Source: Halanaerobiales bacterium
GTDB taxonomy: Bacteria > Bacillota > Halanaerobiia > Halanaerobiales > DTU029
Length of the DNA: 64,000 nucleotides
NCBI GenBank assembly: GCA_025451675.1
Contig: JANWJZ010000005.1
Coordinates: 1-64,000, forward strand
Reading direction: 5' to 3'
Positions 1-64,000 of this stretch are shown here, in pieces. A program made the position numbers and the translations under genes. Numbering within the stretch: position 1 is the first letter of the stretch; each line of letters begins with the position of its first letter. Under the pieces are notes generated by a model. That model was given only the letters and a program-made list of their open reading frames with translations. It was not told where the DNA came from and ran no database searches.

Positions 1-78
1 CGGATTTTACGGACAGAGACAGCCGGCTTTGTAACATTGACTGCACTATTATACCAGGCAGGAGAATTAGGAGGCTAG
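1..78 (+). CDS. rsmE: 16S rRNA (uracil-1498-N3)-methyltransferase RsmE, C-terminal end only (truncated by window start)
   Basis: Frame 1 reads RILRTETAGFVTLTALLYQAGELGG*, the typical RsmE C-terminus (RILRTETAG...); rsmE-mtaB is a common gene order. Not in the ORF track. Confidence 0.82.
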   Translation, partial: RILRTETAGFVTLTALLYQAGELGG

Positions 79-81
79 AAA

Positions 82-1389
82 ATGGCAAAGGTTGCATTCC
101 ATACACTGGGTTGCAAGGTAAATCACTATGAGTCTGAGGCAATGATGGATTTGTTTAAAAAGAAGGGTTATGAGATTGTAGATTTTAATGAGCTGGCTGA
201 TGTGTATGTGGTAAATTCCTGCACTGTAACCAATGAAGCGGCCCGCAAATCCAGACAGCTGGCCCGGAAGGCCAGAAGGATTAACCCGGAAGCAATCGTG
301 GCTTTGGTGGGTTGCTATACCCAGGTTGCGCCGGAAGAGGTTAAGGGGATTGAAGGGGTAGACATATTCCTGGGAACCAGTAACCGCAGTCATATCGTTG
401 AATATGTAGAGGAATTTCAGAAGCTGGGAATGGCTAATGTGGAAATCCTGAAGAGGCAGGAACTCAGTGAATTTGAGGATTTAAGGGTCGAAAGCTTACA
501 GGAGACCACCAGGGCTTATGTGAAGATAGAGGAAGGCTGCAACCAGTTCTGCAGCTATTGTATCATTCCCTATGCCCGGGGGCCGGTCCGCAGCAGGGAA
601 CCTGGGTCTGTTATTGAAGAAGTTGAGGAACTGGTCGACAAGGGTGTCAAAGAGATTATCCTCACTGGAACCCATCTGGGTGCCTATGGTACTGACTGGG
701 GCAAAGAGGACAGCCTGGAGAAATTAATAGTGGACTTGCTGGAAATAGACGGCCTGGAGCATATCCGCCTGAGTTCAATTGAAGTAACGGAAATAACAGA
801 TGGGATAATCGATATAATAGCCAGTGAGAACAAGCTCTGTCCCCATCTTCACCTGCCTTTGCAGAGTGGCAGCGAAAAGATCCTGAAACTGATGAGAAGG
901 CCGTATGATAAAGCGGAGTTCAGGGCAGTGGTAGAAAAGATTAGAAAAAGGATAGAGGATATAGCCATAACTACAGATGTAATCGTTGGTTTTCCCGGTG
1001 AAGATGAAGCGGCCTTTCAGGAGGGCTATGATTTTGTTAAAGAGATAGCCTTCAGCCGACTCCATGTCTTTCCCTTTTCCAAAAGAGAGGGGACACCGGC
1101 AGCCAGAATGAAGGAGCAGATTCCTGCTGAACAGAAAAAGGTATACAGCAGTAAAATGTTGCAGCTAAATGAGGAGCTGATGTTGAATTACCAGAAAAGA
1201 TTTATCGGGACAGTCAGGCCATTGATAGTTGAAGAAAACAGGGATCATGAAACAAACCTCCTTACCGGGATGACTGATAATTACCTCAGGGTACTACTGA
1301 ATGAGGATAGCAGCTATATTGGTAAACTTGTTCAGGTCAGATTGCTGAGGAGCCATAGCCACGAGGCTGTTATCGGAGAAATTGTTTAA
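82..1389 (+). CDS. mtaB: tRNA (N6-threonylcarbamoyladenosine(37)-C2)-methylthiotransferase MtaB
   Basis: MiaB-like start MAKVAFHTLGCKVNHYESEAM; radical-SAM CNQFCSYCIIPYARG motif; C-terminal TRAM-like region. Confidence 0.95.
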   Translation: MAKVAFHTLGCKVNHYESEAMMDLFKKKGYEIVDFNELADVYVVNSCTVTNEAARKSRQLARKARRINPEAIVALVGCYTQVAPEEVKGIEGVDIFLGTSNRSHIVEYVEEFQKLGMANVEILKRQELSEFEDLRVESLQETTRAYVKIEEGCNQFCSYCIIPYARGPVRSREPGSVIEEVEELVDKGVKEIILTGTHLGAYGTDWGKEDSLEKLIVDLLEIDGLEHIRLSSIEVTEITDGIIDIIASENKLCPHLHLPLQSGSEKILKLMRRPYDKAEFRAVVEKIRKRIEDIAITTDVIVGFPGEDEAAFQEGYDFVKEIAFSRLHVFPFSKREGTPAARMKEQIPAEQKKVYSSKMLQLNEELMLNYQKRFIGTVRPLIVEENRDHETNLLTGMTDNYLRVLLNEDSSYIGKLVQVRLLRSHSHEAVIGEIV

Positions 1390-1448
1390 AGAGGATTTTT
1401 CCTCTTGAAAAAGAATATATAATAAACAAAAAAAGGAGGAGGAAGAAG

Positions 1449-1790
1449 ATGTCAGATTGTATCTTCTGTAAAATTGCCAGTGGCGAAATAAAATCAGAAA
1501 TTATATATAAAGACGAGCAGGTGGTGGCCTTTAAAGATATCAATCCGAGGGCAGCTATCCACTTTTTAATCATTCCGGTAAAACACATCCCCACAGTATA
1601 TGATCTGGAGGAGGAAGACACTGAATTGGTTGGCCATATCTTTCAGGTAGCCAAAAAACTGGCTGATGAATATAATATAGCTGAAAGAGGTTACCGTGTG
1701 GTGGTCAACTGCAAGGAAGATGGAGGACAGGAGGTATTCCATCTACATTTCCATCTCTTAGGTGGTGAAAAGTTAGGGGCTTTCTGTTAG
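1449..1790 (+). CDS. HIT family protein (HinT-like)
   Basis: SDCIFCKIASGEI start and HLHFHLLGG histidine triad. Confidence 0.95.
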   Translation: MSDCIFCKIASGEIKSEIIYKDEQVVAFKDINPRAAIHFLIIPVKHIPTVYDLEEEDTELVGHIFQVAKKLADEYNIAERGYRVVVNCKEDGGQEVFHLHFHLLGGEKLGAFC

Positions 1791-1793
1791 GGG

Positions 1794-2096
1794 GTGAAAG
1801 AGATCTCATCGCTAAGGGAGAAGCTGCTTGAAGATATGAAATCAGCCATGGCCAATAAAGAAGAAGAAAAATTATCGGTCATTAAAATGGCAAGAGCAGC
1901 AATAAAAAATGAAGAAATTGAAAAAAGGAAAGACCTGGAGGACAGCGAAGTCGTTGAAGTCCTTCTCAGGGAAATAAAGGAACGCTATGATGCAATGGAG
2001 GAATATAAAAAAGCCGGTGAAAAAGATATGGTGGATAAACTAAGTAGAGAAATAAAGATTATAAGCGCTTACTTACCGGAAGAGTTCAGAGACTAA
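1794..2096 (+). CDS. yqeY: GatB/YqeY domain-containing protein, short form (100 aa)
   Basis: LREKLLEDMKSAMANKEEEKLSVIKMARAAIKNEEIEK... is YqeY-like; ends at ISAYLPEEFRD* where family members normally continue. Confidence 0.85.
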   Translation: MKEISSLREKLLEDMKSAMANKEEEKLSVIKMARAAIKNEEIEKRKDLEDSEVVEVLLREIKERYDAMEEYKKAGEKDMVDKLSREIKIISAYLPEEFRD

Positions 2097-2108
2097 TTTT
2101 TATATATA

Positions 2109-2140
2109 CCAGGGTATTTATGACCCTGGCTTTATATTTT
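2109..2140 (+). terminator. Putative Rho-independent terminator after yqeY
   Basis: Perfect stem CCAGGGT (2109-2115)/ACCCTGG (2123-2129) followed by CTTTATATTTT. Confidence 0.7.
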
Positions 2141-2264
2141 ATCAATAAAGCAGGATTTTAACATTTTTTTAAGAATTATAATATAAATTGAAAACTCATA
2201 TATTTTTAATAAAATTTAATAAATCATTAGCTGCTATCCGAAAAAATTAAAATGGTGGTGAAAA

Positions 2265-3578
2265 ATGAGGAGAAGAATTAATTTAAAAATATTCCTGTTG
2301 AGTAGCTTTTTACTGTTATTTTTCTGCTGTTTCAATTATGTAACAGCCGACAATGCGGATCTGGTCTACAAAATACCACTAACAGGTAATATCGATAACG
2401 GCCTGCTGAAACTGGTAGAGCGGGGGCTGGCAGAGGCAGAAAGGTCGGGGGCGGATCTGGTAGTATTTGAAATCGATACTTATGGTGGTTACCTGGACCC
2501 GGCTATAAAGATAAGGGATTTGATTTTAAGAAGTAATCTGCCTACAGTAACCTATGTAAAGGGGAGGGCCTGGTCGGCCGGTGCCCTGATTGCCCTGGCG
2601 GGAGAAAAGCTTTTTATGGCCGAAGGAAGCAGTATTGGTGCAGCAGAGACCCGGCCGGCTGAGGAAAAATATATTTCTGCTCTCCGTAAGGAGTTTAAGG
2701 CTACAGCGGAAACCAGGGGGAAAAATCAGGAACTGGCAGCGGCAATGGTTGATAAAGATATAGTGATACCGGGTGTTTCACCCAGGGGGAAATTACTGAC
2801 CCTGACTGTTGATGAAGCTGTTAATCACCATATGGCTGATTACAAGGTGGCCAATTTCACCGGTGTTTTCGAAATAATGGAGATAAGTCCCGGGCAAATA
2901 ATTGAAATGGAGCTGACCATTGCTGAGAAGGCTGCCCGGATAATAACCAGGCCGCATATAACAATTATCCTGCTCGCTATTGGTATTCTGGGTTTAGTTG
3001 CAGAGATTTTTTTGCCAGGTTTTGGCCTTCCTGGAACTATCGGTTTATTATCACTGGCTGTTGTATTTAGCAGTTATATCTATCACGGTGTGGCCGGCTG
3101 GGGCCTGGTGATTCTATTTCTGGCTGGATTACTTTTACTGATAATAGAGATTTTTGTAACACCAGGTTTCGGTTTTACCGGAATAAGCGGTTTAATATTG
3201 ATCATGGCCAGTATCTACTTCCTTTTCCCGGACTTTGATACTGCCATTGTGGGCATAGCAGCAGTACTGGTTCTAAGTATAGTAGGTTTTATCGTTATGC
3301 TAAAATTATTTGGCAGCAGTGCTCTCTCCAGGAGAATTGCCCTGGGTGAAAGCCAGACAAAGGAGGCCGGGTATACGGCCCAGAGTGACCGGAAAGACTT
3401 ATTACATAAGACCGGGAAAACAGTTACTCCTCTAAGGCCAGCCGGGATAGTAGAGATTGATGGTAAAAGAATAGATGTAGTCAGTGATGGTGCCTTTATA
3501 GATAAGGGTATAGAGGTTATGGTTACGGAAATTGCGGGCAACCGCATTGTAGTAAAAAAAATAGAGGGAGATGAGTAG
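2265..3578 (+). CDS. nfeD: NfeD-like membrane-bound ClpP-class serine protease
   Basis: Signal peptide, ClpP-class fold with [14 protein letters not shown], transmembrane segments, C-terminal NfeD OB-like domain; adjacent to floA. Confidence 0.92.
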
Positions 3579-4566
3579 TATGAGTATAGTAGCTTTATTA
3601 GTTGTAGTGCTGATACTGATTGTCGTTCCGTTTTTCTTTTACTTCATACCGGTAGGTCTCTGGATATCTGCCTGGGCAGCCGGTGTAAAGGTCAGTATCG
3701 TGACCCTGATCGGTATGCGTTTAAGGAGAGTTCCGCCTTCTGCCATTGTGCAGCCGATGATTAAATCCCATAAAGCGGGAATAATGATTACCAGTGACCA
3801 ACTGGAAGCCCATTACCTGGCTGGCGGAAATGTGGACAGGGTAATTGATGCCCTGATTGCTGCCCAGAGGGCAGAGATTGACCTGAGTTTTGAAAGGGCT
3901 GCCGCTATCGACCTGGCCGGCCGTGATGTGCTGGAGGCTGTGCAGATGAGCGTTAACCCCAAGGTTATTACGACTCCTGTAGTCTCTGCCGTGGCCAAGG
4001 ATGGAATCCAGGTAATGGCCCATGCCAGGGTTACGGTAAGGGCCAATATTGACCGTCTGGTGGGAGGGGCCGGTGAAGAGACAATACTGGCCAGAGTTGG
4101 TGAAGGTATAGTAACCACTGTCGGTTCTTCCGAAACCCATAAAAAGGTTCTGGAAAATCCTGATTCTATTTCCCAAACTGTCCTGGAAAAGGGACTGGAT
4201 TCTGGTACCGCCTTCGAGATCTTATCAATAGATATTGCTGATGTGGATGTAGGTAAAAACATCGGTGCCCAATTACAGATCGACCAGGCCGAGGCAGATA
4301 AGGAGATTGCCCAGGCCAAGGCTGAAGAAAGAAGGGCCATGGCTGTTGCCCTGGAGCAGGAAATGAAAGCCAGAGTAGCGGAAATGAGGGCCAAGGTTGT
4401 GGAGGCTGAAGCAGAAGTTCCGAAAGCTATGGCAGAAGCTTTGCGAAGTGGTAAGCTGGGTGTAATGGATTACTGGAATCTGATGAACTTACAGGCTGAT
4501 ACAGCCATGCGCAAAAATATATCAGATCTGGGTAAAGATAACCAGAGCAGATCTGATGATGAATAA
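3571..4566 (+). CDS. floA: Flotillin-like protein FloA
   Basis: FloA sequence: N-terminal hairpin [33 protein letters not shown], coiled coil, C-terminal [18 protein letters not shown]. Confidence 0.96.
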
Positions 4567-4578
4567 AAGGAGTTAAAA

Positions 4579-4971
4579 ATGGAAGACCTTATTTCGCTAC
4601 TGGTAATTATAAGTGTTATTATCTCAGGATTGACCAAATTAATTGAGAAATTTACTGGACAGGCGGTGAAACAGCCAACCTGGCAGCCAGGGCGGCTGGA
4701 TAATGAAGAGGATCTGGAAGTGCCGGTCCAGGCTAAGGAAGTAGTTATTAAGGAAGTTGAGCTGTCCGGGAGTGAGGCAGTTATTACACAAGAAGGAGAT
4801 GTGCGGGATAAAAAGAAAGAAATTCCGATTAAGAGGGAGACTAAAAAAATAGTCAGCAGGGCGGAAAAGAAAAAGCAGGCAGCTCTCTTTTCTAACGGTA
4901 TCACTGAGGAAGATCTGGTTAAGGGGGTTATTTTAGCTGAAATTCTGGGGGAACCCCGCTGTAGAAGATAA
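4579..4971 (+). CDS. Conserved hypothetical protein (N-terminal TM, C-terminal LVKGVILAEILGEPR motif)
   Basis: ORF with SD (aaaggag), hydrophobic N-terminus and a C-terminal 'VKG(V)I..EILGEPR' motif. Confidence 0.7.
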   Translation: MEDLISLLVIISVIISGLTKLIEKFTGQAVKQPTWQPGRLDNEEDLEVPVQAKEVVIKEVELSGSEAVITQEGDVRDKKKEIPIKRETKKIVSRAEKKKQAALFSNGITEEDLVKGVILAEILGEPRCRR

Positions 4972-4980
4972 GTATAGAGT

Positions 4981-5077
4981 AGGACACAGGAGGACACAAG
5001 GGGACGGTTCTCCTGTGTCATTTTTCTGCACCTTTTGCAGTAACAAAGGAACCTGTGTCGTTTTACTCTGTGTCGTT
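4981..5077. repeat. REP-like palindromic element (GGACACAGGAGGACACAAGGGGACGGTTCTCCTGTGTC family)
   Basis: 10-bp arms GACACAGGAG (4983-4992)/CTCCTGTGTC (5010-5019) around AAGGGGACGGTT, followed by further CCTGTGTC and CTGTGTC half-copies. Confidence 0.6.
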
Positions 5078-5110
5078 AAAATGTGGTATAATATAATAAG
5101 CATGAATGGA

Positions 5111-5145
5111 CTCCTCTCTGCATAAATTTTAATGCAGAGGGGAGG
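5111..5145 (+). promoter_or_regulatory. Hairpin sequestering the yqfC Shine-Dalgarno
   Basis: 13-bp stem with one wobble, CTCCTCTCTGCAT (5111-5123)/ATGCAGAGGGGAG (5132-5144); the 3' arm contains the SD GGGGAGG 9 nt before ATG 5154. Confidence 0.6.
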
Positions 5146-5153
5146 ATTATCCG

Positions 5154-5438
5154 ATGGATAAGCTTAAAAGACAATTTATCCGTGTTTTTGAGCTGCCAGC
5201 TGATATAATAATGGACTTACCCTTACTGATGTTGGTGGCTGATAATAAGCTATATCTGGAGAATCATAAAGGAATCAGCTATTTCCAGAGTGAAGAAATA
5301 AAGATAAAGATTAAAAGTGGATTTATAATCTTAAAGGGCAGGAGCCTCTCAATCTCTGAAATCAATAGGGAGAGCCTGTCTATCTCCGGCAAAATTCTAT
5401 CCATAAGTTATGAGCCAAGAGGGGGAGACAGGCCTTGA
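5154..5438 (+). CDS. yqfC: Sporulation protein YqfC (YabP/YqfC family)
   Basis: About 94 aa YabP/YqfC-like; followed by yqfD and phoH in the conserved order. Confidence 0.9.
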   Translation: MDKLKRQFIRVFELPADIIMDLPLLMLVADNKLYLENHKGISYFQSEEIKIKIKSGFIILKGRSLSISEINRESLSISGKILSISYEPRGGDRP

Positions 5439-6592
5439 TTAATAAGATCCTTCACTACTGGAAAGGTTATCTGAAGATAGATATCAGGGGTAATGCCCTG
5501 GGCAGGTTTATTAGTCAGATCAGTGAACTGGGTATATTACTCTGGAATATAGAATACCTGTCCTATGATCATTACCGGGGTTGTATTTATAAAGATGATT
5601 ATAATAAACTAAGGCCTTTATTGCGTAAACGTAGATGTCAGGTCAAAATTTTAGAAAAACGGGGTTTTCCTTTTTTTCTTTTAAAAATAAGGAAAAGGCT
5701 CTTTCTTCTTTTTGGTATAATATTATTTATTGTTATATTTCAGGTAGGTGCTTCCTTTCTCTGGTCTTTTGAGATTGTCGGGCTGGAAAATATCGAAGAG
5801 GAAGTGATAATAGGGGCTTTAAGGGAAGCGGGTATAAAAAGAGGAAGCCCGAAAAAAGAGATAGACCTGAAAGAAATTGAAAATTACCTCCTGCAAAAGC
5901 TACCTGCCATCTCCTGGATAGATCTGAGCTGGCAGGGGACCCGTTTATATATAGATCTGGTAGAGAAAAGACTGGTGGAACCGGCAGGAAAAGGAGCCAT
6001 CGTGGCCAGTAAAGATGGTATAATTACGAAACTGATTGTCCTGAAGGGGCAGGCAGTTATCAAGGAAGGAGATACAGTCACTGCCGGCCAGCTCCTGATA
6101 TTGCCCGGGAAAGATGGGGAAGCCCGGGGTATAGTCAATGCAGAAATCTGGTATGAAGCCAGAGGCGAATCATCCCTTTCTGACCGGGTAATCGTTAATA
6201 CTGGAAAACACAGGACCTATTGGGGTTTAAAAATAGGAGGCAAACTTATCCGCCTGCACAGGGCCGGCCCACCCTATGAGCAATACCGGCTGAAAAGAAC
6301 TTTTAAAAAGATTTTTACATGGAGGAATATTTCAGTTCCTATCGAATTATTTAAGGAAGAATATCAGGAGATAATTATAATAGAGATGAAGTATTCTACT
6401 GCTACGGGCCTGTTCAGAGCTAAAGAAAATGCCCTTGCCGGATTGTTGCCGCAGCTGGCTGAGGGTACTGTAATTGACTCAATTTACCATGAAGTAATAG
6501 AAAGCGGGGATGAAAAAATAAAACTTCGATTAATAATAAAAACAGAAGAGAATATAGCATGTCTGAAGGAGGATTTTGGTGGCCGGAATTGA
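5435..6592 (+). CDS. yqfD: Sporulation protein YqfD
   Basis: Single TM plus GxN..I.., ISWIDLSWQGTRLYIDLVEK, VASKDGIITKLIVLKGQAVIKEGDTV; conserved yqfC-yqfD-phoH synteny. Confidence 0.92.
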   Translation: MINKILHYWKGYLKIDIRGNALGRFISQISELGILLWNIEYLSYDHYRGCIYKDDYNKLRPLLRKRRCQVKILEKRGFPFFLLKIRKRLFLLFGIILFIVIFQVGASFLWSFEIVGLENIEEEVIIGALREAGIKRGSPKKEIDLKEIENYLLQKLPAISWIDLSWQGTRLYIDLVEKRLVEPAGKGAIVASKDGIITKLIVLKGQAVIKEGDTVTAGQLLILPGKDGEARGIVNAEIWYEARGESSLSDRVIVNTGKHRTYWGLKIGGKLIRLHRAGPPYEQYRLKRTFKKIFTWRNISVPIELFKEEYQEIIIIEMKYSTATGLFRAKENALAGLLPQLAEGTVIDSIYHEVIESGDEKIKLRLIIKTEENIACLKEDFGGRN

Positions 6593-7541
6593 AAAAGAGA
6601 TGAATGTAGACAATTATCAGGTAGTAAGAAACTTACTGGGTAATAAAGATGAAAATATCAAGATTATTGAGAAGGAAATGGGAGTCAATATCGTAGTACG
6701 CGGTAATTCAATAAAGATAATGGGAGAAGAGGAAAAGGTAGAAGAAAGCGGGAATATAATCAATAAATTACTGGATATCAGCACAGGAGATAAAAACCTT
6801 GGCAAACAGGAGGTCAAATATCTTGTAGAACTATTAAAAAAGAACCCTTTCATCAATTTGCATGATCTCTATGATGAAGTGTTGCAGGTAAATTACCGGG
6901 GCAAGAAAATCAAGGTCAAGACACTGGGCCAAAAGCTTTATATAGAAGCCATCAAGAGATCTCCCATCGTATTTGCCATCGGACCGGCCGGTACAGGAAA
7001 AACCTATCTGGCCATGGTGATGGCAGTCAAGGCTTTATTGAATAAAGATGTGGGAAGAATCATCTTAACGAGGCCGGCTATAGAAGCGGGGGAGAAATTA
7101 GGGTTCCTGCCTGGAGATCTGCAGGATAAGGTTGACCCATATCTACGGCCCCTATATGATGCCCTATATGATATCCTGGGGCCGGAAAAAGTCAGTAATT
7201 ATCTGAGTAAGGATATCATTGAAGTTGCCCCACTGGCCTATATGCGGGGCCGTACCCTGGATGATTCTTTTATAATCCTGGATGAAGCTCAGAATACGAC
7301 CCCTGAGCAGATGAAAATGTTTTTGACAAGACTTGGATTTAATTCCCGGGCGGTAATCACCGGGGACCTTACTCAGATTGATTTACCGGAAAATAAAAAT
7401 TCAGGCTTAAATTTAGTACAGGCTATACTCAAAGATGTAGATGGTATTGAATTTATCTATTTGACTAAAGATGATGTAGTAAGGCATAAATTGGTTAAAG
7501 ACATAATCAAAGCCTATGAAAGGTATGAAAGTAGGAATTAA
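6576..7541 (+). CDS. phoH: PhoH family protein (PhoH-like ATPase)
   Basis: IGPAGTGKTYLAMVMAVKAL Walker A, GRTLDDSFIILDEAQNTT Walker B. Confidence 0.95.
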   Translation: MVAGIEKEMNVDNYQVVRNLLGNKDENIKIIEKEMGVNIVVRGNSIKIMGEEEKVEESGNIINKLLDISTGDKNLGKQEVKYLVELLKKNPFINLHDLYDEVLQVNYRGKKIKVKTLGQKLYIEAIKRSPIVFAIGPAGTGKTYLAMVMAVKALLNKDVGRIILTRPAIEAGEKLGFLPGDLQDKVDPYLRPLYDALYDILGPEKVSNYLSKDIIEVAPLAYMRGRTLDDSFIILDEAQNTTPEQMKMFLTRLGFNSRAVITGDLTQIDLPENKNSGLNLVQAILKDVDGIEFIYLTKDDVVRHKLVKDIIKAYERYESRN

Positions 7542-7543
7542 CC

Positions 7544-9787
7544 ATGTTAAAATCATTAGAAAAAATAAAGAAATGGTGGCGGAAAATCTTTCCGCAGGAA
7601 ATATCCATTAATCCAAAATTTAGAAAGATTTTCTGGGGAGTAATCTTTGTCATCTCCATCTCTTTAATCCTGACCATTGACTTCCTGCCGGATCCCATAG
7701 ATTTGGAGGAGGGACAGGTCAGCAGGATGGATATAAAGGCCCCCCGGACGATCACTTTTGTTGATGAAGAAAAGACCAGTGAACTGAGAGAACAGGCAGC
7801 CCAGTCTGTCGGCAGGGTTTATGAAGAGGATGTCAATATCATTAATAATGTTAACAGGGATATAATTAATTTCTTTACCGAAATCAGGGAAGCCAGAAGA
7901 AGGCTCTTCTTACTGGAAAACACCTCAGAAAACCTTCAGGAAAATGAAGAGATAGATGAAGGGACAAATGAGCAGATAAATGAAGAGGTTAATCAGTTTA
8001 CTGTGGAACAGGAGATCCTGGCGGGTATAATCCAGAAATATCCGGCGATGAGTGATGAAACCATTGCCGATTTAATCACCAGTTCTGATGAAGAACTCCA
8101 GCTCCTGGAGATAGAAGCCAGTAAACTTACCAGTAAAATCTATCAGCAAAAATTTACACCAGAGGATTTACCGAAAATAAGAGACCAGATAACCCAGGAA
8201 CTGATGGCCCTGGATATCTCCAGGGAACACCGCCTGGCTTTAGCCAATATCATGGAAGTCTTCATAAGGCCCAATATGATCTTTGACGAAGCAGCAACAA
8301 ATGAAAAGAGAGAGGAAGCCAGGAAGAAGGTAAACCCTGTGACATATACTGTCAGACAGGATGAGATGATTGTCCGCAGCGGTGACGTGGTAACAGCAGA
8401 TGATATTAAGGTGCTGGAGGCACTGGGGCTTTTGAAACCACAGGTTAATTACCTGTCCATTGCCGGGGTTATAATCCTGGTACTTGCCCTGGTTATAATA
8501 ACCAGTGTATATCTGTACAAATATAAAAAGGAAATCTGGGATGACCCGGCCAAACTGGGTTTCCTGGAGTTGATGGTATTAATTATCCTGATTTTTGCTA
8601 AAATAATAGATGTATTGCCACGGGTAAATCATTTTTACCTGCCTTATTTATTGCCAGTAGCCATGGTTTCTATACTGGTTACCGTATTGATTAGTACTGA
8701 GATTGCCCTCTTCCTTACAGTGTTTATTAGCCTATTGGTGGCATTACTTTTTAATAGTGATTTTACTGTTGCCCTACTTGGTTTTATCGGCGGCCTGGTG
8801 GGCATATTCAGTGTGTCCAGGCTTAGCCAGAGAAATGACCTGGTCAGGGCAGGTTTTAATGTCAGCGGTGTACTGGTAATACTGGTTATTGGTATAGGTT
8901 TTATAAATCAGGTCGATAACTGGTGGTATGTGGTTGGCAATATAATAGTGGCCGTTGCCAATGGTATCATTGTGGCCATCTTTGCCAATGGCCTTTTACC
9001 CTATCTGGAGAACCTGTTTGGTTTGACTTCATCAGTAAAATTACTGGAATTATCAAACCCGAGCCATCCCTTACTGAGCAAGATGGTCTTTGAAGCACCG
9101 GGTACCTATAATCACAGCCTTATAGTGGCCAACCTTGCCGAAACGGCTGCCAATAATATTGGTGCCAATTCCCTGCTGGCCAGGGTTGGTTCCTACTACC
9201 ATGATATAGGTAAGATTAAGCGGCCATATTTCTTTACCGAAAATCACATGGGCAGGGAAAATCCCCATGATAAATTATCACCTAATCTAAGTGCCCTGAT
9301 AATAAAATCCCATGTAAAAGATGGCGTGGAACTGGCCAGGGAGTATAAATTACCGGAACAGATAATAGATATTATTAAACAACACCATGGTACAAATCTG
9401 ATCTCCTACTTCTATCAGCAGGCCCTGGAGGAAAACGTCCATGATAGTGTTGAAGAGAGTGACTTTCGCTATGATGGGCCCAAACCGAGATCCAAGGAAG
9501 CAGCAATCATCATGCTGGCCGACATATCAGAAGCAGCAGTCCGTTCTAAAAATTTCAGCAAGACCAACCAGAACAGGATAGAAGGCCTGGTCAGGGAGTT
9601 AATCAGAGGTAAATTAATAGAGGGACAACTGGATGAATCTGAACTTACCTTCAGGGAACTGGATGTCATCATTGAGAGTTTTGTTAAAGTATTGTCCGGT
9701 ATCTACCACCAGCGTATTGAATATCCGGAAAATGTATTAAAAGAAATGAAGAAGGCTGATAAAAATGATAAAGATAGCAATAAATAA
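7544..9787 (+). CDS. 7TM-HD family phosphohydrolase (PgpH/YqfF-like, c-di-AMP phosphodiesterase family)
   Basis: 7TMR-HDED extracellular domain, 7 TM region, HD domain EAPGTYNHSLIVANLAE...YYHDIGK...HH. Confidence 0.93.
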   Translation: MLKSLEKIKKWWRKIFPQEISINPKFRKIFWGVIFVISISLILTIDFLPDPIDLEEGQVSRMDIKAPRTITFVDEEKTSELREQAAQSVGRVYEEDVNIINNVNRDIINFFTEIREARRRLFLLENTSENLQENEEIDEGTNEQINEEVNQFTVEQEILAGIIQKYPAMSDETIADLITSSDEELQLLEIEASKLTSKIYQQKFTPEDLPKIRDQITQELMALDISREHRLALANIMEVFIRPNMIFDEAATNEKREEARKKVNPVTYTVRQDEMIVRSGDVVTADDIKVLEALGLLKPQVNYLSIAGVIILVLALVIITSVYLYKYKKEIWDDPAKLGFLELMVLIILIFAKIIDVLPRVNHFYLPYLLPVAMVSILVTVLISTEIALFLTVFISLLVALLFNSDFTVALLGFIGGLVGIFSVSRLSQRNDLVRAGFNVSGVLVILVIGIGFINQVDNWWYVVGNIIVAVANGIIVAIFANGLLPYLENLFGLTSSVKLLELSNPSHPLLSKMVFEAPGTYNHSLIVANLAETAANNIGANSLLARVGSYYHDIGKIKRPYFFTENHMGRENPHDKLSPNLSALIIKSHVKDGVELAREYKLPEQIIDIIKQHHGTNLISYFYQQALEENVHDSVEESDFRYDGPKPRSKEAAIIMLADISEAAVRSKNFSKTNQNRIEGLVRELIRGKLIEGQLDESELTFRELDVIIESFVKVLSGIYHQRIEYPENVLKEMKKADKNDKDSNK

Positions 9788-10196
9788 TATGCAAACCATG
9801 ATTGAGTTTACTCAGGAATTGGAAGAACTGTTACAGGCCCTGGCAGATAAAACCGCGGCCATGGAAGGTTACAGCCAGGGTGAAGTCAGCTTTGCCCTGG
9901 TGGATAATGAACAGATCCGGGAGCTGAATAAAGTGTACCGAGGCATTGATGAGCCTACTGATGTGCTTTCCTTTCCGATGGATGAGGAGATCTGGGGTGA
10001 TATTATCATCTCCATAGATAAGGTCATAAGCCAGGCTGAGGAATACGGCCATTCCCTGGAAAGGGAGTTAGGCTTCCTGGTTGTGCATGGTATCCTGCAC
10101 CTGCTGGGTTATGACCACCAGACTCCTGAGGAAGAGGCAATCATGCGCCAGAAGGAAGAAAAGGTTCTGGGCGAATTAAACCTGACCCGGGAATAA
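9765..10196 (+). CDS. ybeY: Endoribonuclease YbeY (rRNA maturation)
   Basis: VHGILHLLGYDH metal-binding motif; PTDVLSFPM. Confidence 0.96.
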   Translation: MIKIAINNMQTMIEFTQELEELLQALADKTAAMEGYSQGEVSFALVDNEQIRELNKVYRGIDEPTDVLSFPMDEEIWGDIIISIDKVISQAEEYGHSLERELGFLVVHGILHLLGYDHQTPEEEAIMRQKEEKVLGELNLTRE

Positions 10197-10212
10197 TAAC
10201 GGAGGAAAAAAG

Positions 10213-10590
10213 TTGAAGCTCTTACAAATGCTTGCCAGTTTTAAAAATGCCTTTGCAGGTTTAAACCATACCCTGCGCACACAGAGGAATATGCGGATTC
10301 ATTTTATCATGGCCGTTCTGGCCCTCATTATTAGTCTTTATTTAAAAATAAGCAGGCTGGAACTGCTTATGGTCTTTTTCTCCATTTTTCTTGTTATCTC
10401 CATGGAATTATTCAATACTGCTGTTGAAATAATAATCGACATGATTTCCAGTGAATACAGAATCAGGGCCAAAATTGTAAAAAATGTTTCAGCTGCAGCA
10501 GTACTGGTAGCTGCCCTGAATGCCCTTATAGTCGCTTATCTAGTCTTTGCCGACAAATTCGTATCTTTTCTGGAAAGGATGGCAGGGTAG
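10213..10590 (+). CDS. dgkA: Diacylglycerol kinase family protein (DgkA-like)
   Basis: Three TM helices, SFKNAFAGL, MELFNTAVEIIIDMIS. Confidence 0.92.
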   Translation: MKLLQMLASFKNAFAGLNHTLRTQRNMRIHFIMAVLALIISLYLKISRLELLMVFFSIFLVISMELFNTAVEIIIDMISSEYRIRAKIVKNVSAAAVLVAALNALIVAYLVFADKFVSFLERMAG

Positions 10591-10622
10591 TGATAGAAAA
10601 GATCTGAAATGAGGGAAGATAA

Positions 10623-11630
10623 ATGAAAAGACGGACGGGAATCATTTTATCAAGTATAATTTTACTTATAGTCCTCATTACTAATATCATTATGTTGGCC
10701 CGGGTACTGGGTATGATTTATTTACCGGGAGAAATTACCCCGCTGGATAAGGCCAGACAGGCTGCCCAGTCTGTTATCAAATATAGTGAAGATCTGGCTG
10801 CCAGTTATGAATTGGCCAACAATAAAGAGGTGCGGGATATTCTTGCCAGGTTTAAATATGAAATAGAAAAAGCAGAGAACGTGGATGCTGTAGCCAGTTT
10901 GATGCTGGATTACGGCAGGCAGACCCAGGATGTTATCTTCCGTTTGCTGCAGGAAAAACAGATCAACCAGGTTTTCAGTGTAATCAATAGCCAGAGTTTA
11001 CCCCAATCAGGCAAGATTACTATAGCCAGGTTTGATAATGAGATGCAGATACTGGACCCTGACAATATCCTTACTGAAGAGAGCATAAAAAAACTGGAGG
11101 AAATATCCTTTAACCAAACCCTGGAAATAGAAATCATTGAAGGCAGGGCCAGGCTGGTACCCACCGGTGATATAATTAACCAGGTCAATTTCCTGCAGAC
11201 CAAAGTAGCTTCACTGGAACGACAGTTAAAGGCCCTGGAACAAAAAGCCGGTTATGAAGCCATGACCGGAAAAGGTATAATTATAAAAGTCTATGACAAC
11301 ATGGGCAATAACGAAAATACGGGCATTGTCCATGATCAGGATATAAGGAATATTGTTAATGAACTGAAGATAGCCGGTGCAGCCGGCATAGAAATAGGTG
11401 GCCAGCGCCTGAATGTGACCTCTGCAATCCGTTGTGTCGGGCCGACCATACTGGTCAACAATAAACCCATCCCGGTAAATCCCATCACCATTAAGGCCAT
11501 AGGGGAGCCGGAAGTGCTGGCCAGCAGCCTTGATATTATCAAAAACCAGTTAAGGAATTTTGGGATCAGGATGGATATAAGTGTTGAGGAAGAACTACGC
11601 TTAAGCGGCCAAAGTAATTATGAAAGGTGA
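10623..11630 (+). CDS. DUF881-like membrane-anchored coiled-coil protein
   Basis: N-terminal TM, coiled coil, and C-terminal TGKGIIIKVYDN...IVNELKIAGAAGIEIGGQRL typical of DUF881. Confidence 0.7.
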   Translation: MKRRTGIILSSIILLIVLITNIIMLARVLGMIYLPGEITPLDKARQAAQSVIKYSEDLAASYELANNKEVRDILARFKYEIEKAENVDAVASLMLDYGRQTQDVIFRLLQEKQINQVFSVINSQSLPQSGKITIARFDNEMQILDPDNILTEESIKKLEEISFNQTLEIEIIEGRARLVPTGDIINQVNFLQTKVASLERQLKALEQKAGYEAMTGKGIIIKVYDNMGNNENTGIVHDQDIRNIVNELKIAGAAGIEIGGQRLNVTSAIRCVGPTILVNNKPIPVNPITIKAIGEPEVLASSLDIIKNQLRNFGIRMDISVEEELRLSGQSNYER

Positions 11631-13120
11631 TATCGATGAAAAAAACCTGTTATACTGGCATGTTATTATTGCTGATTGTTATACTGGTCGCCTGTTCCGG
11701 TGCTGAAAACGGCAGCCGGGATGAACAGGTTATTTCTGGGGAAGGTTATCCAGTGGAGGAACTGGTTCCGGAACTACAGGAAGTACAGGAAACAGATGAT
11801 TTGAATGATGAAAGTGAAAAGGGAAACCAGTCTGAACAATCCCTTCCTGATGAAGAGGCTCTTCCCGCAGATAAGCTCAGTACGGGGACTCCCGTAGTTG
11901 AGAAAATCTTTTATTCACCTTTTACAGGGGAGCCTGTTGAGGATTTTTACATAAGAAAGGCTCTAATGGTTATCGTAGAAAACTCTCCCCAGGCCAGGCC
12001 CCAGTCCGGCCTGGATGAAGCCTCCATCATCTATGAATTCCTGGTGGAGGGGGGTATAACAAGATTCCTGGCTTTATATTGGGATAAAATCCCCGAAAAA
12101 ATAGGCCCAGTACGTAGTGCCAGGCCGTATTTTATAGAAACAGCCAGAGAGTATGATGCCCTGTTACTACATGCCGGCGCCAGCCCGGAAGGATTTGCCA
12201 TGCTGGCAGAAGGGCAGCTGGCCCATCTGGATCAAATCTACAATGGACAGTATTACTGGCGCAGCAGTGATCGCCGGGCACCCCACAATCTATATACAGG
12301 GAGTAAAAGGATAGAAAGGTATTTGGATCAATTAATCGGGCAGGAATACAGTGCCAGATTTGATTTCCAGCTGGTCAGTTTTATCAAACCTGATGATAAA
12401 AGGGCAGATTTTATCAAGATTCCTTACTGGGGCGGGACGACTGTTTTTTACAGGTATAATAAAGAAGAAAATTTATATTATAGATATTATGGATTTATGG
12501 AAACCCCTCATTTCCTTGATAATAATAAACAGCTTACTGCAAAAAATATAATTATACAGTATACAGAAACCAGACTACTTGATGAAGTCGGCCGCCTGGA
12601 GATAGAACTGGAGGGCAGCGGCAAAGCTTTAATGTTTAAAGATGGTATCGTAATTGAAGGGTTCTGGAAAAAGGATGGAGATTCCTTTACCCAGTTCTAT
12701 AATCAGCAGGGAGAGAAATTGACATTTAACCCCGGCCAGACCTGGATTCATATAGTACCTTCCAGCATAGAAGTCCTGTATCAGGATACCAGTGCCATTA
12801 TAGAAGCAGAGGAAGATACAGAAGATTATATAGGGGAAGAAAATTTAGAAGAAAACATGGGAGAAGAAGATTTAGAGGAAGGAATCCCGGAACAGGAGGG
12901 AGATCCAGGACAGGCTGATGGGCCTGAAGTGGACAGGCCTGCCGGGCAGGAAGATGAACCTGCTGTTCCTGTAACAACCTATACTGAAGAAAGTATAGAT
13001 TCCAGCCTTCCCGGTAATGAAGATATAGTTAATGGAAATAATGATTATGAGGAAGACATTATACTTGATCTGCTTAATTCTGTATTCCCTTATATTGAGG
13101 ATGTTGGAAAAGGAGCGTGA
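11627..13120 (+). CDS. DUF3048 domain lipoprotein (YerB-like) with acidic C-terminal tail
   Basis: Lipobox LLIVILVACSG; ENSPQARPQSGLDEASIIYEFLVEGGITRFLALYW and GPVRSARPYFIETA motifs. Confidence 0.88.
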   Translation: MISMKKTCYTGMLLLLIVILVACSGAENGSRDEQVISGEGYPVEELVPELQEVQETDDLNDESEKGNQSEQSLPDEEALPADKLSTGTPVVEKIFYSPFTGEPVEDFYIRKALMVIVENSPQARPQSGLDEASIIYEFLVEGGITRFLALYWDKIPEKIGPVRSARPYFIETAREYDALLLHAGASPEGFAMLAEGQLAHLDQIYNGQYYWRSSDRRAPHNLYTGSKRIERYLDQLIGQEYSARFDFQLVSFIKPDDKRADFIKIPYWGGTTVFYRYNKEENLYYRYYGFMETPHFLDNNKQLTAKNIIIQYTETRLLDEVGRLEIELEGSGKALMFKDGIVIEGFWKKDGDSFTQFYNQQGEKLTFNPGQTWIHIVPSSIEVLYQDTSAIIEAEEDTEDYIGEENLEENMGEEDLEEGIPEQEGDPGQADGPEVDRPAGQEDEPAVPVTTYTEESIDSSLPGNEDIVNGNNDYEEDIILDLLNSVFPYIEDVGKGA

Positions 13121-13126
13121 TAGCTG

Positions 13127-13534
13127 TTGGATGAGAAAATTGCCCGTTTGCTGGGATTGGCGATAGAAGCGAGGAAAAACTCCTATTCACCCTATTCAAA
13201 TTTCCCTATTGGCGCAGCCCTCTTATGCAAAAATGGGGAAATATATACCGGTACTAATGTAGAAAATGCCTCCTATGGGTTAACTAATTGTGCGGAAAGG
13301 ACAGCAATTTTCAAGGCAGTCTCCGAAGGGGTCCGGGAATTTGACACAATGGTAGTAGTTGCTGATACCGAGCGTCCCATCCCTCCTTGCGGTGCCTGCC
13401 GGCAGGTCATCCTGGAGTTTGGGGAAGATATCCAGGTGATATTGGCCAATCTCAAAGGTGATTATCAGCAATATCAAATAAAGGATTTATTACCAGGAGC
13501 ATTTAATAGAAAGGACATGGAAAATGACATATAA
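13127..13534 (+). CDS. cdd: Cytidine deaminase
   Basis: ARKNSYSPYSNFPIGAALL, NAAERTAIFKA-like NCAERTAIFKA, PCGACRQVI. Start TTG/ATG near 13127. Confidence 0.95.
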   Translation: MDEKIARLLGLAIEARKNSYSPYSNFPIGAALLCKNGEIYTGTNVENASYGLTNCAERTAIFKAVSEGVREFDTMVVVADTERPIPPCGACRQVILEFGEDIQVILANLKGDYQQYQIKDLLPGAFNRKDMENDI

Positions 13535-14405
13535 ATCAGGTTTTATTTCCGTTATCGGCCGGCCTAATGTAGGCAAGTCAACCCTTGTAAACAGGATAAT
13601 CGGAGAAAAGATTACCATAACATCCCCAAAACCCCAGACAACCAGAAACAGGATACAGGCTGTCTATACTGAAGAGAGGGGACAGATAATTTTTGTGGAT
13701 ACACCGGGTGTCCTCAAGGGGAAGAATGAACTGGACAAGTACATGTTAGATCAGGTCTATAAAAGCCTGGAAGGTATAGATCTGGCCATCTTTCTAATAG
13801 ATGCCAGTACTTATTTTGGCAAAGGTGATGAATTTATTTTCCAGGAATTACAAAACTATAAAACCCCCACTCTGGTGGTATTAAATAAGATTGATCAGTT
13901 AAAAACAGGAGAACTGGAAGAAAAGATAAAGGAGATAAAAGAAAAAACAGGCCGGGAAGTTATTCCCATCTCTGCCCTTGATGGGAGAAATATAGATCAC
14001 CTGATTGATATAATTTTTGAACATTTACCGGAAGGCCCTCAGTATTATCCGGCTGATATGATTACCGACCAAATTGAACAGTTTATTATTGCTGAAATGA
14101 TCAGGGAAAAAATCTTCCTTTTGACCAGGGAAGAGATTCCATATGGTGTTGCCGTGCTGATTGAGGAGATGAAAGAACGGGAAAATGGTTTGTTTTATAT
14201 AAGGGCAGTTATCTATGTAGAGAAGGATTCCCACAAGGGGATCATCATAGGTAAAGAGGGCAGGATGTTAAAGGAAATTGGAAAAATGGCCAGGGAAGAT
14301 ATTGAGGATCTTCTGCAGACCGATGTCTACCTGGATCTCTGGGTAAAGGTATTGAAGGATTGGCGAGCAAAAGAAGAAATGGTCAGAAGAATGGGATATA
14401 GATAA
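13524..14405 (+). CDS. era: GTPase Era
   Basis: GRPNVGKSTLVNRIIGEKITITSPKPQTTRNRI; DTPGVLKGKNELD; KH domain. Confidence 0.97.
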   Translation: MTYKSGFISVIGRPNVGKSTLVNRIIGEKITITSPKPQTTRNRIQAVYTEERGQIIFVDTPGVLKGKNELDKYMLDQVYKSLEGIDLAIFLIDASTYFGKGDEFIFQELQNYKTPTLVVLNKIDQLKTGELEEKIKEIKEKTGREVIPISALDGRNIDHLIDIIFEHLPEGPQYYPADMITDQIEQFIIAEMIREKIFLLTREEIPYGVAVLIEEMKERENGLFYIRAVIYVEKDSHKGIIIGKEGRMLKEIGKMAREDIEDLLQTDVYLDLWVKVLKDWRAKEEMVRRMGYR

Positions 14406-14481
14406 ATAATGAAGGAATAATGTAAAATTTGAAGAATAATAGCTTGTGAGGAAATAATGTAGTTCAGGGAGTGAAATTTCT

Positions 14482-15180
14482 ATGGCTATAAAACCTCGCG
14501 ATATGGCAAAGATGATAGATCATACATTATTAAGTCCTACAGCAAATGTTGAAGATATCAGAGACTTATGTCAGGAAGCCTATGATTATGATTTTGCTTC
14601 CGTCTGTGTAAATCCAATCTTTGTACCACTGGCAGCAAAGCTGCTGGCCAATTCTTCGGTGAAGGTAACCACTGTTGTTGGTTTCCCTCTGGGGGCTACT
14701 ACCACTGAGGTTAAGGCTTATGAAACCCGTAATGCTATAAAAAACGGGGCCCAGGAAATCGATATGGTTATAAATTTAGGTGCCTTTAAATCAGGGGCAT
14801 ATGATCTGGTTGAAGCTGATATCAGGGCGGTAGTCGATGCTACCGGAACTGCTGGCATCACTTCCGATATCATCGTTAAAGTAATTCTGGAAATATGTTA
14901 TCTAAATGAAGAGGAGATTGTTCAGGCTTGCCTCCTGGCGAAAAATGCCGGAGCCGATTTTGTGAAAACATCTACTGGTTTTGGCCCTGGCGGAGCCACT
15001 ACAGAAGCTGTCAGCCTGATGCGGAAAACTGTAGGCCGGGAAATAGGTGTAAAGGCAGCTGGCGGTATCAGGAATTATAAAGATGCACTGGATATGCTTA
15101 ATGCCGGTGCCAACCGGATCGGAACCAGTTCCGGTGTGGCCATAGTAACCGGTGAAGGCATGCCTGAAGAAGAAAGTTAA
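14482..15180 (+). CDS. deoC: Deoxyribose-phosphate aldolase
   Basis: [53 protein letters not shown]. Confidence 0.96.
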
Positions 15181-15181
15181 A

Positions 15182-15961
15182 ATGAGTATTATCAGGACAG
15201 AAGCCATTGTGTTAAAACAATTTGATCTGGGAGAGGCGGACAAGATTATCACCTTTTTCACTAAAGATTATGGGAAGGTCAGGGCTGTCGCCAAAGGTGT
15301 CCGTAAGAGCAGAAGCTCCATGTCGGGGATTGTCTTACCCTTTAATTATAACCTGGTGACAATATACCGCGGTAAATCCATTGACCGGATTAATCAGGTC
15401 AGGAATATCTTTTCCTTTAACAGGCTCAGGGAAGACCTGGTTAAAATGGCCTATGCCTCCTTTGTTGCTGAAGCTGTGGAAAAGGTCAGCCAGGAAAACC
15501 AGGCCAATGAAGCCCTTTTTGCACTCCTTTTATCTACCCTGCATAAAATAATGGTAGCAGAAGAGGGACTCCCATATATTGAATTAATCTTTAAAATAAG
15601 CTTACTGGTAGTGCTGGGGTTGAAACCCCAGCTGGACTATTGTGCCATCTGCAATAAAAAGCTGGATTATTGGGAAAGGAATTTTTTCCATATCCAGCAG
15701 GGTGGATTAATCTGTCCGGAATGTTTTCAGGATAACCAGGATGAATTCAGGTTACAGGGTTTTATCCTTTCAGTAAAAATGGTAAAAACCCTGACGAATA
15801 TTATTAATAATGGGTTTAAGTCATTAGCTGCTCTAGAACTTACAGAAAGGGAATACCGGCAACTTGATCAATTAGCCAATCAGTTTATCAAATATCACCT
15901 TGAATTGCAGTTAAAATCCTATGATTTTTTGTATATGATAAAAAATTTAGGAGAAACTTAA
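15182..15961 (+). CDS. recO: DNA repair protein RecO (probable start ATG 15182 rather than 15152)
   Basis: MSIIRTEAIVLKQFDLGEADKIITFFTKDYGKVRAVAKGVRK; Zn-finger CAICNKKLDY...CPECF. Confidence 0.93.
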   Translation: MSIIRTEAIVLKQFDLGEADKIITFFTKDYGKVRAVAKGVRKSRSSMSGIVLPFNYNLVTIYRGKSIDRINQVRNIFSFNRLREDLVKMAYASFVAEAVEKVSQENQANEALFALLLSTLHKIMVAEEGLPYIELIFKISLLVVLGLKPQLDYCAICNKKLDYWERNFFHIQQGGLICPECFQDNQDEFRLQGFILSVKMVKTLTNIINNGFKSLAALELTEREYRQLDQLANQFIKYHLELQLKSYDFLYMIKNLGET

Positions 15962-15967
15962 AATGAG

Positions 15968-16369
15968 GTGATAATTATGGACACTTTAGAAAAGATAGAC
16001 CAGATCAGGCAGCGTTTAGGTGTTACTTATGAAGAAGCCTATAAGGCTCTGGAGGAATGCAATGGTGATCTCATCTCTGCCTTAATAAAGCTGGAGAAGG
16101 AACAGAAACAGGCAGGAAAACATGTAAACGTAGATGTCTTACAGGTTAAGGGGCAGGAATTACTCAATAAGATTAAGGAAATAATCAAGGAAGGAAATGT
16201 GAACAAGATTGTAGTCAAAAATGATGAGAGAACATTAATGGAAATCCCTGTAACCGCAGGGGTAGTAGGGCTTGTTCTTTTTCCCTACCTGACTTTACTG
16301 GCTGGAGCAGCCGCCCTGTATAAAGACTATACCCTGGAGATTGAACGGGATTCAGACATGGAAGAATAA
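15968..16369 (+). CDS. DUF4342/UBA-like domain protein
   Basis: UBA-like N-terminus (IDQIRQRLGVTYEEAYKALEECNGDLISALIKLE) plus membrane-proximal C-terminal domain. Confidence 0.75.
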   Translation: MIIMDTLEKIDQIRQRLGVTYEEAYKALEECNGDLISALIKLEKEQKQAGKHVNVDVLQVKGQELLNKIKEIIKEGNVNKIVVKNDERTLMEIPVTAGVVGLVLFPYLTLLAGAAALYKDYTLEIERDSDMEE

Positions 16370-16468
16370 AAGGCAGGATATAAAATAAATAAAAATAGCA
16401 GTAGATTACTGGCATAATCCAATCAGGAAATTCTTCTATAAATAAATCTTTTTGGGGAGGACAAAGCA

Positions 16469-17455
16469 TTGCTGAGAAGAATTGATATAGAAGAAAGGGA
16501 AGCCAGGATATTATCTGCTTATGCCTGTCTGAGTAGAGATAGTAAAGGAAGACAGAGGGAAGACAAGTTATGTGATATCAGAACCATCTTTCAACAGGAC
16601 CGGGACCGGATAATCCATTCCAAGGCTTTCCGGCGTTTAAAACATAAGACCCAGGTATTTCTGATTCCGGAAGGGGATCACTACCGGACAAGATTAACCC
16701 ATACTCTGGAGGTAGCCCAGATTGCCCGTACCATTGCCAGGGCATTAGTATTAAATGAAGACCTTACAGAAGCCATTGCTTTAGGCCATGATCTGGGCCA
16801 TACACCTTTTGGACATGCCGGTGAAAAAGCCCTGAATGAAGTATGTAAAGCTGGATTTAAACATAATGAGCAGAGCCTGCGGGTTGTGGATATAATAGAG
16901 GACCTGAACCTCTCCTATGAAGTAAGGGATGGTATCCTTAATCACACCGGCCAGCAGGCCCCGGCTACTCTGGAAGGCCAAATTGTTAAAATTGCCGACC
17001 GGATAGCCTATATTAACCATGATATAGATGATGCTATCCGGGCAGGTATAATCAGCCTGAAAGATATTCCGGCTCATCTTCTGGATATACTGGGAGAAAC
17101 CCATTCTGACAGGGTAGACCGGATGGTCCGGGATATCATTGAGAACAGCTGGGGCAAAGACAGGATTGAAAGGTCTCCTGAAGTAGAGAAAGCAACGGAA
17201 GAATTGCGGGCCTTTCTATACGAAAATGTATATATAGATTCTTTAGCAAAAAAAGAAGAAGATAAAGCAATAAAGTTAGTGAAAAGTTTGTTTGAATATT
17301 ACATGGAAAATCCCGCAGAAATAACATTTGGAGAATGCAGCCCTGCTGAGCGGGAGCAGCTGGTTGTTGATTATATAGCCGGTATGACTGACACCTATGC
17401 TGTTAATAAATGGAAGGAACTGATTTTACCTCTACCCTGGAAGGAAAGCATTTAG
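16469..17455 (+). CDS. dgt: dGTP triphosphohydrolase-like HD protein
   Basis: CDIRTIFQQDRDRIIHSKAFRRLKHKTQVF, RLTHTLEVAQIARTIARAL, GHDLGHTPFGHAGE. Start TTG. Confidence 0.95.
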   Translation: MLRRIDIEEREARILSAYACLSRDSKGRQREDKLCDIRTIFQQDRDRIIHSKAFRRLKHKTQVFLIPEGDHYRTRLTHTLEVAQIARTIARALVLNEDLTEAIALGHDLGHTPFGHAGEKALNEVCKAGFKHNEQSLRVVDIIEDLNLSYEVRDGILNHTGQQAPATLEGQIVKIADRIAYINHDIDDAIRAGIISLKDIPAHLLDILGETHSDRVDRMVRDIIENSWGKDRIERSPEVEKATEELRAFLYENVYIDSLAKKEEDKAIKLVKSLFEYYMENPAEITFGECSPAEREQLVVDYIAGMTDTYAVNKWKELILPLPWKESI

Positions 17456-17536
17456 CTTACCAATTTTTTTAAAAAAGAAAAAAATATGAAGGATTTTTTT
17501 AATGCATGCAGAATTTTTAATTAAGGGTGAATAAAA

Positions 17537-19285
17537 TTGTCGGGAAGCTTCGAAGAGTTTGTAGAAAAAGTAAAAAATACAGTAGATATTGTTGAAATCG
17601 TTTCCGATTATCTTCCTTTGAAAAGAGCCGGCAATAATTACAAGGGCCTCTGTCCATTTCACCTGGAAAAAACACCATCTTTTACTGTCAACCAGGATAA
17701 GCAGTTTTATTACTGTTTTGGTTGTGGAGCAGGTGGAGATATTATCAATTTTTTAATGGAGATTGAAAATATAACCTTTAGAGAGGCCATTGAAATACTC
17801 GCCAATCGTGCTGGATTAAGAATGCCAGGTTATGATACTGGCTATAATAATTCATACCAGAAGCAGGAGATGCGGGAAAGAGAGCGAATCTTTAATTTGC
17901 ACAAATTAGCAGCCAGGTTTTATCATTATATATTATGTAAAACAGAGGCAGGTAAAAAAGCCCTGCAATATTTAAATAAAAGAGGCTTTACCAATGCTGA
18001 TGTAGAAAAATTCTACCTTGGATATGCTCCCGACAGATGGGACAGCCTGCTGAAATTTCTTCTCAAAAAAGAATTCACTATAGAAGAAATAGAGAAAGCC
18101 GGGATGGTTTCCCGGGGTAAAAGTGGCCATTATTATGATCGTTTCAGGGATCGGGTTATTTTCCCGATTTTTAATATCAGAGGGGAAGTAATTGCCTTTG
18201 GCGGGCGGATACTGGAGGAAAAAGATTCTGCTCCCAAATACCTGAATTCCCCTGAAACTGTAATTTTTAAGAAAAGTGAAAATCTCTATGGCCTTAATTG
18301 GGCAAGGGATAGGATCAGGGCCAGCAATAGTGCCATAGTTATGGAAGGCTATACTGATGTATTGACGGCCCATAAACATGGACTTAATAACACTATCGCC
18401 TCACTGGGGACTGCCTTTACTATAGAGCATGCCAGGTTAATAAAACGCTATGCGCAAAATGTCTATATTGCCTATGATGCAGATACAGCAGGAGCTGCCG
18501 CTACCTTGCGGGGAATGGAATTACTGGAAGGTGAAGGATTAAATGTCAGGATAATTCAATTGCCGGCCGGCATGGATCCTGATGAATTTATAAGAAGAGA
18601 AGGAAATGAAGGTTTTGCCAGCCTGCAGGAATCGGCAGTAAACCTGATTGATTATAAAGTCAGCCAGCTGGAGAAGGAATATAAGCCAGATACGTTAGAA
18701 GGAAAAATCAATTTTACCAAAGCCTTAGTTCGTTTATTAGCCGGAATAGATGATCAGATTAAGAGGGATATTTACATCCAGGCCTTTGCTGACAGGTATA
18801 ATATAGATGTAGAAACCATAAATAAAGGTATAAGGCAATATCATAGTAAATCCGGTAAAATTAAGGATAAAAATTATAATTACAGATATACTAAAATAGA
18901 TAATAAGACAAGAGATAAACAAAATATAAATAGTATTGAAGCAGCTTTCCTGAAATTATATCTGGAGGAAAATGAGCAGAGAGGAGCTCTTTTAAAATAT
19001 CTGGAAGCCGGGAACTTTACGGCCCATTATCAAAAATTGGTTAAATTACTGCGAAAGCACTCTGCTGATAGTCTGGGGCAATTAGTGGCAAGGGTTGATG
19101 AAGATACTAAAAAACAGATTTTAGCCTTGCTGGCTATGGAAAAACGGCATGGGGTCCAGGAAATTATCAGCGCTTTCTGTAAAAAAATCAAGAAGGATAT
19201 TTATAGAGATTTAACAACAAATAAAACCTATAGCTTGGGAGAAATTAATCAGTTATTATTGAAATTTATCAGGATAACTGCTTAA
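17537..19285 (+). CDS. dnaG: DNA primase
   Basis: [15 protein letters not shown]...[12 protein letters not shown] zinc finger; [21 protein letters not shown]...YDADTAG. Start TTG. Confidence 0.97.
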
Positions 19286-19319
19286 TATTCACCTGTATTT
19301 GTTGAAAGGAGGGAATCTA

Positions 19320-20408
19320 ATGGCAAAATACCAAGAAAAAGATCCGGTAAGTATTGGAGAAGTGCAGAATCTAATTAATAAAGGTAAAAAAGAAGGTTTT
19401 TTGACCTATGAAGAGATTATGGATGCTCTGGAAGAGGTAGAGCTGGATTCAGATGATATAGAAAGAATATATGAACTCTTTAATGAGATGGATATAGATA
19501 TCAAGGATGAGAGTGAGAAGGATAGGGATGATGGAGAGTTAGAAGTAGATGACCTTGATTTATCTGTTCCAGATGGAATAGGGATTGATGACCCTGTACG
19601 TATGTATCTAAAAGAGATTGGGAAGGTACCTCTTTTGACTGCAGATGAGGAAATAGAATTGGCCAAACGCATGGAACAGGGAGATGAGGCAGCAAAGAGG
19701 AAACTAATCGAAGCAAACCTGAGACTGGTAGTCAGCATTGCCAAAAAATATGTAGGCAGGGGGATGCTCTTCCTGGACCTGATTCAGGAAGGCAACCTGG
19801 GCCTGATCAAGGCAGTGGAGAAATTTGATTACCGGAAAGGCTTTAAATTCAGTACTTATGCTACCTGGTGGATCCGCCAGGCTATAACCCGCTCCATAGC
19901 TGACCAGGCAAGAACAATACGTATCCCTGTGCATATGGTGGAAACAATCAACAAATTGATCAGGGTTTCAAGACAATTACTGCAGGAAATGGGACGGGAG
20001 CCTACTCCTGAAGAGATAGGAAAGGAAATGGGCATCTCTGCTGATAAGGTGCAGGAAATCATGAAAATAGCCCAGGAACCGGTCTCACTGGAAACACCTA
20101 TCGGGGAAGAAGAGGATAGCCATCTGGGTGATTTTATTGAAGACGAAGATGCACCTGCTCCAGCTGCAGCGGCTTCATATATACTCCTGAAGGAACAACT
20201 GGATGATGTCCTGGATACCCTGACCGAAAGAGAAAAAAGGGTTCTGGAATTGCGCTTTGGTATAGAGGATGGGCGGCCCCGTACTCTGGAAGAGGTAGGT
20301 AAGGAATTTGGTGTTACCAGAGAACGGATAAGGCAGATAGAAGCAAAAGCCCTCAGGAAACTCCGGCACCCCAGCCGTAGTAAGAAGTTAAAGGATTATC
20401 TGGAATGA
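19320..20408 (+). CDS. rpoD: RNA polymerase sigma factor RpoD (SigA), likely start at ATG 19320
   Basis: Region 2 ([27 protein letters not shown]), region 4 ([59 protein letters not shown]); SD ggagg precedes 19320. Confidence 0.97.
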
Positions 20409-20430
20409 TTTTATATAACTTAATATAAGG

Positions 20431-20463
20431 CCTTGTTCTTAATCAGGACAGGGTTTTTTTGTT
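20431..20463 (+). terminator. Rho-independent terminator after rpoD
   Basis: CCTTGTTCT/AGGACAGGG stem (with wobbles) followed by TTTTTTT. Confidence 0.75.
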
Positions 20464-20515
20464 GTTTAAATGCACATATCAGCCCTTTATTGAATAAAAT
20501 GGAGGAGTAGATAAA

Positions 20516-21310
20516 ATGTATAAGGTTAAAGATATAATAGAACTGGCCAATAGACTTGCTCCCCAGCGGCTGGCCTCTGAATGGGATAATACCGGCATAC
20601 AGATCTGCGATCCAGAGCAGGAAGTCGAAAGCATACTATTAAGCCTCGATATCAATGAAGCCGTAGTAGATGAAGCCATTTTGAAGAAGTGTCAATTGAT
20701 TATTTCTCATCACCCCCTGCTCTTCAGGCCGATAAGAAAAATTGAAAGACAGAATTATCAGGGCAGGCTTATCTATAAGATTATTTCCCATAAAATAAGT
20801 ATTTTTTCCATGCACACCAATCTGGATAGTACAGAAGGCGGTATTAATGATTATCTGGCCAATATCTTTGGCCTGTCAGATGTCAGGCCTTTAGGAGTGA
20901 GGGATAATACAGTACAGGAACCCGGGCCGGGACGGATTGGCATCCTGCCTGCCGGGAAAAGCCTGCAGGAGTTCCTACAGCTGGTCAAAGAAAAATTGAA
21001 TACAGAACAATTGCGTTATGTAGGAGAAGATGATAAAATCATTAAATCTGTTGCCATCTGTAGTGGCAGTGGCTCAGACTATATTTCCTTAGCTGCTAAA
21101 GAAGGTGCAGATTTGCTTCTTACCGGAGATATAAAATATCATCAGGCCCAGGAGGCCGAAGTACTTGGCCTGGGACTTATCGATGCCGGTCATTATCAAA
21201 CTGAAGTAATTGTCAAATCTCTTTTATATGATTATTTCACCCGGCATTTAAGGGGAGTGAACTTATATAAATCAGAGGTAAACACAGATCCCTGGAATTA
21301 CTTCTCTTAG
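20516..21310 (+). CDS. Nif3-like dinuclear metal center hexameric protein
   Basis: ISHHPLLFRPIRKI, MHTNLDSTEGGINDYLA, GDIKYHQAQEAEVLGLGLIDAGHYQTE. Confidence 0.94.
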   Translation: MYKVKDIIELANRLAPQRLASEWDNTGIQICDPEQEVESILLSLDINEAVVDEAILKKCQLIISHHPLLFRPIRKIERQNYQGRLIYKIISHKISIFSMHTNLDSTEGGINDYLANIFGLSDVRPLGVRDNTVQEPGPGRIGILPAGKSLQEFLQLVKEKLNTEQLRYVGEDDKIIKSVAICSGSGSDYISLAAKEGADLLLTGDIKYHQAQEAEVLGLGLIDAGHYQTEVIVKSLLYDYFTRHLRGVNLYKSEVNTDPWNYFS

Positions 21311-21335
21311 TATTTATTCAGGAAAGGGAGATATT

Positions 21336-21527
21336 ATGCAGTTTTTTTATCATACCTGCCTCTATTGTGGAAAAGGTATAAATCCTGAAAGGCTCCAGGT
21401 TTTACCGGAAACTAAAATCTGCAAGGAATGTGCTGAGAATATGGGCAGTGATCTAATCCTGCCCCGCAGGAGAGTAGGTATGGACCTTGAGACATATAAG
21501 GACCTGCTTGGAGCTATCAGGAGTTAA
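21336..21527 (+). CDS. Small (63 aa) TraR/DksA-type C4 zinc-finger-like protein
   Basis: CLYCGKGINPERLQVLPETKICKECAEN resembles the DksA/TraR C4 zinc finger; good SD (aaagggag). Confidence 0.6.
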   Translation: MQFFYHTCLYCGKGINPERLQVLPETKICKECAENMGSDLILPRRRVGMDLETYKDLLGAIRS

Positions 21528-21541
21528 ATGGGGGCGGACAC

Positions 21542-21571
21542 TTGACATATTAAAATTCTCTATGTTATACT
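21542..21571 (+). promoter_or_regulatory. SigA-type promoter for rnpB
   Basis: TTGACA (21542-21547), 18-nt spacer, TATACT (21566-21571). Confidence 0.75.
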
Positions 21572-21600
21572 ATCAATATGATTTGAAAGGAGAAAATAGT

Positions 21601-21946
21601 ATAAGTTGACCGGATGATCGCGGCTATTTTCTAATAGCTGAGGAAAGTCCGAGCTCCATAGGGCAGGATGCTGGGTAACACCCAGTGGAGGTGACTCCCA
21701 GGAAAGTGCCACAGAAACATACCGCCTATTGCCACGCAATAGGTAAGGGTGAAAAGGTGAGGTAAGAGCTCACCAGGGCCCAGGTGACTGGGCTGCTAGG
21801 TAAACCCCATCTGGAGCAAGTCTGAATAGGGAGAAGCATGAGGTGGCCCGCCTTTTTCTCCGGGTATAGACGCTAAAGGTATCAGGTAACTGGTATCTCA
21901 GACAGATGATCATCCTTGACAGAACTCGGCTTACAGGTCAACTTAT
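21601..21946 (+). ncRNA. rnpB: RNase P RNA (bacterial, apparent A-type)
   Basis: Terminal helix ATAAGTTGACC/GGTCAACTTAT; conserved GAGGAAAGTCCGAGCTCC, ACAGAAACATACCGCC, GGTAAGGGTGAAAAGGTGAGGTAAGAGCTCACC, AGACAGATGATCATC...ACAGAACTCGGCTTACAG. Confidence 0.97.
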
Positions 21947-22108
21947 ACTTTTTCCATGTACATAACCTTGCTTAAATCCTGGCAACGTATATTCTATATT
22001 TCTCCTCGTATTGGTTTCATCAGAAGTAATTTGACCAAATTTTTAATAAAATTGGTCTTTTTAAAAAATTCCATATACTTTATATATAGAAGATACGGGG
22101 GAAAAGCT

Positions 22109-23584
22109 ATGGCTTTGAGCTCTTTTGAAAAGAGGTTTTTGCATTTTTTTATTTCACTGGGCACTGCTACACCGGGAAAAATCCTGGAGGAAATATATAA
22201 ATTTGTTAGCAGTTATTTTTCTTTTATACTCTCAGGCATACATCTCAGTGAAGGACAGGCTGCAAAAACCATAACCTATCCAGAAATAAGGAATCTGACC
22301 TTACAGGAAAGAATAGTAAACCAGGTACAAAAGGAAAACAGGCTGCTTGTTATAAAGAGTAAAGAGGTTTTCAATTCTCTTCCATTCATAGTAAGCGAGA
22401 GAGATGATGTACTACTCTTACCCTTACAGGTAGATGATGATTTTCTGGGTGTTTTATATTTCTGTTATAAAAATACCCTGGAATTTAATGAAGACTTTGA
22501 GAACATCTTTCGTTTTATTGCCAAGTACATATATCTTCTCTTAAAAAACAACTATTATTACGTCAGAATGGAACAGAGAGTGGCAGAGTTAATTACCTTA
22601 CAGACAGTCAGTGATTTTGTCAACTCAACATTGGATTTTGATCAATTACTGGACAAAACACTGGATGCCATAGTAGGGCTTATTGGTTTGAGGACCTCTT
22701 CTATTACTGTTTTCAAGAACAAGCTATATGAAGGTGTCTATACCCGCAAGCAAAAAGTCCTGATTAAAACTATTCAATCCAGTCAGGAGATAGAGTTGAA
22801 CTATACCCAGGATATTTATGAATTCCTGGCTAAGGAAAGAAAGTTAATCTCCGGTGTAACCAGGGTAGGGAACAGGATACTGGAATTATTACCCTCCCTT
22901 AATTTGCAAAGAGGCCAGGAAGTACAGTATGTTATATTACCCATCAGTAGGGGGGAGGAACTATTTGGTTCCATAAATATCTTTGATTCCACCTTGACTC
23001 ATCTCAATAATATCGACAATAACTTTCTGGAATCCTTTGCCAACCAGGTTAGCATTGCCCTGCAAAATGCCCAACTTTACCGTCAACAGGAAGAAATGGC
23101 CCAGAAGGATGGTTTGACATCCTTATATAATCATGCCTATTTTCAAAATAAACTGGATTATTTAATAAAAGAAAAAAGTATGTGGCCTTTTTCTCTAATT
23201 ATAATGGATATTGATGACTTTAAAAAGGTTAATGATTATTATGGTCATTTGACCGGTGATACAGTATTAAGGGAACTCTCTAACATTTTATTAAAAAACA
23301 GTAGGGAAGGAGACTTAGTAGCAAGATATGGCGGTGAGGAATTTGCAGTTGTTCTGCCAGAGACAAATATTGATGAAGCAAAGAGTTTTGCCGAAAGATT
23401 GAATAAAATTGTAGCAAATACAGAAATCCTTATTGATGAGCAAACCCCGCTTAAAGTAACTGTCAGTATGGGAGTAGCAGAGTACAGGAAAGAATGGACA
23501 AAAGAAGAGTTTATAGACAGGGTCGACCAGTTATTATATAAGGCAAAAAAAGCTGGTAAAAATAGGGTTGAAGCTGCACTATAA
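22109..23584 (+). CDS. GAF-GGDEF diguanylate cyclase (likely start ATG 22109; ORF extends to 21956)
   Basis: GAF-like repeats then DGLTSLYNHAYF...DIDDFKKVNDYYGHLTGD...ARYGGEEFAVVLPET (GGEEF active site). SD GGGGGAAAAGCT before 22109. Confidence 0.9.
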   Translation: MALSSFEKRFLHFFISLGTATPGKILEEIYKFVSSYFSFILSGIHLSEGQAAKTITYPEIRNLTLQERIVNQVQKENRLLVIKSKEVFNSLPFIVSERDDVLLLPLQVDDDFLGVLYFCYKNTLEFNEDFENIFRFIAKYIYLLLKNNYYYVRMEQRVAELITLQTVSDFVNSTLDFDQLLDKTLDAIVGLIGLRTSSITVFKNKLYEGVYTRKQKVLIKTIQSSQEIELNYTQDIYEFLAKERKLISGVTRVGNRILELLPSLNLQRGQEVQYVILPISRGEELFGSINIFDSTLTHLNNIDNNFLESFANQVSIALQNAQLYRQQEEMAQKDGLTSLYNHAYFQNKLDYLIKEKSMWPFSLIIMDIDDFKKVNDYYGHLTGDTVLRELSNILLKNSREGDLVARYGGEEFAVVLPETNIDEAKSFAERLNKIVANTEILIDEQTPLKVTVSMGVAEYRKEWTKEEFIDRVDQLLYKAKKAGKNRVEAAL

Positions 23585-23659
23585 TTATTTTACAGATATT
23601 GAATTATTTTTAGACAAAGATATTATAATATAAATAAATTAAAAAAATGGGGTGTTGAA

Positions 23660-23896
23660 ATGGGAAAAGTCAATGTTTTAGATGCATTAGATCGTCTCAC
23701 TTCTACAATCAACAAGGTCGAAGAGTTTGATGTAAGCGGTATTGACCTGAGTGAGAGAGTTCTCGATAATAGAATTATTACCCTTGAGGGTTATATTAGA
23801 TTTCTGGAAAATGAGGCTATTCCAAAACTAAGCAGAATCCGTGATAATATTGCAGGTAAATTAGATGAAAAACAGGCAGGTGGTAATGATGACTGA
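23660..23896 (+). CDS. Small hypothetical helical protein
   Basis: 78-aa ORF with SD (ggggtg), 3' overlap with the next ORF; no family recognised. Confidence 0.6.
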   Translation: MGKVNVLDALDRLTSTINKVEEFDVSGIDLSERVLDNRIITLEGYIRFLENEAIPKLSRIRDNIAGKLDEKQAGGNDD

Positions 23897-24104
23897 TCAG
23901 ATCTACTACAAAATACAGTATCCTTTAAAAAAGGCCATTAATATGATTCAAAACATTGATACAGATGATCCTTTTGTCGGTGAAGAGGATTTAGAGCTTA
24001 TGAGAAAGGGCCTGGAAGAGATTGATAACTTTATAGACCTTTGGGAAAGCAGGGGCAGGGAAAATCTGCAGGATGTAATCAGGAAATTAAGGCAAATACA
24101 GTAG
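23889..24104 (+). CDS. Small acidic hypothetical protein (MTDQIYYKIQYPLKK...)
   Basis: Start ATG 23886/23889 after SD-like GGTGG; ORF track extends to 23865. Translationally coupled to the preceding ORF. Confidence 0.55.
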   Translation: MTDQIYYKIQYPLKKAINMIQNIDTDDPFVGEEDLELMRKGLEEIDNFIDLWESRGRENLQDVIRKLRQIQ

Positions 24105-24121
24105 CCCTGCTCCAGGGATAC

Positions 24122-24160
24122 ATGTCAAGGAATAGTTTTAGTCCTTGACATTTATTTTAT
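24122..24160 (+). terminator. Rho-independent terminator
   Basis: Perfect 10-bp stem ATGTCAAGGA (24122-24131)/TCCTTGACAT (24142-24151) then TTATTTTAT. Confidence 0.75.
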
Positions 24161-24243
24161 ATATGACATTAATTTTAATATTATTGAATTAAAGGGCACT
24201 TTATGTTAAAATTGAAAAGGTAAATGGGAAGGGAGGTAATTAT

Positions 24244-25005
24244 ATGGCAGGTCATTCGAAATGGGCCAATATAAAACATAAAAAAGGAAAAGAGGATGCC
24301 CGTCGTGGCAAATTGTTTTCTAAACTGAGCAAGATGATTACTGTTGCTGCCCGGGAGGGTGGCGGTGATCCTGATACTAACGCTGATTTGAGATTAGCCA
24401 TACAGAAAGCAAGGGACAATAATATGCCCAATGATAATATTGAAAGGGCTATTAAGAGAGGTACTGGTGAACTCAGCGGCGTTAATTATGAAAGGTTTGT
24501 TTATGAGGGATATGGTCCAGGTGGTGTAGCTCTCTATATGGAGATTATGAGCGATAACCGCAACAGGACTGCTTCAGAAATTAGACATATTTTATCAAAA
24601 TATGGCGGAAATCTGGGAGAAACCGGTTGTGTTTCCTGGATGTTTAACCGCAGGGGTCAACTGGTAGTGGATTTGGATAATTCGGATTTTGACGAAGATA
24701 CCCTGATGTTAATGGCTATAGAAGCAGGGGCAGATGATGTGGTCAGAGAAGATAATCTGGTCACTATTTATACTGAACCAGCCTCTATGGAAGAGGTCAG
24801 AAAAAACCTGGAAGCAGAAGGGGTTAAGTTTGTTTCTGCCGATATTGCCATGATACCGGAAAATACCATTGAACTGGATGCGGATACAGCCAGGAAAACC
24901 TTGAAGCTGATGGATGTCCTGGAAGATCATGATGATGTACAGGAAGTTTATTCAAACTTTGATATACCGGAAGAGATAATGGCACAACTTGCTGAAGAAG
25001 TTTAG
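24244..25005 (+). CDS. yebC: YebC/PmpR-family protein
   Basis: MAGHSKWANIKHKKGKEDARRGKLFSKLSKMI; VYEGYGPGGVA. Confidence 0.97.
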   Translation: MAGHSKWANIKHKKGKEDARRGKLFSKLSKMITVAAREGGGDPDTNADLRLAIQKARDNNMPNDNIERAIKRGTGELSGVNYERFVYEGYGPGGVALYMEIMSDNRNRTASEIRHILSKYGGNLGETGCVSWMFNRRGQLVVDLDNSDFDEDTLMLMAIEAGADDVVREDNLVTIYTEPASMEEVRKNLEAEGVKFVSADIAMIPENTIELDADTARKTLKLMDVLEDHDDVQEVYSNFDIPEEIMAQLAEEV

Positions 25006-25015
25006 AAAAAAACCT

Positions 25016-25052
25016 GGACACTGAATCAATCAGTGTCCTTTGTATATTTTTT
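25016..25052 (+). terminator. Rho-independent terminator after yebC
   Basis: GGACACTGA (25016-25024)/TCAGTGTCC (25030-25038) then TTTGTATATTTTTT. Confidence 0.75.
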
Positions 25053-25087
25053 GCTTTATTGGGAAACAATAAAGCAAAAAATATACA
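25041..25087. repeat. Perfect 21-bp inverted repeat, 5-nt GGAAA loop
   Basis: TGTATATTTTTTGCTTTATTG (25041-25061), GGAAA, CAATAAAGCAAAAAATATACA (25067-25087); exact reverse complements. Confidence 0.9.
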
Positions 25088-25101
25088 GGAGTTGAATTTC
25101 C

Positions 25102-25473
25102 ATGAAAAGGTCTATGACAGTTCTGCTCTTACTGTTTATAATTCTATTATTATGGAATGATGCGGAACATAATGGTGACCTTTATCTGGCTGAAAAAACA
25201 CCAGATCCGGGTATTGCCAATTCAGATACTGATATTATTAAAGCGCTGGAAAACATTGAGGGAAATAGGGCCTATCTGGGAATAGAGGAAGGCAGGGTGG
25301 CCATTTTTACCGGGGGAAAGGAAAATAATAATTTAAAGGAAATAACCAATATAGAAGTGGATAATCTGCCACCGGAAGAACAGGAAAAACTGGAGCAGGG
25401 TATAGTTTTTGATTCAGAAGAGGAGCTATTGTCTCTTCTTGATAGTTACATCAGCGGGATTAATGATGATTAA
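25102..25473 (+). CDS. Small exported protein with BofC C-terminal-domain-like sequence
   Basis: N-terminal hydrophobic segment; YLGIEEGRVAIFTGG...LPPEEQEKLEQGIVFDSEEELLSLLDSYIS; between yebC and ruvC. Confidence 0.65.
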   Translation: MKRSMTVLLLLFIILLLWNDAEHNGDLYLAEKTPDPGIANSDTDIIKALENIEGNRAYLGIEEGRVAIFTGGKENNNLKEITNIEVDNLPPEEQEKLEQGIVFDSEEELLSLLDSYISGINDD

Positions 25474-25505
25474 TTCAATTTCATGGCGAGATTAGGGGTG
25501 GTTTT

Positions 25506-25994
25506 TTGTTAATTTTAGGTATTGACCCTGGACTGGCTATTGTCGGTTATTCCCTGGTTGAAAAAAAAGGCAATAGATTTTCTGTCTGTGATTATGGTGT
25601 GATAAGAACCCCGGCAGAAGCTACCAATTGCCAGAGGCTGATGACCATTTTTGAAGAACTGAGTAACTTGATCGCTACATATCAACCAGATGAGATGGCT
25701 GTGGAAGAATTATTTTTTAATAAAAACGTAAAAACAGCCATCGAGGTAGGACAGGCCAGAGGGGTTATTCTTTTAACCGGTGCCCAAGCCGGCTTAAGGG
25801 TGGCCGAATACACTCCCTTGCAGGTAAAACAGGCGGTAGTCGGTTATGGCCGGGCCAGCAAAGAGCAGGTCCAGCAGATGGTCAAGGCTTTATTAAATTT
25901 ATCAAGCCTGCCGAAACCGGATGATGCTGCCGATGCACTGGCTGTTGCCATTTGTCATGGGAACAGCAGGACTGTTATCAGTAAGCTAAAATAG
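25506..25994 (+). CDS. ruvC: Holliday junction endonuclease RuvC
   Basis: ILGIDPGLAIVGYSLVE; VEELFFNKNVKTAIEVGQARGV; KPDDAADALAVAICH. Start TTG. Confidence 0.97.
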   Translation: MLILGIDPGLAIVGYSLVEKKGNRFSVCDYGVIRTPAEATNCQRLMTIFEELSNLIATYQPDEMAVEELFFNKNVKTAIEVGQARGVILLTGAQAGLRVAEYTPLQVKQAVVGYGRASKEQVQQMVKALLNLSSLPKPDDAADALAVAICHGNSRTVISKLK

Positions 25995-26006
25995 GAGGAT
26001 ATATCT

Positions 26007-26591
26007 GTGATTGCTTATTTAAAAGGCCAGATTATCTGGCAAAATGAAAATAAAATAATTCTTAAGGCCGGGAATATAGGTTATCTGGTGGAACTGGTTG
26101 ATCCGGATTTGTCTATCCTCTCCGACAGGGAGATTGAGTTATACATATATACCCATGTGCGGGAAGATGCCCTCCAGCTCTATGGCTTTAAAAACCTGGC
26201 TGACAGGGAACTCTTTATAACCCTGATTGGTATTTCCGGTGTTGGCCCTAAATTGGCCCTGAAGATATTATCTACTTTACCCCATGACAGGTTTGTGGAT
26301 GCCATCCTGAATGAGAATATTTCCCTGTTAAAACAGATCCCTGGAGTTGGTCTAAAAACAGCACAGAGATTAATACTGGAATTGAAAAATAAGATGGAAA
26401 AACTGGCCGTAAAATATGATTTAGAGACTGCTGCCAGTTCCTATGATGAGGATTTATATAATGCCCTGGCCGCATTAGGTTATAGCCAGGGAGAGATTGA
26501 CAGGGCACTGAAAGAAATAGACCTGGCTGATTTAACAGGTATTGAAGACAAATTAAAAGTAGTTCTTTCATACTTAGGTAAGGGGATTTAA
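26007..26591 (+). CDS. ruvA: Holliday junction helicase subunit RuvA
   Basis: [29 protein letters not shown]; HhH motif [26 protein letters not shown]. Confidence 0.97.
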
Positions 26592-26593
26592 AA

Positions 26594-27616
26594 ATGGATG
26601 ATAAAAGAATCGTTTCAGGACATAAAAGGGAAGAAGACTTACTCATTGATAGGACACTGCGGCCCCAGCGCCTGGAATATTATATCGGCCAGAAAAAGGT
26701 CAAGGAAAAACTACGTATCTTCATAAAAGCAGCCAGAGAGAGGGGAGAAGCCCTTGATCATGTGCTTCTCTATGGGCCTCCTGGATTGGGGAAAACTACT
26801 CTGGCCAATATTATTGCCAATGAGTTAAATGTAAATATCCATGTTACATCCGGGCCGGCCATTGAGAGGCCTGGCGATCTGGCCGCCATCCTGACCAATC
26901 TGCAAGAAAATGACGTTTTATTCATCGATGAGATCCACCGTTTAAATAAGGTGGTGGAAGAGGTCCTATATCCTGCCATGGAGGACTATTCCCTGGATAT
27001 CATCATCGGCAAGGGCCCCAGTGCCCGCTCGATACGGCTGGACCTCGCGCCCTTTACCCTGGTAGGTGCCACAACCCGGATCGGCTTACTGGGTTCACCT
27101 TTACGGGACAGGTTTGGAATCATAAACAGACTGGAGCTTTATAATACCCAGGAGCTAAGTGAGATAGTAATGCGTTCAGCCCGAATCCTGGGTATAGAAA
27201 TTGGAGAAGAAAGCGCCCTGGAGATTGCCCGGCGTTCCCGGGGAACCCCCAGGATCAGCAATAGATTATTAAAACGGGTCAGGGATTATGCCCAGGTGAA
27301 GGCTGATGGACAGATTACAAGGGAGATAGTGGATGCTGCTTTAAATCTGATGGAGATTGATAAACTGGGCCTGGATAGCCTTGATCACAAATTATTGAAG
27401 ACCATAATCCTGAAATTTGGCGGCGGCCCGGTGGGGCTAAATACCCTGGCCGCTGCGGTAAATGAAGAAAGTGAAACCATTGAGGAGGTCTATGAACCCT
27501 ATCTCCTGCAAATCGGTTTTCTGGAGAGGACACCAAGGGGACGGGTTGCTACAGCTAATGCCTATAAACATCTTGGCTTAGAGTATCCAGGGCAGGCGCA
27601 AAGCCTTTTTGACTAA
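26594..27616 (+). CDS. ruvB: Holliday junction helicase RuvB
   Basis: [63 protein letters not shown]. Confidence 0.98.
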
Positions 27617-27690
27617 AGAGAAGGAACAGTGAACATATAATTTGCTGTTCTGGCAAATAATATTGATAATAATCCTGGAGGTATATAGTT

Positions 27691-28716
27691 GTGAAAGTTG
27701 ATGATTTTAGCTATGATCTACCGGAAGAATTGATTGCACAGAAGCCGGCAAAAGTTAGAGATGAGTCCCGTTTAATGATCCTCCACCGGGAGAACGGAAA
27801 GATTGAACATAGGTATTTCAGGGATATAATAAATTATCTTAACGAGGGAGACCTCCTGGTTTTAAATAATAGCAAGGTGATTCCCGCCAGACTATTTGGC
27901 AAAAAGCTTTCCACAGGTGTAGAAATCGAAGTATTACTGCTGAATGAAAAGGGGAAAGATCTCTGGGAAGTACTGGTCAAACCAGGCAGGCGGGTAAAGA
28001 AAGGCACCCAGATATCCTTTGGGGGAGGAAAGCTTCTTGGGGAAACCCTGGATTATACTGAGTTTGGCGGGCGGCTCATGAAGTTTACCTGTTCCGGCAA
28101 TTTTGATGAAATAATTGATGAATTAGGGGAAATGCCCCTGCCCCCATATATCCATGAAAAACCTGTTGATCCCGGGCGTTATCAGACTGTTTATGCCAGG
28201 GAACGGGGTTCAGTAGCTGCGCCGACTGCCGGGCTGCATTTTACGCCGGAATTGATGCAGGAACTACGGGAGAAAGGCATCGAAATGAGTTATCTTACCC
28301 TCCATGTGGGGCTGGGAACCTTCCGGCCCGTTAAGGCGGAGAATGTGGAAGAACACCAGATGCATGCCGAGTATTATGAATTGAGCCAGCAGACGGCAGA
28401 CCTAATAAATCAGAAAAAGGCAGAGGGGAAAAGGGTTATTGCTGTTGGTACAACTGTAACCAGGACCCTGGAAACCATCGCCAGTGAAAAAGGCATATTG
28501 ACTGCCAGCAAGGGTTGGACGGATATCTTTATTTATCCCGGTTATGAGTTTAAGGTTATTGATGCCCTTGTAACTAATTTTCATCTGCCCCGTTCAACCC
28601 TTCTGATGTTGGTGAGCGCCTTTGCCGGCCGGGAACAGATTTTGAATGCCTACCGGCAGGCAGTAGAGGAAAGATACCGTTTCTTCAGTTTTGGCGATGC
28701 CATGCTTATCATCTAG
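27691..28716 (+). CDS. queA: S-adenosylmethionine:tRNA ribosyltransferase-isomerase QueA
   Basis: [43 protein letters not shown]-like [11 protein letters not shown]. Start GTG. Confidence 0.97.
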
Positions 28717-28808
28717 GACCTGGTTTTCATACAGGTTTATGTTTATGATTCTGGTCCTAATCTATCAAACTGAAATATGATTATTTTTCCAGTATGCATT
28801 TTATCTAA

Positions 28809-29936
<1,128 letters not shown>

Positions 29937-30012
29937 TTATTTTGCAGGATTTCCTGCTGTATTGTTGAATATTTTAACGTATAAAAAAATATAATTAGAG
30001 GAGGTTTATTAA

Positions 30013-30342
30013 ATGGAAGCAACAGCAACAAATGGAATACTGAGCCTGGTAATATACTTTGCAGTTATCTTCGGTATTTTCTATCTGATAATCATCAGGC
30101 CGCAGAAAAAGCAGGAGAAGGCCCATCGGGAGATGCTGGCCAATCTTCAGCCAGGCGATCAGGTTGTAACAATCGGGGGAATCAAGGGGAAAATAATCAA
30201 GATTAAAGATGATTATATTAGGTTACGTGTTTCTTCCAATGTTGACATTGATTTCGTCCGCAATAGTATTTCCAGAGTAGAGAAAAAGGCTGAAGTAGTA
30301 AGAGAAAATAAAACAGAGGAGCAGGCTGAGACAGAAGACTAA
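30013..30342 (+). CDS. yajC: Preprotein translocase subunit YajC
   Basis: Single TM, FYLIIIRPQKKQEKAHREMLANLQPGDQVVTIGGIKGKI. Confidence 0.95.
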   Translation: MEATATNGILSLVIYFAVIFGIFYLIIIRPQKKQEKAHREMLANLQPGDQVVTIGGIKGKIIKIKDDYIRLRVSSNVDIDFVRNSISRVEKKAEVVRENKTEEQAETED

Positions 30343-30362
30343 TTGATGGTGGAGGATTTTTT

Positions 30363-30893
30363 ATGCTGGATAAAGGGGATATTAAGGAGTTCGTTCAATC
30401 ACTGATAATTGCCGGTATACTTGCATTTTTTATAATAAACTTTGTAGCCCAATCCTTTATTGTTGACGGACAATCCATGTATCCTACTCTGCGTGATGGA
30501 GAGAGATTGTTTGTCAACAAGTTTATCTACCGCTTTCGTCCACCGGAACGTTTTGAGATAATAGTCTTCACACCAAACGGTCAGCCAGACAGCAAGTTTA
30601 TAAAAAGAGTCATAGGACTTCCCGGAGAGACTGTCTTTATTAAAGATGGCATTACTTACATAGACGGGCAGCCCCTGAAGGAAGGTTATTTAAATGAAAA
30701 AATGCTGGGGGATTTTGGCCCCTATTTGGTCGGGGATGATGAGGTCTTTGTTATGGGAGATAACCGGAATCATAGTGCTGATAGCCGGATACCTTCTTAT
30801 GTTGGTAATGTGAAATTTAGTTCCATCTCCGGGAAAGCCTTCTGGGTTTACTGGCCCTTGAACAGGATGAGGTTAATAGGATATGAATATTAA
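30363..30893 (+). CDS. lepB: Signal peptidase I
   Basis: VDGQSMYPTL catalytic Ser; KRVIGLPGETV catalytic Lys region; VMGDNRNHSADSR. Confidence 0.97.
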   Translation: MLDKGDIKEFVQSLIIAGILAFFIINFVAQSFIVDGQSMYPTLRDGERLFVNKFIYRFRPPERFEIIVFTPNGQPDSKFIKRVIGLPGETVFIKDGITYIDGQPLKEGYLNEKMLGDFGPYLVGDDEVFVMGDNRNHSADSRIPSYVGNVKFSSISGKAFWVYWPLNRMRLIGYEY

Positions 30894-30946
30894 TGAGATT
30901 ACCCCAAAAAAACAAATCTGGTGAGAGTCCAGGGGGTGGTGCCTGA

Positions 30947-31312
30947 ATGAATAAAAAGATTATTTTGCTTTTATTATTTGCTTTATTTATTGCCGTTTTT
31001 TCCATTCAGAATGCCAATCCTGTATTAATTCGTTTACTTTTCTGGGACCTGGAGATATCTTTAGTTTTAATAGTTCTGGGGGCTATAGTTTTTGGAGCTA
31101 TACTGATGGCACTGGTTACTTCTTTGAGCAGTTTCAGGCTCAATAAAGAGATCAGAATGGAAAAAAAGGAAAAAGAAGAACTCCTTAATGAAGTGGAAGA
31201 ACTTAAAAAAATGCTTGCTGAATACCGGGCGGAAAATGCTGGTGACACTGTTGATGAAAAAAGGAATGGCAGTGATAATACTGAAGACAGCAATTCCACC
31301 GGGCAGGAATAA
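30947..31312 (+). CDS. LapA (DUF1049) family membrane protein
   Basis: Two TM helices, FSIQNANPVLIRLLFWDLEISLVLIVLGAIVFGAI, C-terminal coiled coil. Confidence 0.85.
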   Translation: MNKKIILLLLFALFIAVFSIQNANPVLIRLLFWDLEISLVLIVLGAIVFGAILMALVTSLSSFRLNKEIRMEKKEKEELLNEVEELKKMLAEYRAENAGDTVDEKRNGSDNTEDSNSTGQE

Positions 31313-31382
31313 AAGGAATAGGAATAGCTTGACAAAAGGGGATTATTCCGATATAATATTAAAAATTATATAAAGGAAAGGT

Positions 31383-31435
31383 GAGATGAGATGAGTAGAG
31401 TTAACAGGGTCATTAAGACCAGAGATTTAGCTGAG
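31383..31435 (+). promoter_or_regulatory. Candidate TRAP-like (GAG/UAG)n binding site overlapping the trpP start codon
   Basis: GAG-at-GAG-at-GAG-ta-GAG at 31383-31400 with exact 5-nt period, then GAG 31422, TAG 31428, GAG 31433; ATG at 31391. Confidence 0.4.
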
Positions 31436-31942
31436 ACAGCTTTGTTGGTGGGGATAGGGTTTTTATTACATGCTTTTTTCCCTGCAATTGTGTTGGGAAT
31501 GAAACCTGATTTTTCCCTGGCCATGCTGTTTATAGTGCTGATTGTGAAAAGGGATTTCAGCCTGGGTTTACTGGCTGCACTGGCTACCGGGATATTTACA
31601 GCCCTGACAAGCGCTTTTCCTGGCGGGCAGTATGCAAACCTGATCGATAAATTGATTACATTTTTACTGGTCAGTGCCCTTATCAGGCTCATAAGTGACA
31701 GGCTGGATGAGCGGGTTGCTGTCGGAATTATAACTGCTATCGGTACTATTATCAGCGGAACTGTTTTTCTAGGCTCAGCTGCTTTAATAGCCGGTTTACC
31801 TACCTCATTCAAGTTTCTCTTTTATACAGTGGTACTACCTGCAGCAGCTGTAAATACGGTAACGGCAATCATTATTTATCTTGCTTTTTCCTATAGCAGG
31901 AAAGCGATCAGAATCAGAAGCGGAAAGGCCGAAGAGGCCTGA
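31391..31942 (+). CDS. trpP: TrpP-family tryptophan transporter
   Basis: IGFLLHAFFPAIVLGMKPDFSLAMLFIVLIVKRDFSLGLLAALATGIFTALTSAFPGGQYANLIDKLIT matches the TrpP family pattern. Confidence 0.85.
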   Translation: MSRVNRVIKTRDLAETALLVGIGFLLHAFFPAIVLGMKPDFSLAMLFIVLIVKRDFSLGLLAALATGIFTALTSAFPGGQYANLIDKLITFLLVSALIRLISDRLDERVAVGIITAIGTIISGTVFLGSAALIAGLPTSFKFLFYTVVLPAAAVNTVTAIIIYLAFSYSRKAIRIRSGKAEEA

Positions 31943-31965
31943 GTAATGAGTAAGATATAAGGAAT

Positions 31966-32003
31966 AAAAAAGAAAGCCCCCTTTAGCGGGGTTTTTCTTT
32001 TTT
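31966..32003 (+). terminator. Rho-independent terminator after trpP
   Basis: AAAAAAGAAAGCCCC..GGGGTTTTTCTTTTTT hairpin with T-tract. Confidence 0.85.
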
Positions 32004-32029
32004 ACCGGAACGGATAAAAAATAGACAGG

Positions 32030-34525
32030 GTGAAGACGGATATAATGAAAAATAAATGGTATATTAAGAGGGATAAAAGCATAGGCAAAATTGACGGTTT
32101 ATCACCCCTTCTTCTGCAATTACTTTCCAATCGCGGATTAACAGAAGAAAAGAGTATAAAGAGCTTCCTCTACGGGGGTATTAATGATCTGGAAGAGCCC
32201 TTTTTGTTAAAGGACATGGACCGGGCCGTAGAAAGGATAGATAGGGCCGTAAAAAATGGAGAGAGGATAATTGTTTATGGTGATTATGATGTGGACGGCA
32301 TTACTGCTACTGCTTTATTATACCGTTATTTCAAAGAGGTTTACAATTATCAGATCGATTATTATATTCCCCGGCGGAAGGAGGAAGGCTATGGCCTGAA
32401 CCAGGCGGCAGTAGAGGAGTTTATAAAAAAGGATTATGATCTCCTGCTTACTGTTGATTGTGGCATCAGTGCCCATGAAGAGGTCAAATATAGTATGAGC
32501 CATGGCCTTGACGTAATTATAACTGACCATCACCAGGCCGGCCAGGAAATCCCGCCGGCCCTGGCTGTGATTGATCCTCACAGGGGGGATGATGAGTATC
32601 CCTTTAAGTCCCTGGCGGGTGTAGGGGTAGCTTTTAAATTATGCCAGGCTCTGGAATATAATAAAAACCAGAGATATATATCTGACCTTTTATTGAATTT
32701 ACTGGACCTGGTAGCTCTGGGTACAGTCGCTGATATTGTCCCCTTGAATGGTGAGAACAGGATTATAGTCAGGGAAGGACTGCAGGTGCTGGAGAGGACC
32801 GGTAATATCGGTCTGCAAAAATTGATCCAGATCACGGGGTTGGCAGGAAGACAATTAAATACTGGTAATCTGGCCTTTATCATTGCCCCTCATTTAAATG
32901 CGGCCGGCCGGATGGATAGTGCGGAAAAATGTGTGGAACTATTAATAACAGAAGACGAGGTGCTGGCGGAAGTAATTGCCCTGGAGTTGAGGGTAGCAAA
33001 TAGAGAAAGGCAGGAACTGGAGGAGAAGATACTACAGGAGGCACTGGAAAAGGTAGCGGCGGAAATTAATCTGGAAGAGGAAAAGGCGATTGTCCTGGCG
33101 GCAGAAGGCTGGCATCCGGGAGTAATCGGTATTGTAGCCTCCAGACTGGTAGAAAGCTATTACCGGCCTGTTATCCTCATTGCTATTGATGAAGATGGAA
33201 TAGGCAAGGCTTCCTGCCGCAGTATCAGAAATCTGAATTTATATGAAGCCCTGCAGCGATGTTCTAACTACCTGGAAACCTTTGGCGGCCATGAAATGGC
33301 CGCAGGCCTGACCATTAAGGTTGAGAAGATAGAGGGCTTCAGGAAAGAGTTCAACAGGGTTCTGGATGAAAAACTGGGGAAAGAAGATTTAATACCGGAA
33401 ATAGAGCTGGATCTGGCCCTGGATCTGGAGTCAATCAGCCAGGATTTTTACGAGGAGCTGGCCTTACTTGAACCCTATGGAGTTGGGAACCCCAGGCCCT
33501 ATTTCCTGCTGAGTGATGTAAAAATAGAAAAGGCCTATACGGTAGGTAAGAAGGGAGAACACCTGAAATTTACCCTGGAGAATGGCCTTAATGGTATAGC
33601 CTTTGATTTTGGCCATCAAATAAATGATTTCTTAAGTAATCCGGTGGACCTGCTCTTTTCCCTGGAACTGAACCAGTGGAATGGGAAAAGTGAAATACAG
33701 ATAAACCTGAAGGACTGGAAGATCAGGGGAGAGGCAAAGGATTTTCCCATATTATATATAGCAAAAGACTATATATTTGCTGATAAAAGGGGTTGTACTG
33801 ATTTTATTGCCTATTTCCAGGACTTATTATATTACAGGGATAAATTTATTGTCTATGTAAATAATTTAAAATACTACCGGATCAGTCAAAGCAAACTGGG
33901 AAAAGAGAGGGTATTTCTGGCGGAAAAACAGGCAGAGTATGATGAATTTCAAAAGGCTAAAGAGGGTATATTATTCTTTACTCACGGGATGCTGGATAAA
34001 CTGGCTGGTTGGCAGGAAGATGCTTTTGAATGGGATTTAGTCTTCCTCTCCCTGCCCTTTTCTCTGGGGGAAATGAAAAGGGTCCTGGCCCTGGTAAAGC
34101 ATGATTCTGTTAGAGTACATCTGCTTTATTCTGACCGGGATTTAGAATTGAACAGGAAATTGATAAAGGCCAGGATACCTGATGATAATTATCTCAGGGG
34201 ACTATATAGGCTTATGCAGAAATATAAAAATGAGGATTTAGTTCTTGAACAAATCAGGGCAGAAATTGCCGCCAGCTGTGAAGAAAAAATGTTAAATTCC
34301 TTGACTATATTTGAAGAATTAAATATTATAAACAGGGCAGGAAACAGGATTCTTCTTCTGCCTGAACCTGGTAAAAAGCTGGACTTATCCGCGTCCATAA
34401 GTTATAATAATAATATTAAAATAGTTGAGGATTTTGACTGCTTTGTCAAATTAGCTCTAGGCAGGGATCTATTTGTATTAATAGATAAACTTAAATCTTG
34501 TAAGGAGGATATGGAATGGACTTAA
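32030..34525 (+). CDS. recJ: Single-stranded-DNA-specific exonuclease RecJ
   Basis: VYGDYDVDGITATALLYRY; LLTVDCGISA; ITDHHQAG; AGRMDSAEKCVELL. Start may be ATG 32045. Confidence 0.95.
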   Translation: MKTDIMKNKWYIKRDKSIGKIDGLSPLLLQLLSNRGLTEEKSIKSFLYGGINDLEEPFLLKDMDRAVERIDRAVKNGERIIVYGDYDVDGITATALLYRYFKEVYNYQIDYYIPRRKEEGYGLNQAAVEEFIKKDYDLLLTVDCGISAHEEVKYSMSHGLDVIITDHHQAGQEIPPALAVIDPHRGDDEYPFKSLAGVGVAFKLCQALEYNKNQRYISDLLLNLLDLVALGTVADIVPLNGENRIIVREGLQVLERTGNIGLQKLIQITGLAGRQLNTGNLAFIIAPHLNAAGRMDSAEKCVELLITEDEVLAEVIALELRVANRERQELEEKILQEALEKVAAEINLEEEKAIVLAAEGWHPGVIGIVASRLVESYYRPVILIAIDEDGIGKASCRSIRNLNLYEALQRCSNYLETFGGHEMAAGLTIKVEKIEGFRKEFNRVLDEKLGKEDLIPEIELDLALDLESISQDFYEELALLEPYGVGNPRPYFLLSDVKIEKAYTVGKKGEHLKFTLENGLNGIAFDFGHQINDFLSNPVDLLFSLELNQWNGKSEIQINLKDWKIRGEAKDFPILYIAKDYIFADKRGCTDFIAYFQDLLYYRDKFIVYVNNLKYYRISQSKLGKERVFLAEKQAEYDEFQKAKEGILFFTHGMLDKLAGWQEDAFEWDLVFLSLPFSLGEMKRVLALVKHDSVRVHLLYSDRDLELNRKLIKARIPDDNYLRGLYRLMQKYKNEDLVLEQIRAEIAASCEEKMLNSLTIFEELNIINRAGNRILLLPEPGKKLDLSASISYNNNIKIVEDFDCFVKLALGRDLFVLIDKLKSCKEDMEWT

Positions 34526-35028
34526 AAAAATTCATCAGGGATATACCAAATTTCCCGAAAGAAGGGATTATATTTAAAGACATAACTCCCTTATTAAAAG
34601 ATGCTGAAGCATTTAAAGAGGCAATCGATAAAATGATCGAATACTATCGGGACGCTGAATTTGATTATATAGTGGGTATAGAGGCCCGCGGATTTTTAAT
34701 CGGTGCTCCCATGGCGATAGAGATGGGGAAAGGATTCATTCCCATCCGGAAGCCGGGTAAACTACCTGCAGATATCCTGTCTAAAGATTATGATTTAGAG
34801 TATGGCAGTAACAGGATCGAGATTCACCGGGATGCCATTTCCCCGGGGGACAGGGTCCTTATCATAGATGATTTGCTGGCTACAGGAGGAACCATAGCTG
34901 CTGCAGTTGAATTAATTGAGGAATTAGGTGGCCAGGTTGCCGGTATAGGCTTTTTATATGAATTATCTGAGCTCAAGGGCAGAGACTTACTGACCGGTTA
35001 TGATGTTTTCTCATTAATGAAGGAGTGA
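34516..35028 (+). CDS. apt: Adenine phosphoribosyltransferase
   Basis: IRDIPNFPKEGIIFKDITPLLKD; IDDLLATGGTIAAAVELIEELGG. Confidence 0.97.
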   Translation: MDLKKFIRDIPNFPKEGIIFKDITPLLKDAEAFKEAIDKMIEYYRDAEFDYIVGIEARGFLIGAPMAIEMGKGFIPIRKPGKLPADILSKDYDLEYGSNRIEIHRDAISPGDRVLIIDDLLATGGTIAAAVELIEELGGQVAGIGFLYELSELKGRDLLTGYDVFSLMKE

Positions 35029-35038
35029 AAGGACTTTA

Positions 35039-37189
35039 ATGAAGCTGGGAGATCTTTTGGCTCAAATAAAAAAATATATAAATGACCCTGATCTTTCCAT
35101 TGTGGAAAAAGCCTATTTCTTTGCAGAAGAAGCCCACAGGGGACAGTTCAGGTATTCTGGTGAACCCTTTATTGAACATCCTCTGGGTGTTGCCTTTATC
35201 CTGGCTGAACTGGAACTTGATATTATCTCCATTGCTGCCGCCCTGCTTCATGATGTGGTGGAGGATACAGGGGTAAGCAGTGAAACAATCAGAGCCGAAT
35301 TTGGTGAGGAAATCGCCCTTCTGGTGGACGGGGTAACCAAATTGAGCAGATTAAAGTTCCAGACCAGAGAAGAACTACAGGCAGAAAACTTGCGGAAAAT
35401 GTTCATTGCTATGGCCGAAGATATCAGGGTTATTTTGATAAAGCTGGCAGACCGTCTGCATAATATGCGTACTTTGAAATACCTGAACAAAGAGAAGCGG
35501 ATTGTTAAAGCCCAGGAGACCCTGGAGATTTATGCCCCCCTGGCCCACCGCCTGGGTATTTCAAAGCTGAAATGGGAGCTGGAAGATCTTGCTTTTCTTT
35601 TTCTTGAACCGGAGAAGTATTATGAGGTTGCCAGGAAGGTGCAGGCAAACAGGGCCCAGCGGGAAAAGGATATACAGCTGGCCCTGGATATATTGAATAA
35701 CAGGCTGAAGGAAGTGGGCCTGAAAGCCGAAACCTATGGCCGGCCCAAGCATCTTTACAGCATATATCAAAAGATGAAAAAGAAAGAGATAGAATTTGAA
35801 GAAATATATGACCTTACTGCCGTAAGGATTATTGTCGATACAGTGCGGGAATGTTATGAGGTGCTGGGTGTTGTCCATGAACTCTGGAAACCTATACCGG
35901 GAAGGTTCAAGGACTATATAGCCATGCCTAAATCAAATATGTATCAGTCCCTGCATACAACTGTAATCGGGCCCAAGGGGGATCCCCTGGAAATCCAGAT
36001 CCGGACACCGGAGATGCACAGGACAGCAGAGTACGGTATTGCTGCTCACTGGCGTTATAAAGAAGGAAAAACAGGCGACCAGGCCTTTGAGGAAAAATTG
36101 TCCTGGCTAAGGCAATTACTGGAATGGCAAAAGGAATTACAGGAACCCCAGGAGTTCATGGAGGCCCTGAAGATAGACCTCTTTGAAGATGAGGTTTTTG
36201 TTTTTACACCTAAAGGTGATGTGATCTCCTTACCAAAAGGGGCTACACCGGTGGATTTTGCCTTCTCCATCCACACCGAGATAGGTTATAGCTGTATAGG
36301 GGCAAAGGTTAACGGCCAGATCAAACCCCTGGATTACCGTCTGCAGAATGGTGATATTGTAGAAATACAGACAACCAGGGTCAGCACAGGCCCCAGCCGG
36401 GACTGGTTGAACTTTGTCAAGACCTCCAAAGCCCGCAGTAAGATAAAATACTGGTTCAAGATGCAGGCCAGAGATGAAATCATCCAGCGGGGCAAGGAGC
36501 TAATCGAAAAAGAACTGCGCAGGCGCCAGATTGAATTAAAGGATAGTGAGAAGCAGAAAGAGTTTGAACGCTTGGCCAAAAAGATGGGTAAGAACACGGC
36601 AGAAGAAATTCTCGAAATGATTGGCTATAACCAGGTTACACCCCAGCAGATTGTCAGCCGCCTGAAGGTTGTGCAGGAAAATGTAGAATTGGCTGAACAG
36701 CCCGTTTTCAAGGAAAAACGTAAGCCTGTCCGCCGGAGTTCTACAGATAAAGGCGTAAAGGTAAAGGGTGTGGAGAATCTGCTGGTCAGGCTGGCCAGGT
36801 GTTGTAACCCTGTGCCCGGGGATGAAATCAATGGCTTTATTACCAGGGGGCGAGGTGTTTCCATCCACAGGGCTGATTGCCCTAATATGCAATTATTACT
36901 GGAAACAGAAAAAGAAAGGATTATCCCTGTCGAATGGGATAATAGGGCAGATGAGTACTATCATGTTAACCTGGCTATTGAAGCATATAGTAAGAAGGCC
37001 TTATTAAATGATATTACTTCTTTAATGAAGGAAGAGCAAATAGAACTCTCTTCAGTGGTGGCCAGGACAGATAAATATAACCGGGCTCATATCCAGTTAT
37101 CTATGGAGCTCAGTAATTTGCAACATATGCAGGAGATAATGCAAAAATTGGACCAGATACCGGGAATACTCTCTGTCAACAGGGCCTGA
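35039..37189 (+). CDS. relA: RelA/SpoT bifunctional (p)ppGpp synthase/hydrolase
   Basis: HD domain (AALLHDVVEDTG), synthetase (PGRFKDYIAMPKSNMYQSLHTTVIGP), TGS, ACT domains. Confidence 0.97.
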   Translation: MKLGDLLAQIKKYINDPDLSIVEKAYFFAEEAHRGQFRYSGEPFIEHPLGVAFILAELELDIISIAAALLHDVVEDTGVSSETIRAEFGEEIALLVDGVTKLSRLKFQTREELQAENLRKMFIAMAEDIRVILIKLADRLHNMRTLKYLNKEKRIVKAQETLEIYAPLAHRLGISKLKWELEDLAFLFLEPEKYYEVARKVQANRAQREKDIQLALDILNNRLKEVGLKAETYGRPKHLYSIYQKMKKKEIEFEEIYDLTAVRIIVDTVRECYEVLGVVHELWKPIPGRFKDYIAMPKSNMYQSLHTTVIGPKGDPLEIQIRTPEMHRTAEYGIAAHWRYKEGKTGDQAFEEKLSWLRQLLEWQKELQEPQEFMEALKIDLFEDEVFVFTPKGDVISLPKGATPVDFAFSIHTEIGYSCIGAKVNGQIKPLDYRLQNGDIVEIQTTRVSTGPSRDWLNFVKTSKARSKIKYWFKMQARDEIIQRGKELIEKELRRRQIELKDSEKQKEFERLAKKMGKNTAEEILEMIGYNQVTPQQIVSRLKVVQENVELAEQPVFKEKRKPVRRSSTDKGVKVKGVENLLVRLARCCNPVPGDEINGFITRGRGVSIHRADCPNMQLLLETEKERIIPVEWDNRADEYYHVNLAIEAYSKKALLNDITSLMKEEQIELSSVVARTDKYNRAHIQLSMELSNLQHMQEIMQKLDQIPGILSVNRA

Positions 37190-37270
37190 TGCCAGTTTTT
37201 CTTTCTAAATAACCAGTCTTTTTTCATATTCCATATATTGTGAAATTAAAATCAGGGGTGACATGGAATC

Positions 37271-37720
37271 ATGCGCGCTGTAGTTCAAAGGGTTAAACAT
37301 GCCAGTGTACGTGTAGATAACGAGTTAAAAGGAGCTATTAATGCCGGCCTCCTGGTTTTTTTAGGCGTTGCAGAGGGTGATAGCCGGGAGGATGCAGATT
37401 ATTTAGTGGACAAGATAGTGAATTTAAGGATTTTTGAAGATGATGAGGGGAAAATGAATCTATCTGCCCTTGACCTGGATAAAGAGATTTTATTGGTTTC
37501 CCAGTTTACCCTAATGGGGGATTGCCGCAAAGGCCGCCGGCCTAATTTTACTGCTGCTGCAAAGCCTGAAATTGCCAATGAGTTGTATCTTTATTGTTTA
37601 GAAGCCCTGGAAAAGACCGGTTTGAAGATTGCCAGTGGAGAATTCCAGGCCATGATGGAAGTGGAATTAATCAACGATGGTCCGGTGACAATATTACTGG
37701 ATAGTAAAAAGGAGTTCTAG
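37271..37720 (+). CDS. dtd: D-aminoacyl-tRNA deacylase
   Basis: [49 protein letters not shown]. Confidence 0.97.
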
Positions 37721-37762
37721 GGACTGGCTTTGAGAATAAGTGAAGAGGTGGAGGATTCTGCC

Positions 37763-38359
37763 ATGAAGATATATACGATAGAGGTTGGTTTTAATGGTAC
37801 CAACTCTTATCTGGTAGAAGATACAGACAACTGTCTGCTTATTGATCCAGGTGCAGAAGGAGAGAAAATACTTTCTGTAATTCAGGAAAAAAAGCTCAGG
37901 CCGGAAAAGATTATCCTCACACATGGACATTTCGACCATATCGGGGCAGCGGAGTATTTGCGGGAAAAAACGGGGGCAAAGCTTTTTGTCCATTCAGAAG
38001 ATAAAGAATATTTAATGGATGAGAAAAAGAACCTCTCATTTTTTACAGGTGACCTGATTGAACCTGCTATTGCTGATAATTTAATGGAGGAAGGAGATAT
38101 CATAGGTAAATTCAGGGTAATCCATACTCCGGGCCATACACCCGGCAGTATCTGCCTGTATAATGAAGAAGAGGGTCTTTTATTCAGCGGTGATACCATA
38201 TTTAAAAATGGCTATGGCCGGACTGATTTTCCCGGCGGAGACCTGCAGGCCTTAATTAATTCCATTAATAAATTGCTGCACTTGCCCGATGAAACTTTAG
38301 TTTATCCCGGGCATGGCCCGTCTACTACTATCGCTGAGTTCCGCCGATATATCGGTTGA
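37763..38359 (+). CDS. MBL-fold metallo-hydrolase (glyoxalase II-like); ORF extends upstream to 37730
   Basis: THGHFDHIGA; HTPGHTPGSICLY; LFSGDTIFKNGYGRTDFPGGD. Confidence 0.93.
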   Translation: MKIYTIEVGFNGTNSYLVEDTDNCLLIDPGAEGEKILSVIQEKKLRPEKIILTHGHFDHIGAAEYLREKTGAKLFVHSEDKEYLMDEKKNLSFFTGDLIEPAIADNLMEEGDIIGKFRVIHTPGHTPGSICLYNEEEGLLFSGDTIFKNGYGRTDFPGGDLQALINSINKLLHLPDETLVYPGHGPSTTIAEFRRYIG

Positions 38360-38396
38360 CATTTTTATGATAATAAGATAAAATTAAACAGTATTA

Positions 38397-39851
38397 TTGA
38401 AAGGAGTGGGCATTTTGTTTAATAAATTTAAGAAATATAGTAATGCAATAATAATTGTTGTTGCAGTAGCAATGGTAGTAACCGGCGTATTATATGGGGT
38501 TGGTTCCTTTGGGGGTTCTTCTGCTTATGCAGTAGCTACTGTAAATGGTGCAGATATTACCAGTGATCAATTTTATTCTGCCCTTTACAATCAGCTTGGT
38601 TCTAATTATATAAGCCGTGATCAGGAGTTTCCTTTCAAGTATAATGTATTAAACAGCATTATTAATACAGAATTACTTTTACAGGAAGCTGACCGCCTGA
38701 AAATCAAATCACAGATTACTGAAGAAGATCTGGATGAGTATATTGCCCAGTTGCTGGAAAGCAACCAGATGACTGAAGAAGAGCTGGAAGAGGAACTGAA
38801 GAAAAACAATAGCAGCCTGAAAGTATTTAGAAATCAGGTCAAGAATGTTCTGGATGACAATGATCGCCTGGCCCAGGTCATTGAGCGGAGTTATGCTGAT
38901 ATAATTGTAGAAGAAGAAGAGATCGTACACGAATATGAAGAAGTAGAAATTGAAATGATCAGAAAGGAAAAAGAAGAAGAAAATGCCAGGGAAGAAATAG
39001 AAAAGGCCCTGCAGAGGATTGAAAATGGTGAAGAATTTGCTGCAGTTGCCGAGGAAATGTCTGATTTCCATGTAGTGAACCCGGGAAGATTGAATAGAAA
39101 AGCATACTATTTGCCGGAAAACGTTATAGATGCTGCTTTTACTCTTGAAATAGGAGAAATGAGTGAGATACTGGATGGTGAAGATGCCTATTACCTGGTA
39201 AAACTGATTGATAAAAAGCTGGCCGTTGGCGAAGATTATGAGGCTGCCAGAGAAGAAATCAGAAATAATTTACTGGCCCGGAAACAGGATGAGGCCTTCT
39301 CTAACTGGTTTGCAGAACTACGTGCAAAAAGTAAAATTGTAATAAATGATCCCTCCCTGAGTGGTTATGAAGCGCTGGTAAATGGTGATTATGAACTGGC
39401 CGCTAAAGATTTAAAGAAGGCCCTGGAGGCATATCAGGCTCCGATGCTTTATGTTTATCTGGCTGAGGCTTACTTTGGCCTGGAGCAAAATGATAAAGCC
39501 GATGAAACCATGAGCAAGGCAATCGAACTCTATCCGGAAGACTGGGAACTGCATTACTTTTATGCCATGTTAAAACATAGTGCAGGTTCCAGCCAGGAAG
39601 ATGTAGTTGCCATGCTGGACAAGGCTTCTGAACTGGCCGGAGATAATATTACAGCCCATTATCAGCTATATATAGCCTTTAGTCAGTTAGGTGAACAGGA
39701 AAAGGCTGAAATAGAAGGAAATAAGATTCAGGAGATACAGCAGATGTTTATGGAACTTCAGGAAACCCAGGAAGCAAATGAAGCAGGAACAGATGAAGCA
39801 AGCGATGATAATACCAATAATACAGAAGCTAATGTTGATATTGAAGAATAA
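38397..39851 (+). CDS. Membrane-anchored SurA/PpiC-type peptidylprolyl isomerase with C-terminal TPR region (true start probably TTG near 38415)
   Basis: TM anchor, SurA_N-like ITSDQFYSALYNQLG, PpiC-like AREEIEKALQRIENGEEFAAVAEEMSDF, TPR-like C-terminus. Confidence 0.8.
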   Translation: MKGVGILFNKFKKYSNAIIIVVAVAMVVTGVLYGVGSFGGSSAYAVATVNGADITSDQFYSALYNQLGSNYISRDQEFPFKYNVLNSIINTELLLQEADRLKIKSQITEEDLDEYIAQLLESNQMTEEELEEELKKNNSSLKVFRNQVKNVLDDNDRLAQVIERSYADIIVEEEEIVHEYEEVEIEMIRKEKEEENAREEIEKALQRIENGEEFAAVAEEMSDFHVVNPGRLNRKAYYLPENVIDAAFTLEIGEMSEILDGEDAYYLVKLIDKKLAVGEDYEAAREEIRNNLLARKQDEAFSNWFAELRAKSKIVINDPSLSGYEALVNGDYELAAKDLKKALEAYQAPMLYVYLAEAYFGLEQNDKADETMSKAIELYPEDWELHYFYAMLKHSAGSSQEDVVAMLDKASELAGDNITAHYQLYIAFSQLGEQEKAEIEGNKIQEIQQMFMELQETQEANEAGTDEASDDNTNNTEANVDIEE

Positions 39852-39865
39852 GGTTATGGGGTGAG

Positions 39866-41128
39866 TTGATGAAGATAAATGCACCACGGGGGACAAATGA
39901 TATTTTGCCCCCCCTTTCTTTAAAATGGCAGTATATAGAGGAAAAAGCAAGGGATTTAATGGCAAGATATAATTATCAGGAGATCAGGACTCCAATCTTT
40001 GAATATACTGAGTTATTTCAAAGAGGGATTGGAGAAACCACTGATGTAGTGGAAAAGGAAATGTATACATTTACAGACAAAAGCGGCCGGAGCATAACCC
40101 TGCGTCCAGAGGGCACAGCAGGTATTGTCCGGGCCTATCTGGAGAATAAGCTTTATGGCCAGATGCAGCCACTCAAGTTATATTATATAGGGCCTATGTT
40201 CCGCTATGAGCGGCCACAGGCCGGACGTTTCCGCCAATTCCATCAATTTGGTGTGGAGGTTTTCGGCTCCAATGATCCGGCCCTTGATGCTGAAGTTATA
40301 GTATTAGGGGTCAATTATTTAAAGGAACTGGGCCTGGAGAACCTGGATATATATATCAACAGCATTGGCTGCCCGGACTGCAGGAAGGAATACTTTAAGG
40401 ATTTACAGGAATATTTCAACCAGTACCGGCAGGAACTCTGTGAGGATTGCCAATCCAGGATAGACCGGAATCCAATGCGGGTACTGGATTGCAAAGTAGA
40501 CAACAGTAAAGAGATTATCAGTAATGCTCCCAGTATTCTGGATTATCTCTGTGCTGATTGTCAGGAACATTTTGCCAGGGTAAAGGACTATCTTTCAGTC
40601 CTGGGACTTGATTATACTATCGATGCCCGTATGGTCAGGGGACTGGATTATTATACAAATACGGTTTTTGAAATCAAATACAGCGGCCTGGGTGCCCAGG
40701 ATACCATACTGGCTGGCGGCCGTTACAACGGACTGGCAGAAGAAATAGGCGGTAAATCCATACCAGGCATCGGGTTTGCTGCCGGTATGGAAAGATTATT
40801 ACTTACCCTGGAAAAAGAGAAGGTAGACTTACCGGAAAGTTCCGAACTGGATATATACCTGGTTACAATAGGGGAAGAGGCCAGAAAGGAAGCAATTAAG
40901 TTACTCTATCAATTGAGGAATAAAGGTTACAGGGTAGAGACTGATTATCTTGAGCGTGGCATGAAAAGCCAATTGAAGGCAGCTGACCGGCTCATGGTGA
41001 AATATGCAATAATTCTTGGTGATGATGAACTGGCACAGGGCAAAGCAATAATCAAGAATATGCAGACTGGGGAGCAAGAGGAAATCGCTTTGGAAAAAAT
41101 ACTGGAGGAGGACTTTAGAAAGGAGTAG
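39866..41128 (+). CDS. hisS: Histidine--tRNA ligase
   Basis: INAPRGTNDILPP; TLRPEGTAGIVRAYLE; RYERPQAGRFRQFHQFGVE; LDYYTNTVFE. Confidence 0.97.
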   Translation: MMKINAPRGTNDILPPLSLKWQYIEEKARDLMARYNYQEIRTPIFEYTELFQRGIGETTDVVEKEMYTFTDKSGRSITLRPEGTAGIVRAYLENKLYGQMQPLKLYYIGPMFRYERPQAGRFRQFHQFGVEVFGSNDPALDAEVIVLGVNYLKELGLENLDIYINSIGCPDCRKEYFKDLQEYFNQYRQELCEDCQSRIDRNPMRVLDCKVDNSKEIISNAPSILDYLCADCQEHFARVKDYLSVLGLDYTIDARMVRGLDYYTNTVFEIKYSGLGAQDTILAGGRYNGLAEEIGGKSIPGIGFAAGMERLLLTLEKEKVDLPESSELDIYLVTIGEEARKEAIKLLYQLRNKGYRVETDYLERGMKSQLKAADRLMVKYAIILGDDELAQGKAIIKNMQTGEQEEIALEKILEEDFRKE

Positions 41129-41144
41129 AAAGGAGTAATTAATA

Positions 41145-42920
41145 ATGTCAGAAGAACCATGTGCTTTAAAAAGAACACATTTATGCGGTAAATTAAACAG
41201 AACAAACGTTGGCGAAACAGTTGTTTTAATGGGCTGGGTACATAGGAGAAGGGATTTAGGCGGCTTAATTTTCATTGAATTAAGGGACCGTTCCGGTATT
41301 GTGCAGGTAGTCTTTAATCCGGAGATAAATGATGATGATACTTTCAGGCTTGCCAATAAATTGCGTTCTGAGTATGTAGTAGCGATAAAAGGACGGGTAG
41401 AGGCCAGGCCGGAGGAAAATATCAATCCGGAGCTTCCGACCGGAGAGATTGAAATTAGCGGCCTGGAAATGAAGATTCTGGATAGTGCCAAAACCACTCC
41501 TTTCCAAATAAAAGACGAGACAGATGTCAGTGAAGAGGTCAGATTAAAATATCGCTACCTTGATTTAAGAAGGCCAAAGATGCAGGCAATTTTGGGTTTG
41601 CGCCATAGGGTTACCAAAATCACCAGGGATTATCTGGATGAAATGGGTTTCTGGGAGATTGAAACACCAATCCTCACCAAAAGCACACCGGAAGGGGCCA
41701 GGGATTACCTGGTACCCAGCAGGGTAAATCCAGGTTGTTTTTATGCCTTGCCACAGTCACCGCAGATATTTAAACAATTGTTAATGGTGGCTGGCATAGA
41801 GAGATATTTCCAGATTGCCAGATGTTTCAGGGATGAGGATTTACGGGCAAACCGCCAGCCGGAGTTTACCCAGATTGATATAGAGATGTCCTTCATCACC
41901 AGAGAGGATATTTTCCAGTTGGTCGATGGTTTAATGAGAAGGCTCTTTAATCTTATCGATGTAGAATTACCGGCAGAGATACCGGTAATGACCTATGCTG
42001 AAGCCATGGATAGATTTGGCAGCGATAAACCGGATCTCCGTTTCGGCATGGAACTGAAGGATATATCTGAAGCTGTTAAGGACAGCGAATTTAAGGTTTT
42101 CAGTGCTACCATAAATGGTGGCGGACAGGTAAAGGGAATCAATTTCAAGGGTGGTGCTGATACTCCACGGCGTACTATCGATGGTTATGTGGATTATGTC
42201 AAGGAATTTGGTGCCAAAGGCCTGGCCTGGATGTCCCTGAAAGATGGAGAAATAAAATCACAGATTGCCAAATTCCTTTCCAGTGAGGAAATCGAAAATA
42301 TAATCAGGCTAATGGAAGGGGAAGAAGGGGACTTGCTCCTCTTTGTAGCTGATAAACCGGCAGTAGTTGCTGACGCTCTGGGCAACCTGAGATTGAAGAT
42401 AGCCAGGGAAGCAGGCCTGATTCCAGAGGATACCTATAAATTCCTCTGGGTAGTAGATTTCCCCATGTTTGAATACGATGAAGAGGAAGGGCGTTTTGTT
42501 GCAGTACATCATCCTTTTACCGCTCCACTGGATGAGGATATTGAACTCCTGGAAACTGCTCCGGAAAAGATGCGTTCAAAGGCTTATGACCTGGTCCTGA
42601 ATGGTGAGGAGTTAGGTGGGGGAAGTATCCGTATAAATAACCGGGAACTTCAGGAAAAAGTATTTACCGCTCTCGGTATCGGTGAGGAAGAGGCCAGAGA
42701 AAAATTTGGCTTTATGCTGGAGGCCTTTGAATATGGAACACCTCCCCATGGAGGAATAGCCTTTGGCCTTGACCGTTTAATAATGATCCTCAGTGGCAGC
42801 AATTCCATCCGGGACGTTATAGCATTTCCAAAGACCCAGAAAGCAACATCCTTACTGGATAATGCCCCTTCACCTGTTTCCGAGAAGCAATTAAGGGAAC
42901 TGGGAATCAAATTAATTTGA
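41145..42920 (+). CDS. aspS: Aspartate--tRNA ligase (bacterial type)
   Basis: [71 protein letters not shown]. Confidence 0.97.
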
Positions 42921-43214
42921 TTTCTTTTTCTGCAGGGTTGAGGCAAGGTCATGGACGGCGTTGGCGCCCCTGGAGATTATTATACCTGTTATGATTTGAT
43001 CAAGGATTTCCAGAGAAATATCTATATTTAAGTTTTTTAAAATACCGACTCTGGTTGTTATACAGAGAATTATACCAACTACGGCGGCTGTAATACGGCT
43101 GCCGTTTTTTTCTTCTCCTCCTTTAACAAAAGGAAAGGCTGCTTTAATGGCATTTGTAACTACTTCTACTATAACCGCCAGCAAAAAAATTGTTGATAAT
43201 GATTCCGCCACCAT
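42912..43214 (-). CDS. Small membrane protein (holin-like), unknown function
   Basis: Minus-strand ORF with SD (AAGGTGGT) and ATG at 43214; two or three hydrophobic segments; ends ...[25 protein letters not shown]. Tail-to-tail 9-bp overlap with aspS. Confidence 0.7.
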
Positions 43215-43315
43215 AGATTACCACCTTCCAGATGGAGTGATAAGGGAGATTTTTTTCTATAATAAAAATATGTTTGTCTTTACAATTTTAGTAGTTAAAA
43301 AATTTTAAGTACTTG

Positions 43316-43374
43316 TTGACAAATTAAAAATGATATGTATAATTATAAATATTAATGTATAAATATAAATAATA
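43316..43374 (+). promoter_or_regulatory. OTC promoter with tandem 20-bp repeat (candidate ArgR boxes)
   Basis: TTGACA 43316-43321, 16-nt spacer, TATAAT 43338-43343; ATGTATAATTATAAATATTA (43335-43354) and ATGTATAAATATAAATAATA (43355-43374), 18/20 identical, abutting. Confidence 0.5.
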
Positions 43375-43455
43375 TAATTCTAAATATAACTTATTACCTT
43401 GATATAAAAATAATATGGTTATAAAATTTACAGATAAATTAAAAATAAAATAAAG

Positions 43456-44478
43456 GTGGTGAAAAAGTTGGGAGTAAATCTGAAGGGAAGGAGTCTCTTG
43501 ACACTGCTGGATTATTCCAGTGAAGAGATAAATTATCTACTGGAACTGGCAGCTAAGTTAAAGGAGAAAAAACGTAAGGGGATACAGGGTACAAGTTTAA
43601 AGGGAAAGAATATTGCCATACTTTTTGAAAAGACCTCAACCAGGACCAGGGTTTCCTTTGTGGTTGCTGCCCGGGATGAGGGTGGTATGCCGGAATTCCT
43701 GGGGAAAAATGATCTCCAATTGGGGGATAAGGAAAGCGTTAAGGATACAGCCCGCGTTCTGGGCAGGCTCTTTGATGGTATTGCCTTTCGCGGCTTTGAG
43801 CAGAAAACTGTCGAACTATTGGCTGAATATTCAGGAGTACCGGTCTGGAACGGCCTGACAGACCAGTATCATCCTACACAGGTACTGGCCGATTTTCTTA
43901 CCGTAAAGGAAGAGTTTGGTTATCTGGAAGGCATCAAATTTGCTTACATTGGGGATGGGCGCAATAATGTGGCTAATTCCCTATTAATCGGTTCAGCAAA
44001 GATGGGTATCCATTTTACCCTCATCGCCCCAAAAGAACTGTGGCCGGAAAGCAGGATAGTTAATCTGGTAAAAGAAGAGGCAGAAAAAAGCGGGGCAAAG
44101 ATTAACTTCAGTACAGACCCTGATGCTGTATATAAGACAGATGTCATTTACACGGATGTCTGGGTCTCCATGGGGGAAGAGGCAAAATTCGCTGAAAGGA
44201 TAAAATTATTGCAACCCTATCAGGTTAATACCAATTTGATCAAAAAAGCAGACAATGATAAGCTGATTTTCCTGCATTGTTTGCCTTCCTTCCATAACCG
44301 GGAAACAACTATTGGAGAGAAGATTTACCAGGAATATGGCCTGGAAGCAATGGAGGTTACCGATGAGGTTTTTGAAAGCGGTTATTCCCGGGTTTTTGAA
44401 GAGGCAGAAAACAGGATGCATACCATCAAGGCAGTTATGGTGGCCAGTATAGGAGATTTAAACGCCGTTCAGGATTAA
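43456..44478 (+). CDS. argF: Ornithine carbamoyltransferase (ArgF/ArcB family)
   Basis: [62 protein letters not shown]. Confidence 0.94.
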
Positions 44479-44517
44479 GTCCTGCTAAAAATAACAGGCA
44501 AATACAAATTCTTTAAT

Positions 44518-44560
44518 AAACACCTTCATTAATTGCAATAATATTAATGGAGGTGTTTTT
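44518..44560 (+). terminator. Intrinsic-terminator-like hairpin after OTC whose 3' arm carries the SD of the next ORF
   Basis: AAACACCTTCATTAAT (44518-44533)/ATTAATGGAGGTGTTT (44543-44558), 16 bp with one G.U, then TT; GGAGGTG at 44549-44555. Confidence 0.7.
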
Positions 44561-44561
44561 C

Positions 44562-44780
44562 TTGAAAACCATGTGCATGCTTAGAATGAAGAAGAAGATT
44601 AAGGACCCATCCACAACCGGCTGGGCGATCAGTGCTCTTGGCTTATTGGTTTCAACCCTCGGGGCAAGAATGACAGATAGGAAACTGGGTGCTGGCATAC
44701 TGGGTTTTGGTTTAGCCCACATACTATTGGGTCAACTGGACCGTTACCGGCCGACTATAAGAAGGAATAGTTGGTATTAA
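44562..44780 (+). CDS. Small hydrophobic hypothetical protein (start TTG 44562 or ATG 44571)
   Basis: ORF LKTMCMLRMKKKIKDPSTTGWAISALGLLVSTLGARMTDRKLGAGILGFGLAHILLGQLDRYRPTIRRNSWY; SD GGAGGTG 6 nt before TTG. Confidence 0.6.
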   Translation: MKTMCMLRMKKKIKDPSTTGWAISALGLLVSTLGARMTDRKLGAGILGFGLAHILLGQLDRYRPTIRRNSWY

Positions 44781-44785
44781 AATGG

Positions 44786-44827
44786 AAAAAAGGACAAAGA
44801 GATAATTAATATCCTTTGTCCTTTTTT
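44786..44827 (+). terminator. Rho-independent terminator
   Basis: Perfect 14-bp stem AAAAAAGGACAAAG (44786-44799)/CTTTGTCCTTTTTT (44814-44827). Confidence 0.85.
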
Positions 44828-44870
44828 ATTTCCTTTAAAATACTATTTTATTTTGAGGAAACCATTTGTT

Positions 44871-44899
44871 TTGACATCTCAACAGCAATATGCTAATAT
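44871..44899 (+). promoter_or_regulatory. Strong SigA-type promoter with extended -10, no ORF downstream before the next hairpin
   Basis: TTGACA (44871-44876), 17 nt, TAATAT (44894-44899) preceded by TGC. Confidence 0.65.
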
Positions 44900-45000
44900 A
44901 ATAACAGGAAATATACTAATATATTATTACTTTGATAATGAGAAATTTACCATCAGTCAGATGACTTTTGAATTGATTTTGCTGATACTTTTAATACAAA

Positions 45001-45040
45001 AATATGAACTTGTATGAAAATGCAAGTTCATATTTGCTTT
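45001..45040 (+). terminator. Hairpin/terminator closing a non-coding unit
   Basis: Perfect 12-bp stem AATATGAACTTG (45001-45012)/CAAGTTCATATT (45023-45034) then TGCTTT; U-tract is weak. Confidence 0.55.
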
Positions 45041-45056
45041 AATAAATGAATAATAT

Positions 45057-45085
45057 TTGACCTTGCAGGATTTTAATATTATAAT
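45057..45085 (+). promoter_or_regulatory. Promoter for the uxuA unit
   Basis: TTGACC (45057-45062), 17 nt, TATAAT (45080-45085). Confidence 0.7.
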
Positions 45086-45142
45086 TAGGGTTGCAAGTAG
45101 TATTAGTATTTTAGTAGTATAATTGGGAGGAGGCGATCAGTT

Positions 45143-46222
45143 ATGAAAATGGTATTTCGCTGGTTTGGCAGCAATGACGATAGCGTTACCCTGGAACAAA
45201 TTAGACAGATACCCGGCATGACAGGAGTAGTCAGTGCCTTACAGGATATACCCGTGGGAGAAGTCTGGCCCATGGAAAGAATACTGGCCTTAAAAAAAGA
45301 GGTAAATGATGCAGGCCTGGAACTGGAAGTCATTGAGAGTGTTAATGTCCATGAAGCCATAAAACTGGGCTTACCGGAAAGGGATCGTTACATAGAAAAC
45401 TACAAAGAAACCATTAAGAATTTGGGTAAAGCAGGGATAAAGGTTATTTGCTATAATTTCATGCCTGTTTTTGACTGGCTTCGTTCTGATCTTGCCTTTA
45501 AACTGGAAGATGGCTCTAATGCATTATATTATAATGAAGAAGCAATAAAAGGCACAAATCCAGTCTCTCTTGTGGAGGATTACCGGACTGGTTCTAAAGG
45601 TTTTACGTTACCTGGCTGGGAACCGGAAAGGTTGGCTGAATTGAGAGAGGTTATGGAATTATATAAAGATGTAGATGAAGAGAAACTTTTTGAAAATCTG
45701 AAATATTTTCTGGAAAATATAATTCCAGTCTGTGAAGAATATGATGTGAAGATGGCCATTCATCCTGATGATCCACCCTGGTCAATATTCGGTTTACCCA
45801 GAATAATTACCAACAGGGAGAATCTGGAACGGATGGTTAAACTGGTAGATAGTCCCTACAATGGCCTGACCCTCTGTAGTGGTTCACTGGGTGTAAATCC
45901 TGAAAATGATATACCGGAACTGATCAGATATTTCGGAAAGATGGGCCGGGTACATTTCGGTCATGTCCGTAACATTAAGATTTTGTCCCCCGGTCAATTC
46001 CATGAGGTTTCCCATCTGTCCAGCGATGGCTCACTGGATGTTTTTGAAATTATGAAAGCCTATTATGATATAGGTTTTGAAGGCTATATCCGTCCTGACC
46101 ATGGAAGAATGATTTGGGGTGAAGAGGCCCGACCAGGTTATGGCCTTTATGACCGTGCCTTAGGTGTAGCCTACCTGAACGGCCTGTGGGAAGCAATCAA
46201 TAAAACGTCAGACAGGGAATAA
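45143..46222 (+). CDS. uxuA: Mannonate dehydratase
   Basis: [79 protein letters not shown]. Confidence 0.97.
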
Positions 46223-46275
46223 AAAAGAATAGGAAATTGAATAATTAATGAGAAAAATAACTGGAGTGTGAAGAA

Positions 46276-48342
46276 ATGAGCGTAAGAAGTCATAGTAAAG
46301 CTTATGAATGCTGGCTGACTTATGCGCCACTGGAAGATGTAAATTTAGTGAAGCAATATCAGGAGAAATTCAAGATTGTCCTTATCAAAGGCGATGGCCC
46401 TGTAATGGAATCAGTCCGGGAGGAGCTGAAAGCAGGGTTAAAGGGTATCCTGGGTATTGAAGCTGTCATAACTACGGATAATAATCAAGATGCTACAGTT
46501 TTGGTTATGAAAACAGATCAGGAACCCGTAAAAAGCCTTCTGACTGATGATGAAATCAGGAAGCTGGCTGGAGAAGGCTTTTTGCTCAAGACAACAGTTT
46601 ATGAGGATAAAGAGGTTATTATTGTTACTGCTAAGTCTGAGCGGGGCATTTTTTACGGTACTTTTCGTCTCTTAAAGCAATTACGGATGGGTAAGGATCT
46701 TTCCCACCTGTATCACTTAAGTAATCCTTCCAGCCCAATGAGGATGATTAATCAATGGGATAACCTTGATGGAAGTATTGAAAGGGGTTATGCGGGTAAC
46801 TCCATATTCTATAAGAATAACGAATTGACAGAAAATCTGGAGAGAATCAAGGACTACGCCAGGTTACTTGCTTCTGTTGGTTTAAATAGTGTAGTTATTA
46901 ACAATGTTAATGTTCATCAGGAAGAGACAAGGTTAATTACTGACCGGCTGGATATGGTAAAAACTATTGCCGATATTTTCCGCAAGTATGGAATAGTTAC
47001 CTTTTTGAGCATAAACTTTGCCAGCCCCGTTGAACTGGGCGGACTGGATACAGCCGATCCCCTTAATGAAGATGTGAAAAAATGGTGGAAAGATATAGTT
47101 GCTAATATTTATGCCGAGATACCAGATTTCGGCGGATTCCTGGTCAAGGCAGATTCTGAACACAGGCCAGGCCCCTTTACCTATAACCGGGACCATGCTG
47201 ATGGCGCCAACATGCTGGCCGAGGCACTGGAACCCTATGGTGGTATTCTTATCTGGCGGGCTTTTGTTTATAACTGCCTCCAGGATTGGCGGGATACGAA
47301 AACAGACCGGGCCAGGGCGGCCTATGATACCTTCATGCCTCTCGACGGCAGGTTCAAGGATAATGTTATCATTCAGATTAAAAATGGTCCCATGGATTTC
47401 CAGGTCCGGGAACCGGTTTCACCACTCTTTGGTGGCCTTAAAAAAACCAATCAGATTCTGGAATTACAGATTACCCAGGAGTATACAGGACAACAGAAAC
47501 ATCTCTGTTATTTGATTCCCCAGTGGAAAGAGGTCCTGGAATTTGACACTTATGCAAAGGGTAAAGGTTCAACTGTGAGCAAGATTATCAGCGGTTCTGT
47601 TTTCCCGCAGAAATACTATGGTTTTGCTGCAGTTTCAAATATAGGGAATGATGAAAACTGGACTGGCCATACCCTTGCCCAGGCCAATCTTTATGGATAC
47701 GGGCGGCTGGCCTGGGATCCGGAGCTTTCCGCTGAAGAAATTACCGACGAATGGGTCCGCCTCACTTTTGGCAATGATCCGGAGATTATCAAGACTATCT
47801 CCAGGATTTTACTGAAGTCCTGGGAAACCTATGAAAAATATACCTCGCCCCTGGGAATTGGCTGGATGGTAAACCCTAATCATCATTACGGGCCAAATGT
47901 TGATGGTTATGAATACTCACCCTGGGGAACATACCACCGGGCAGACCATCATGGAATCGGTGTAGACCGGACAGTAAAATTTGGCACTGGTTATGCCGGA
48001 CTATATTATCCAGAAAATGCCGAAAAATATGAATCGCTGGAGAAATGTCCAGAAGAGCTTTTACTCTTTTTCCACCGTGTTCCCTATACCTACCGCCTGA
48101 AATCTGGAAAGACATTGATTCAGCATATTTATGACACCCATTTTGAAGGGGTAGAAGAAGTGGAAGAGATGATCAGGGACTGGCAGAGATTAAAGGGTAA
48201 GATAGATGAAGAAGCATATCTCCATGTTATGGAGAGGTTCAACATTCAGTTAGAGCATGCAAAGGAATGGCGGGATGTAATTAATTCATATTTCTATAGA
48301 AAATCAGGTATACCTGATGAATTGAACAGAAAAATTTATTAA
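46276..48342 (+). CDS. GH67 alpha-glucuronidase (cytoplasmic)
   Basis: Sequence is GH67-like throughout: [69 protein letters not shown]; no signal peptide. Confidence 0.95.
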
Positions 48343-48380
48343 AACAAAATAAATAAAAGAGTAAATAGGAGGGGTTCTTA

Positions 48381-50579
48381 GTGAGTAAAAACAATGCAAT
48401 ACCAGCTTACAAAAATCCAGATTTATCTATTGATGAAAGAGTCGATGATCTGGTTAGCAGAATGACCCTGGAAGAAAAGATTAGCCAGATGCTCTATAGT
48501 TCAACTGCCATTGGTAGATTGGATATACATGAGTACAACTGGTGGAATGAATGTCTCCATGGAGTGGCCAGGGCAGGAACTGCAACAGTTTTCCCACAGG
48601 CCATCGGGATGGCAGCAACCTTTAATCCAGACAGGTTGTATGAAGTAGCTTCAGCCATTGCTGATGAAGCCAGGGCAAAATACAATTCAGCCCGGAAACA
48701 TGAAGATAGGGGTATCTACAAAGGCCTTACTTTCTGGACTCCCAATATAAATATTTTCAGGGATCCCCGTTGGGGAAGGGGCCAGGAAACCTATGGAGAG
48801 GATCCCTATTTGACTGGCCGTCTGGGGGTTAGTTTTATAAAAGGCCTGCAGGGAGACCATCCAAAATATATGAAAGCTGCCGCCTGTGCCAAACATTTTG
48901 CTGTACATAGCGGTCCTGAATCCGAGAGGCATGAGTTTAATGCCGTAGTTTCCCAAAAAGATTTGCGGGAGACCTATTTGCCTGCTTTCCGTGATGCTGT
49001 AAAAGAGGCAAAGGTTGAGGCTGTAATGGGCGCCTATAACAGGACCAATGGTGAGCCATGCTGTGCCAGTAAGACCCTTATGCAGGATATTTTAAGGGAT
49101 GAGTGGGGTTTTGAAGGACATTATGTATCTGATTGTGGAGCCATACAGGATTTTCATGAAAACCATAAAATAACCAGTGGCCCGGTAGAGTCCGCAGCAC
49201 TGGGAGTAAACATGGGCTGTGACCTGAACTGTGGTTGGGTCTATGAACACTTAATTGAAGCTGTAAAACAGGGTCTGGTAAGCGAAGAAACCATTGACGT
49301 ATCAGTAAAGAGATTATTCAGGACCAGATTTAAGCTGGGTATGTTTGATCCAGAAGATATGGTTCCCTTTAACAAGATACCCTATGAGGTAAATGATTCT
49401 GAAGAGCATCGCCGGCTGGCCCTGGAGACAGCCAGAGAATCAATAGTATTACTGAAAAATACAGATTCCTACCTGCCATTGAATAAAGATGAGATCAAGA
49501 CAGTTGCGGTAATTGGGCCCAATGCTGACCGGAAGGAGTCATTACTGGGTAACTACTTTGGACTACCTTCAAAATATGTTACAGTCCTGGAGGGTATCCG
49601 GCAGGCAGTAAATGAGGGCACCAGGGTTTACTATGCTGAGGGTTGTGCCATGGGAGAAACTCCGGAATCTTTCTGGGGAAATCCGCCTACCACAGGCTTT
49701 GCCGAAGCCCTTACAGTAGCAGAACTGTCAGATGTAGTAATTATGTGCCTGGGTCTTTCCCCTGAATTGGAGGGAGAGGAGGGTGCTGTTGCTGAATCTG
49801 ACGGTGGCGGTGACAAGCTTGATCTGAAGCTGCCCGGTATGCAGCTTGAATTATTACAGGCTATTTGCCAGCTTGGCAAACCAGTTGTCGTGGTTCTCTT
49901 AAATGGAAGTCCTTTGGAATTAAACTTCGCCGAAGAAAATGAAAATGTAAAGGCCATTGTTGAAGCCTGGTATCCAGGTGAAGAAGGCGGTACAGCCGTG
50001 GCCGATGTTATCTTTGGCAATTACAATCCGGGAGGAAGGCTGCCGATAACCTTTGTTAAGTCAACAGACCAATTGCCTCCATTCCGGGATTACAGTATGA
50101 AAAATAGAACCTATCGTTATATAGAAAGTGAGCCTCTCTATCCCTTTGGCTATGGTCTGAGTTATACTTCTTTTGAGTATTCCAACCTGGTTGTAAGCAA
50201 GGAAGAGCTTTCTACAGCAGATAATGATGATATTATTGTATCTGTAGACGTTGAAAATACCGGAGATAGGGCCGGGGATGAGGTTATACAGCTCTATATA
50301 AAAGATCTGGAGGCTTCTGTACGGGTTCCCATCTGGCAGTTAAATGGGGTAAAACGGATTCATCTGAAGCCCGGTGAAAAGACCAGGGTTGAATTTACCC
50401 TGCGGAAGAGACAGTTTGCTCTTATTGATGAGGATGGCAAAGCGGTCCTGGAGCCTGGTATATTCAGGATCTATGTTGGAGGGCAGCAACCGGATGAGAG
50501 AAGCAAGAAATTAACCGGTAAGGATGTATTATATACAGAAATCGAATACACCGGCGAAAGCATCGAGATGGAATATTAA
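48381..50579 (+). CDS. GH3 family glycosidase (beta-xylosidase-like)
   Basis: RMTLEEKISQM, YNWWNECLHGVARAGTATVFPQAIGMAATF, EAVMGAYNRTNGEPCCASKTLM, VSDCGAIQDFHENH; C-terminal FnIII-like domain; no signal peptide. Confidence 0.93.
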   Translation: MSKNNAIPAYKNPDLSIDERVDDLVSRMTLEEKISQMLYSSTAIGRLDIHEYNWWNECLHGVARAGTATVFPQAIGMAATFNPDRLYEVASAIADEARAKYNSARKHEDRGIYKGLTFWTPNINIFRDPRWGRGQETYGEDPYLTGRLGVSFIKGLQGDHPKYMKAAACAKHFAVHSGPESERHEFNAVVSQKDLRETYLPAFRDAVKEAKVEAVMGAYNRTNGEPCCASKTLMQDILRDEWGFEGHYVSDCGAIQDFHENHKITSGPVESAALGVNMGCDLNCGWVYEHLIEAVKQGLVSEETIDVSVKRLFRTRFKLGMFDPEDMVPFNKIPYEVNDSEEHRRLALETARESIVLLKNTDSYLPLNKDEIKTVAVIGPNADRKESLLGNYFGLPSKYVTVLEGIRQAVNEGTRVYYAEGCAMGETPESFWGNPPTTGFAEALTVAELSDVVIMCLGLSPELEGEEGAVAESDGGGDKLDLKLPGMQLELLQAICQLGKPVVVVLLNGSPLELNFAEENENVKAIVEAWYPGEEGGTAVADVIFGNYNPGGRLPITFVKSTDQLPPFRDYSMKNRTYRYIESEPLYPFGYGLSYTSFEYSNLVVSKEELSTADNDDIIVSVDVENTGDRAGDEVIQLYIKDLEASVRVPIWQLNGVKRIHLKPGEKTRVEFTLRKRQFALIDEDGKAVLEPGIFRIYVGGQQPDERSKKLTGKDVLYTEIEYTGESIEMEY

Positions 50580-50591
50580 TCATATAGTAGA

Positions 50592-50632
50592 AAAGGGGTA
50601 TATAAGTTAAAAACTGGCTTTTATACCCCTTT
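50592..50632 (+). terminator. Putative terminator after GH3 gene
   Basis: AAAGGGGTATA (50592-50602)/TATACCCCTTT (50622-50632); weak T-tract after. Confidence 0.5.
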
Positions 50633-50681
50633 AACACCCTTTTATTAATTATTCTTTTCACGTTTTTTATAATTCATTACA

Positions 50682-50710
50682 TTGACAAGTAGGGAAAGCT
50701 GAGATATAAT
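50682..50710 (+). promoter_or_regulatory. SigA-type promoter for the transporter operon
   Basis: TTGACA (50682-50687), 17 nt, TATAAT (50705-50710); about 270-nt leader before ATG 50988. Confidence 0.75.
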
Positions 50711-50987
50711 AACTAATAAATAAAAGATACTTAAGCATTGTATAGTTAGTACATAGTCAAATTTACATAACCCTAATATATTAGTTAAATATAGCAAAAA
50801 AAAAATCAGAAAATTATCTTTAATATAGTCTTTTGTAATAAACAGAAAGTTTTAGCAAAACGGTTAGAAACCAAAGGGTTTCAATAATATCAAGAACCTT
50901 TGCAAAGGGGTGATAGTGTAAATTTATTCAAAAATAATAAAATTATAAGAATTATTATTTAAACAAAAATTTTAAAGGAGGAAGAAA

Positions 50988-52295
50988 ATGAGAAAATTCA
51001 GCAAAGTTTTATTATTGGTATTATTAATGGCTCTCTTTGCTACCACAGCTATGGCCTATGTTTCCGACCGTTATGATTTTGGCCATGTAGATTTTGGTGG
51101 AGCGACAGTTACAGTTGTAGGTTGGTGGGATCCTCTTGAACAATTCTATGAAGGCGGAAACTATGCTGGCCGTTTAGAGGAAGCCAAAAAGTTATTTAAC
51201 ATAGGTGATATCGTATTCCTGCAGGTACCATGGGGTCCTGAGGGACAGGATATTTACATGAGCCGCTTCCTTGCTGGCGACTCTGATTATGACCTCTGGA
51301 TGTTACCCCATGTTACTTACTTCCCAATGTGGGCTGCTGGAGCAATATACCCAGTAAGCGATGTTATTACAGATGATTATTATACCAATATGCCTTATCA
51401 GCATCAAAGAATGGCTGAAATCTTAGGCGTTGATGGTAAGAAATATACCTTCAGTGTATTCAATGGTATCAATAATAACACAGTTTTCCTGGCTTTCAAT
51501 AAGACATTGTTAGAACGCGAAGGTTTGCCCGATCCATATGAATTATACGAAAACAATCAGTGGAATTGGGAAACCATGACTGAGATTGCCGTAAGGGCAA
51601 CCAGAGATACTGATGGTGACGGCAGGGTTGACCAATGGGGTATGACTGTACCTAATGGTGATGACTGGATCCATGCTAATGGTGGCCAACTTGTAAGCAT
51701 TATCGATGGCAAAGTTACATTTACCGGTGATTCTCCGGCTGTTGTTAATGCTTTAAGACAGATGAGAGTTTGGGAACATGAATTAAAGGTTATGGGAGGA
51801 ACCTGGGAGAAACGTGAATTCTTCAATGGACAGATTGCCTTTGCTAATATGCCCAGCTGGCAGATTGGTCAGTTGAAAGAGAGCATGGAAGACGCATATG
51901 GTGTTGTACCATTACCAATAGGACCTGATGCAACAGATTATCACTATCCATCTGACAACGTAGACAGCCTTTATATCCCGGCTAACGCAGCTGATCCAAA
52001 AGCTTTAATAGCTCTTGATAACTTCCTCTGGCGTGTTGAAGAGTTTGAACAAGGTCAGCAGGAAGGCTTCTTGAACCAGGCTCCAGACAGAATTGCTTAT
52101 TCCATACTGCAGAAAGGTGTAAGGAACTGGACTGGTGAGGCAACATACTTTGCCTGGGTAATTGGAACATATTATCAGAGCATCTACGGTGAAGCCTATA
52201 ACGCTATCATGAGCGGCGAGAAAACACCTGCTGCAGCTATGGCAGAAATTAAGCCACAGGCTCAGGCTATGCTTGATGATGCATTAGGCCAATAA
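50988..52295 (+). CDS. Extracellular/periplasmic sugar-binding protein of an ABC transporter
   Basis: Signal peptide (MRKFSKVLLLVLLMALFATTAMA) without lipobox Cys; ATVTVVGWWDP, DYDLWMLPHVTYFPMWAAGAIYPV, family-1 SBP-like. Confidence 0.85.
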   Translation: MRKFSKVLLLVLLMALFATTAMAYVSDRYDFGHVDFGGATVTVVGWWDPLEQFYEGGNYAGRLEEAKKLFNIGDIVFLQVPWGPEGQDIYMSRFLAGDSDYDLWMLPHVTYFPMWAAGAIYPVSDVITDDYYTNMPYQHQRMAEILGVDGKKYTFSVFNGINNNTVFLAFNKTLLEREGLPDPYELYENNQWNWETMTEIAVRATRDTDGDGRVDQWGMTVPNGDDWIHANGGQLVSIIDGKVTFTGDSPAVVNALRQMRVWEHELKVMGGTWEKREFFNGQIAFANMPSWQIGQLKESMEDAYGVVPLPIGPDATDYHYPSDNVDSLYIPANAADPKALIALDNFLWRVEEFEQGQQEGFLNQAPDRIAYSILQKGVRNWTGEATYFAWVIGTYYQSIYGEAYNAIMSGEKTPAAAMAEIKPQAQAMLDDALGQ

Positions 52296-52355
52296 TAACA
52301 AAATAATAACAACCATGATGATTACTGATTAATATCAGTTAAAAGCCTCAGAGAT

Positions 52356-52404
52356 AGGGGTTCAGAAATAAAGAACAAAAATTCTTTCTCTGAACCCCTT
52401 TATA
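52356..52404 (+). terminator. Hairpin at 3' end of SBP gene (intra-operon terminator/stabiliser)
   Basis: AGGGGTTCAGA (52356-52366)/TCTGAACCCCT (52389-52399) with an inner AAAGAA/TTCTTT helix, followed by TTTAT. Confidence 0.65.
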
Positions 52405-52554
52405 CTTCAACACTGTTCGTGTTTTTTTATTTTATTTAGTGTTATATAAAGTATTATGTACTCATTTGTATTGATAATGATATATTTTTTGTATGCTAAT
52501 TCATTCAGGGAGGTATGGATTAACCTGGATTTTATTGTAAGGAGGTAATGTATC

Positions 52555-54711
52555 TTGCATAAAGTAAAAATGGGGCCGAGAATAATTTTTTTAATTTTAC
52601 TCCTCATCTTTTCTGTACCAATATTTGCAGAAATAGATATGACAAATTTTATAGTTCCCTATAAAAGCTATACCTTTGATTACTGGGATGAACCTATGCC
52701 TGCCCCACAGCCATTTTTGCCAGATAAAATTATTAATCTTTCCAGTATAGGTGTAGAAGGGTTCAGCAGTCCCAGGGATATTTATGTCAGCAAAAGAAAT
52801 AATATTTATGTTGTTGATTCCAATAGTGGCAAAATTATTTCTTTTGACCAGGATTGGAATCTTCTAAATATTATTGATGGTTTTGAAAATGAGGGACAAA
52901 TAGATAAATTATCATCACCATCGGGTATTTTTGTTGATCATGAGGAGAATGTTTACGTAGCTGATACTGGAAACAAGAGGGTTGTTCATTTAAGTCCGGA
53001 AGGAGAACTGGTAAAGATAATCGGTTATCCGGAACCGGAAGTAGATGGAATTTTGCCCGATAATTTTGATTATAAACCAATAAAAGTAGCAGCAGATAGA
53101 TCAGGGCGTCTTTATGTTCTATCTGAAGATACATATGAAGGAATCCTGCAATTTGACAGGATGGGACAATTTCAAGGTTTCATAGGTGCTCCAAGGGTTA
53201 AGCCCAGTCTATGGGATCGTTTCTGGAAATGGTTTGCCACTGAAGAACAGCGGGATAGACGTGCTTATTTTTTGCCTACGGAATATAGTAATATTGATAT
53301 TGATGAACGCGGTTTTATCTATGCTACTATTCCCAGTGGTGACAGGGTTGAAGATGAGGCAGTAAGAAAGCTGAATCCCAGTGGTGAAGATGTGCTACGA
53401 AGAAATGGATTTCATAATCCGGTTGGAGACATCGATTATCCAACTATCTGGGAAGATGCCAATATAACCGGTCCTTCAGTTTTCGTAGATATTGCGGTAC
53501 AGGATTATGATATTTACAATGTTCTGGACCGTAACCGGGGACGGGTTTTTACCTATGATAATAACGGTTATTTACTCTATACTTTTGGCTATAGGCTCGA
53601 AAAATATGGTGCCCTGGTTAGCCCGGTTGCAATAGATACTCTTGATAAAAATATACTTATTCTGGATAATAGAAAGAATTCTATTGTTGTTTACAGGCCA
53701 ACAGATTATGCTGTCAGTATATTAGCTGCTATTGAATATCACTATAAAGGTAACTATGATAAATCTACAGAAATGTGGGAAAAAGTTCTGAAATATAATG
53801 CCAACAATGACCTGGCTTATACTGGCCTCGGCAGGGCGGCAATGAGACTTGATGATTTTGCTACTGCCATGGAATATTTCAAATTGGGTAATAATCGTAG
53901 AGACTATTCTGATGCCCTTTCTTATTATAGAAAAGAGGTTATCGGTCGGAACTTCAATAAGATAATGGCTGGTTTACTTTTGTTAATCATACTGGTAATA
54001 GTCCTTAAAAAATTAAGGCAGAAGGGAGTTTTTGCCAGACTAATTGCCAAAACCAGATGGCAGGAAAAACCCATACTGGTTAAACTTAAATCTGTATACG
54101 ATAGTGTAAGGTATTCCAGGCATCTCATTTACCATCCTTTTGACGGGTTCTGGGATTTAAAGCATGAGAAAAGAGGTAACGTACCGGCAGCCACTGTTTT
54201 ACTTATACTGGTTTGCCTGACTTATGTTTTTATCCGTCAATATACTGGCTTTATTTACAATCCCTATGATTTAACAGAATTAAACATTGTGTCAGAATTC
54301 TTGAGTATTCTGGTACCATTCCTCTTATGGTGTGTAGTTAACTGGTCCCTGACCACTTTAGTAGAAGGAAAAGGTACTTTCAGGGATATCTATATTGCAT
54401 CTGCTTATGCTTTGACTCCGATAATTTTAATCAATATACCCCTGACTATTGTTAGTAATTTTATGACTATAGAAGAAAGTGCCTTCTATAACTTTTTCTT
54501 CCTTGCAGCTATATTCTGGGCCGGATTTCTTGTCTATTTTGGTATTATGGTTACCCACCGGTTTGAGGGAGGCAAAAACTTTTTGACAGTAGTCCTGACT
54601 ATAGCAGGTATGCTCTTTGTTATATTTATTAGTATACTGTTCTTTAATCTGGCCGAACAGTTCTATACTTTCGTAAGAGAAATATATCTGGAAGTAGTTT
54701 ACAGACTATAA
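52555..54711 (+). CDS. Exported NHL-repeat beta-propeller / TPR protein with C-terminal Yip1-like membrane domain
   Basis: Start TTG with SD aaggagg; signal peptide; SSPRDIYVSKRNNIYVVDSNSGKIISFD and SSPSGIFVDHEENVYVADTGNKRVVHLSPEG NHL repeats; TPR (Y.GLGRAAMRLDDFATAMEYFKLG); multiple C-terminal TM helices. Confidence 0.75.
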   Translation: MHKVKMGPRIIFLILLLIFSVPIFAEIDMTNFIVPYKSYTFDYWDEPMPAPQPFLPDKIINLSSIGVEGFSSPRDIYVSKRNNIYVVDSNSGKIISFDQDWNLLNIIDGFENEGQIDKLSSPSGIFVDHEENVYVADTGNKRVVHLSPEGELVKIIGYPEPEVDGILPDNFDYKPIKVAADRSGRLYVLSEDTYEGILQFDRMGQFQGFIGAPRVKPSLWDRFWKWFATEEQRDRRAYFLPTEYSNIDIDERGFIYATIPSGDRVEDEAVRKLNPSGEDVLRRNGFHNPVGDIDYPTIWEDANITGPSVFVDIAVQDYDIYNVLDRNRGRVFTYDNNGYLLYTFGYRLEKYGALVSPVAIDTLDKNILILDNRKNSIVVYRPTDYAVSILAAIEYHYKGNYDKSTEMWEKVLKYNANNDLAYTGLGRAAMRLDDFATAMEYFKLGNNRRDYSDALSYYRKEVIGRNFNKIMAGLLLLIILVIVLKKLRQKGVFARLIAKTRWQEKPILVKLKSVYDSVRYSRHLIYHPFDGFWDLKHEKRGNVPAATVLLILVCLTYVFIRQYTGFIYNPYDLTELNIVSEFLSILVPFLLWCVVNWSLTTLVEGKGTFRDIYIASAYALTPIILINIPLTIVSNFMTIEESAFYNFFFLAAIFWAGFLVYFGIMVTHRFEGGKNFLTVVLTIAGMLFVIFISILFFNLAEQFYTFVREIYLEVVYRL

Positions 54712-54735
54712 ATTTACCCGACTAAAGAAAGGAAG

Positions 54736-57477
54736 GTGTCAATGTTGCTCTCTAGCAGATTTTCCAGAAACCTTTTAATACTCTTAATTGCAATATTCTG
54801 CAGCTGGGCAGCCCTTGCTCAAATTAGCGGTTTTGAAAAGATAGCAGAAAACGAATACTTAATTTTATATATAAACAACCAGACGACTGAGATAGCAGTT
54901 GAAGAAAAATCTTCAGGTGAAATATGGTACTCAAATCCCCCTGACCGGAATACAGGGGGAGCCAGGGGAATCGCAAGAAATTTACTGAACTCCCAGTTAA
55001 AAATCATCTATTATGACCTTGGAGATAGAATGTATGAAATGAATACATATGGAGATGCAATACTTAATGAGCAATATACCATTACACCCCTGGAAAATGG
55101 TGTGCGTGTAGACTATATATTTGGTAAAGAGTGGAAAGACGAAGATTATGTTGCCCGTATAATTGAAAAAGAAAAGTTTGAAAATGAAGTGCTGGCCAAT
55201 CTGCCCAGATCAGAACGTGATTTTCTGCTTGACCAATACTTTTTGATCAATATGGTTGAACGTGCAGAAGGAGAGGAATTATTAAGCATATACGGGATTA
55301 ATACTGAAGAGGTTTTCCGGAATTACAAAATAGAATTCCTCAATGCGAAATTGACAGAACGGGATCAGCGGATTATGATCCAGAATATCCTGAAAGAAAT
55401 AGTCGAGGGAAGAGGATATGCCAGTATTAATGGCATTAAACATGAGGACCTGGTTCCCTTGATCAATAATCCTGTTTATGTACAGAGACATGACATTATA
55501 CCATGGGATGTGGAATATATTATTGATGCTTTCAAGGAGGCCGGTTATCATCCGGAAATGGTCCAGGAAGACCATTCCAGGTTTAACTATGAAATACCGC
55601 ATCCAAATGTAAGGAAATTTGAAGCGGCAATAGAATATATCCTGGATGAAGAAGATCTGGTTGTAAGAGTACCGGGTGATAGTATTGTTTATCCGGTGGA
55701 TGTTATAGACCATGCTACCGGGAACCGGATAACCTTGCCCCTGACAACCATCGAGGTTTTACCCTATTTTGAAGCAGCCAATGCAGAAAAAGAAGGATAT
55801 ATATTTATACCTGATGGTAGTGGAGCCCTTATAAATTTAAACAATAATAAAACAAACCTGGTACCCTACAGGAAACAGATTTATGGAATAGACTTTTCTG
55901 TACAGCCCATCAGGGAATTGCAACCCTTCCTCAATGAACAGATTTATCTTCCTGTTTATGGTATGAAACAGAATGAGAAGGGCTTTCTGGCCATAGTGGA
56001 AGAGGGGGATGCTATTGGTAGTATAAATGCGGAAATTTCCGGGATGAGGGATTCTTACAATAAAGTTTATACAAGTTTCGAAATAATTCCCAAGGCCTCT
56101 GTTGATCTGGCTGCAACAGACAATTTAAGAGCAGAAACTACCCTCCACAGACTGGCTATAAACATGTACCAGGCCAGAAATTATAAAGGTGATATTAAAA
56201 TCCGTTATAAATTATTAAAGGGAGAAGAAGCAGAATACACAGGAATGGCCCGGATTTACCAGGAATACCTGGTAGAAAAATATAACTTAACAAAGATTGA
56301 GGATACAGGGAAAGTTCCCTTCTTTTTGGAGTTGATAGGTGCAATCGATAAAGAGATGCCGGTTATGGGTGTGCCCCGTAATGTTACAGTGCCATTAACC
56401 ACTTATAAAGAGGCCAATATTATTATTAATGAACTACTGGAAAAAGGTGTGGAGGATCTGGTCATAAAATATACCGGCTGGACAAAAGGCGGTATAAGGC
56501 ATGTTTATCCTGATAAAGTAAGACTGGATAAGAAGTTGGGTAACAGAGAAGATTTTGACACTTTACTTAATACTGTTAAAGAAAATGATCTAAAGCTCTT
56601 TCCTGATATAGCTTTTCTGAATATATATCGAGATAAAATATTAGACGGATTTGTTGGCTATCGTGACTCAGCCAGATTTTTAAGCCGGAGGAGAGCTTAT
56701 ATCTTTGACGAATTTAATCCTTCCAATCATCAACCCGGCGAAAAACAGAAGGATATCCTTTCTACCAGCCGATTGGAGAAATTGGTTGATGAGTTCTTAA
56801 AGTCTTACAATAAGTTTGATTTGTCCGGATTATCTCTCCGCTACATGGGAGAGCAGGTGAATTCCGATTTCCGTGTTAATCCTGACGAATTAGTAGACAG
56901 GCAACAGGCCAAAAACCATATTGTTGCTCAACTGAAGAGGTTGTCAAGGGATTACGAGCTTATGGTAAATGGTGGAAATGCCTATTCCTTACCATATGTC
57001 AGCTATATTATTGACATGCCCCTGTATAGTGACGGTGAATCATTATTTGATAAAGGTGTACCGTTCTTCCAGATGGTTTTACATGGTTATATTTACTATA
57101 CGGGAGAACCAATTAACCTTGCCAATATGTCCAGATTGCATTGCCTGAAATTAATCGAAACCGGGGCTATCCCCTATTACCGCTGGAGTTATGGGGATTC
57201 CTCTATAGTAAAGAAGAGTGATTTTGATGATCAATTCTCCATTTATTATAAAGATCATCTGGATGAGGCAATTGAATTTTATGAAAGTTATAGTTCTGTT
57301 ATGAGCGGCTTAAAGTCACAGAGGATAACTGGACACAGGCAACTGGCTTTTAGAGTATATGAAACTGTCTATGAAAATGGTGACAGGATTATAGTTAATT
57401 ATAATCAGGATCAGGTAGAGGTAGACGGCTATATAATCCCGGGTGAAGATTACAGATTAATTAAAGGGGAGAGATGA
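54736..57477 (+). CDS. DUF5696-like exported protein; possible glycoside-hydrolase-like TIM barrel
   Basis: Signal peptide; N-terminal beta-rich region (LYINNQTTEIAVEEKSSGEIWYSNP); C-terminal alternating alpha/beta region (VEDLVIKYTGWTKGG...LKLFPDIAFLNIY...DLSGLSLRYMGEQVNSDF...VNGGNAYSLPYVSYIIDMPL). Confidence 0.65.
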   Translation: MSMLLSSRFSRNLLILLIAIFCSWAALAQISGFEKIAENEYLILYINNQTTEIAVEEKSSGEIWYSNPPDRNTGGARGIARNLLNSQLKIIYYDLGDRMYEMNTYGDAILNEQYTITPLENGVRVDYIFGKEWKDEDYVARIIEKEKFENEVLANLPRSERDFLLDQYFLINMVERAEGEELLSIYGINTEEVFRNYKIEFLNAKLTERDQRIMIQNILKEIVEGRGYASINGIKHEDLVPLINNPVYVQRHDIIPWDVEYIIDAFKEAGYHPEMVQEDHSRFNYEIPHPNVRKFEAAIEYILDEEDLVVRVPGDSIVYPVDVIDHATGNRITLPLTTIEVLPYFEAANAEKEGYIFIPDGSGALINLNNNKTNLVPYRKQIYGIDFSVQPIRELQPFLNEQIYLPVYGMKQNEKGFLAIVEEGDAIGSINAEISGMRDSYNKVYTSFEIIPKASVDLAATDNLRAETTLHRLAINMYQARNYKGDIKIRYKLLKGEEAEYTGMARIYQEYLVEKYNLTKIEDTGKVPFFLELIGAIDKEMPVMGVPRNVTVPLTTYKEANIIINELLEKGVEDLVIKYTGWTKGGIRHVYPDKVRLDKKLGNREDFDTLLNTVKENDLKLFPDIAFLNIYRDKILDGFVGYRDSARFLSRRRAYIFDEFNPSNHQPGEKQKDILSTSRLEKLVDEFLKSYNKFDLSGLSLRYMGEQVNSDFRVNPDELVDRQQAKNHIVAQLKRLSRDYELMVNGGNAYSLPYVSYIIDMPLYSDGESLFDKGVPFFQMVLHGYIYYTGEPINLANMSRLHCLKLIETGAIPYYRWSYGDSSIVKKSDFDDQFSIYYKDHLDEAIEFYESYSSVMSGLKSQRITGHRQLAFRVYETVYENGDRIIVNYNQDQVEVDGYIIPGEDYRLIKGER

Positions 57478-58376
57478 AATTGAAAAAGAAATTTAGAATT
57501 ACTGTAGAGAATAGAAAAAAAATAGGCGGTTACTTTTTTACCCTTCCCTTTACTCTTGGTTTTCTATTCCTGTTCCTGTATCCCTTTCTTCAAACTGTTA
57601 TGTTCAGTTTCAATAAATTAAATCTGGGAAGGGAAGGATATAGCCTCGAATTTGTAGGCATTGCTAACTATAAATACGCGCTTCTTGAAAATACCGAATT
57701 TGTTGAAACACTGGTAGAAACGGTTCTTTCCATGTTGGCTGAGTTGCCGGTCATCCTTGCTTTCAGTTTATTTGCAGCAATTATACTGAATCAGAATTTC
57801 AAGGGTAGAACACTGGCCAGGGTTATCTTTTTCCTGCCAGTGATCTATGGGGCCGGTGTTGTATTGAAAATGGAACAGACAGACTATGTAACAGAGTTAA
57901 TGAGACATAGTGATACTCTCTTTATGTTCAGTGGAGATGCCTTGCGGAACCTGTTAACACAGATGAGGGTTATCCCTGATTGGATGGTAAATTATGTTAT
58001 GAATGCAGTAGAAAATATCCCGACTATTATCCGTTCATCAGGAATACAGATATTGGTTTTCCTTGCCGGATTGCAGTCAATCTCACCGGAAGTATATGAA
58101 GCGGCAAAAGTTGAAGGGGCAACTGCCTGGGAGTCATTCTGGCTAATTACTTTCCCCATGATCAGTCCCCTGATTATAACAAATACCGTTTACACTATAG
58201 TAGATTCCTTAACATCAGCAACAAACCCATTGGTAGATCAGATAAAAAATGCAACCTTTTCTGGCAGGGGATATGGCGCAAGTACCGCTATGTCGACGAT
58301 ATATTTCCTCGTAATAGCTATACTTCTTGGCATAGTATTTAAGTTGATAAATAAATATGTTGTCTATACAGATTAA
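57474..58376 (+). CDS. ABC sugar transporter permease (MalF/UgpA type) with atypical central insertion
   Basis: TM pattern, EAA loop VYEAAKVEGATAWESFWLITFPMISP. Confidence 0.9.
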   Translation: MKLKKKFRITVENRKKIGGYFFTLPFTLGFLFLFLYPFLQTVMFSFNKLNLGREGYSLEFVGIANYKYALLENTEFVETLVETVLSMLAELPVILAFSLFAAIILNQNFKGRTLARVIFFLPVIYGAGVVLKMEQTDYVTELMRHSDTLFMFSGDALRNLLTQMRVIPDWMVNYVMNAVENIPTIIRSSGIQILVFLAGLQSISPEVYEAAKVEGATAWESFWLITFPMISPLIITNTVYTIVDSLTSATNPLVDQIKNATFSGRGYGASTAMSTIYFLVIAILLGIVFKLINKYVVYTD

Positions 58377-58425
58377 GAGGAAATGAGCGGCCAACGGATA
58401 AAGTTCTAAACAGAGGGGGTTTAAA

Positions 58426-59394
58426 ATGGAAATTGCTGTTAAAGAAAATAATACTAAAAAAGGCTTTTTAAATAAAGTATTTTCCAGAAAAACAATCTAT
58501 AGTTTTCTACGGGCAGTATTACTTTTAGGTATCTCTTATATAATCTTATTGCCTTTATTATCCAAGATTTCGGGATCTTTTATGTCTGTAAGGGATCTCT
58601 ATGACCAGACCGTGAAGTGGATTCCCAGAAATTTTACCTTTGAACATTATGAAATGGTCTGGCGGAACATGAACTATCCGACAGCCTTTAAAAACACATT
58701 CTTACTGACTTTAACTGTCAGTATATTACAACTGGCGTCCTGTACAGTGATTGGTTATGGTTTAGCCAGATTTGATTTCAAGGGAAGAAATCTAATCTTT
58801 GCTCTGGTTATTATGACCCTGGTTGTACCACCCCAGATGATTCTGACTCCTTTATATTTAAATTTTCGTTATTTCGATTTATTAGGCATTCTGCCTAAGC
58901 CTTTAAACTTAATTGGTTCTTACTGGCCTTTTGTCCTGACTTCTATAACAGGAAATGGCTTAAAAAATGGTCTCTTTATCTATATCATGAGGCAATTTTT
59001 CAAGGGCATGCCTAAAGAATTGGAAGAAGCAGCCTATATCGATGGAGCTGGCCTTTTCCGTACTTTTCTCTATGTTATGTTACCAGGTGCAGTTCCAGCA
59101 CTGGTAATAGTATTCCTCTTTGCTTTTGTCTGGCAGTGGAATGATTATATCTTCATTACGCTTTTCATGGGTGGCGGCGGAATGTTTTTACCACAGGTAC
59201 TTGAACTGCTGGCTCCCAAAGTTATCAGTGAGGTTACCGGTGGTACCGCTGCAACAAAATTGCAGGGAGATCAATATGAGTCTCTGATAAATAATACAGG
59301 TATGCTTCTGGTCATAGCACCATTATTGATACTTTATGCTTTCATGCAGAAATACTTCATTGAGAGTGTTGCCAGAAGCGGTATCGTAGGCTAA
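58426..59394 (+). CDS. ABC sugar transporter permease (MalG/UgpE type)
   Basis: FMSVRDLYDQTVKWIPRNFTFEHY; EAA loop LEEAAYIDGAGLFRTFLYVMLPGAVPAL. Confidence 0.93.
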   Translation: MEIAVKENNTKKGFLNKVFSRKTIYSFLRAVLLLGISYIILLPLLSKISGSFMSVRDLYDQTVKWIPRNFTFEHYEMVWRNMNYPTAFKNTFLLTLTVSILQLASCTVIGYGLARFDFKGRNLIFALVIMTLVVPPQMILTPLYLNFRYFDLLGILPKPLNLIGSYWPFVLTSITGNGLKNGLFIYIMRQFFKGMPKELEEAAYIDGAGLFRTFLYVMLPGAVPALVIVFLFAFVWQWNDYIFITLFMGGGGMFLPQVLELLAPKVISEVTGGTAATKLQGDQYESLINNTGMLLVIAPLLILYAFMQKYFIESVARSGIVG

Positions 59395-59435
59395 TCTTTT
59401 TATCATGAAAAAGGCTCTAAAAAAAAAGCAAGGAG

Positions 59436-62400
59436 TTGAAAAGGTGGATGAATAAGAATAATGCGGATAGGATTAGCTGGAATATTGCAATCTTAATGCT
59501 GCTTACACTCTTTCTTTCCTTAAATATCCAAGTATATGCAGCACTGGATGATATCAGTTCCCTTGAATATGAAATATATGTTGATTATGAAACATACTTG
59601 AACCAATATGAGGGTTTTTATCGTCCAGATAGGGAAATTGTTATTCCAGCTATTGATTATAGCAGAACAGATACAGAAGTAGAGATTATTGATAATTTAG
59701 CAGGATATAATGGGAAAGCCCTTAAAACTCCTGAATCTGGTTTTGTGGAATGGGAGTTTTATGTGGAAGATGCGGGATTTTATAATATTTCCCTTGAATA
59801 TTATCCACTGGAAGGTATGGGTTCCAAAATAAGCAGGAGCTTATATATTAATGGAGAAATACCTTTTGGTGATGCCAGATATTTAGAGTTCCATCGGATC
59901 TGGAAAGATGCTGGGGAGATCAGAAAAGACAACAGGGGTAATGAAATTGCTCCATCACAGGTAGAGGCTCCTGAATGGATAGAGGTAAACCTGGTAGACA
60001 GCCTGGGTTATTATAACGAACCTTATCTCTTCTATTTTCAGGAGGGTATAAACACAATTGCCATTGAAGGTAAGAAAGAACCAATGGCGATTGGAAAAAT
60101 AAAAATATATCAGGCAAAAGAGAGCCCGAGCTATGCTGATAAGCTCCTTGAATATGAGAAGATGGGCTATAAAAAGACAGAAGGTGTTTTCGTCAAGGTA
60201 CAGGCTGAAAATGTAAAACTTAAGTCAAGCTCTACCATTTACCCAATCTATGATTTATCAGATCCATTACTGGAACCATATCACCATGCCCAGATAAGAT
60301 TAAATGTTATCGGTGGAAACCGCTGGCAGGAACCCGGCGATTGGGCAGAATGGGAGATAGAAGTACCGGAAGATGGCTTATATGTACTGGGTTTTAAAGC
60401 CAAGCAGAACCTGATAAGAGGAATTTACACTAGCAGGCGCCTTTATATAGATGGTGAAGTTCCTTTTAAAGAAGCTGAAAATATAGAGTTTAATTTCAGC
60501 AATGATTATGAGATGATAATACCCGGCAATGAAGAAGGTGAACCCTACTACTTCTATTTGAGCAAGGGAAAACACACCATCCGGTTGGAAGTAGTTCTGG
60601 GCAGGATGGCCAATATTATCAGAAAGACAGAGAATAATCTCTACGAGTTGAATAATATTTTCAGGCAGATTATAATGATTACTTCTGCTACACCAGATAG
60701 GCTCAGGGATTACCGCCTGCAGGAAAGAATACCACACGTAATAGAAAATCTGAAGGAAAAAGCCCTGGAACTGAAGGATATTGCCGATGAACTGGCATTA
60801 AATACAGGGGAATTAGGCGGGCAGGTGGCCCAGATGCATGCCATTTCCAGGCAGTTACTGCATATGGCAGAGAATCCCAGAACAATACACAGGAGAATTC
60901 AGCCCTTCAGGGATTATCTGGGTAACCTGGGTAACTGGCTTATGGATGTTTCGAAACAGCCTTTAACTCTTGATTATCTGGTAGTGGCTTCTCCAGATGT
61001 TGAGATGCCGAGGGTTAAACCTAATTTCTTCGAGACAGCAAAACATGAAGTCAAGAAATATATTGCCTCCTATTTTGTCAATTATGATATGATTGGCGAT
61101 GTATATGAAGAAGACTCTGATAAGAAACCCTTAAAAGTCTGGATTGCTCAGGGTTTTGACCAGGCCCAGATCTTAAAGAGGATGATTGAGGACGATTTTA
61201 CACCGAAGACAGGTATCTATGTAAACCTGGAATTGGTTCAGCTGGGTAACCTTTTACCGGCTACACTGGCTGGAATCGGACCGGATGTGGCCCTGGGTAT
61301 GCAGTCTTTTGACCCGATAAACTTTGCTATCCGTAATGCAGTGGTTGATTTGACCCAATTCCCTGATTTTGAAGAGGTAAAGAAACGCTTCCATGAAAGT
61401 GCCTTTGTACCCTTTACTTTCCGGGATAGTGTCTATGCCCTGCCGCAGCAACAGGTATTTGCCATGATGTTCTACAGGAAAGATATCCTGCATGAACTGG
61501 GTCTTGGTATACCTGATACCTGGGATGAGGTATTTGAACTTATACCGGAATTACAGAAAAATAATATGAATTTTGGTTTACCGGTAAATGACCTGAATGC
61601 CAGAAGGGCAGTAGCCCCTGGAATCGGTATGTCTACACCTCAGGGCAGTTTGTCAGCTTTCCCTGGTGTTATGCCATTCCTTACCTTCCTCTACCAGAGG
61701 GGAGGCAGCCTCTACCTGCCTGACGGGGTGAAGACAGATCTAAATAATGAAATAGCTGTAGAAGCCTTCAGGCTGTGGACTGACCTTTATGAATTATATA
61801 AGATACCTTTACAGTATAACCCGCAGAACCGTTTCAGGACCGGTGAAACACCAATTGTAATAGATAACTATCCCTTCTATAATATCTTACAGGTCTTTGC
61901 ACCTGAAATAAGGGGTAAATGGGGCTTTACACTGGTGCCGGGAACTCTGAGAGAAGATGGTACGATTGACCGTACCATTCCGGCAGGAGCCATGGCCCAG
62001 GGGGTTGGTTCAGCAGATATGATAATGGCCGCTTCCGATAAGAAAGAAGAGGCCTGGGAGTTCCTGAAATGGTGGACCAGTACTGAAGTCCAGGCCAGAT
62101 ACGGCCGTGAACTGGAGAGTGCAATGGGAGTTGCGGCCCGCCATCCAACCGCCAATATGGAAGCCAATAAACTCCTGCCCTGGACTGTAGAGGAGATCAA
62201 TGAGATTCAGAAGCAATGGCAATATGTTAAAGGGATACCGGAAGTACCTGGCGGATACATGACCGGCCGTCACCTGGATAATGCTTTCAGAAAGGTATAC
62301 AACGAACAGGAAGATGCCCGGGAGACCTTATTAGATTATGTAAGAAAGATAGATGAAGAGTTAGAGATAAAACGGGATGAGTTTGGTCTTGAAACAGAAG

Positions 62401-62459
62401 TAGATGTAATATTGGAAAAGGCAAAAGAGAATCCTGAACTATATATCTGGTGGGAATAA
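59436..62459 (+). CDS. Large (1007 aa) exported protein: two N-terminal beta-sandwich (CBM-like) repeats fused to an extracellular solute-binding domain
   Basis: Signal peptide; repeats SRSLYINGEIPFGDARYLEF and SRRLYIDGEVPFKEAENIEF; C-terminal family-1 SBP (VWIAQGFDQAQILKRMIEDDFTPKTGIYVNLE...ALPQQQVFAMMFYRKDILHELGL.IPDTWDE...AWEFLKWWTS). Confidence 0.85.
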   Translation: MKRWMNKNNADRISWNIAILMLLTLFLSLNIQVYAALDDISSLEYEIYVDYETYLNQYEGFYRPDREIVIPAIDYSRTDTEVEIIDNLAGYNGKALKTPESGFVEWEFYVEDAGFYNISLEYYPLEGMGSKISRSLYINGEIPFGDARYLEFHRIWKDAGEIRKDNRGNEIAPSQVEAPEWIEVNLVDSLGYYNEPYLFYFQEGINTIAIEGKKEPMAIGKIKIYQAKESPSYADKLLEYEKMGYKKTEGVFVKVQAENVKLKSSSTIYPIYDLSDPLLEPYHHAQIRLNVIGGNRWQEPGDWAEWEIEVPEDGLYVLGFKAKQNLIRGIYTSRRLYIDGEVPFKEAENIEFNFSNDYEMIIPGNEEGEPYYFYLSKGKHTIRLEVVLGRMANIIRKTENNLYELNNIFRQIIMITSATPDRLRDYRLQERIPHVIENLKEKALELKDIADELALNTGELGGQVAQMHAISRQLLHMAENPRTIHRRIQPFRDYLGNLGNWLMDVSKQPLTLDYLVVASPDVEMPRVKPNFFETAKHEVKKYIASYFVNYDMIGDVYEEDSDKKPLKVWIAQGFDQAQILKRMIEDDFTPKTGIYVNLELVQLGNLLPATLAGIGPDVALGMQSFDPINFAIRNAVVDLTQFPDFEEVKKRFHESAFVPFTFRDSVYALPQQQVFAMMFYRKDILHELGLGIPDTWDEVFELIPELQKNNMNFGLPVNDLNARRAVAPGIGMSTPQGSLSAFPGVMPFLTFLYQRGGSLYLPDGVKTDLNNEIAVEAFRLWTDLYELYKIPLQYNPQNRFRTGETPIVIDNYPFYNILQVFAPEIRGKWGFTLVPGTLREDGTIDRTIPAGAMAQGVGSADMIMAASDKKEEAWEFLKWWTSTEVQARYGRELESAMGVAARHPTANMEANKLLPWTVEEINEIQKQWQYVKGIPEVPGGYMTGRHLDNAFRKVYNEQEDARETLLDYVRKIDEELEIKRDEFGLETEVDVILEKAKENPELYIWWE

Positions 62460-62480
62460 AAGAGGAATGGAGGGAAAATT

Positions 62481-63431
62481 ATGGACACACAAATAACTGT
62501 TGAAAACCAGGGCTTAATGTATAACCTGAGACATAGATTTACCAGATTAGGAAGGGATATTGCCAGGAATAAGACCTCCTATCTATTCCTGGCTCCCTAT
62601 GCCATAATATTTATCACCTTTACTGTATTACCGGTTTTGGTTTCTATAATCCTGAGTTTTACACATTATAATATGCTGGAAAAACCCGTCTGGATAGGAT
62701 GGCAAAACTATCTCAAGCTATTCCTTTCCGATGATGTTTTCTTAATTGCGGTAAAGAATACATTTGTCTTTGCTGCGATAACTGGTCCGGTGGGGTATCT
62801 GGCCTGTCTGTTTTTTGCCTGGATGGTTAATGAGTTCAAACCAAAGATCAGGGCTTTCTTTACCCTGCTCTTTTATGCACCATCCATCTCAGGTAATGCC
62901 TTCCTGGTCTGGCAGATAATTTTTGATGCAGACCAGTATGGATACCTTAATGGGCTGCTCATGAGCCTGGGCCTCAGGGATGATCCCATCGCCTGGCTCT
63001 ATGATCCCAGATTTATTCTACCTATCTGTATTATTGTTACTCTATGGATGAGTTTGGGAACCAGTTTCCTGGTTTTCATTGCTGGTTTACAGAATATAGA
63101 CCCCAGTTTATATGAAGCGGGAGCCATTGACGGTGTACGTAACAGGTGGCAGGAATTATGGTATATAACTTTACCAAGTATGAAACCACAGTTGATGTTT
63201 GGCGCTATCATGTCTATTACCTCGTCTTTTGCTGCCAGTGCACAGATAATCCCTCTGGCTGGTTTTCCAAGTGTGGATTACGCAGCCAGAACTGTTGTCA
63301 GCCATCTCCTGGATTATGGTAGTGTCCGTTTTGAAATGGGTTATGCCTGTGCCATTGCAACTGTATTATTCCTGGCCATGGTTATTACGCAGAAAATAGT
63401 ACAAAGGCTTCTTAGCAAGGTAGGTGAATAA
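62481..63431 (+). CDS. ABC sugar transporter permease (MalF/UgpA type)
   Basis: LFLAPYAIIFITFTVLPVLVSIILSFTHYNML; LYEAGAIDGVRNRWQELWYITLPSMKPQL. Confidence 0.95.
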   Translation: MDTQITVENQGLMYNLRHRFTRLGRDIARNKTSYLFLAPYAIIFITFTVLPVLVSIILSFTHYNMLEKPVWIGWQNYLKLFLSDDVFLIAVKNTFVFAAITGPVGYLACLFFAWMVNEFKPKIRAFFTLLFYAPSISGNAFLVWQIIFDADQYGYLNGLLMSLGLRDDPIAWLYDPRFILPICIIVTLWMSLGTSFLVFIAGLQNIDPSLYEAGAIDGVRNRWQELWYITLPSMKPQLMFGAIMSITSSFAASAQIIPLAGFPSVDYAARTVVSHLLDYGSVRFEMGYACAIATVLFLAMVITQKIVQRLLSKVGE

Positions 63432-63433
63432 AT

Positions 63434-64000
63434 ATGAAGATTGATTTTAGCATTAGAAGAATGAAAATTAGCCGTTCCGCCGGCGGAGATATATTCCTGC
63501 TGTTTGTACTTATAACTACCGGCCTTTTCATGGCAATACCGCTGGTTTATACTATAACCGGTGCTTTTAAGCCAATGAACGAGATATTCCTCTATCCGCC
63601 AAGGATATTGGTACGTAATCCGACCCTGGATAACTTTAAGGACCTATTCATCCTGATGAGCGAGACCTGGATTCCCATCACCAGATATCTGGCAAACTCA
63701 TTACTGATAGTAGTACTGGGAACCGGGGGGCACGTGATAATTTCTTCAATGGGTGCCTATGTGGTCTGTAAGCACCAATTCCCTGGTAAGAGGTTTTTCT
63801 CAGAAATGGTAGTATTATCTTTGATGTTTGCTGCTGAAGTTACTGCAATACCTAATTTCCTGATCATGAGCAAGTTGGGCTGGATCAATACACTGAAATC
63901 CATAATTGTTCCTGCATGGGGATATAGTTTAGGTTTCTACCTGATGAGCAGGTTCATGACCCAGATACCGGATGTCTTGCTGGAGGCAGCAAAATTAGAC
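63434..64000 (+). CDS. ABC sugar transporter permease (MalG/UgpE type), truncated by window end
   Basis: Manual translation from ATG 63434: MKIDFSIRRMKISRSAGGDIFLLFVLITTGLFMAIPLVYTITGAFKPMNEIFLYPPRILVRNPTLDNFKDLF...VLLEAAKLD; missing from the ORF track because it runs off the end. Confidence 0.92.
   Translation, partial: MKIDFSIRRMKISRSAGGDIFLLFVLITTGLFMAIPLVYTITGAFKPMNEIFLYPPRILVRNPTLDNFKDLFILMSETWIPITRYLANSLLIVVLGTGGHVIISSMGAYVVCKHQFPGKRFFSEMVVLSLMFAAEVTAIPNFLIMSKLGWINTLKSIIVPAWGYSLGFYLMSRFMTQIPDVLLEAAKLD

Follow-up and report, generated by a model that had tools for sequence, protein, structure and literature searches.

Why should a cluster of sugar-uptake genes encode two importers together with two large exported proteins, and is such a cluster a new system or a form of a known one? 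The question is raised by the last part of a 64,000-nucleotide stretch of DNA from a Halanaerobiales bacterium (hereafter the window; positions 1-64000 of contig C5, in an assembly of 2.03 Mb and 90 contigs that is 90% complete). It bears on a wider problem, as the transfer of long, decorated oligosaccharides from secreted xylanases into these bacteria is poorly understood.

Organization of the locus

Open reading frames and Pfam searches confirmed the eight genes of the original prediction, all on the forward strand and in the predicted order, downstream of three context genes:

45143..46222, +: uxuA, mannonate dehydratase, context (Pfam UxuA, 1.3e-170)
46276..48342, +: GH67 alpha-glucuronidase without signal peptide, context (Pfam GH67M, 5.3e-162; N-terminus not hydrophobic)
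48381..50579, +: GH3 glycosidase without signal peptide, context (Pfam GH3, 2.2e-50, and GH3_C)
50988..52295, +: SBP1, solute-binding protein of importer A, AxoE-like (40% identity to a copy on contig C80)
52555..54711, +: NHL propeller/TPR/Yip1 membrane protein, "X" of the A. bescii locus (Pfam, AF2 model, PDB propeller matches)
54736..57477, +: DUF5696 protein, exported, GH129 fold, "GH129" of the A. bescii locus (Pfam, AF2 model, PDB GH129)
57474..58376, +: permease A1, AxoF-like (BPD_transp_1, 7.1e-8; 36% to the L113 homologue)
58426..59394, +: permease A2, AxoG-like (BPD_transp_1, 1.4e-14; 38% to the L113 homologue)
59436..62459, +: SBP2, CBM35-like N-terminus and solute-binding part, XloE-like (SBP_bac_1, 1.3e-21; CBM_35 in homologues; 42% to the L113 homologue)
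62481..63431, +: permease B1, XloF-like (BPD_transp_1, 1.7e-8; 55% to the L113 homologue)
63434..64000, +, cut by the window edge: permease B2, XloG-like (UgpE-type match; 56% to the L113 homologue)

The intergenic gaps from SBP1 to B2 are, in order, 259, 24, -4, 49, 41, 21 and 2 nt, and B2 ends at contig position 64297. The composition is that of CUT1 importers, a solute-binding protein with two BPD_transp_1-type permeases (three of the permeases match Pfam BPD_transp_1), which supports the view of two CUT1 importers accompanied by two large exported proteins. Contig C5 extends to 70,527, and pair B is followed by three GH10 xylanases, of which one lacks a signal peptide, another carries a lipobox and the third a signal peptide. 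The linked xylanases of a xylan degradation locus are present downstream, with GH67 and GH3 upstream, and the xylan context proposed from the window is borne out. A 512-aa exported protein and then a lipoprotein come after the GH10 genes; the former (L003:8173-9711) ends in Phe, has no Pfam match above cut-off and may form a barrel in the outer membrane, the group being diderm.

Of the two solute-binding proteins, SBP1 had no Pfam match at 1e-3, and its C80 copy matches SBP_bac_8 (1.2e-8) and SBP_bac_1 (4.3e-8). SBP2 is 1,007 aa long, with SBP_bac_1 at residues 578-887. Its prediction as a CBM-SBP fusion holds for the solute-binding part, and for the CBM label at profile level only: the CBM_35 profile matches 15 of 27 homologues at E values up to 0.1 (best 1e-3), and the profile of the N-terminus finds PDB 5x7g, a glucanotransferase, at 3.4e-5.

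A published counterpart

The cluster had been proposed as the best candidate for an undescribed system. This idea was abandoned, because the same gene set has been published as the xylan degradation locus of A. bescii, another heat-loving bacterium. PMC8579813 gives it as the operon xloEFG-X-GH129-axoFGE-xynF-xynE-xynD-xyn10A-xynX-xynB, with two CUT1 transporters, control by XynR and AraR, and higher expression on xylan. The 44-nt operator of that locus, published in table 4 of PMC12285236, occurs without mismatch in one sampled locus (L113), about 90 nt upstream of the SBP2 homologue. The same locus encodes homologues of all eight window genes, with identities to the window proteins of 42% (SBP2), 55% (B1), 56% (B2), 35% (NHL/Yip1), 29% (DUF5696), 36% (A1) and 38% (A2), as well as two SBP1-like proteins that are 24-31% identical to SBP1. 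Since L113 combines the perfect operator with the full set of homologues, "X" can be equated with the NHL/TPR/Yip1 protein and "GH129" with the DUF5696 protein. All eight gene types of xloEFG-X-GH129-axoFGE are found together in the window; the locus type is known, and the window cluster belongs to it. The roles of X and GH129 go without explanation in the consulted passages of PMC8579813, and the function of these two proteins is the point of interest in an otherwise known locus type.

Transcription units and ATPase supply

The GH3-SBP1 gap (408 nt) and the SBP1-NHL/Yip1 gap precede tightly packed genes and contain the following elements:

50592..50660, +: terminator-like hairpin after GH3 (RNA fold of 50580-50670, -21.1 kcal/mol, z -4.0)
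50682..50710, +: TTGACA-17-TATAAT, likely promoter of SBP1 onwards (sigma-70 consensus scan, 12/12, the only such site)
50867..50908, no strand: two short palindromes, GAAACC-N4-GGTTTC and CCTTTGCAAAGG, possible operators (between promoter and SBP1 start)
52356..52400, +: hairpin between SBP1 and NHL/Yip1 (fold of 52330-52440, -25.5 kcal/mol, z -3.3)

Because the 408-nt gap after GH3 holds both a hairpin and a perfect TTGACA-17-TATAAT, the genes from SBP1 onwards likely have their own promoter. Considering the hairpin and consensus promoter in the first gap and the hairpin in the second, these sequence features suggest that uxuA-GH67-GH3 probably form a transcription unit apart from the transporter genes and that the SBP1 transcript is probably more abundant than that of the downstream genes. 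The cluster does lie downstream of uxuA-GH67-GH3 as had been stated, but the gap, hairpin and promoter interrupt direct continuity, and with the hairpins taken together they make co-transcription with those three genes doubtful.

As anticipated from the window, the importers would need an ATPase from elsewhere: neither the cluster nor the 6.5 kb past the window showed an ATPase gene. The OB_MalK domain (PF17912) is matched once in the assembly (90% complete), by a 371-aa ATPase at C84:17567 whose gene is preceded by a LacI-type regulator, so that the MalK/MsmK-type ATPase required by CUT1 importers is present in the genome. The CUT1 transporters of A. bescii depend on one promiscuous ATPase, MsmK (PMC12710961), and by analogy one ATPase is likely shared by both importers here; given the 90% completeness, a second ATPase may be missing from the assembly.

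Distribution and co-divergence of the exported pair

DUF5696 proteins are widespread, with at least 568 relatives in one scan of species-representative genomes. Strong matches to DUF5696 (E below 1e-140) and to the Yip1 part (E below 1e-25), with weak matches of both (E above 1e-7) excluded, were found in the same 37 of 398 genomes sampled from the phylum; the other 361 have neither, and no genome has one alone. NHL/Yip1 and DUF5696 are obligate partners of each other. In a sample of 124 distinct loci, in which NHL/Yip1 was counted whether fused or split into two adjacent genes, it lies directly upstream of DUF5696 in 117 of the 118 testable loci, and a permease directly follows DUF5696 in 113 of 115. 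The original prediction had staked itself on the co-occurrence of both homologues with CUT1 permeases, and it survives this neighbourhood analysis, since they stand beside such permeases almost without exception.

Importer B behaves differently. Among the 75 loci flanked on each side by at least 6 kb, an SBP1-like protein occurs in 63, an SBP2-like protein in 56 and pair B in 57, importer B thus being absent from about a quarter of loci. Within genomes, NHL/Yip1, DUF5696, A1 and A2 diverge together, with paralogue distance correlations of 0.60-0.77 (DUF5696-A1 0.77, Yip1-A1 0.70, DUF5696-Yip1 0.62), whereas the correlation of B1 with B2 is 0.88 and those with DUF5696 are only 0.16 (B1) and -0.12 (B2), from only 12 pairs. 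Large inserts specific to the A permeases were considered and rejected, as only 5-residue blocks passed the test. The membership of the exported pair in the transporter is therefore strongly supported for importer A; of the predicted cooperation as one machine, the part uniting NHL/Yip1, DUF5696 and pair A is supported, and importer B is a separable unit. Because importer B is optional, a joint two-importer complex is not required. It could be argued that two independent standard importers are neighbours merely through induction by xylan and that the extra proteins are passengers, and for importer B, which evolves apart from the core, such independence may well hold. As an account of the whole locus we find it highly improbable, because NHL/Yip1 and DUF5696 beside permease A cannot be passengers, given their 37/37 co-occurrence and nearly invariant adjacency.

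Across loci, the module neighbours include GH10, GH42, GH26, GH3, apiosidase, RGL11, alpha-L-fucosidase and LacI regulators. Given the wide spread, the co-divergence and these varied glycosidase neighbours, the core looks like a reusable uptake unit, and its xylan role in the window follows from the adjoining GH67, GH3 and GH10 genes. A broader reading, which we hold to be a serious possibility somewhat short of an even chance, is that the NHL/TPR/Yip1 and DUF5696 proteins are constitutive additional subunits of an unrecognised CUT1 class. In such importers a pseudo-glycosidase, carried by a propeller scaffold bound to the membrane, would receive oligosaccharides and feed the permease, and the class would serve Bacillota generally for polysaccharide uptake, with exchange of the surrounding enzymes adapting it to many glycans.

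The same genome has a second copy of the module, NHL/Yip1-DUF5696-A1-A2-SBP1, on C80 (L004); the 3' end of C23 (L214) is joined to the reverse complement of C80 through an exact 127-nt overlap. This copy lies downstream of a GH1-like beta-glucosidase gene and of a perfect GAAACCGGTTTC palindrome. An operator common to both copies was rejected, as GAAACCGGTTTC has no match with up to two mismatches before SBP1. A ThuA-like protein (L214:6386-7018), identified by eye only, is encoded directly upstream of the GH1-like gene. DUF5696 is also encoded on a contig of another genome from this genus (G002), and one of the same order (G030; L068-L076) has ten DUF5696 matches, most in separate modules. 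At L111, in a genome (G188) of the same genus as that of L113, the module adjoins a GH26-CBM27 mannanase-like protein and an M23 peptidase, which suggests a change of substrate.

The NHL/TPR/Yip1 protein

Pfam assigns Yip1 (8.2e-16), NHL (1e-11) and a weak TPR match to this protein. Its AF2 model (pLDDT 88.1) comprises, from N- to C-terminus, a signal or anchor helix, an NHL-type propeller, TPR helices, a TM helix (about 462-490) and the Yip1 membrane domain, and the best PDB matches of the propeller are the NHL domains of TRIM71 and Thin. NHL and Yip1 are separate adjacent genes in Paenibacillus-type loci (L085-L093) and in several Clostridia loci (among L164-L204), and fused elsewhere. Our literature search found no paper linking Yip1/NHL proteins to oligosaccharide transporters.

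Yip1 domains in eukaryotes are part of membrane-trafficking proteins, and NHL propellers serve as binding scaffolds, the sensor domain of PknD being an example. These parallels would fit a sensor or assembly role, in which the NHL/Yip1 and DUF5696 pair, for example, signals substrate to expression or places the importer without touching the transported sugar. However, the pair has no constant link to any kinase, regulator or secretion gene; its constant partner is the permease pair, and LacI-type regulators are found near some loci instead, so that we judge such a role improbable.

The DUF5696 protein

The protein matches DUF5696 (PF18952) with 629.6 bits against a curated cut-off of 25.6, over profile positions 4-612 of 612, and no paper mentioning DUF5696 was found in our literature search. 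It is not wholly of unknown kind, as had been assumed, since its AF2 model (pLDDT 91.2) has a GH129 fold: the best solved structures are ZgGH129 (E 3.7e-31) and NagBb, followed by GH101, with TM-scores by target of 0.67-0.74 and 11-12% identity for GH129 structures. A profile search also reaches GH129, weakly (3.5e-9 and 1.9e-6). For the window protein Pfam reports DUF5696 only and not PF11308 (Glyco_hydro_129); PF11308 had no match in the genome in a search in which no control matched, and neither tblastn for plasmid-borne GH129 nor a PF11308 search of the phylum gave bridging sequences.

The catalytic residues of NagBb are Asp435 and Glu478. PDB 8rzk bears the name of a D486N Michaelis complex. 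Sequence-based mapping of such residues was given up because alignments stop before beta-4, as did a sub-profile (A6) against PDB; the GH129 positions were therefore placed by strand order. So placed, the position of the acidic nucleophile at the end of beta-4 is occupied by Tyr703 in the window, by Tyr again in the C80 copy and by Ser in L113; only 54 of 111 DUF5696 sequences have Asp there. The end of beta-5, the acid/base position, has no conserved acid at 745 or 748. Where NagBb has HLDGW, a stretch changed in its quadruple mutant, the DUF5696 protein has KYTGW. The residues that are conserved instead include D711, R722, N748, D772, N794 and E808; D711, R722, D772, N794 and E808 are kept in 88-100% of the 111 sequences, and D711, D772 and E808 are about 90-96% acidic.

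With D711, D772 and E808 kept, the protein may be an enzyme with shifted catalytic residues. In its full form this explanation has DUF5696 work as an exported glycosidase with catalytic residues such as D711 and D772, trimming a side chain ahead of import, with NHL/Yip1 serving only as its anchor, and the GH129 fold, the conserved barrel residues and the location of DUF5696 loci among glycosidases all agree with it. We nevertheless regard it as unlikely: the GH129 nucleophile and acid/base positions are not kept, D711 is Asn in 7 and D772 in 5 of 111 sequences, and a single fixed activity fits poorly with reuse beside enzymes for many glycans. A non-hydrolytic glycan-binding role is favoured, and a "GH129" label on a gene of such a locus probably does not denote an ordinary GH129 enzyme.

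Proposed mechanism

On balance, we think it fairly probable that the cluster is a xylan-oligosaccharide uptake locus of the A. bescii type in which the NHL/Yip1 and DUF5696 proteins are dedicated accessory proteins of importer A. Secreted GH10 xylanases would cut xylan outside the cell, and importers A (SBP1 with A1/A2) and B (SBP2 with B1/B2) would take up oligosaccharides differing in size or decoration, both driven by a single MalK/MsmK-type ATPase encoded elsewhere, after which GH67, GH10, GH3 and UxuA would complete the breakdown inside. The Yip1 domain may anchor in the membrane beside permease A, with the NHL propeller and TPR forming a scaffold on the outside, while the DUF5696 protein, with its GH129 fold, may bind oligosaccharide near the permease mouth, or trim it via non-standard residues, so that the pair would capture or hand over oligosaccharides, here from (glucurono)xylan. 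Gene content and order, homology to the published locus, obligate co-occurrence and predicted folds are direct results of the analysis; the substrate in this organism, the physical complex and the handing-over role are our inferences. A widespread module with two never-studied proteins inseparable from one importer is a concrete and testable candidate for a missing capture step, and its hosts are of interest for biomass conversion; for A. bescii, targeted deletion of genes is mentioned in PMC13390378.

Comparison with known systems

New here are the obligate NHL/Yip1-DUF5696 partnership beside pair A, the optional nature of importer B and the reuse of the kit beside many glycosidase families. 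With GH129 glycosidases (NagBb, an alpha-N-acetylgalactosaminidase; ZgGH129, a 3,6-anhydro-D-galactosidase) the DUF5696 protein shares the overall fold, but it differs in the catalytic positions and HLDGW, which are not kept, and in its longer N-terminal part. Similarly, the exported part of the NHL/TPR/Yip1 protein has the propeller fold of TRIM71, Thin and the PknD sensor domain, but is fused to TPR and a Yip1 membrane domain and has no RNA-binding, ligase or kinase portion. Oligosaccharide importers of the CUT1 type that share MsmK likewise consist of a solute-binding protein and two permeases with the ATPase encoded elsewhere, whereas importer A has two extra obligate partner proteins and SBP2 a 500-residue CBM35-like and helical N-terminus. 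The closest system is the A. bescii (Anaerocellum/Caldicellulosiruptor) locus, which in PMC8579813 has the same SBP-permease-permease-X-GH129-permease-permease-SBP set, two CUT1 transporters, no local ATPase and adjoining xylanases. The order X-GH129-A1-A2 is common to both, but SBP1 and importer B have exchanged sides, SBP1 coming first in the window and importer B after rather than before the core; the flanks are GH67/uxuA/GH3 and three GH10 genes instead of the xylanase and esterase set given there, and the window proteins are 24-56% identical to those of L113.
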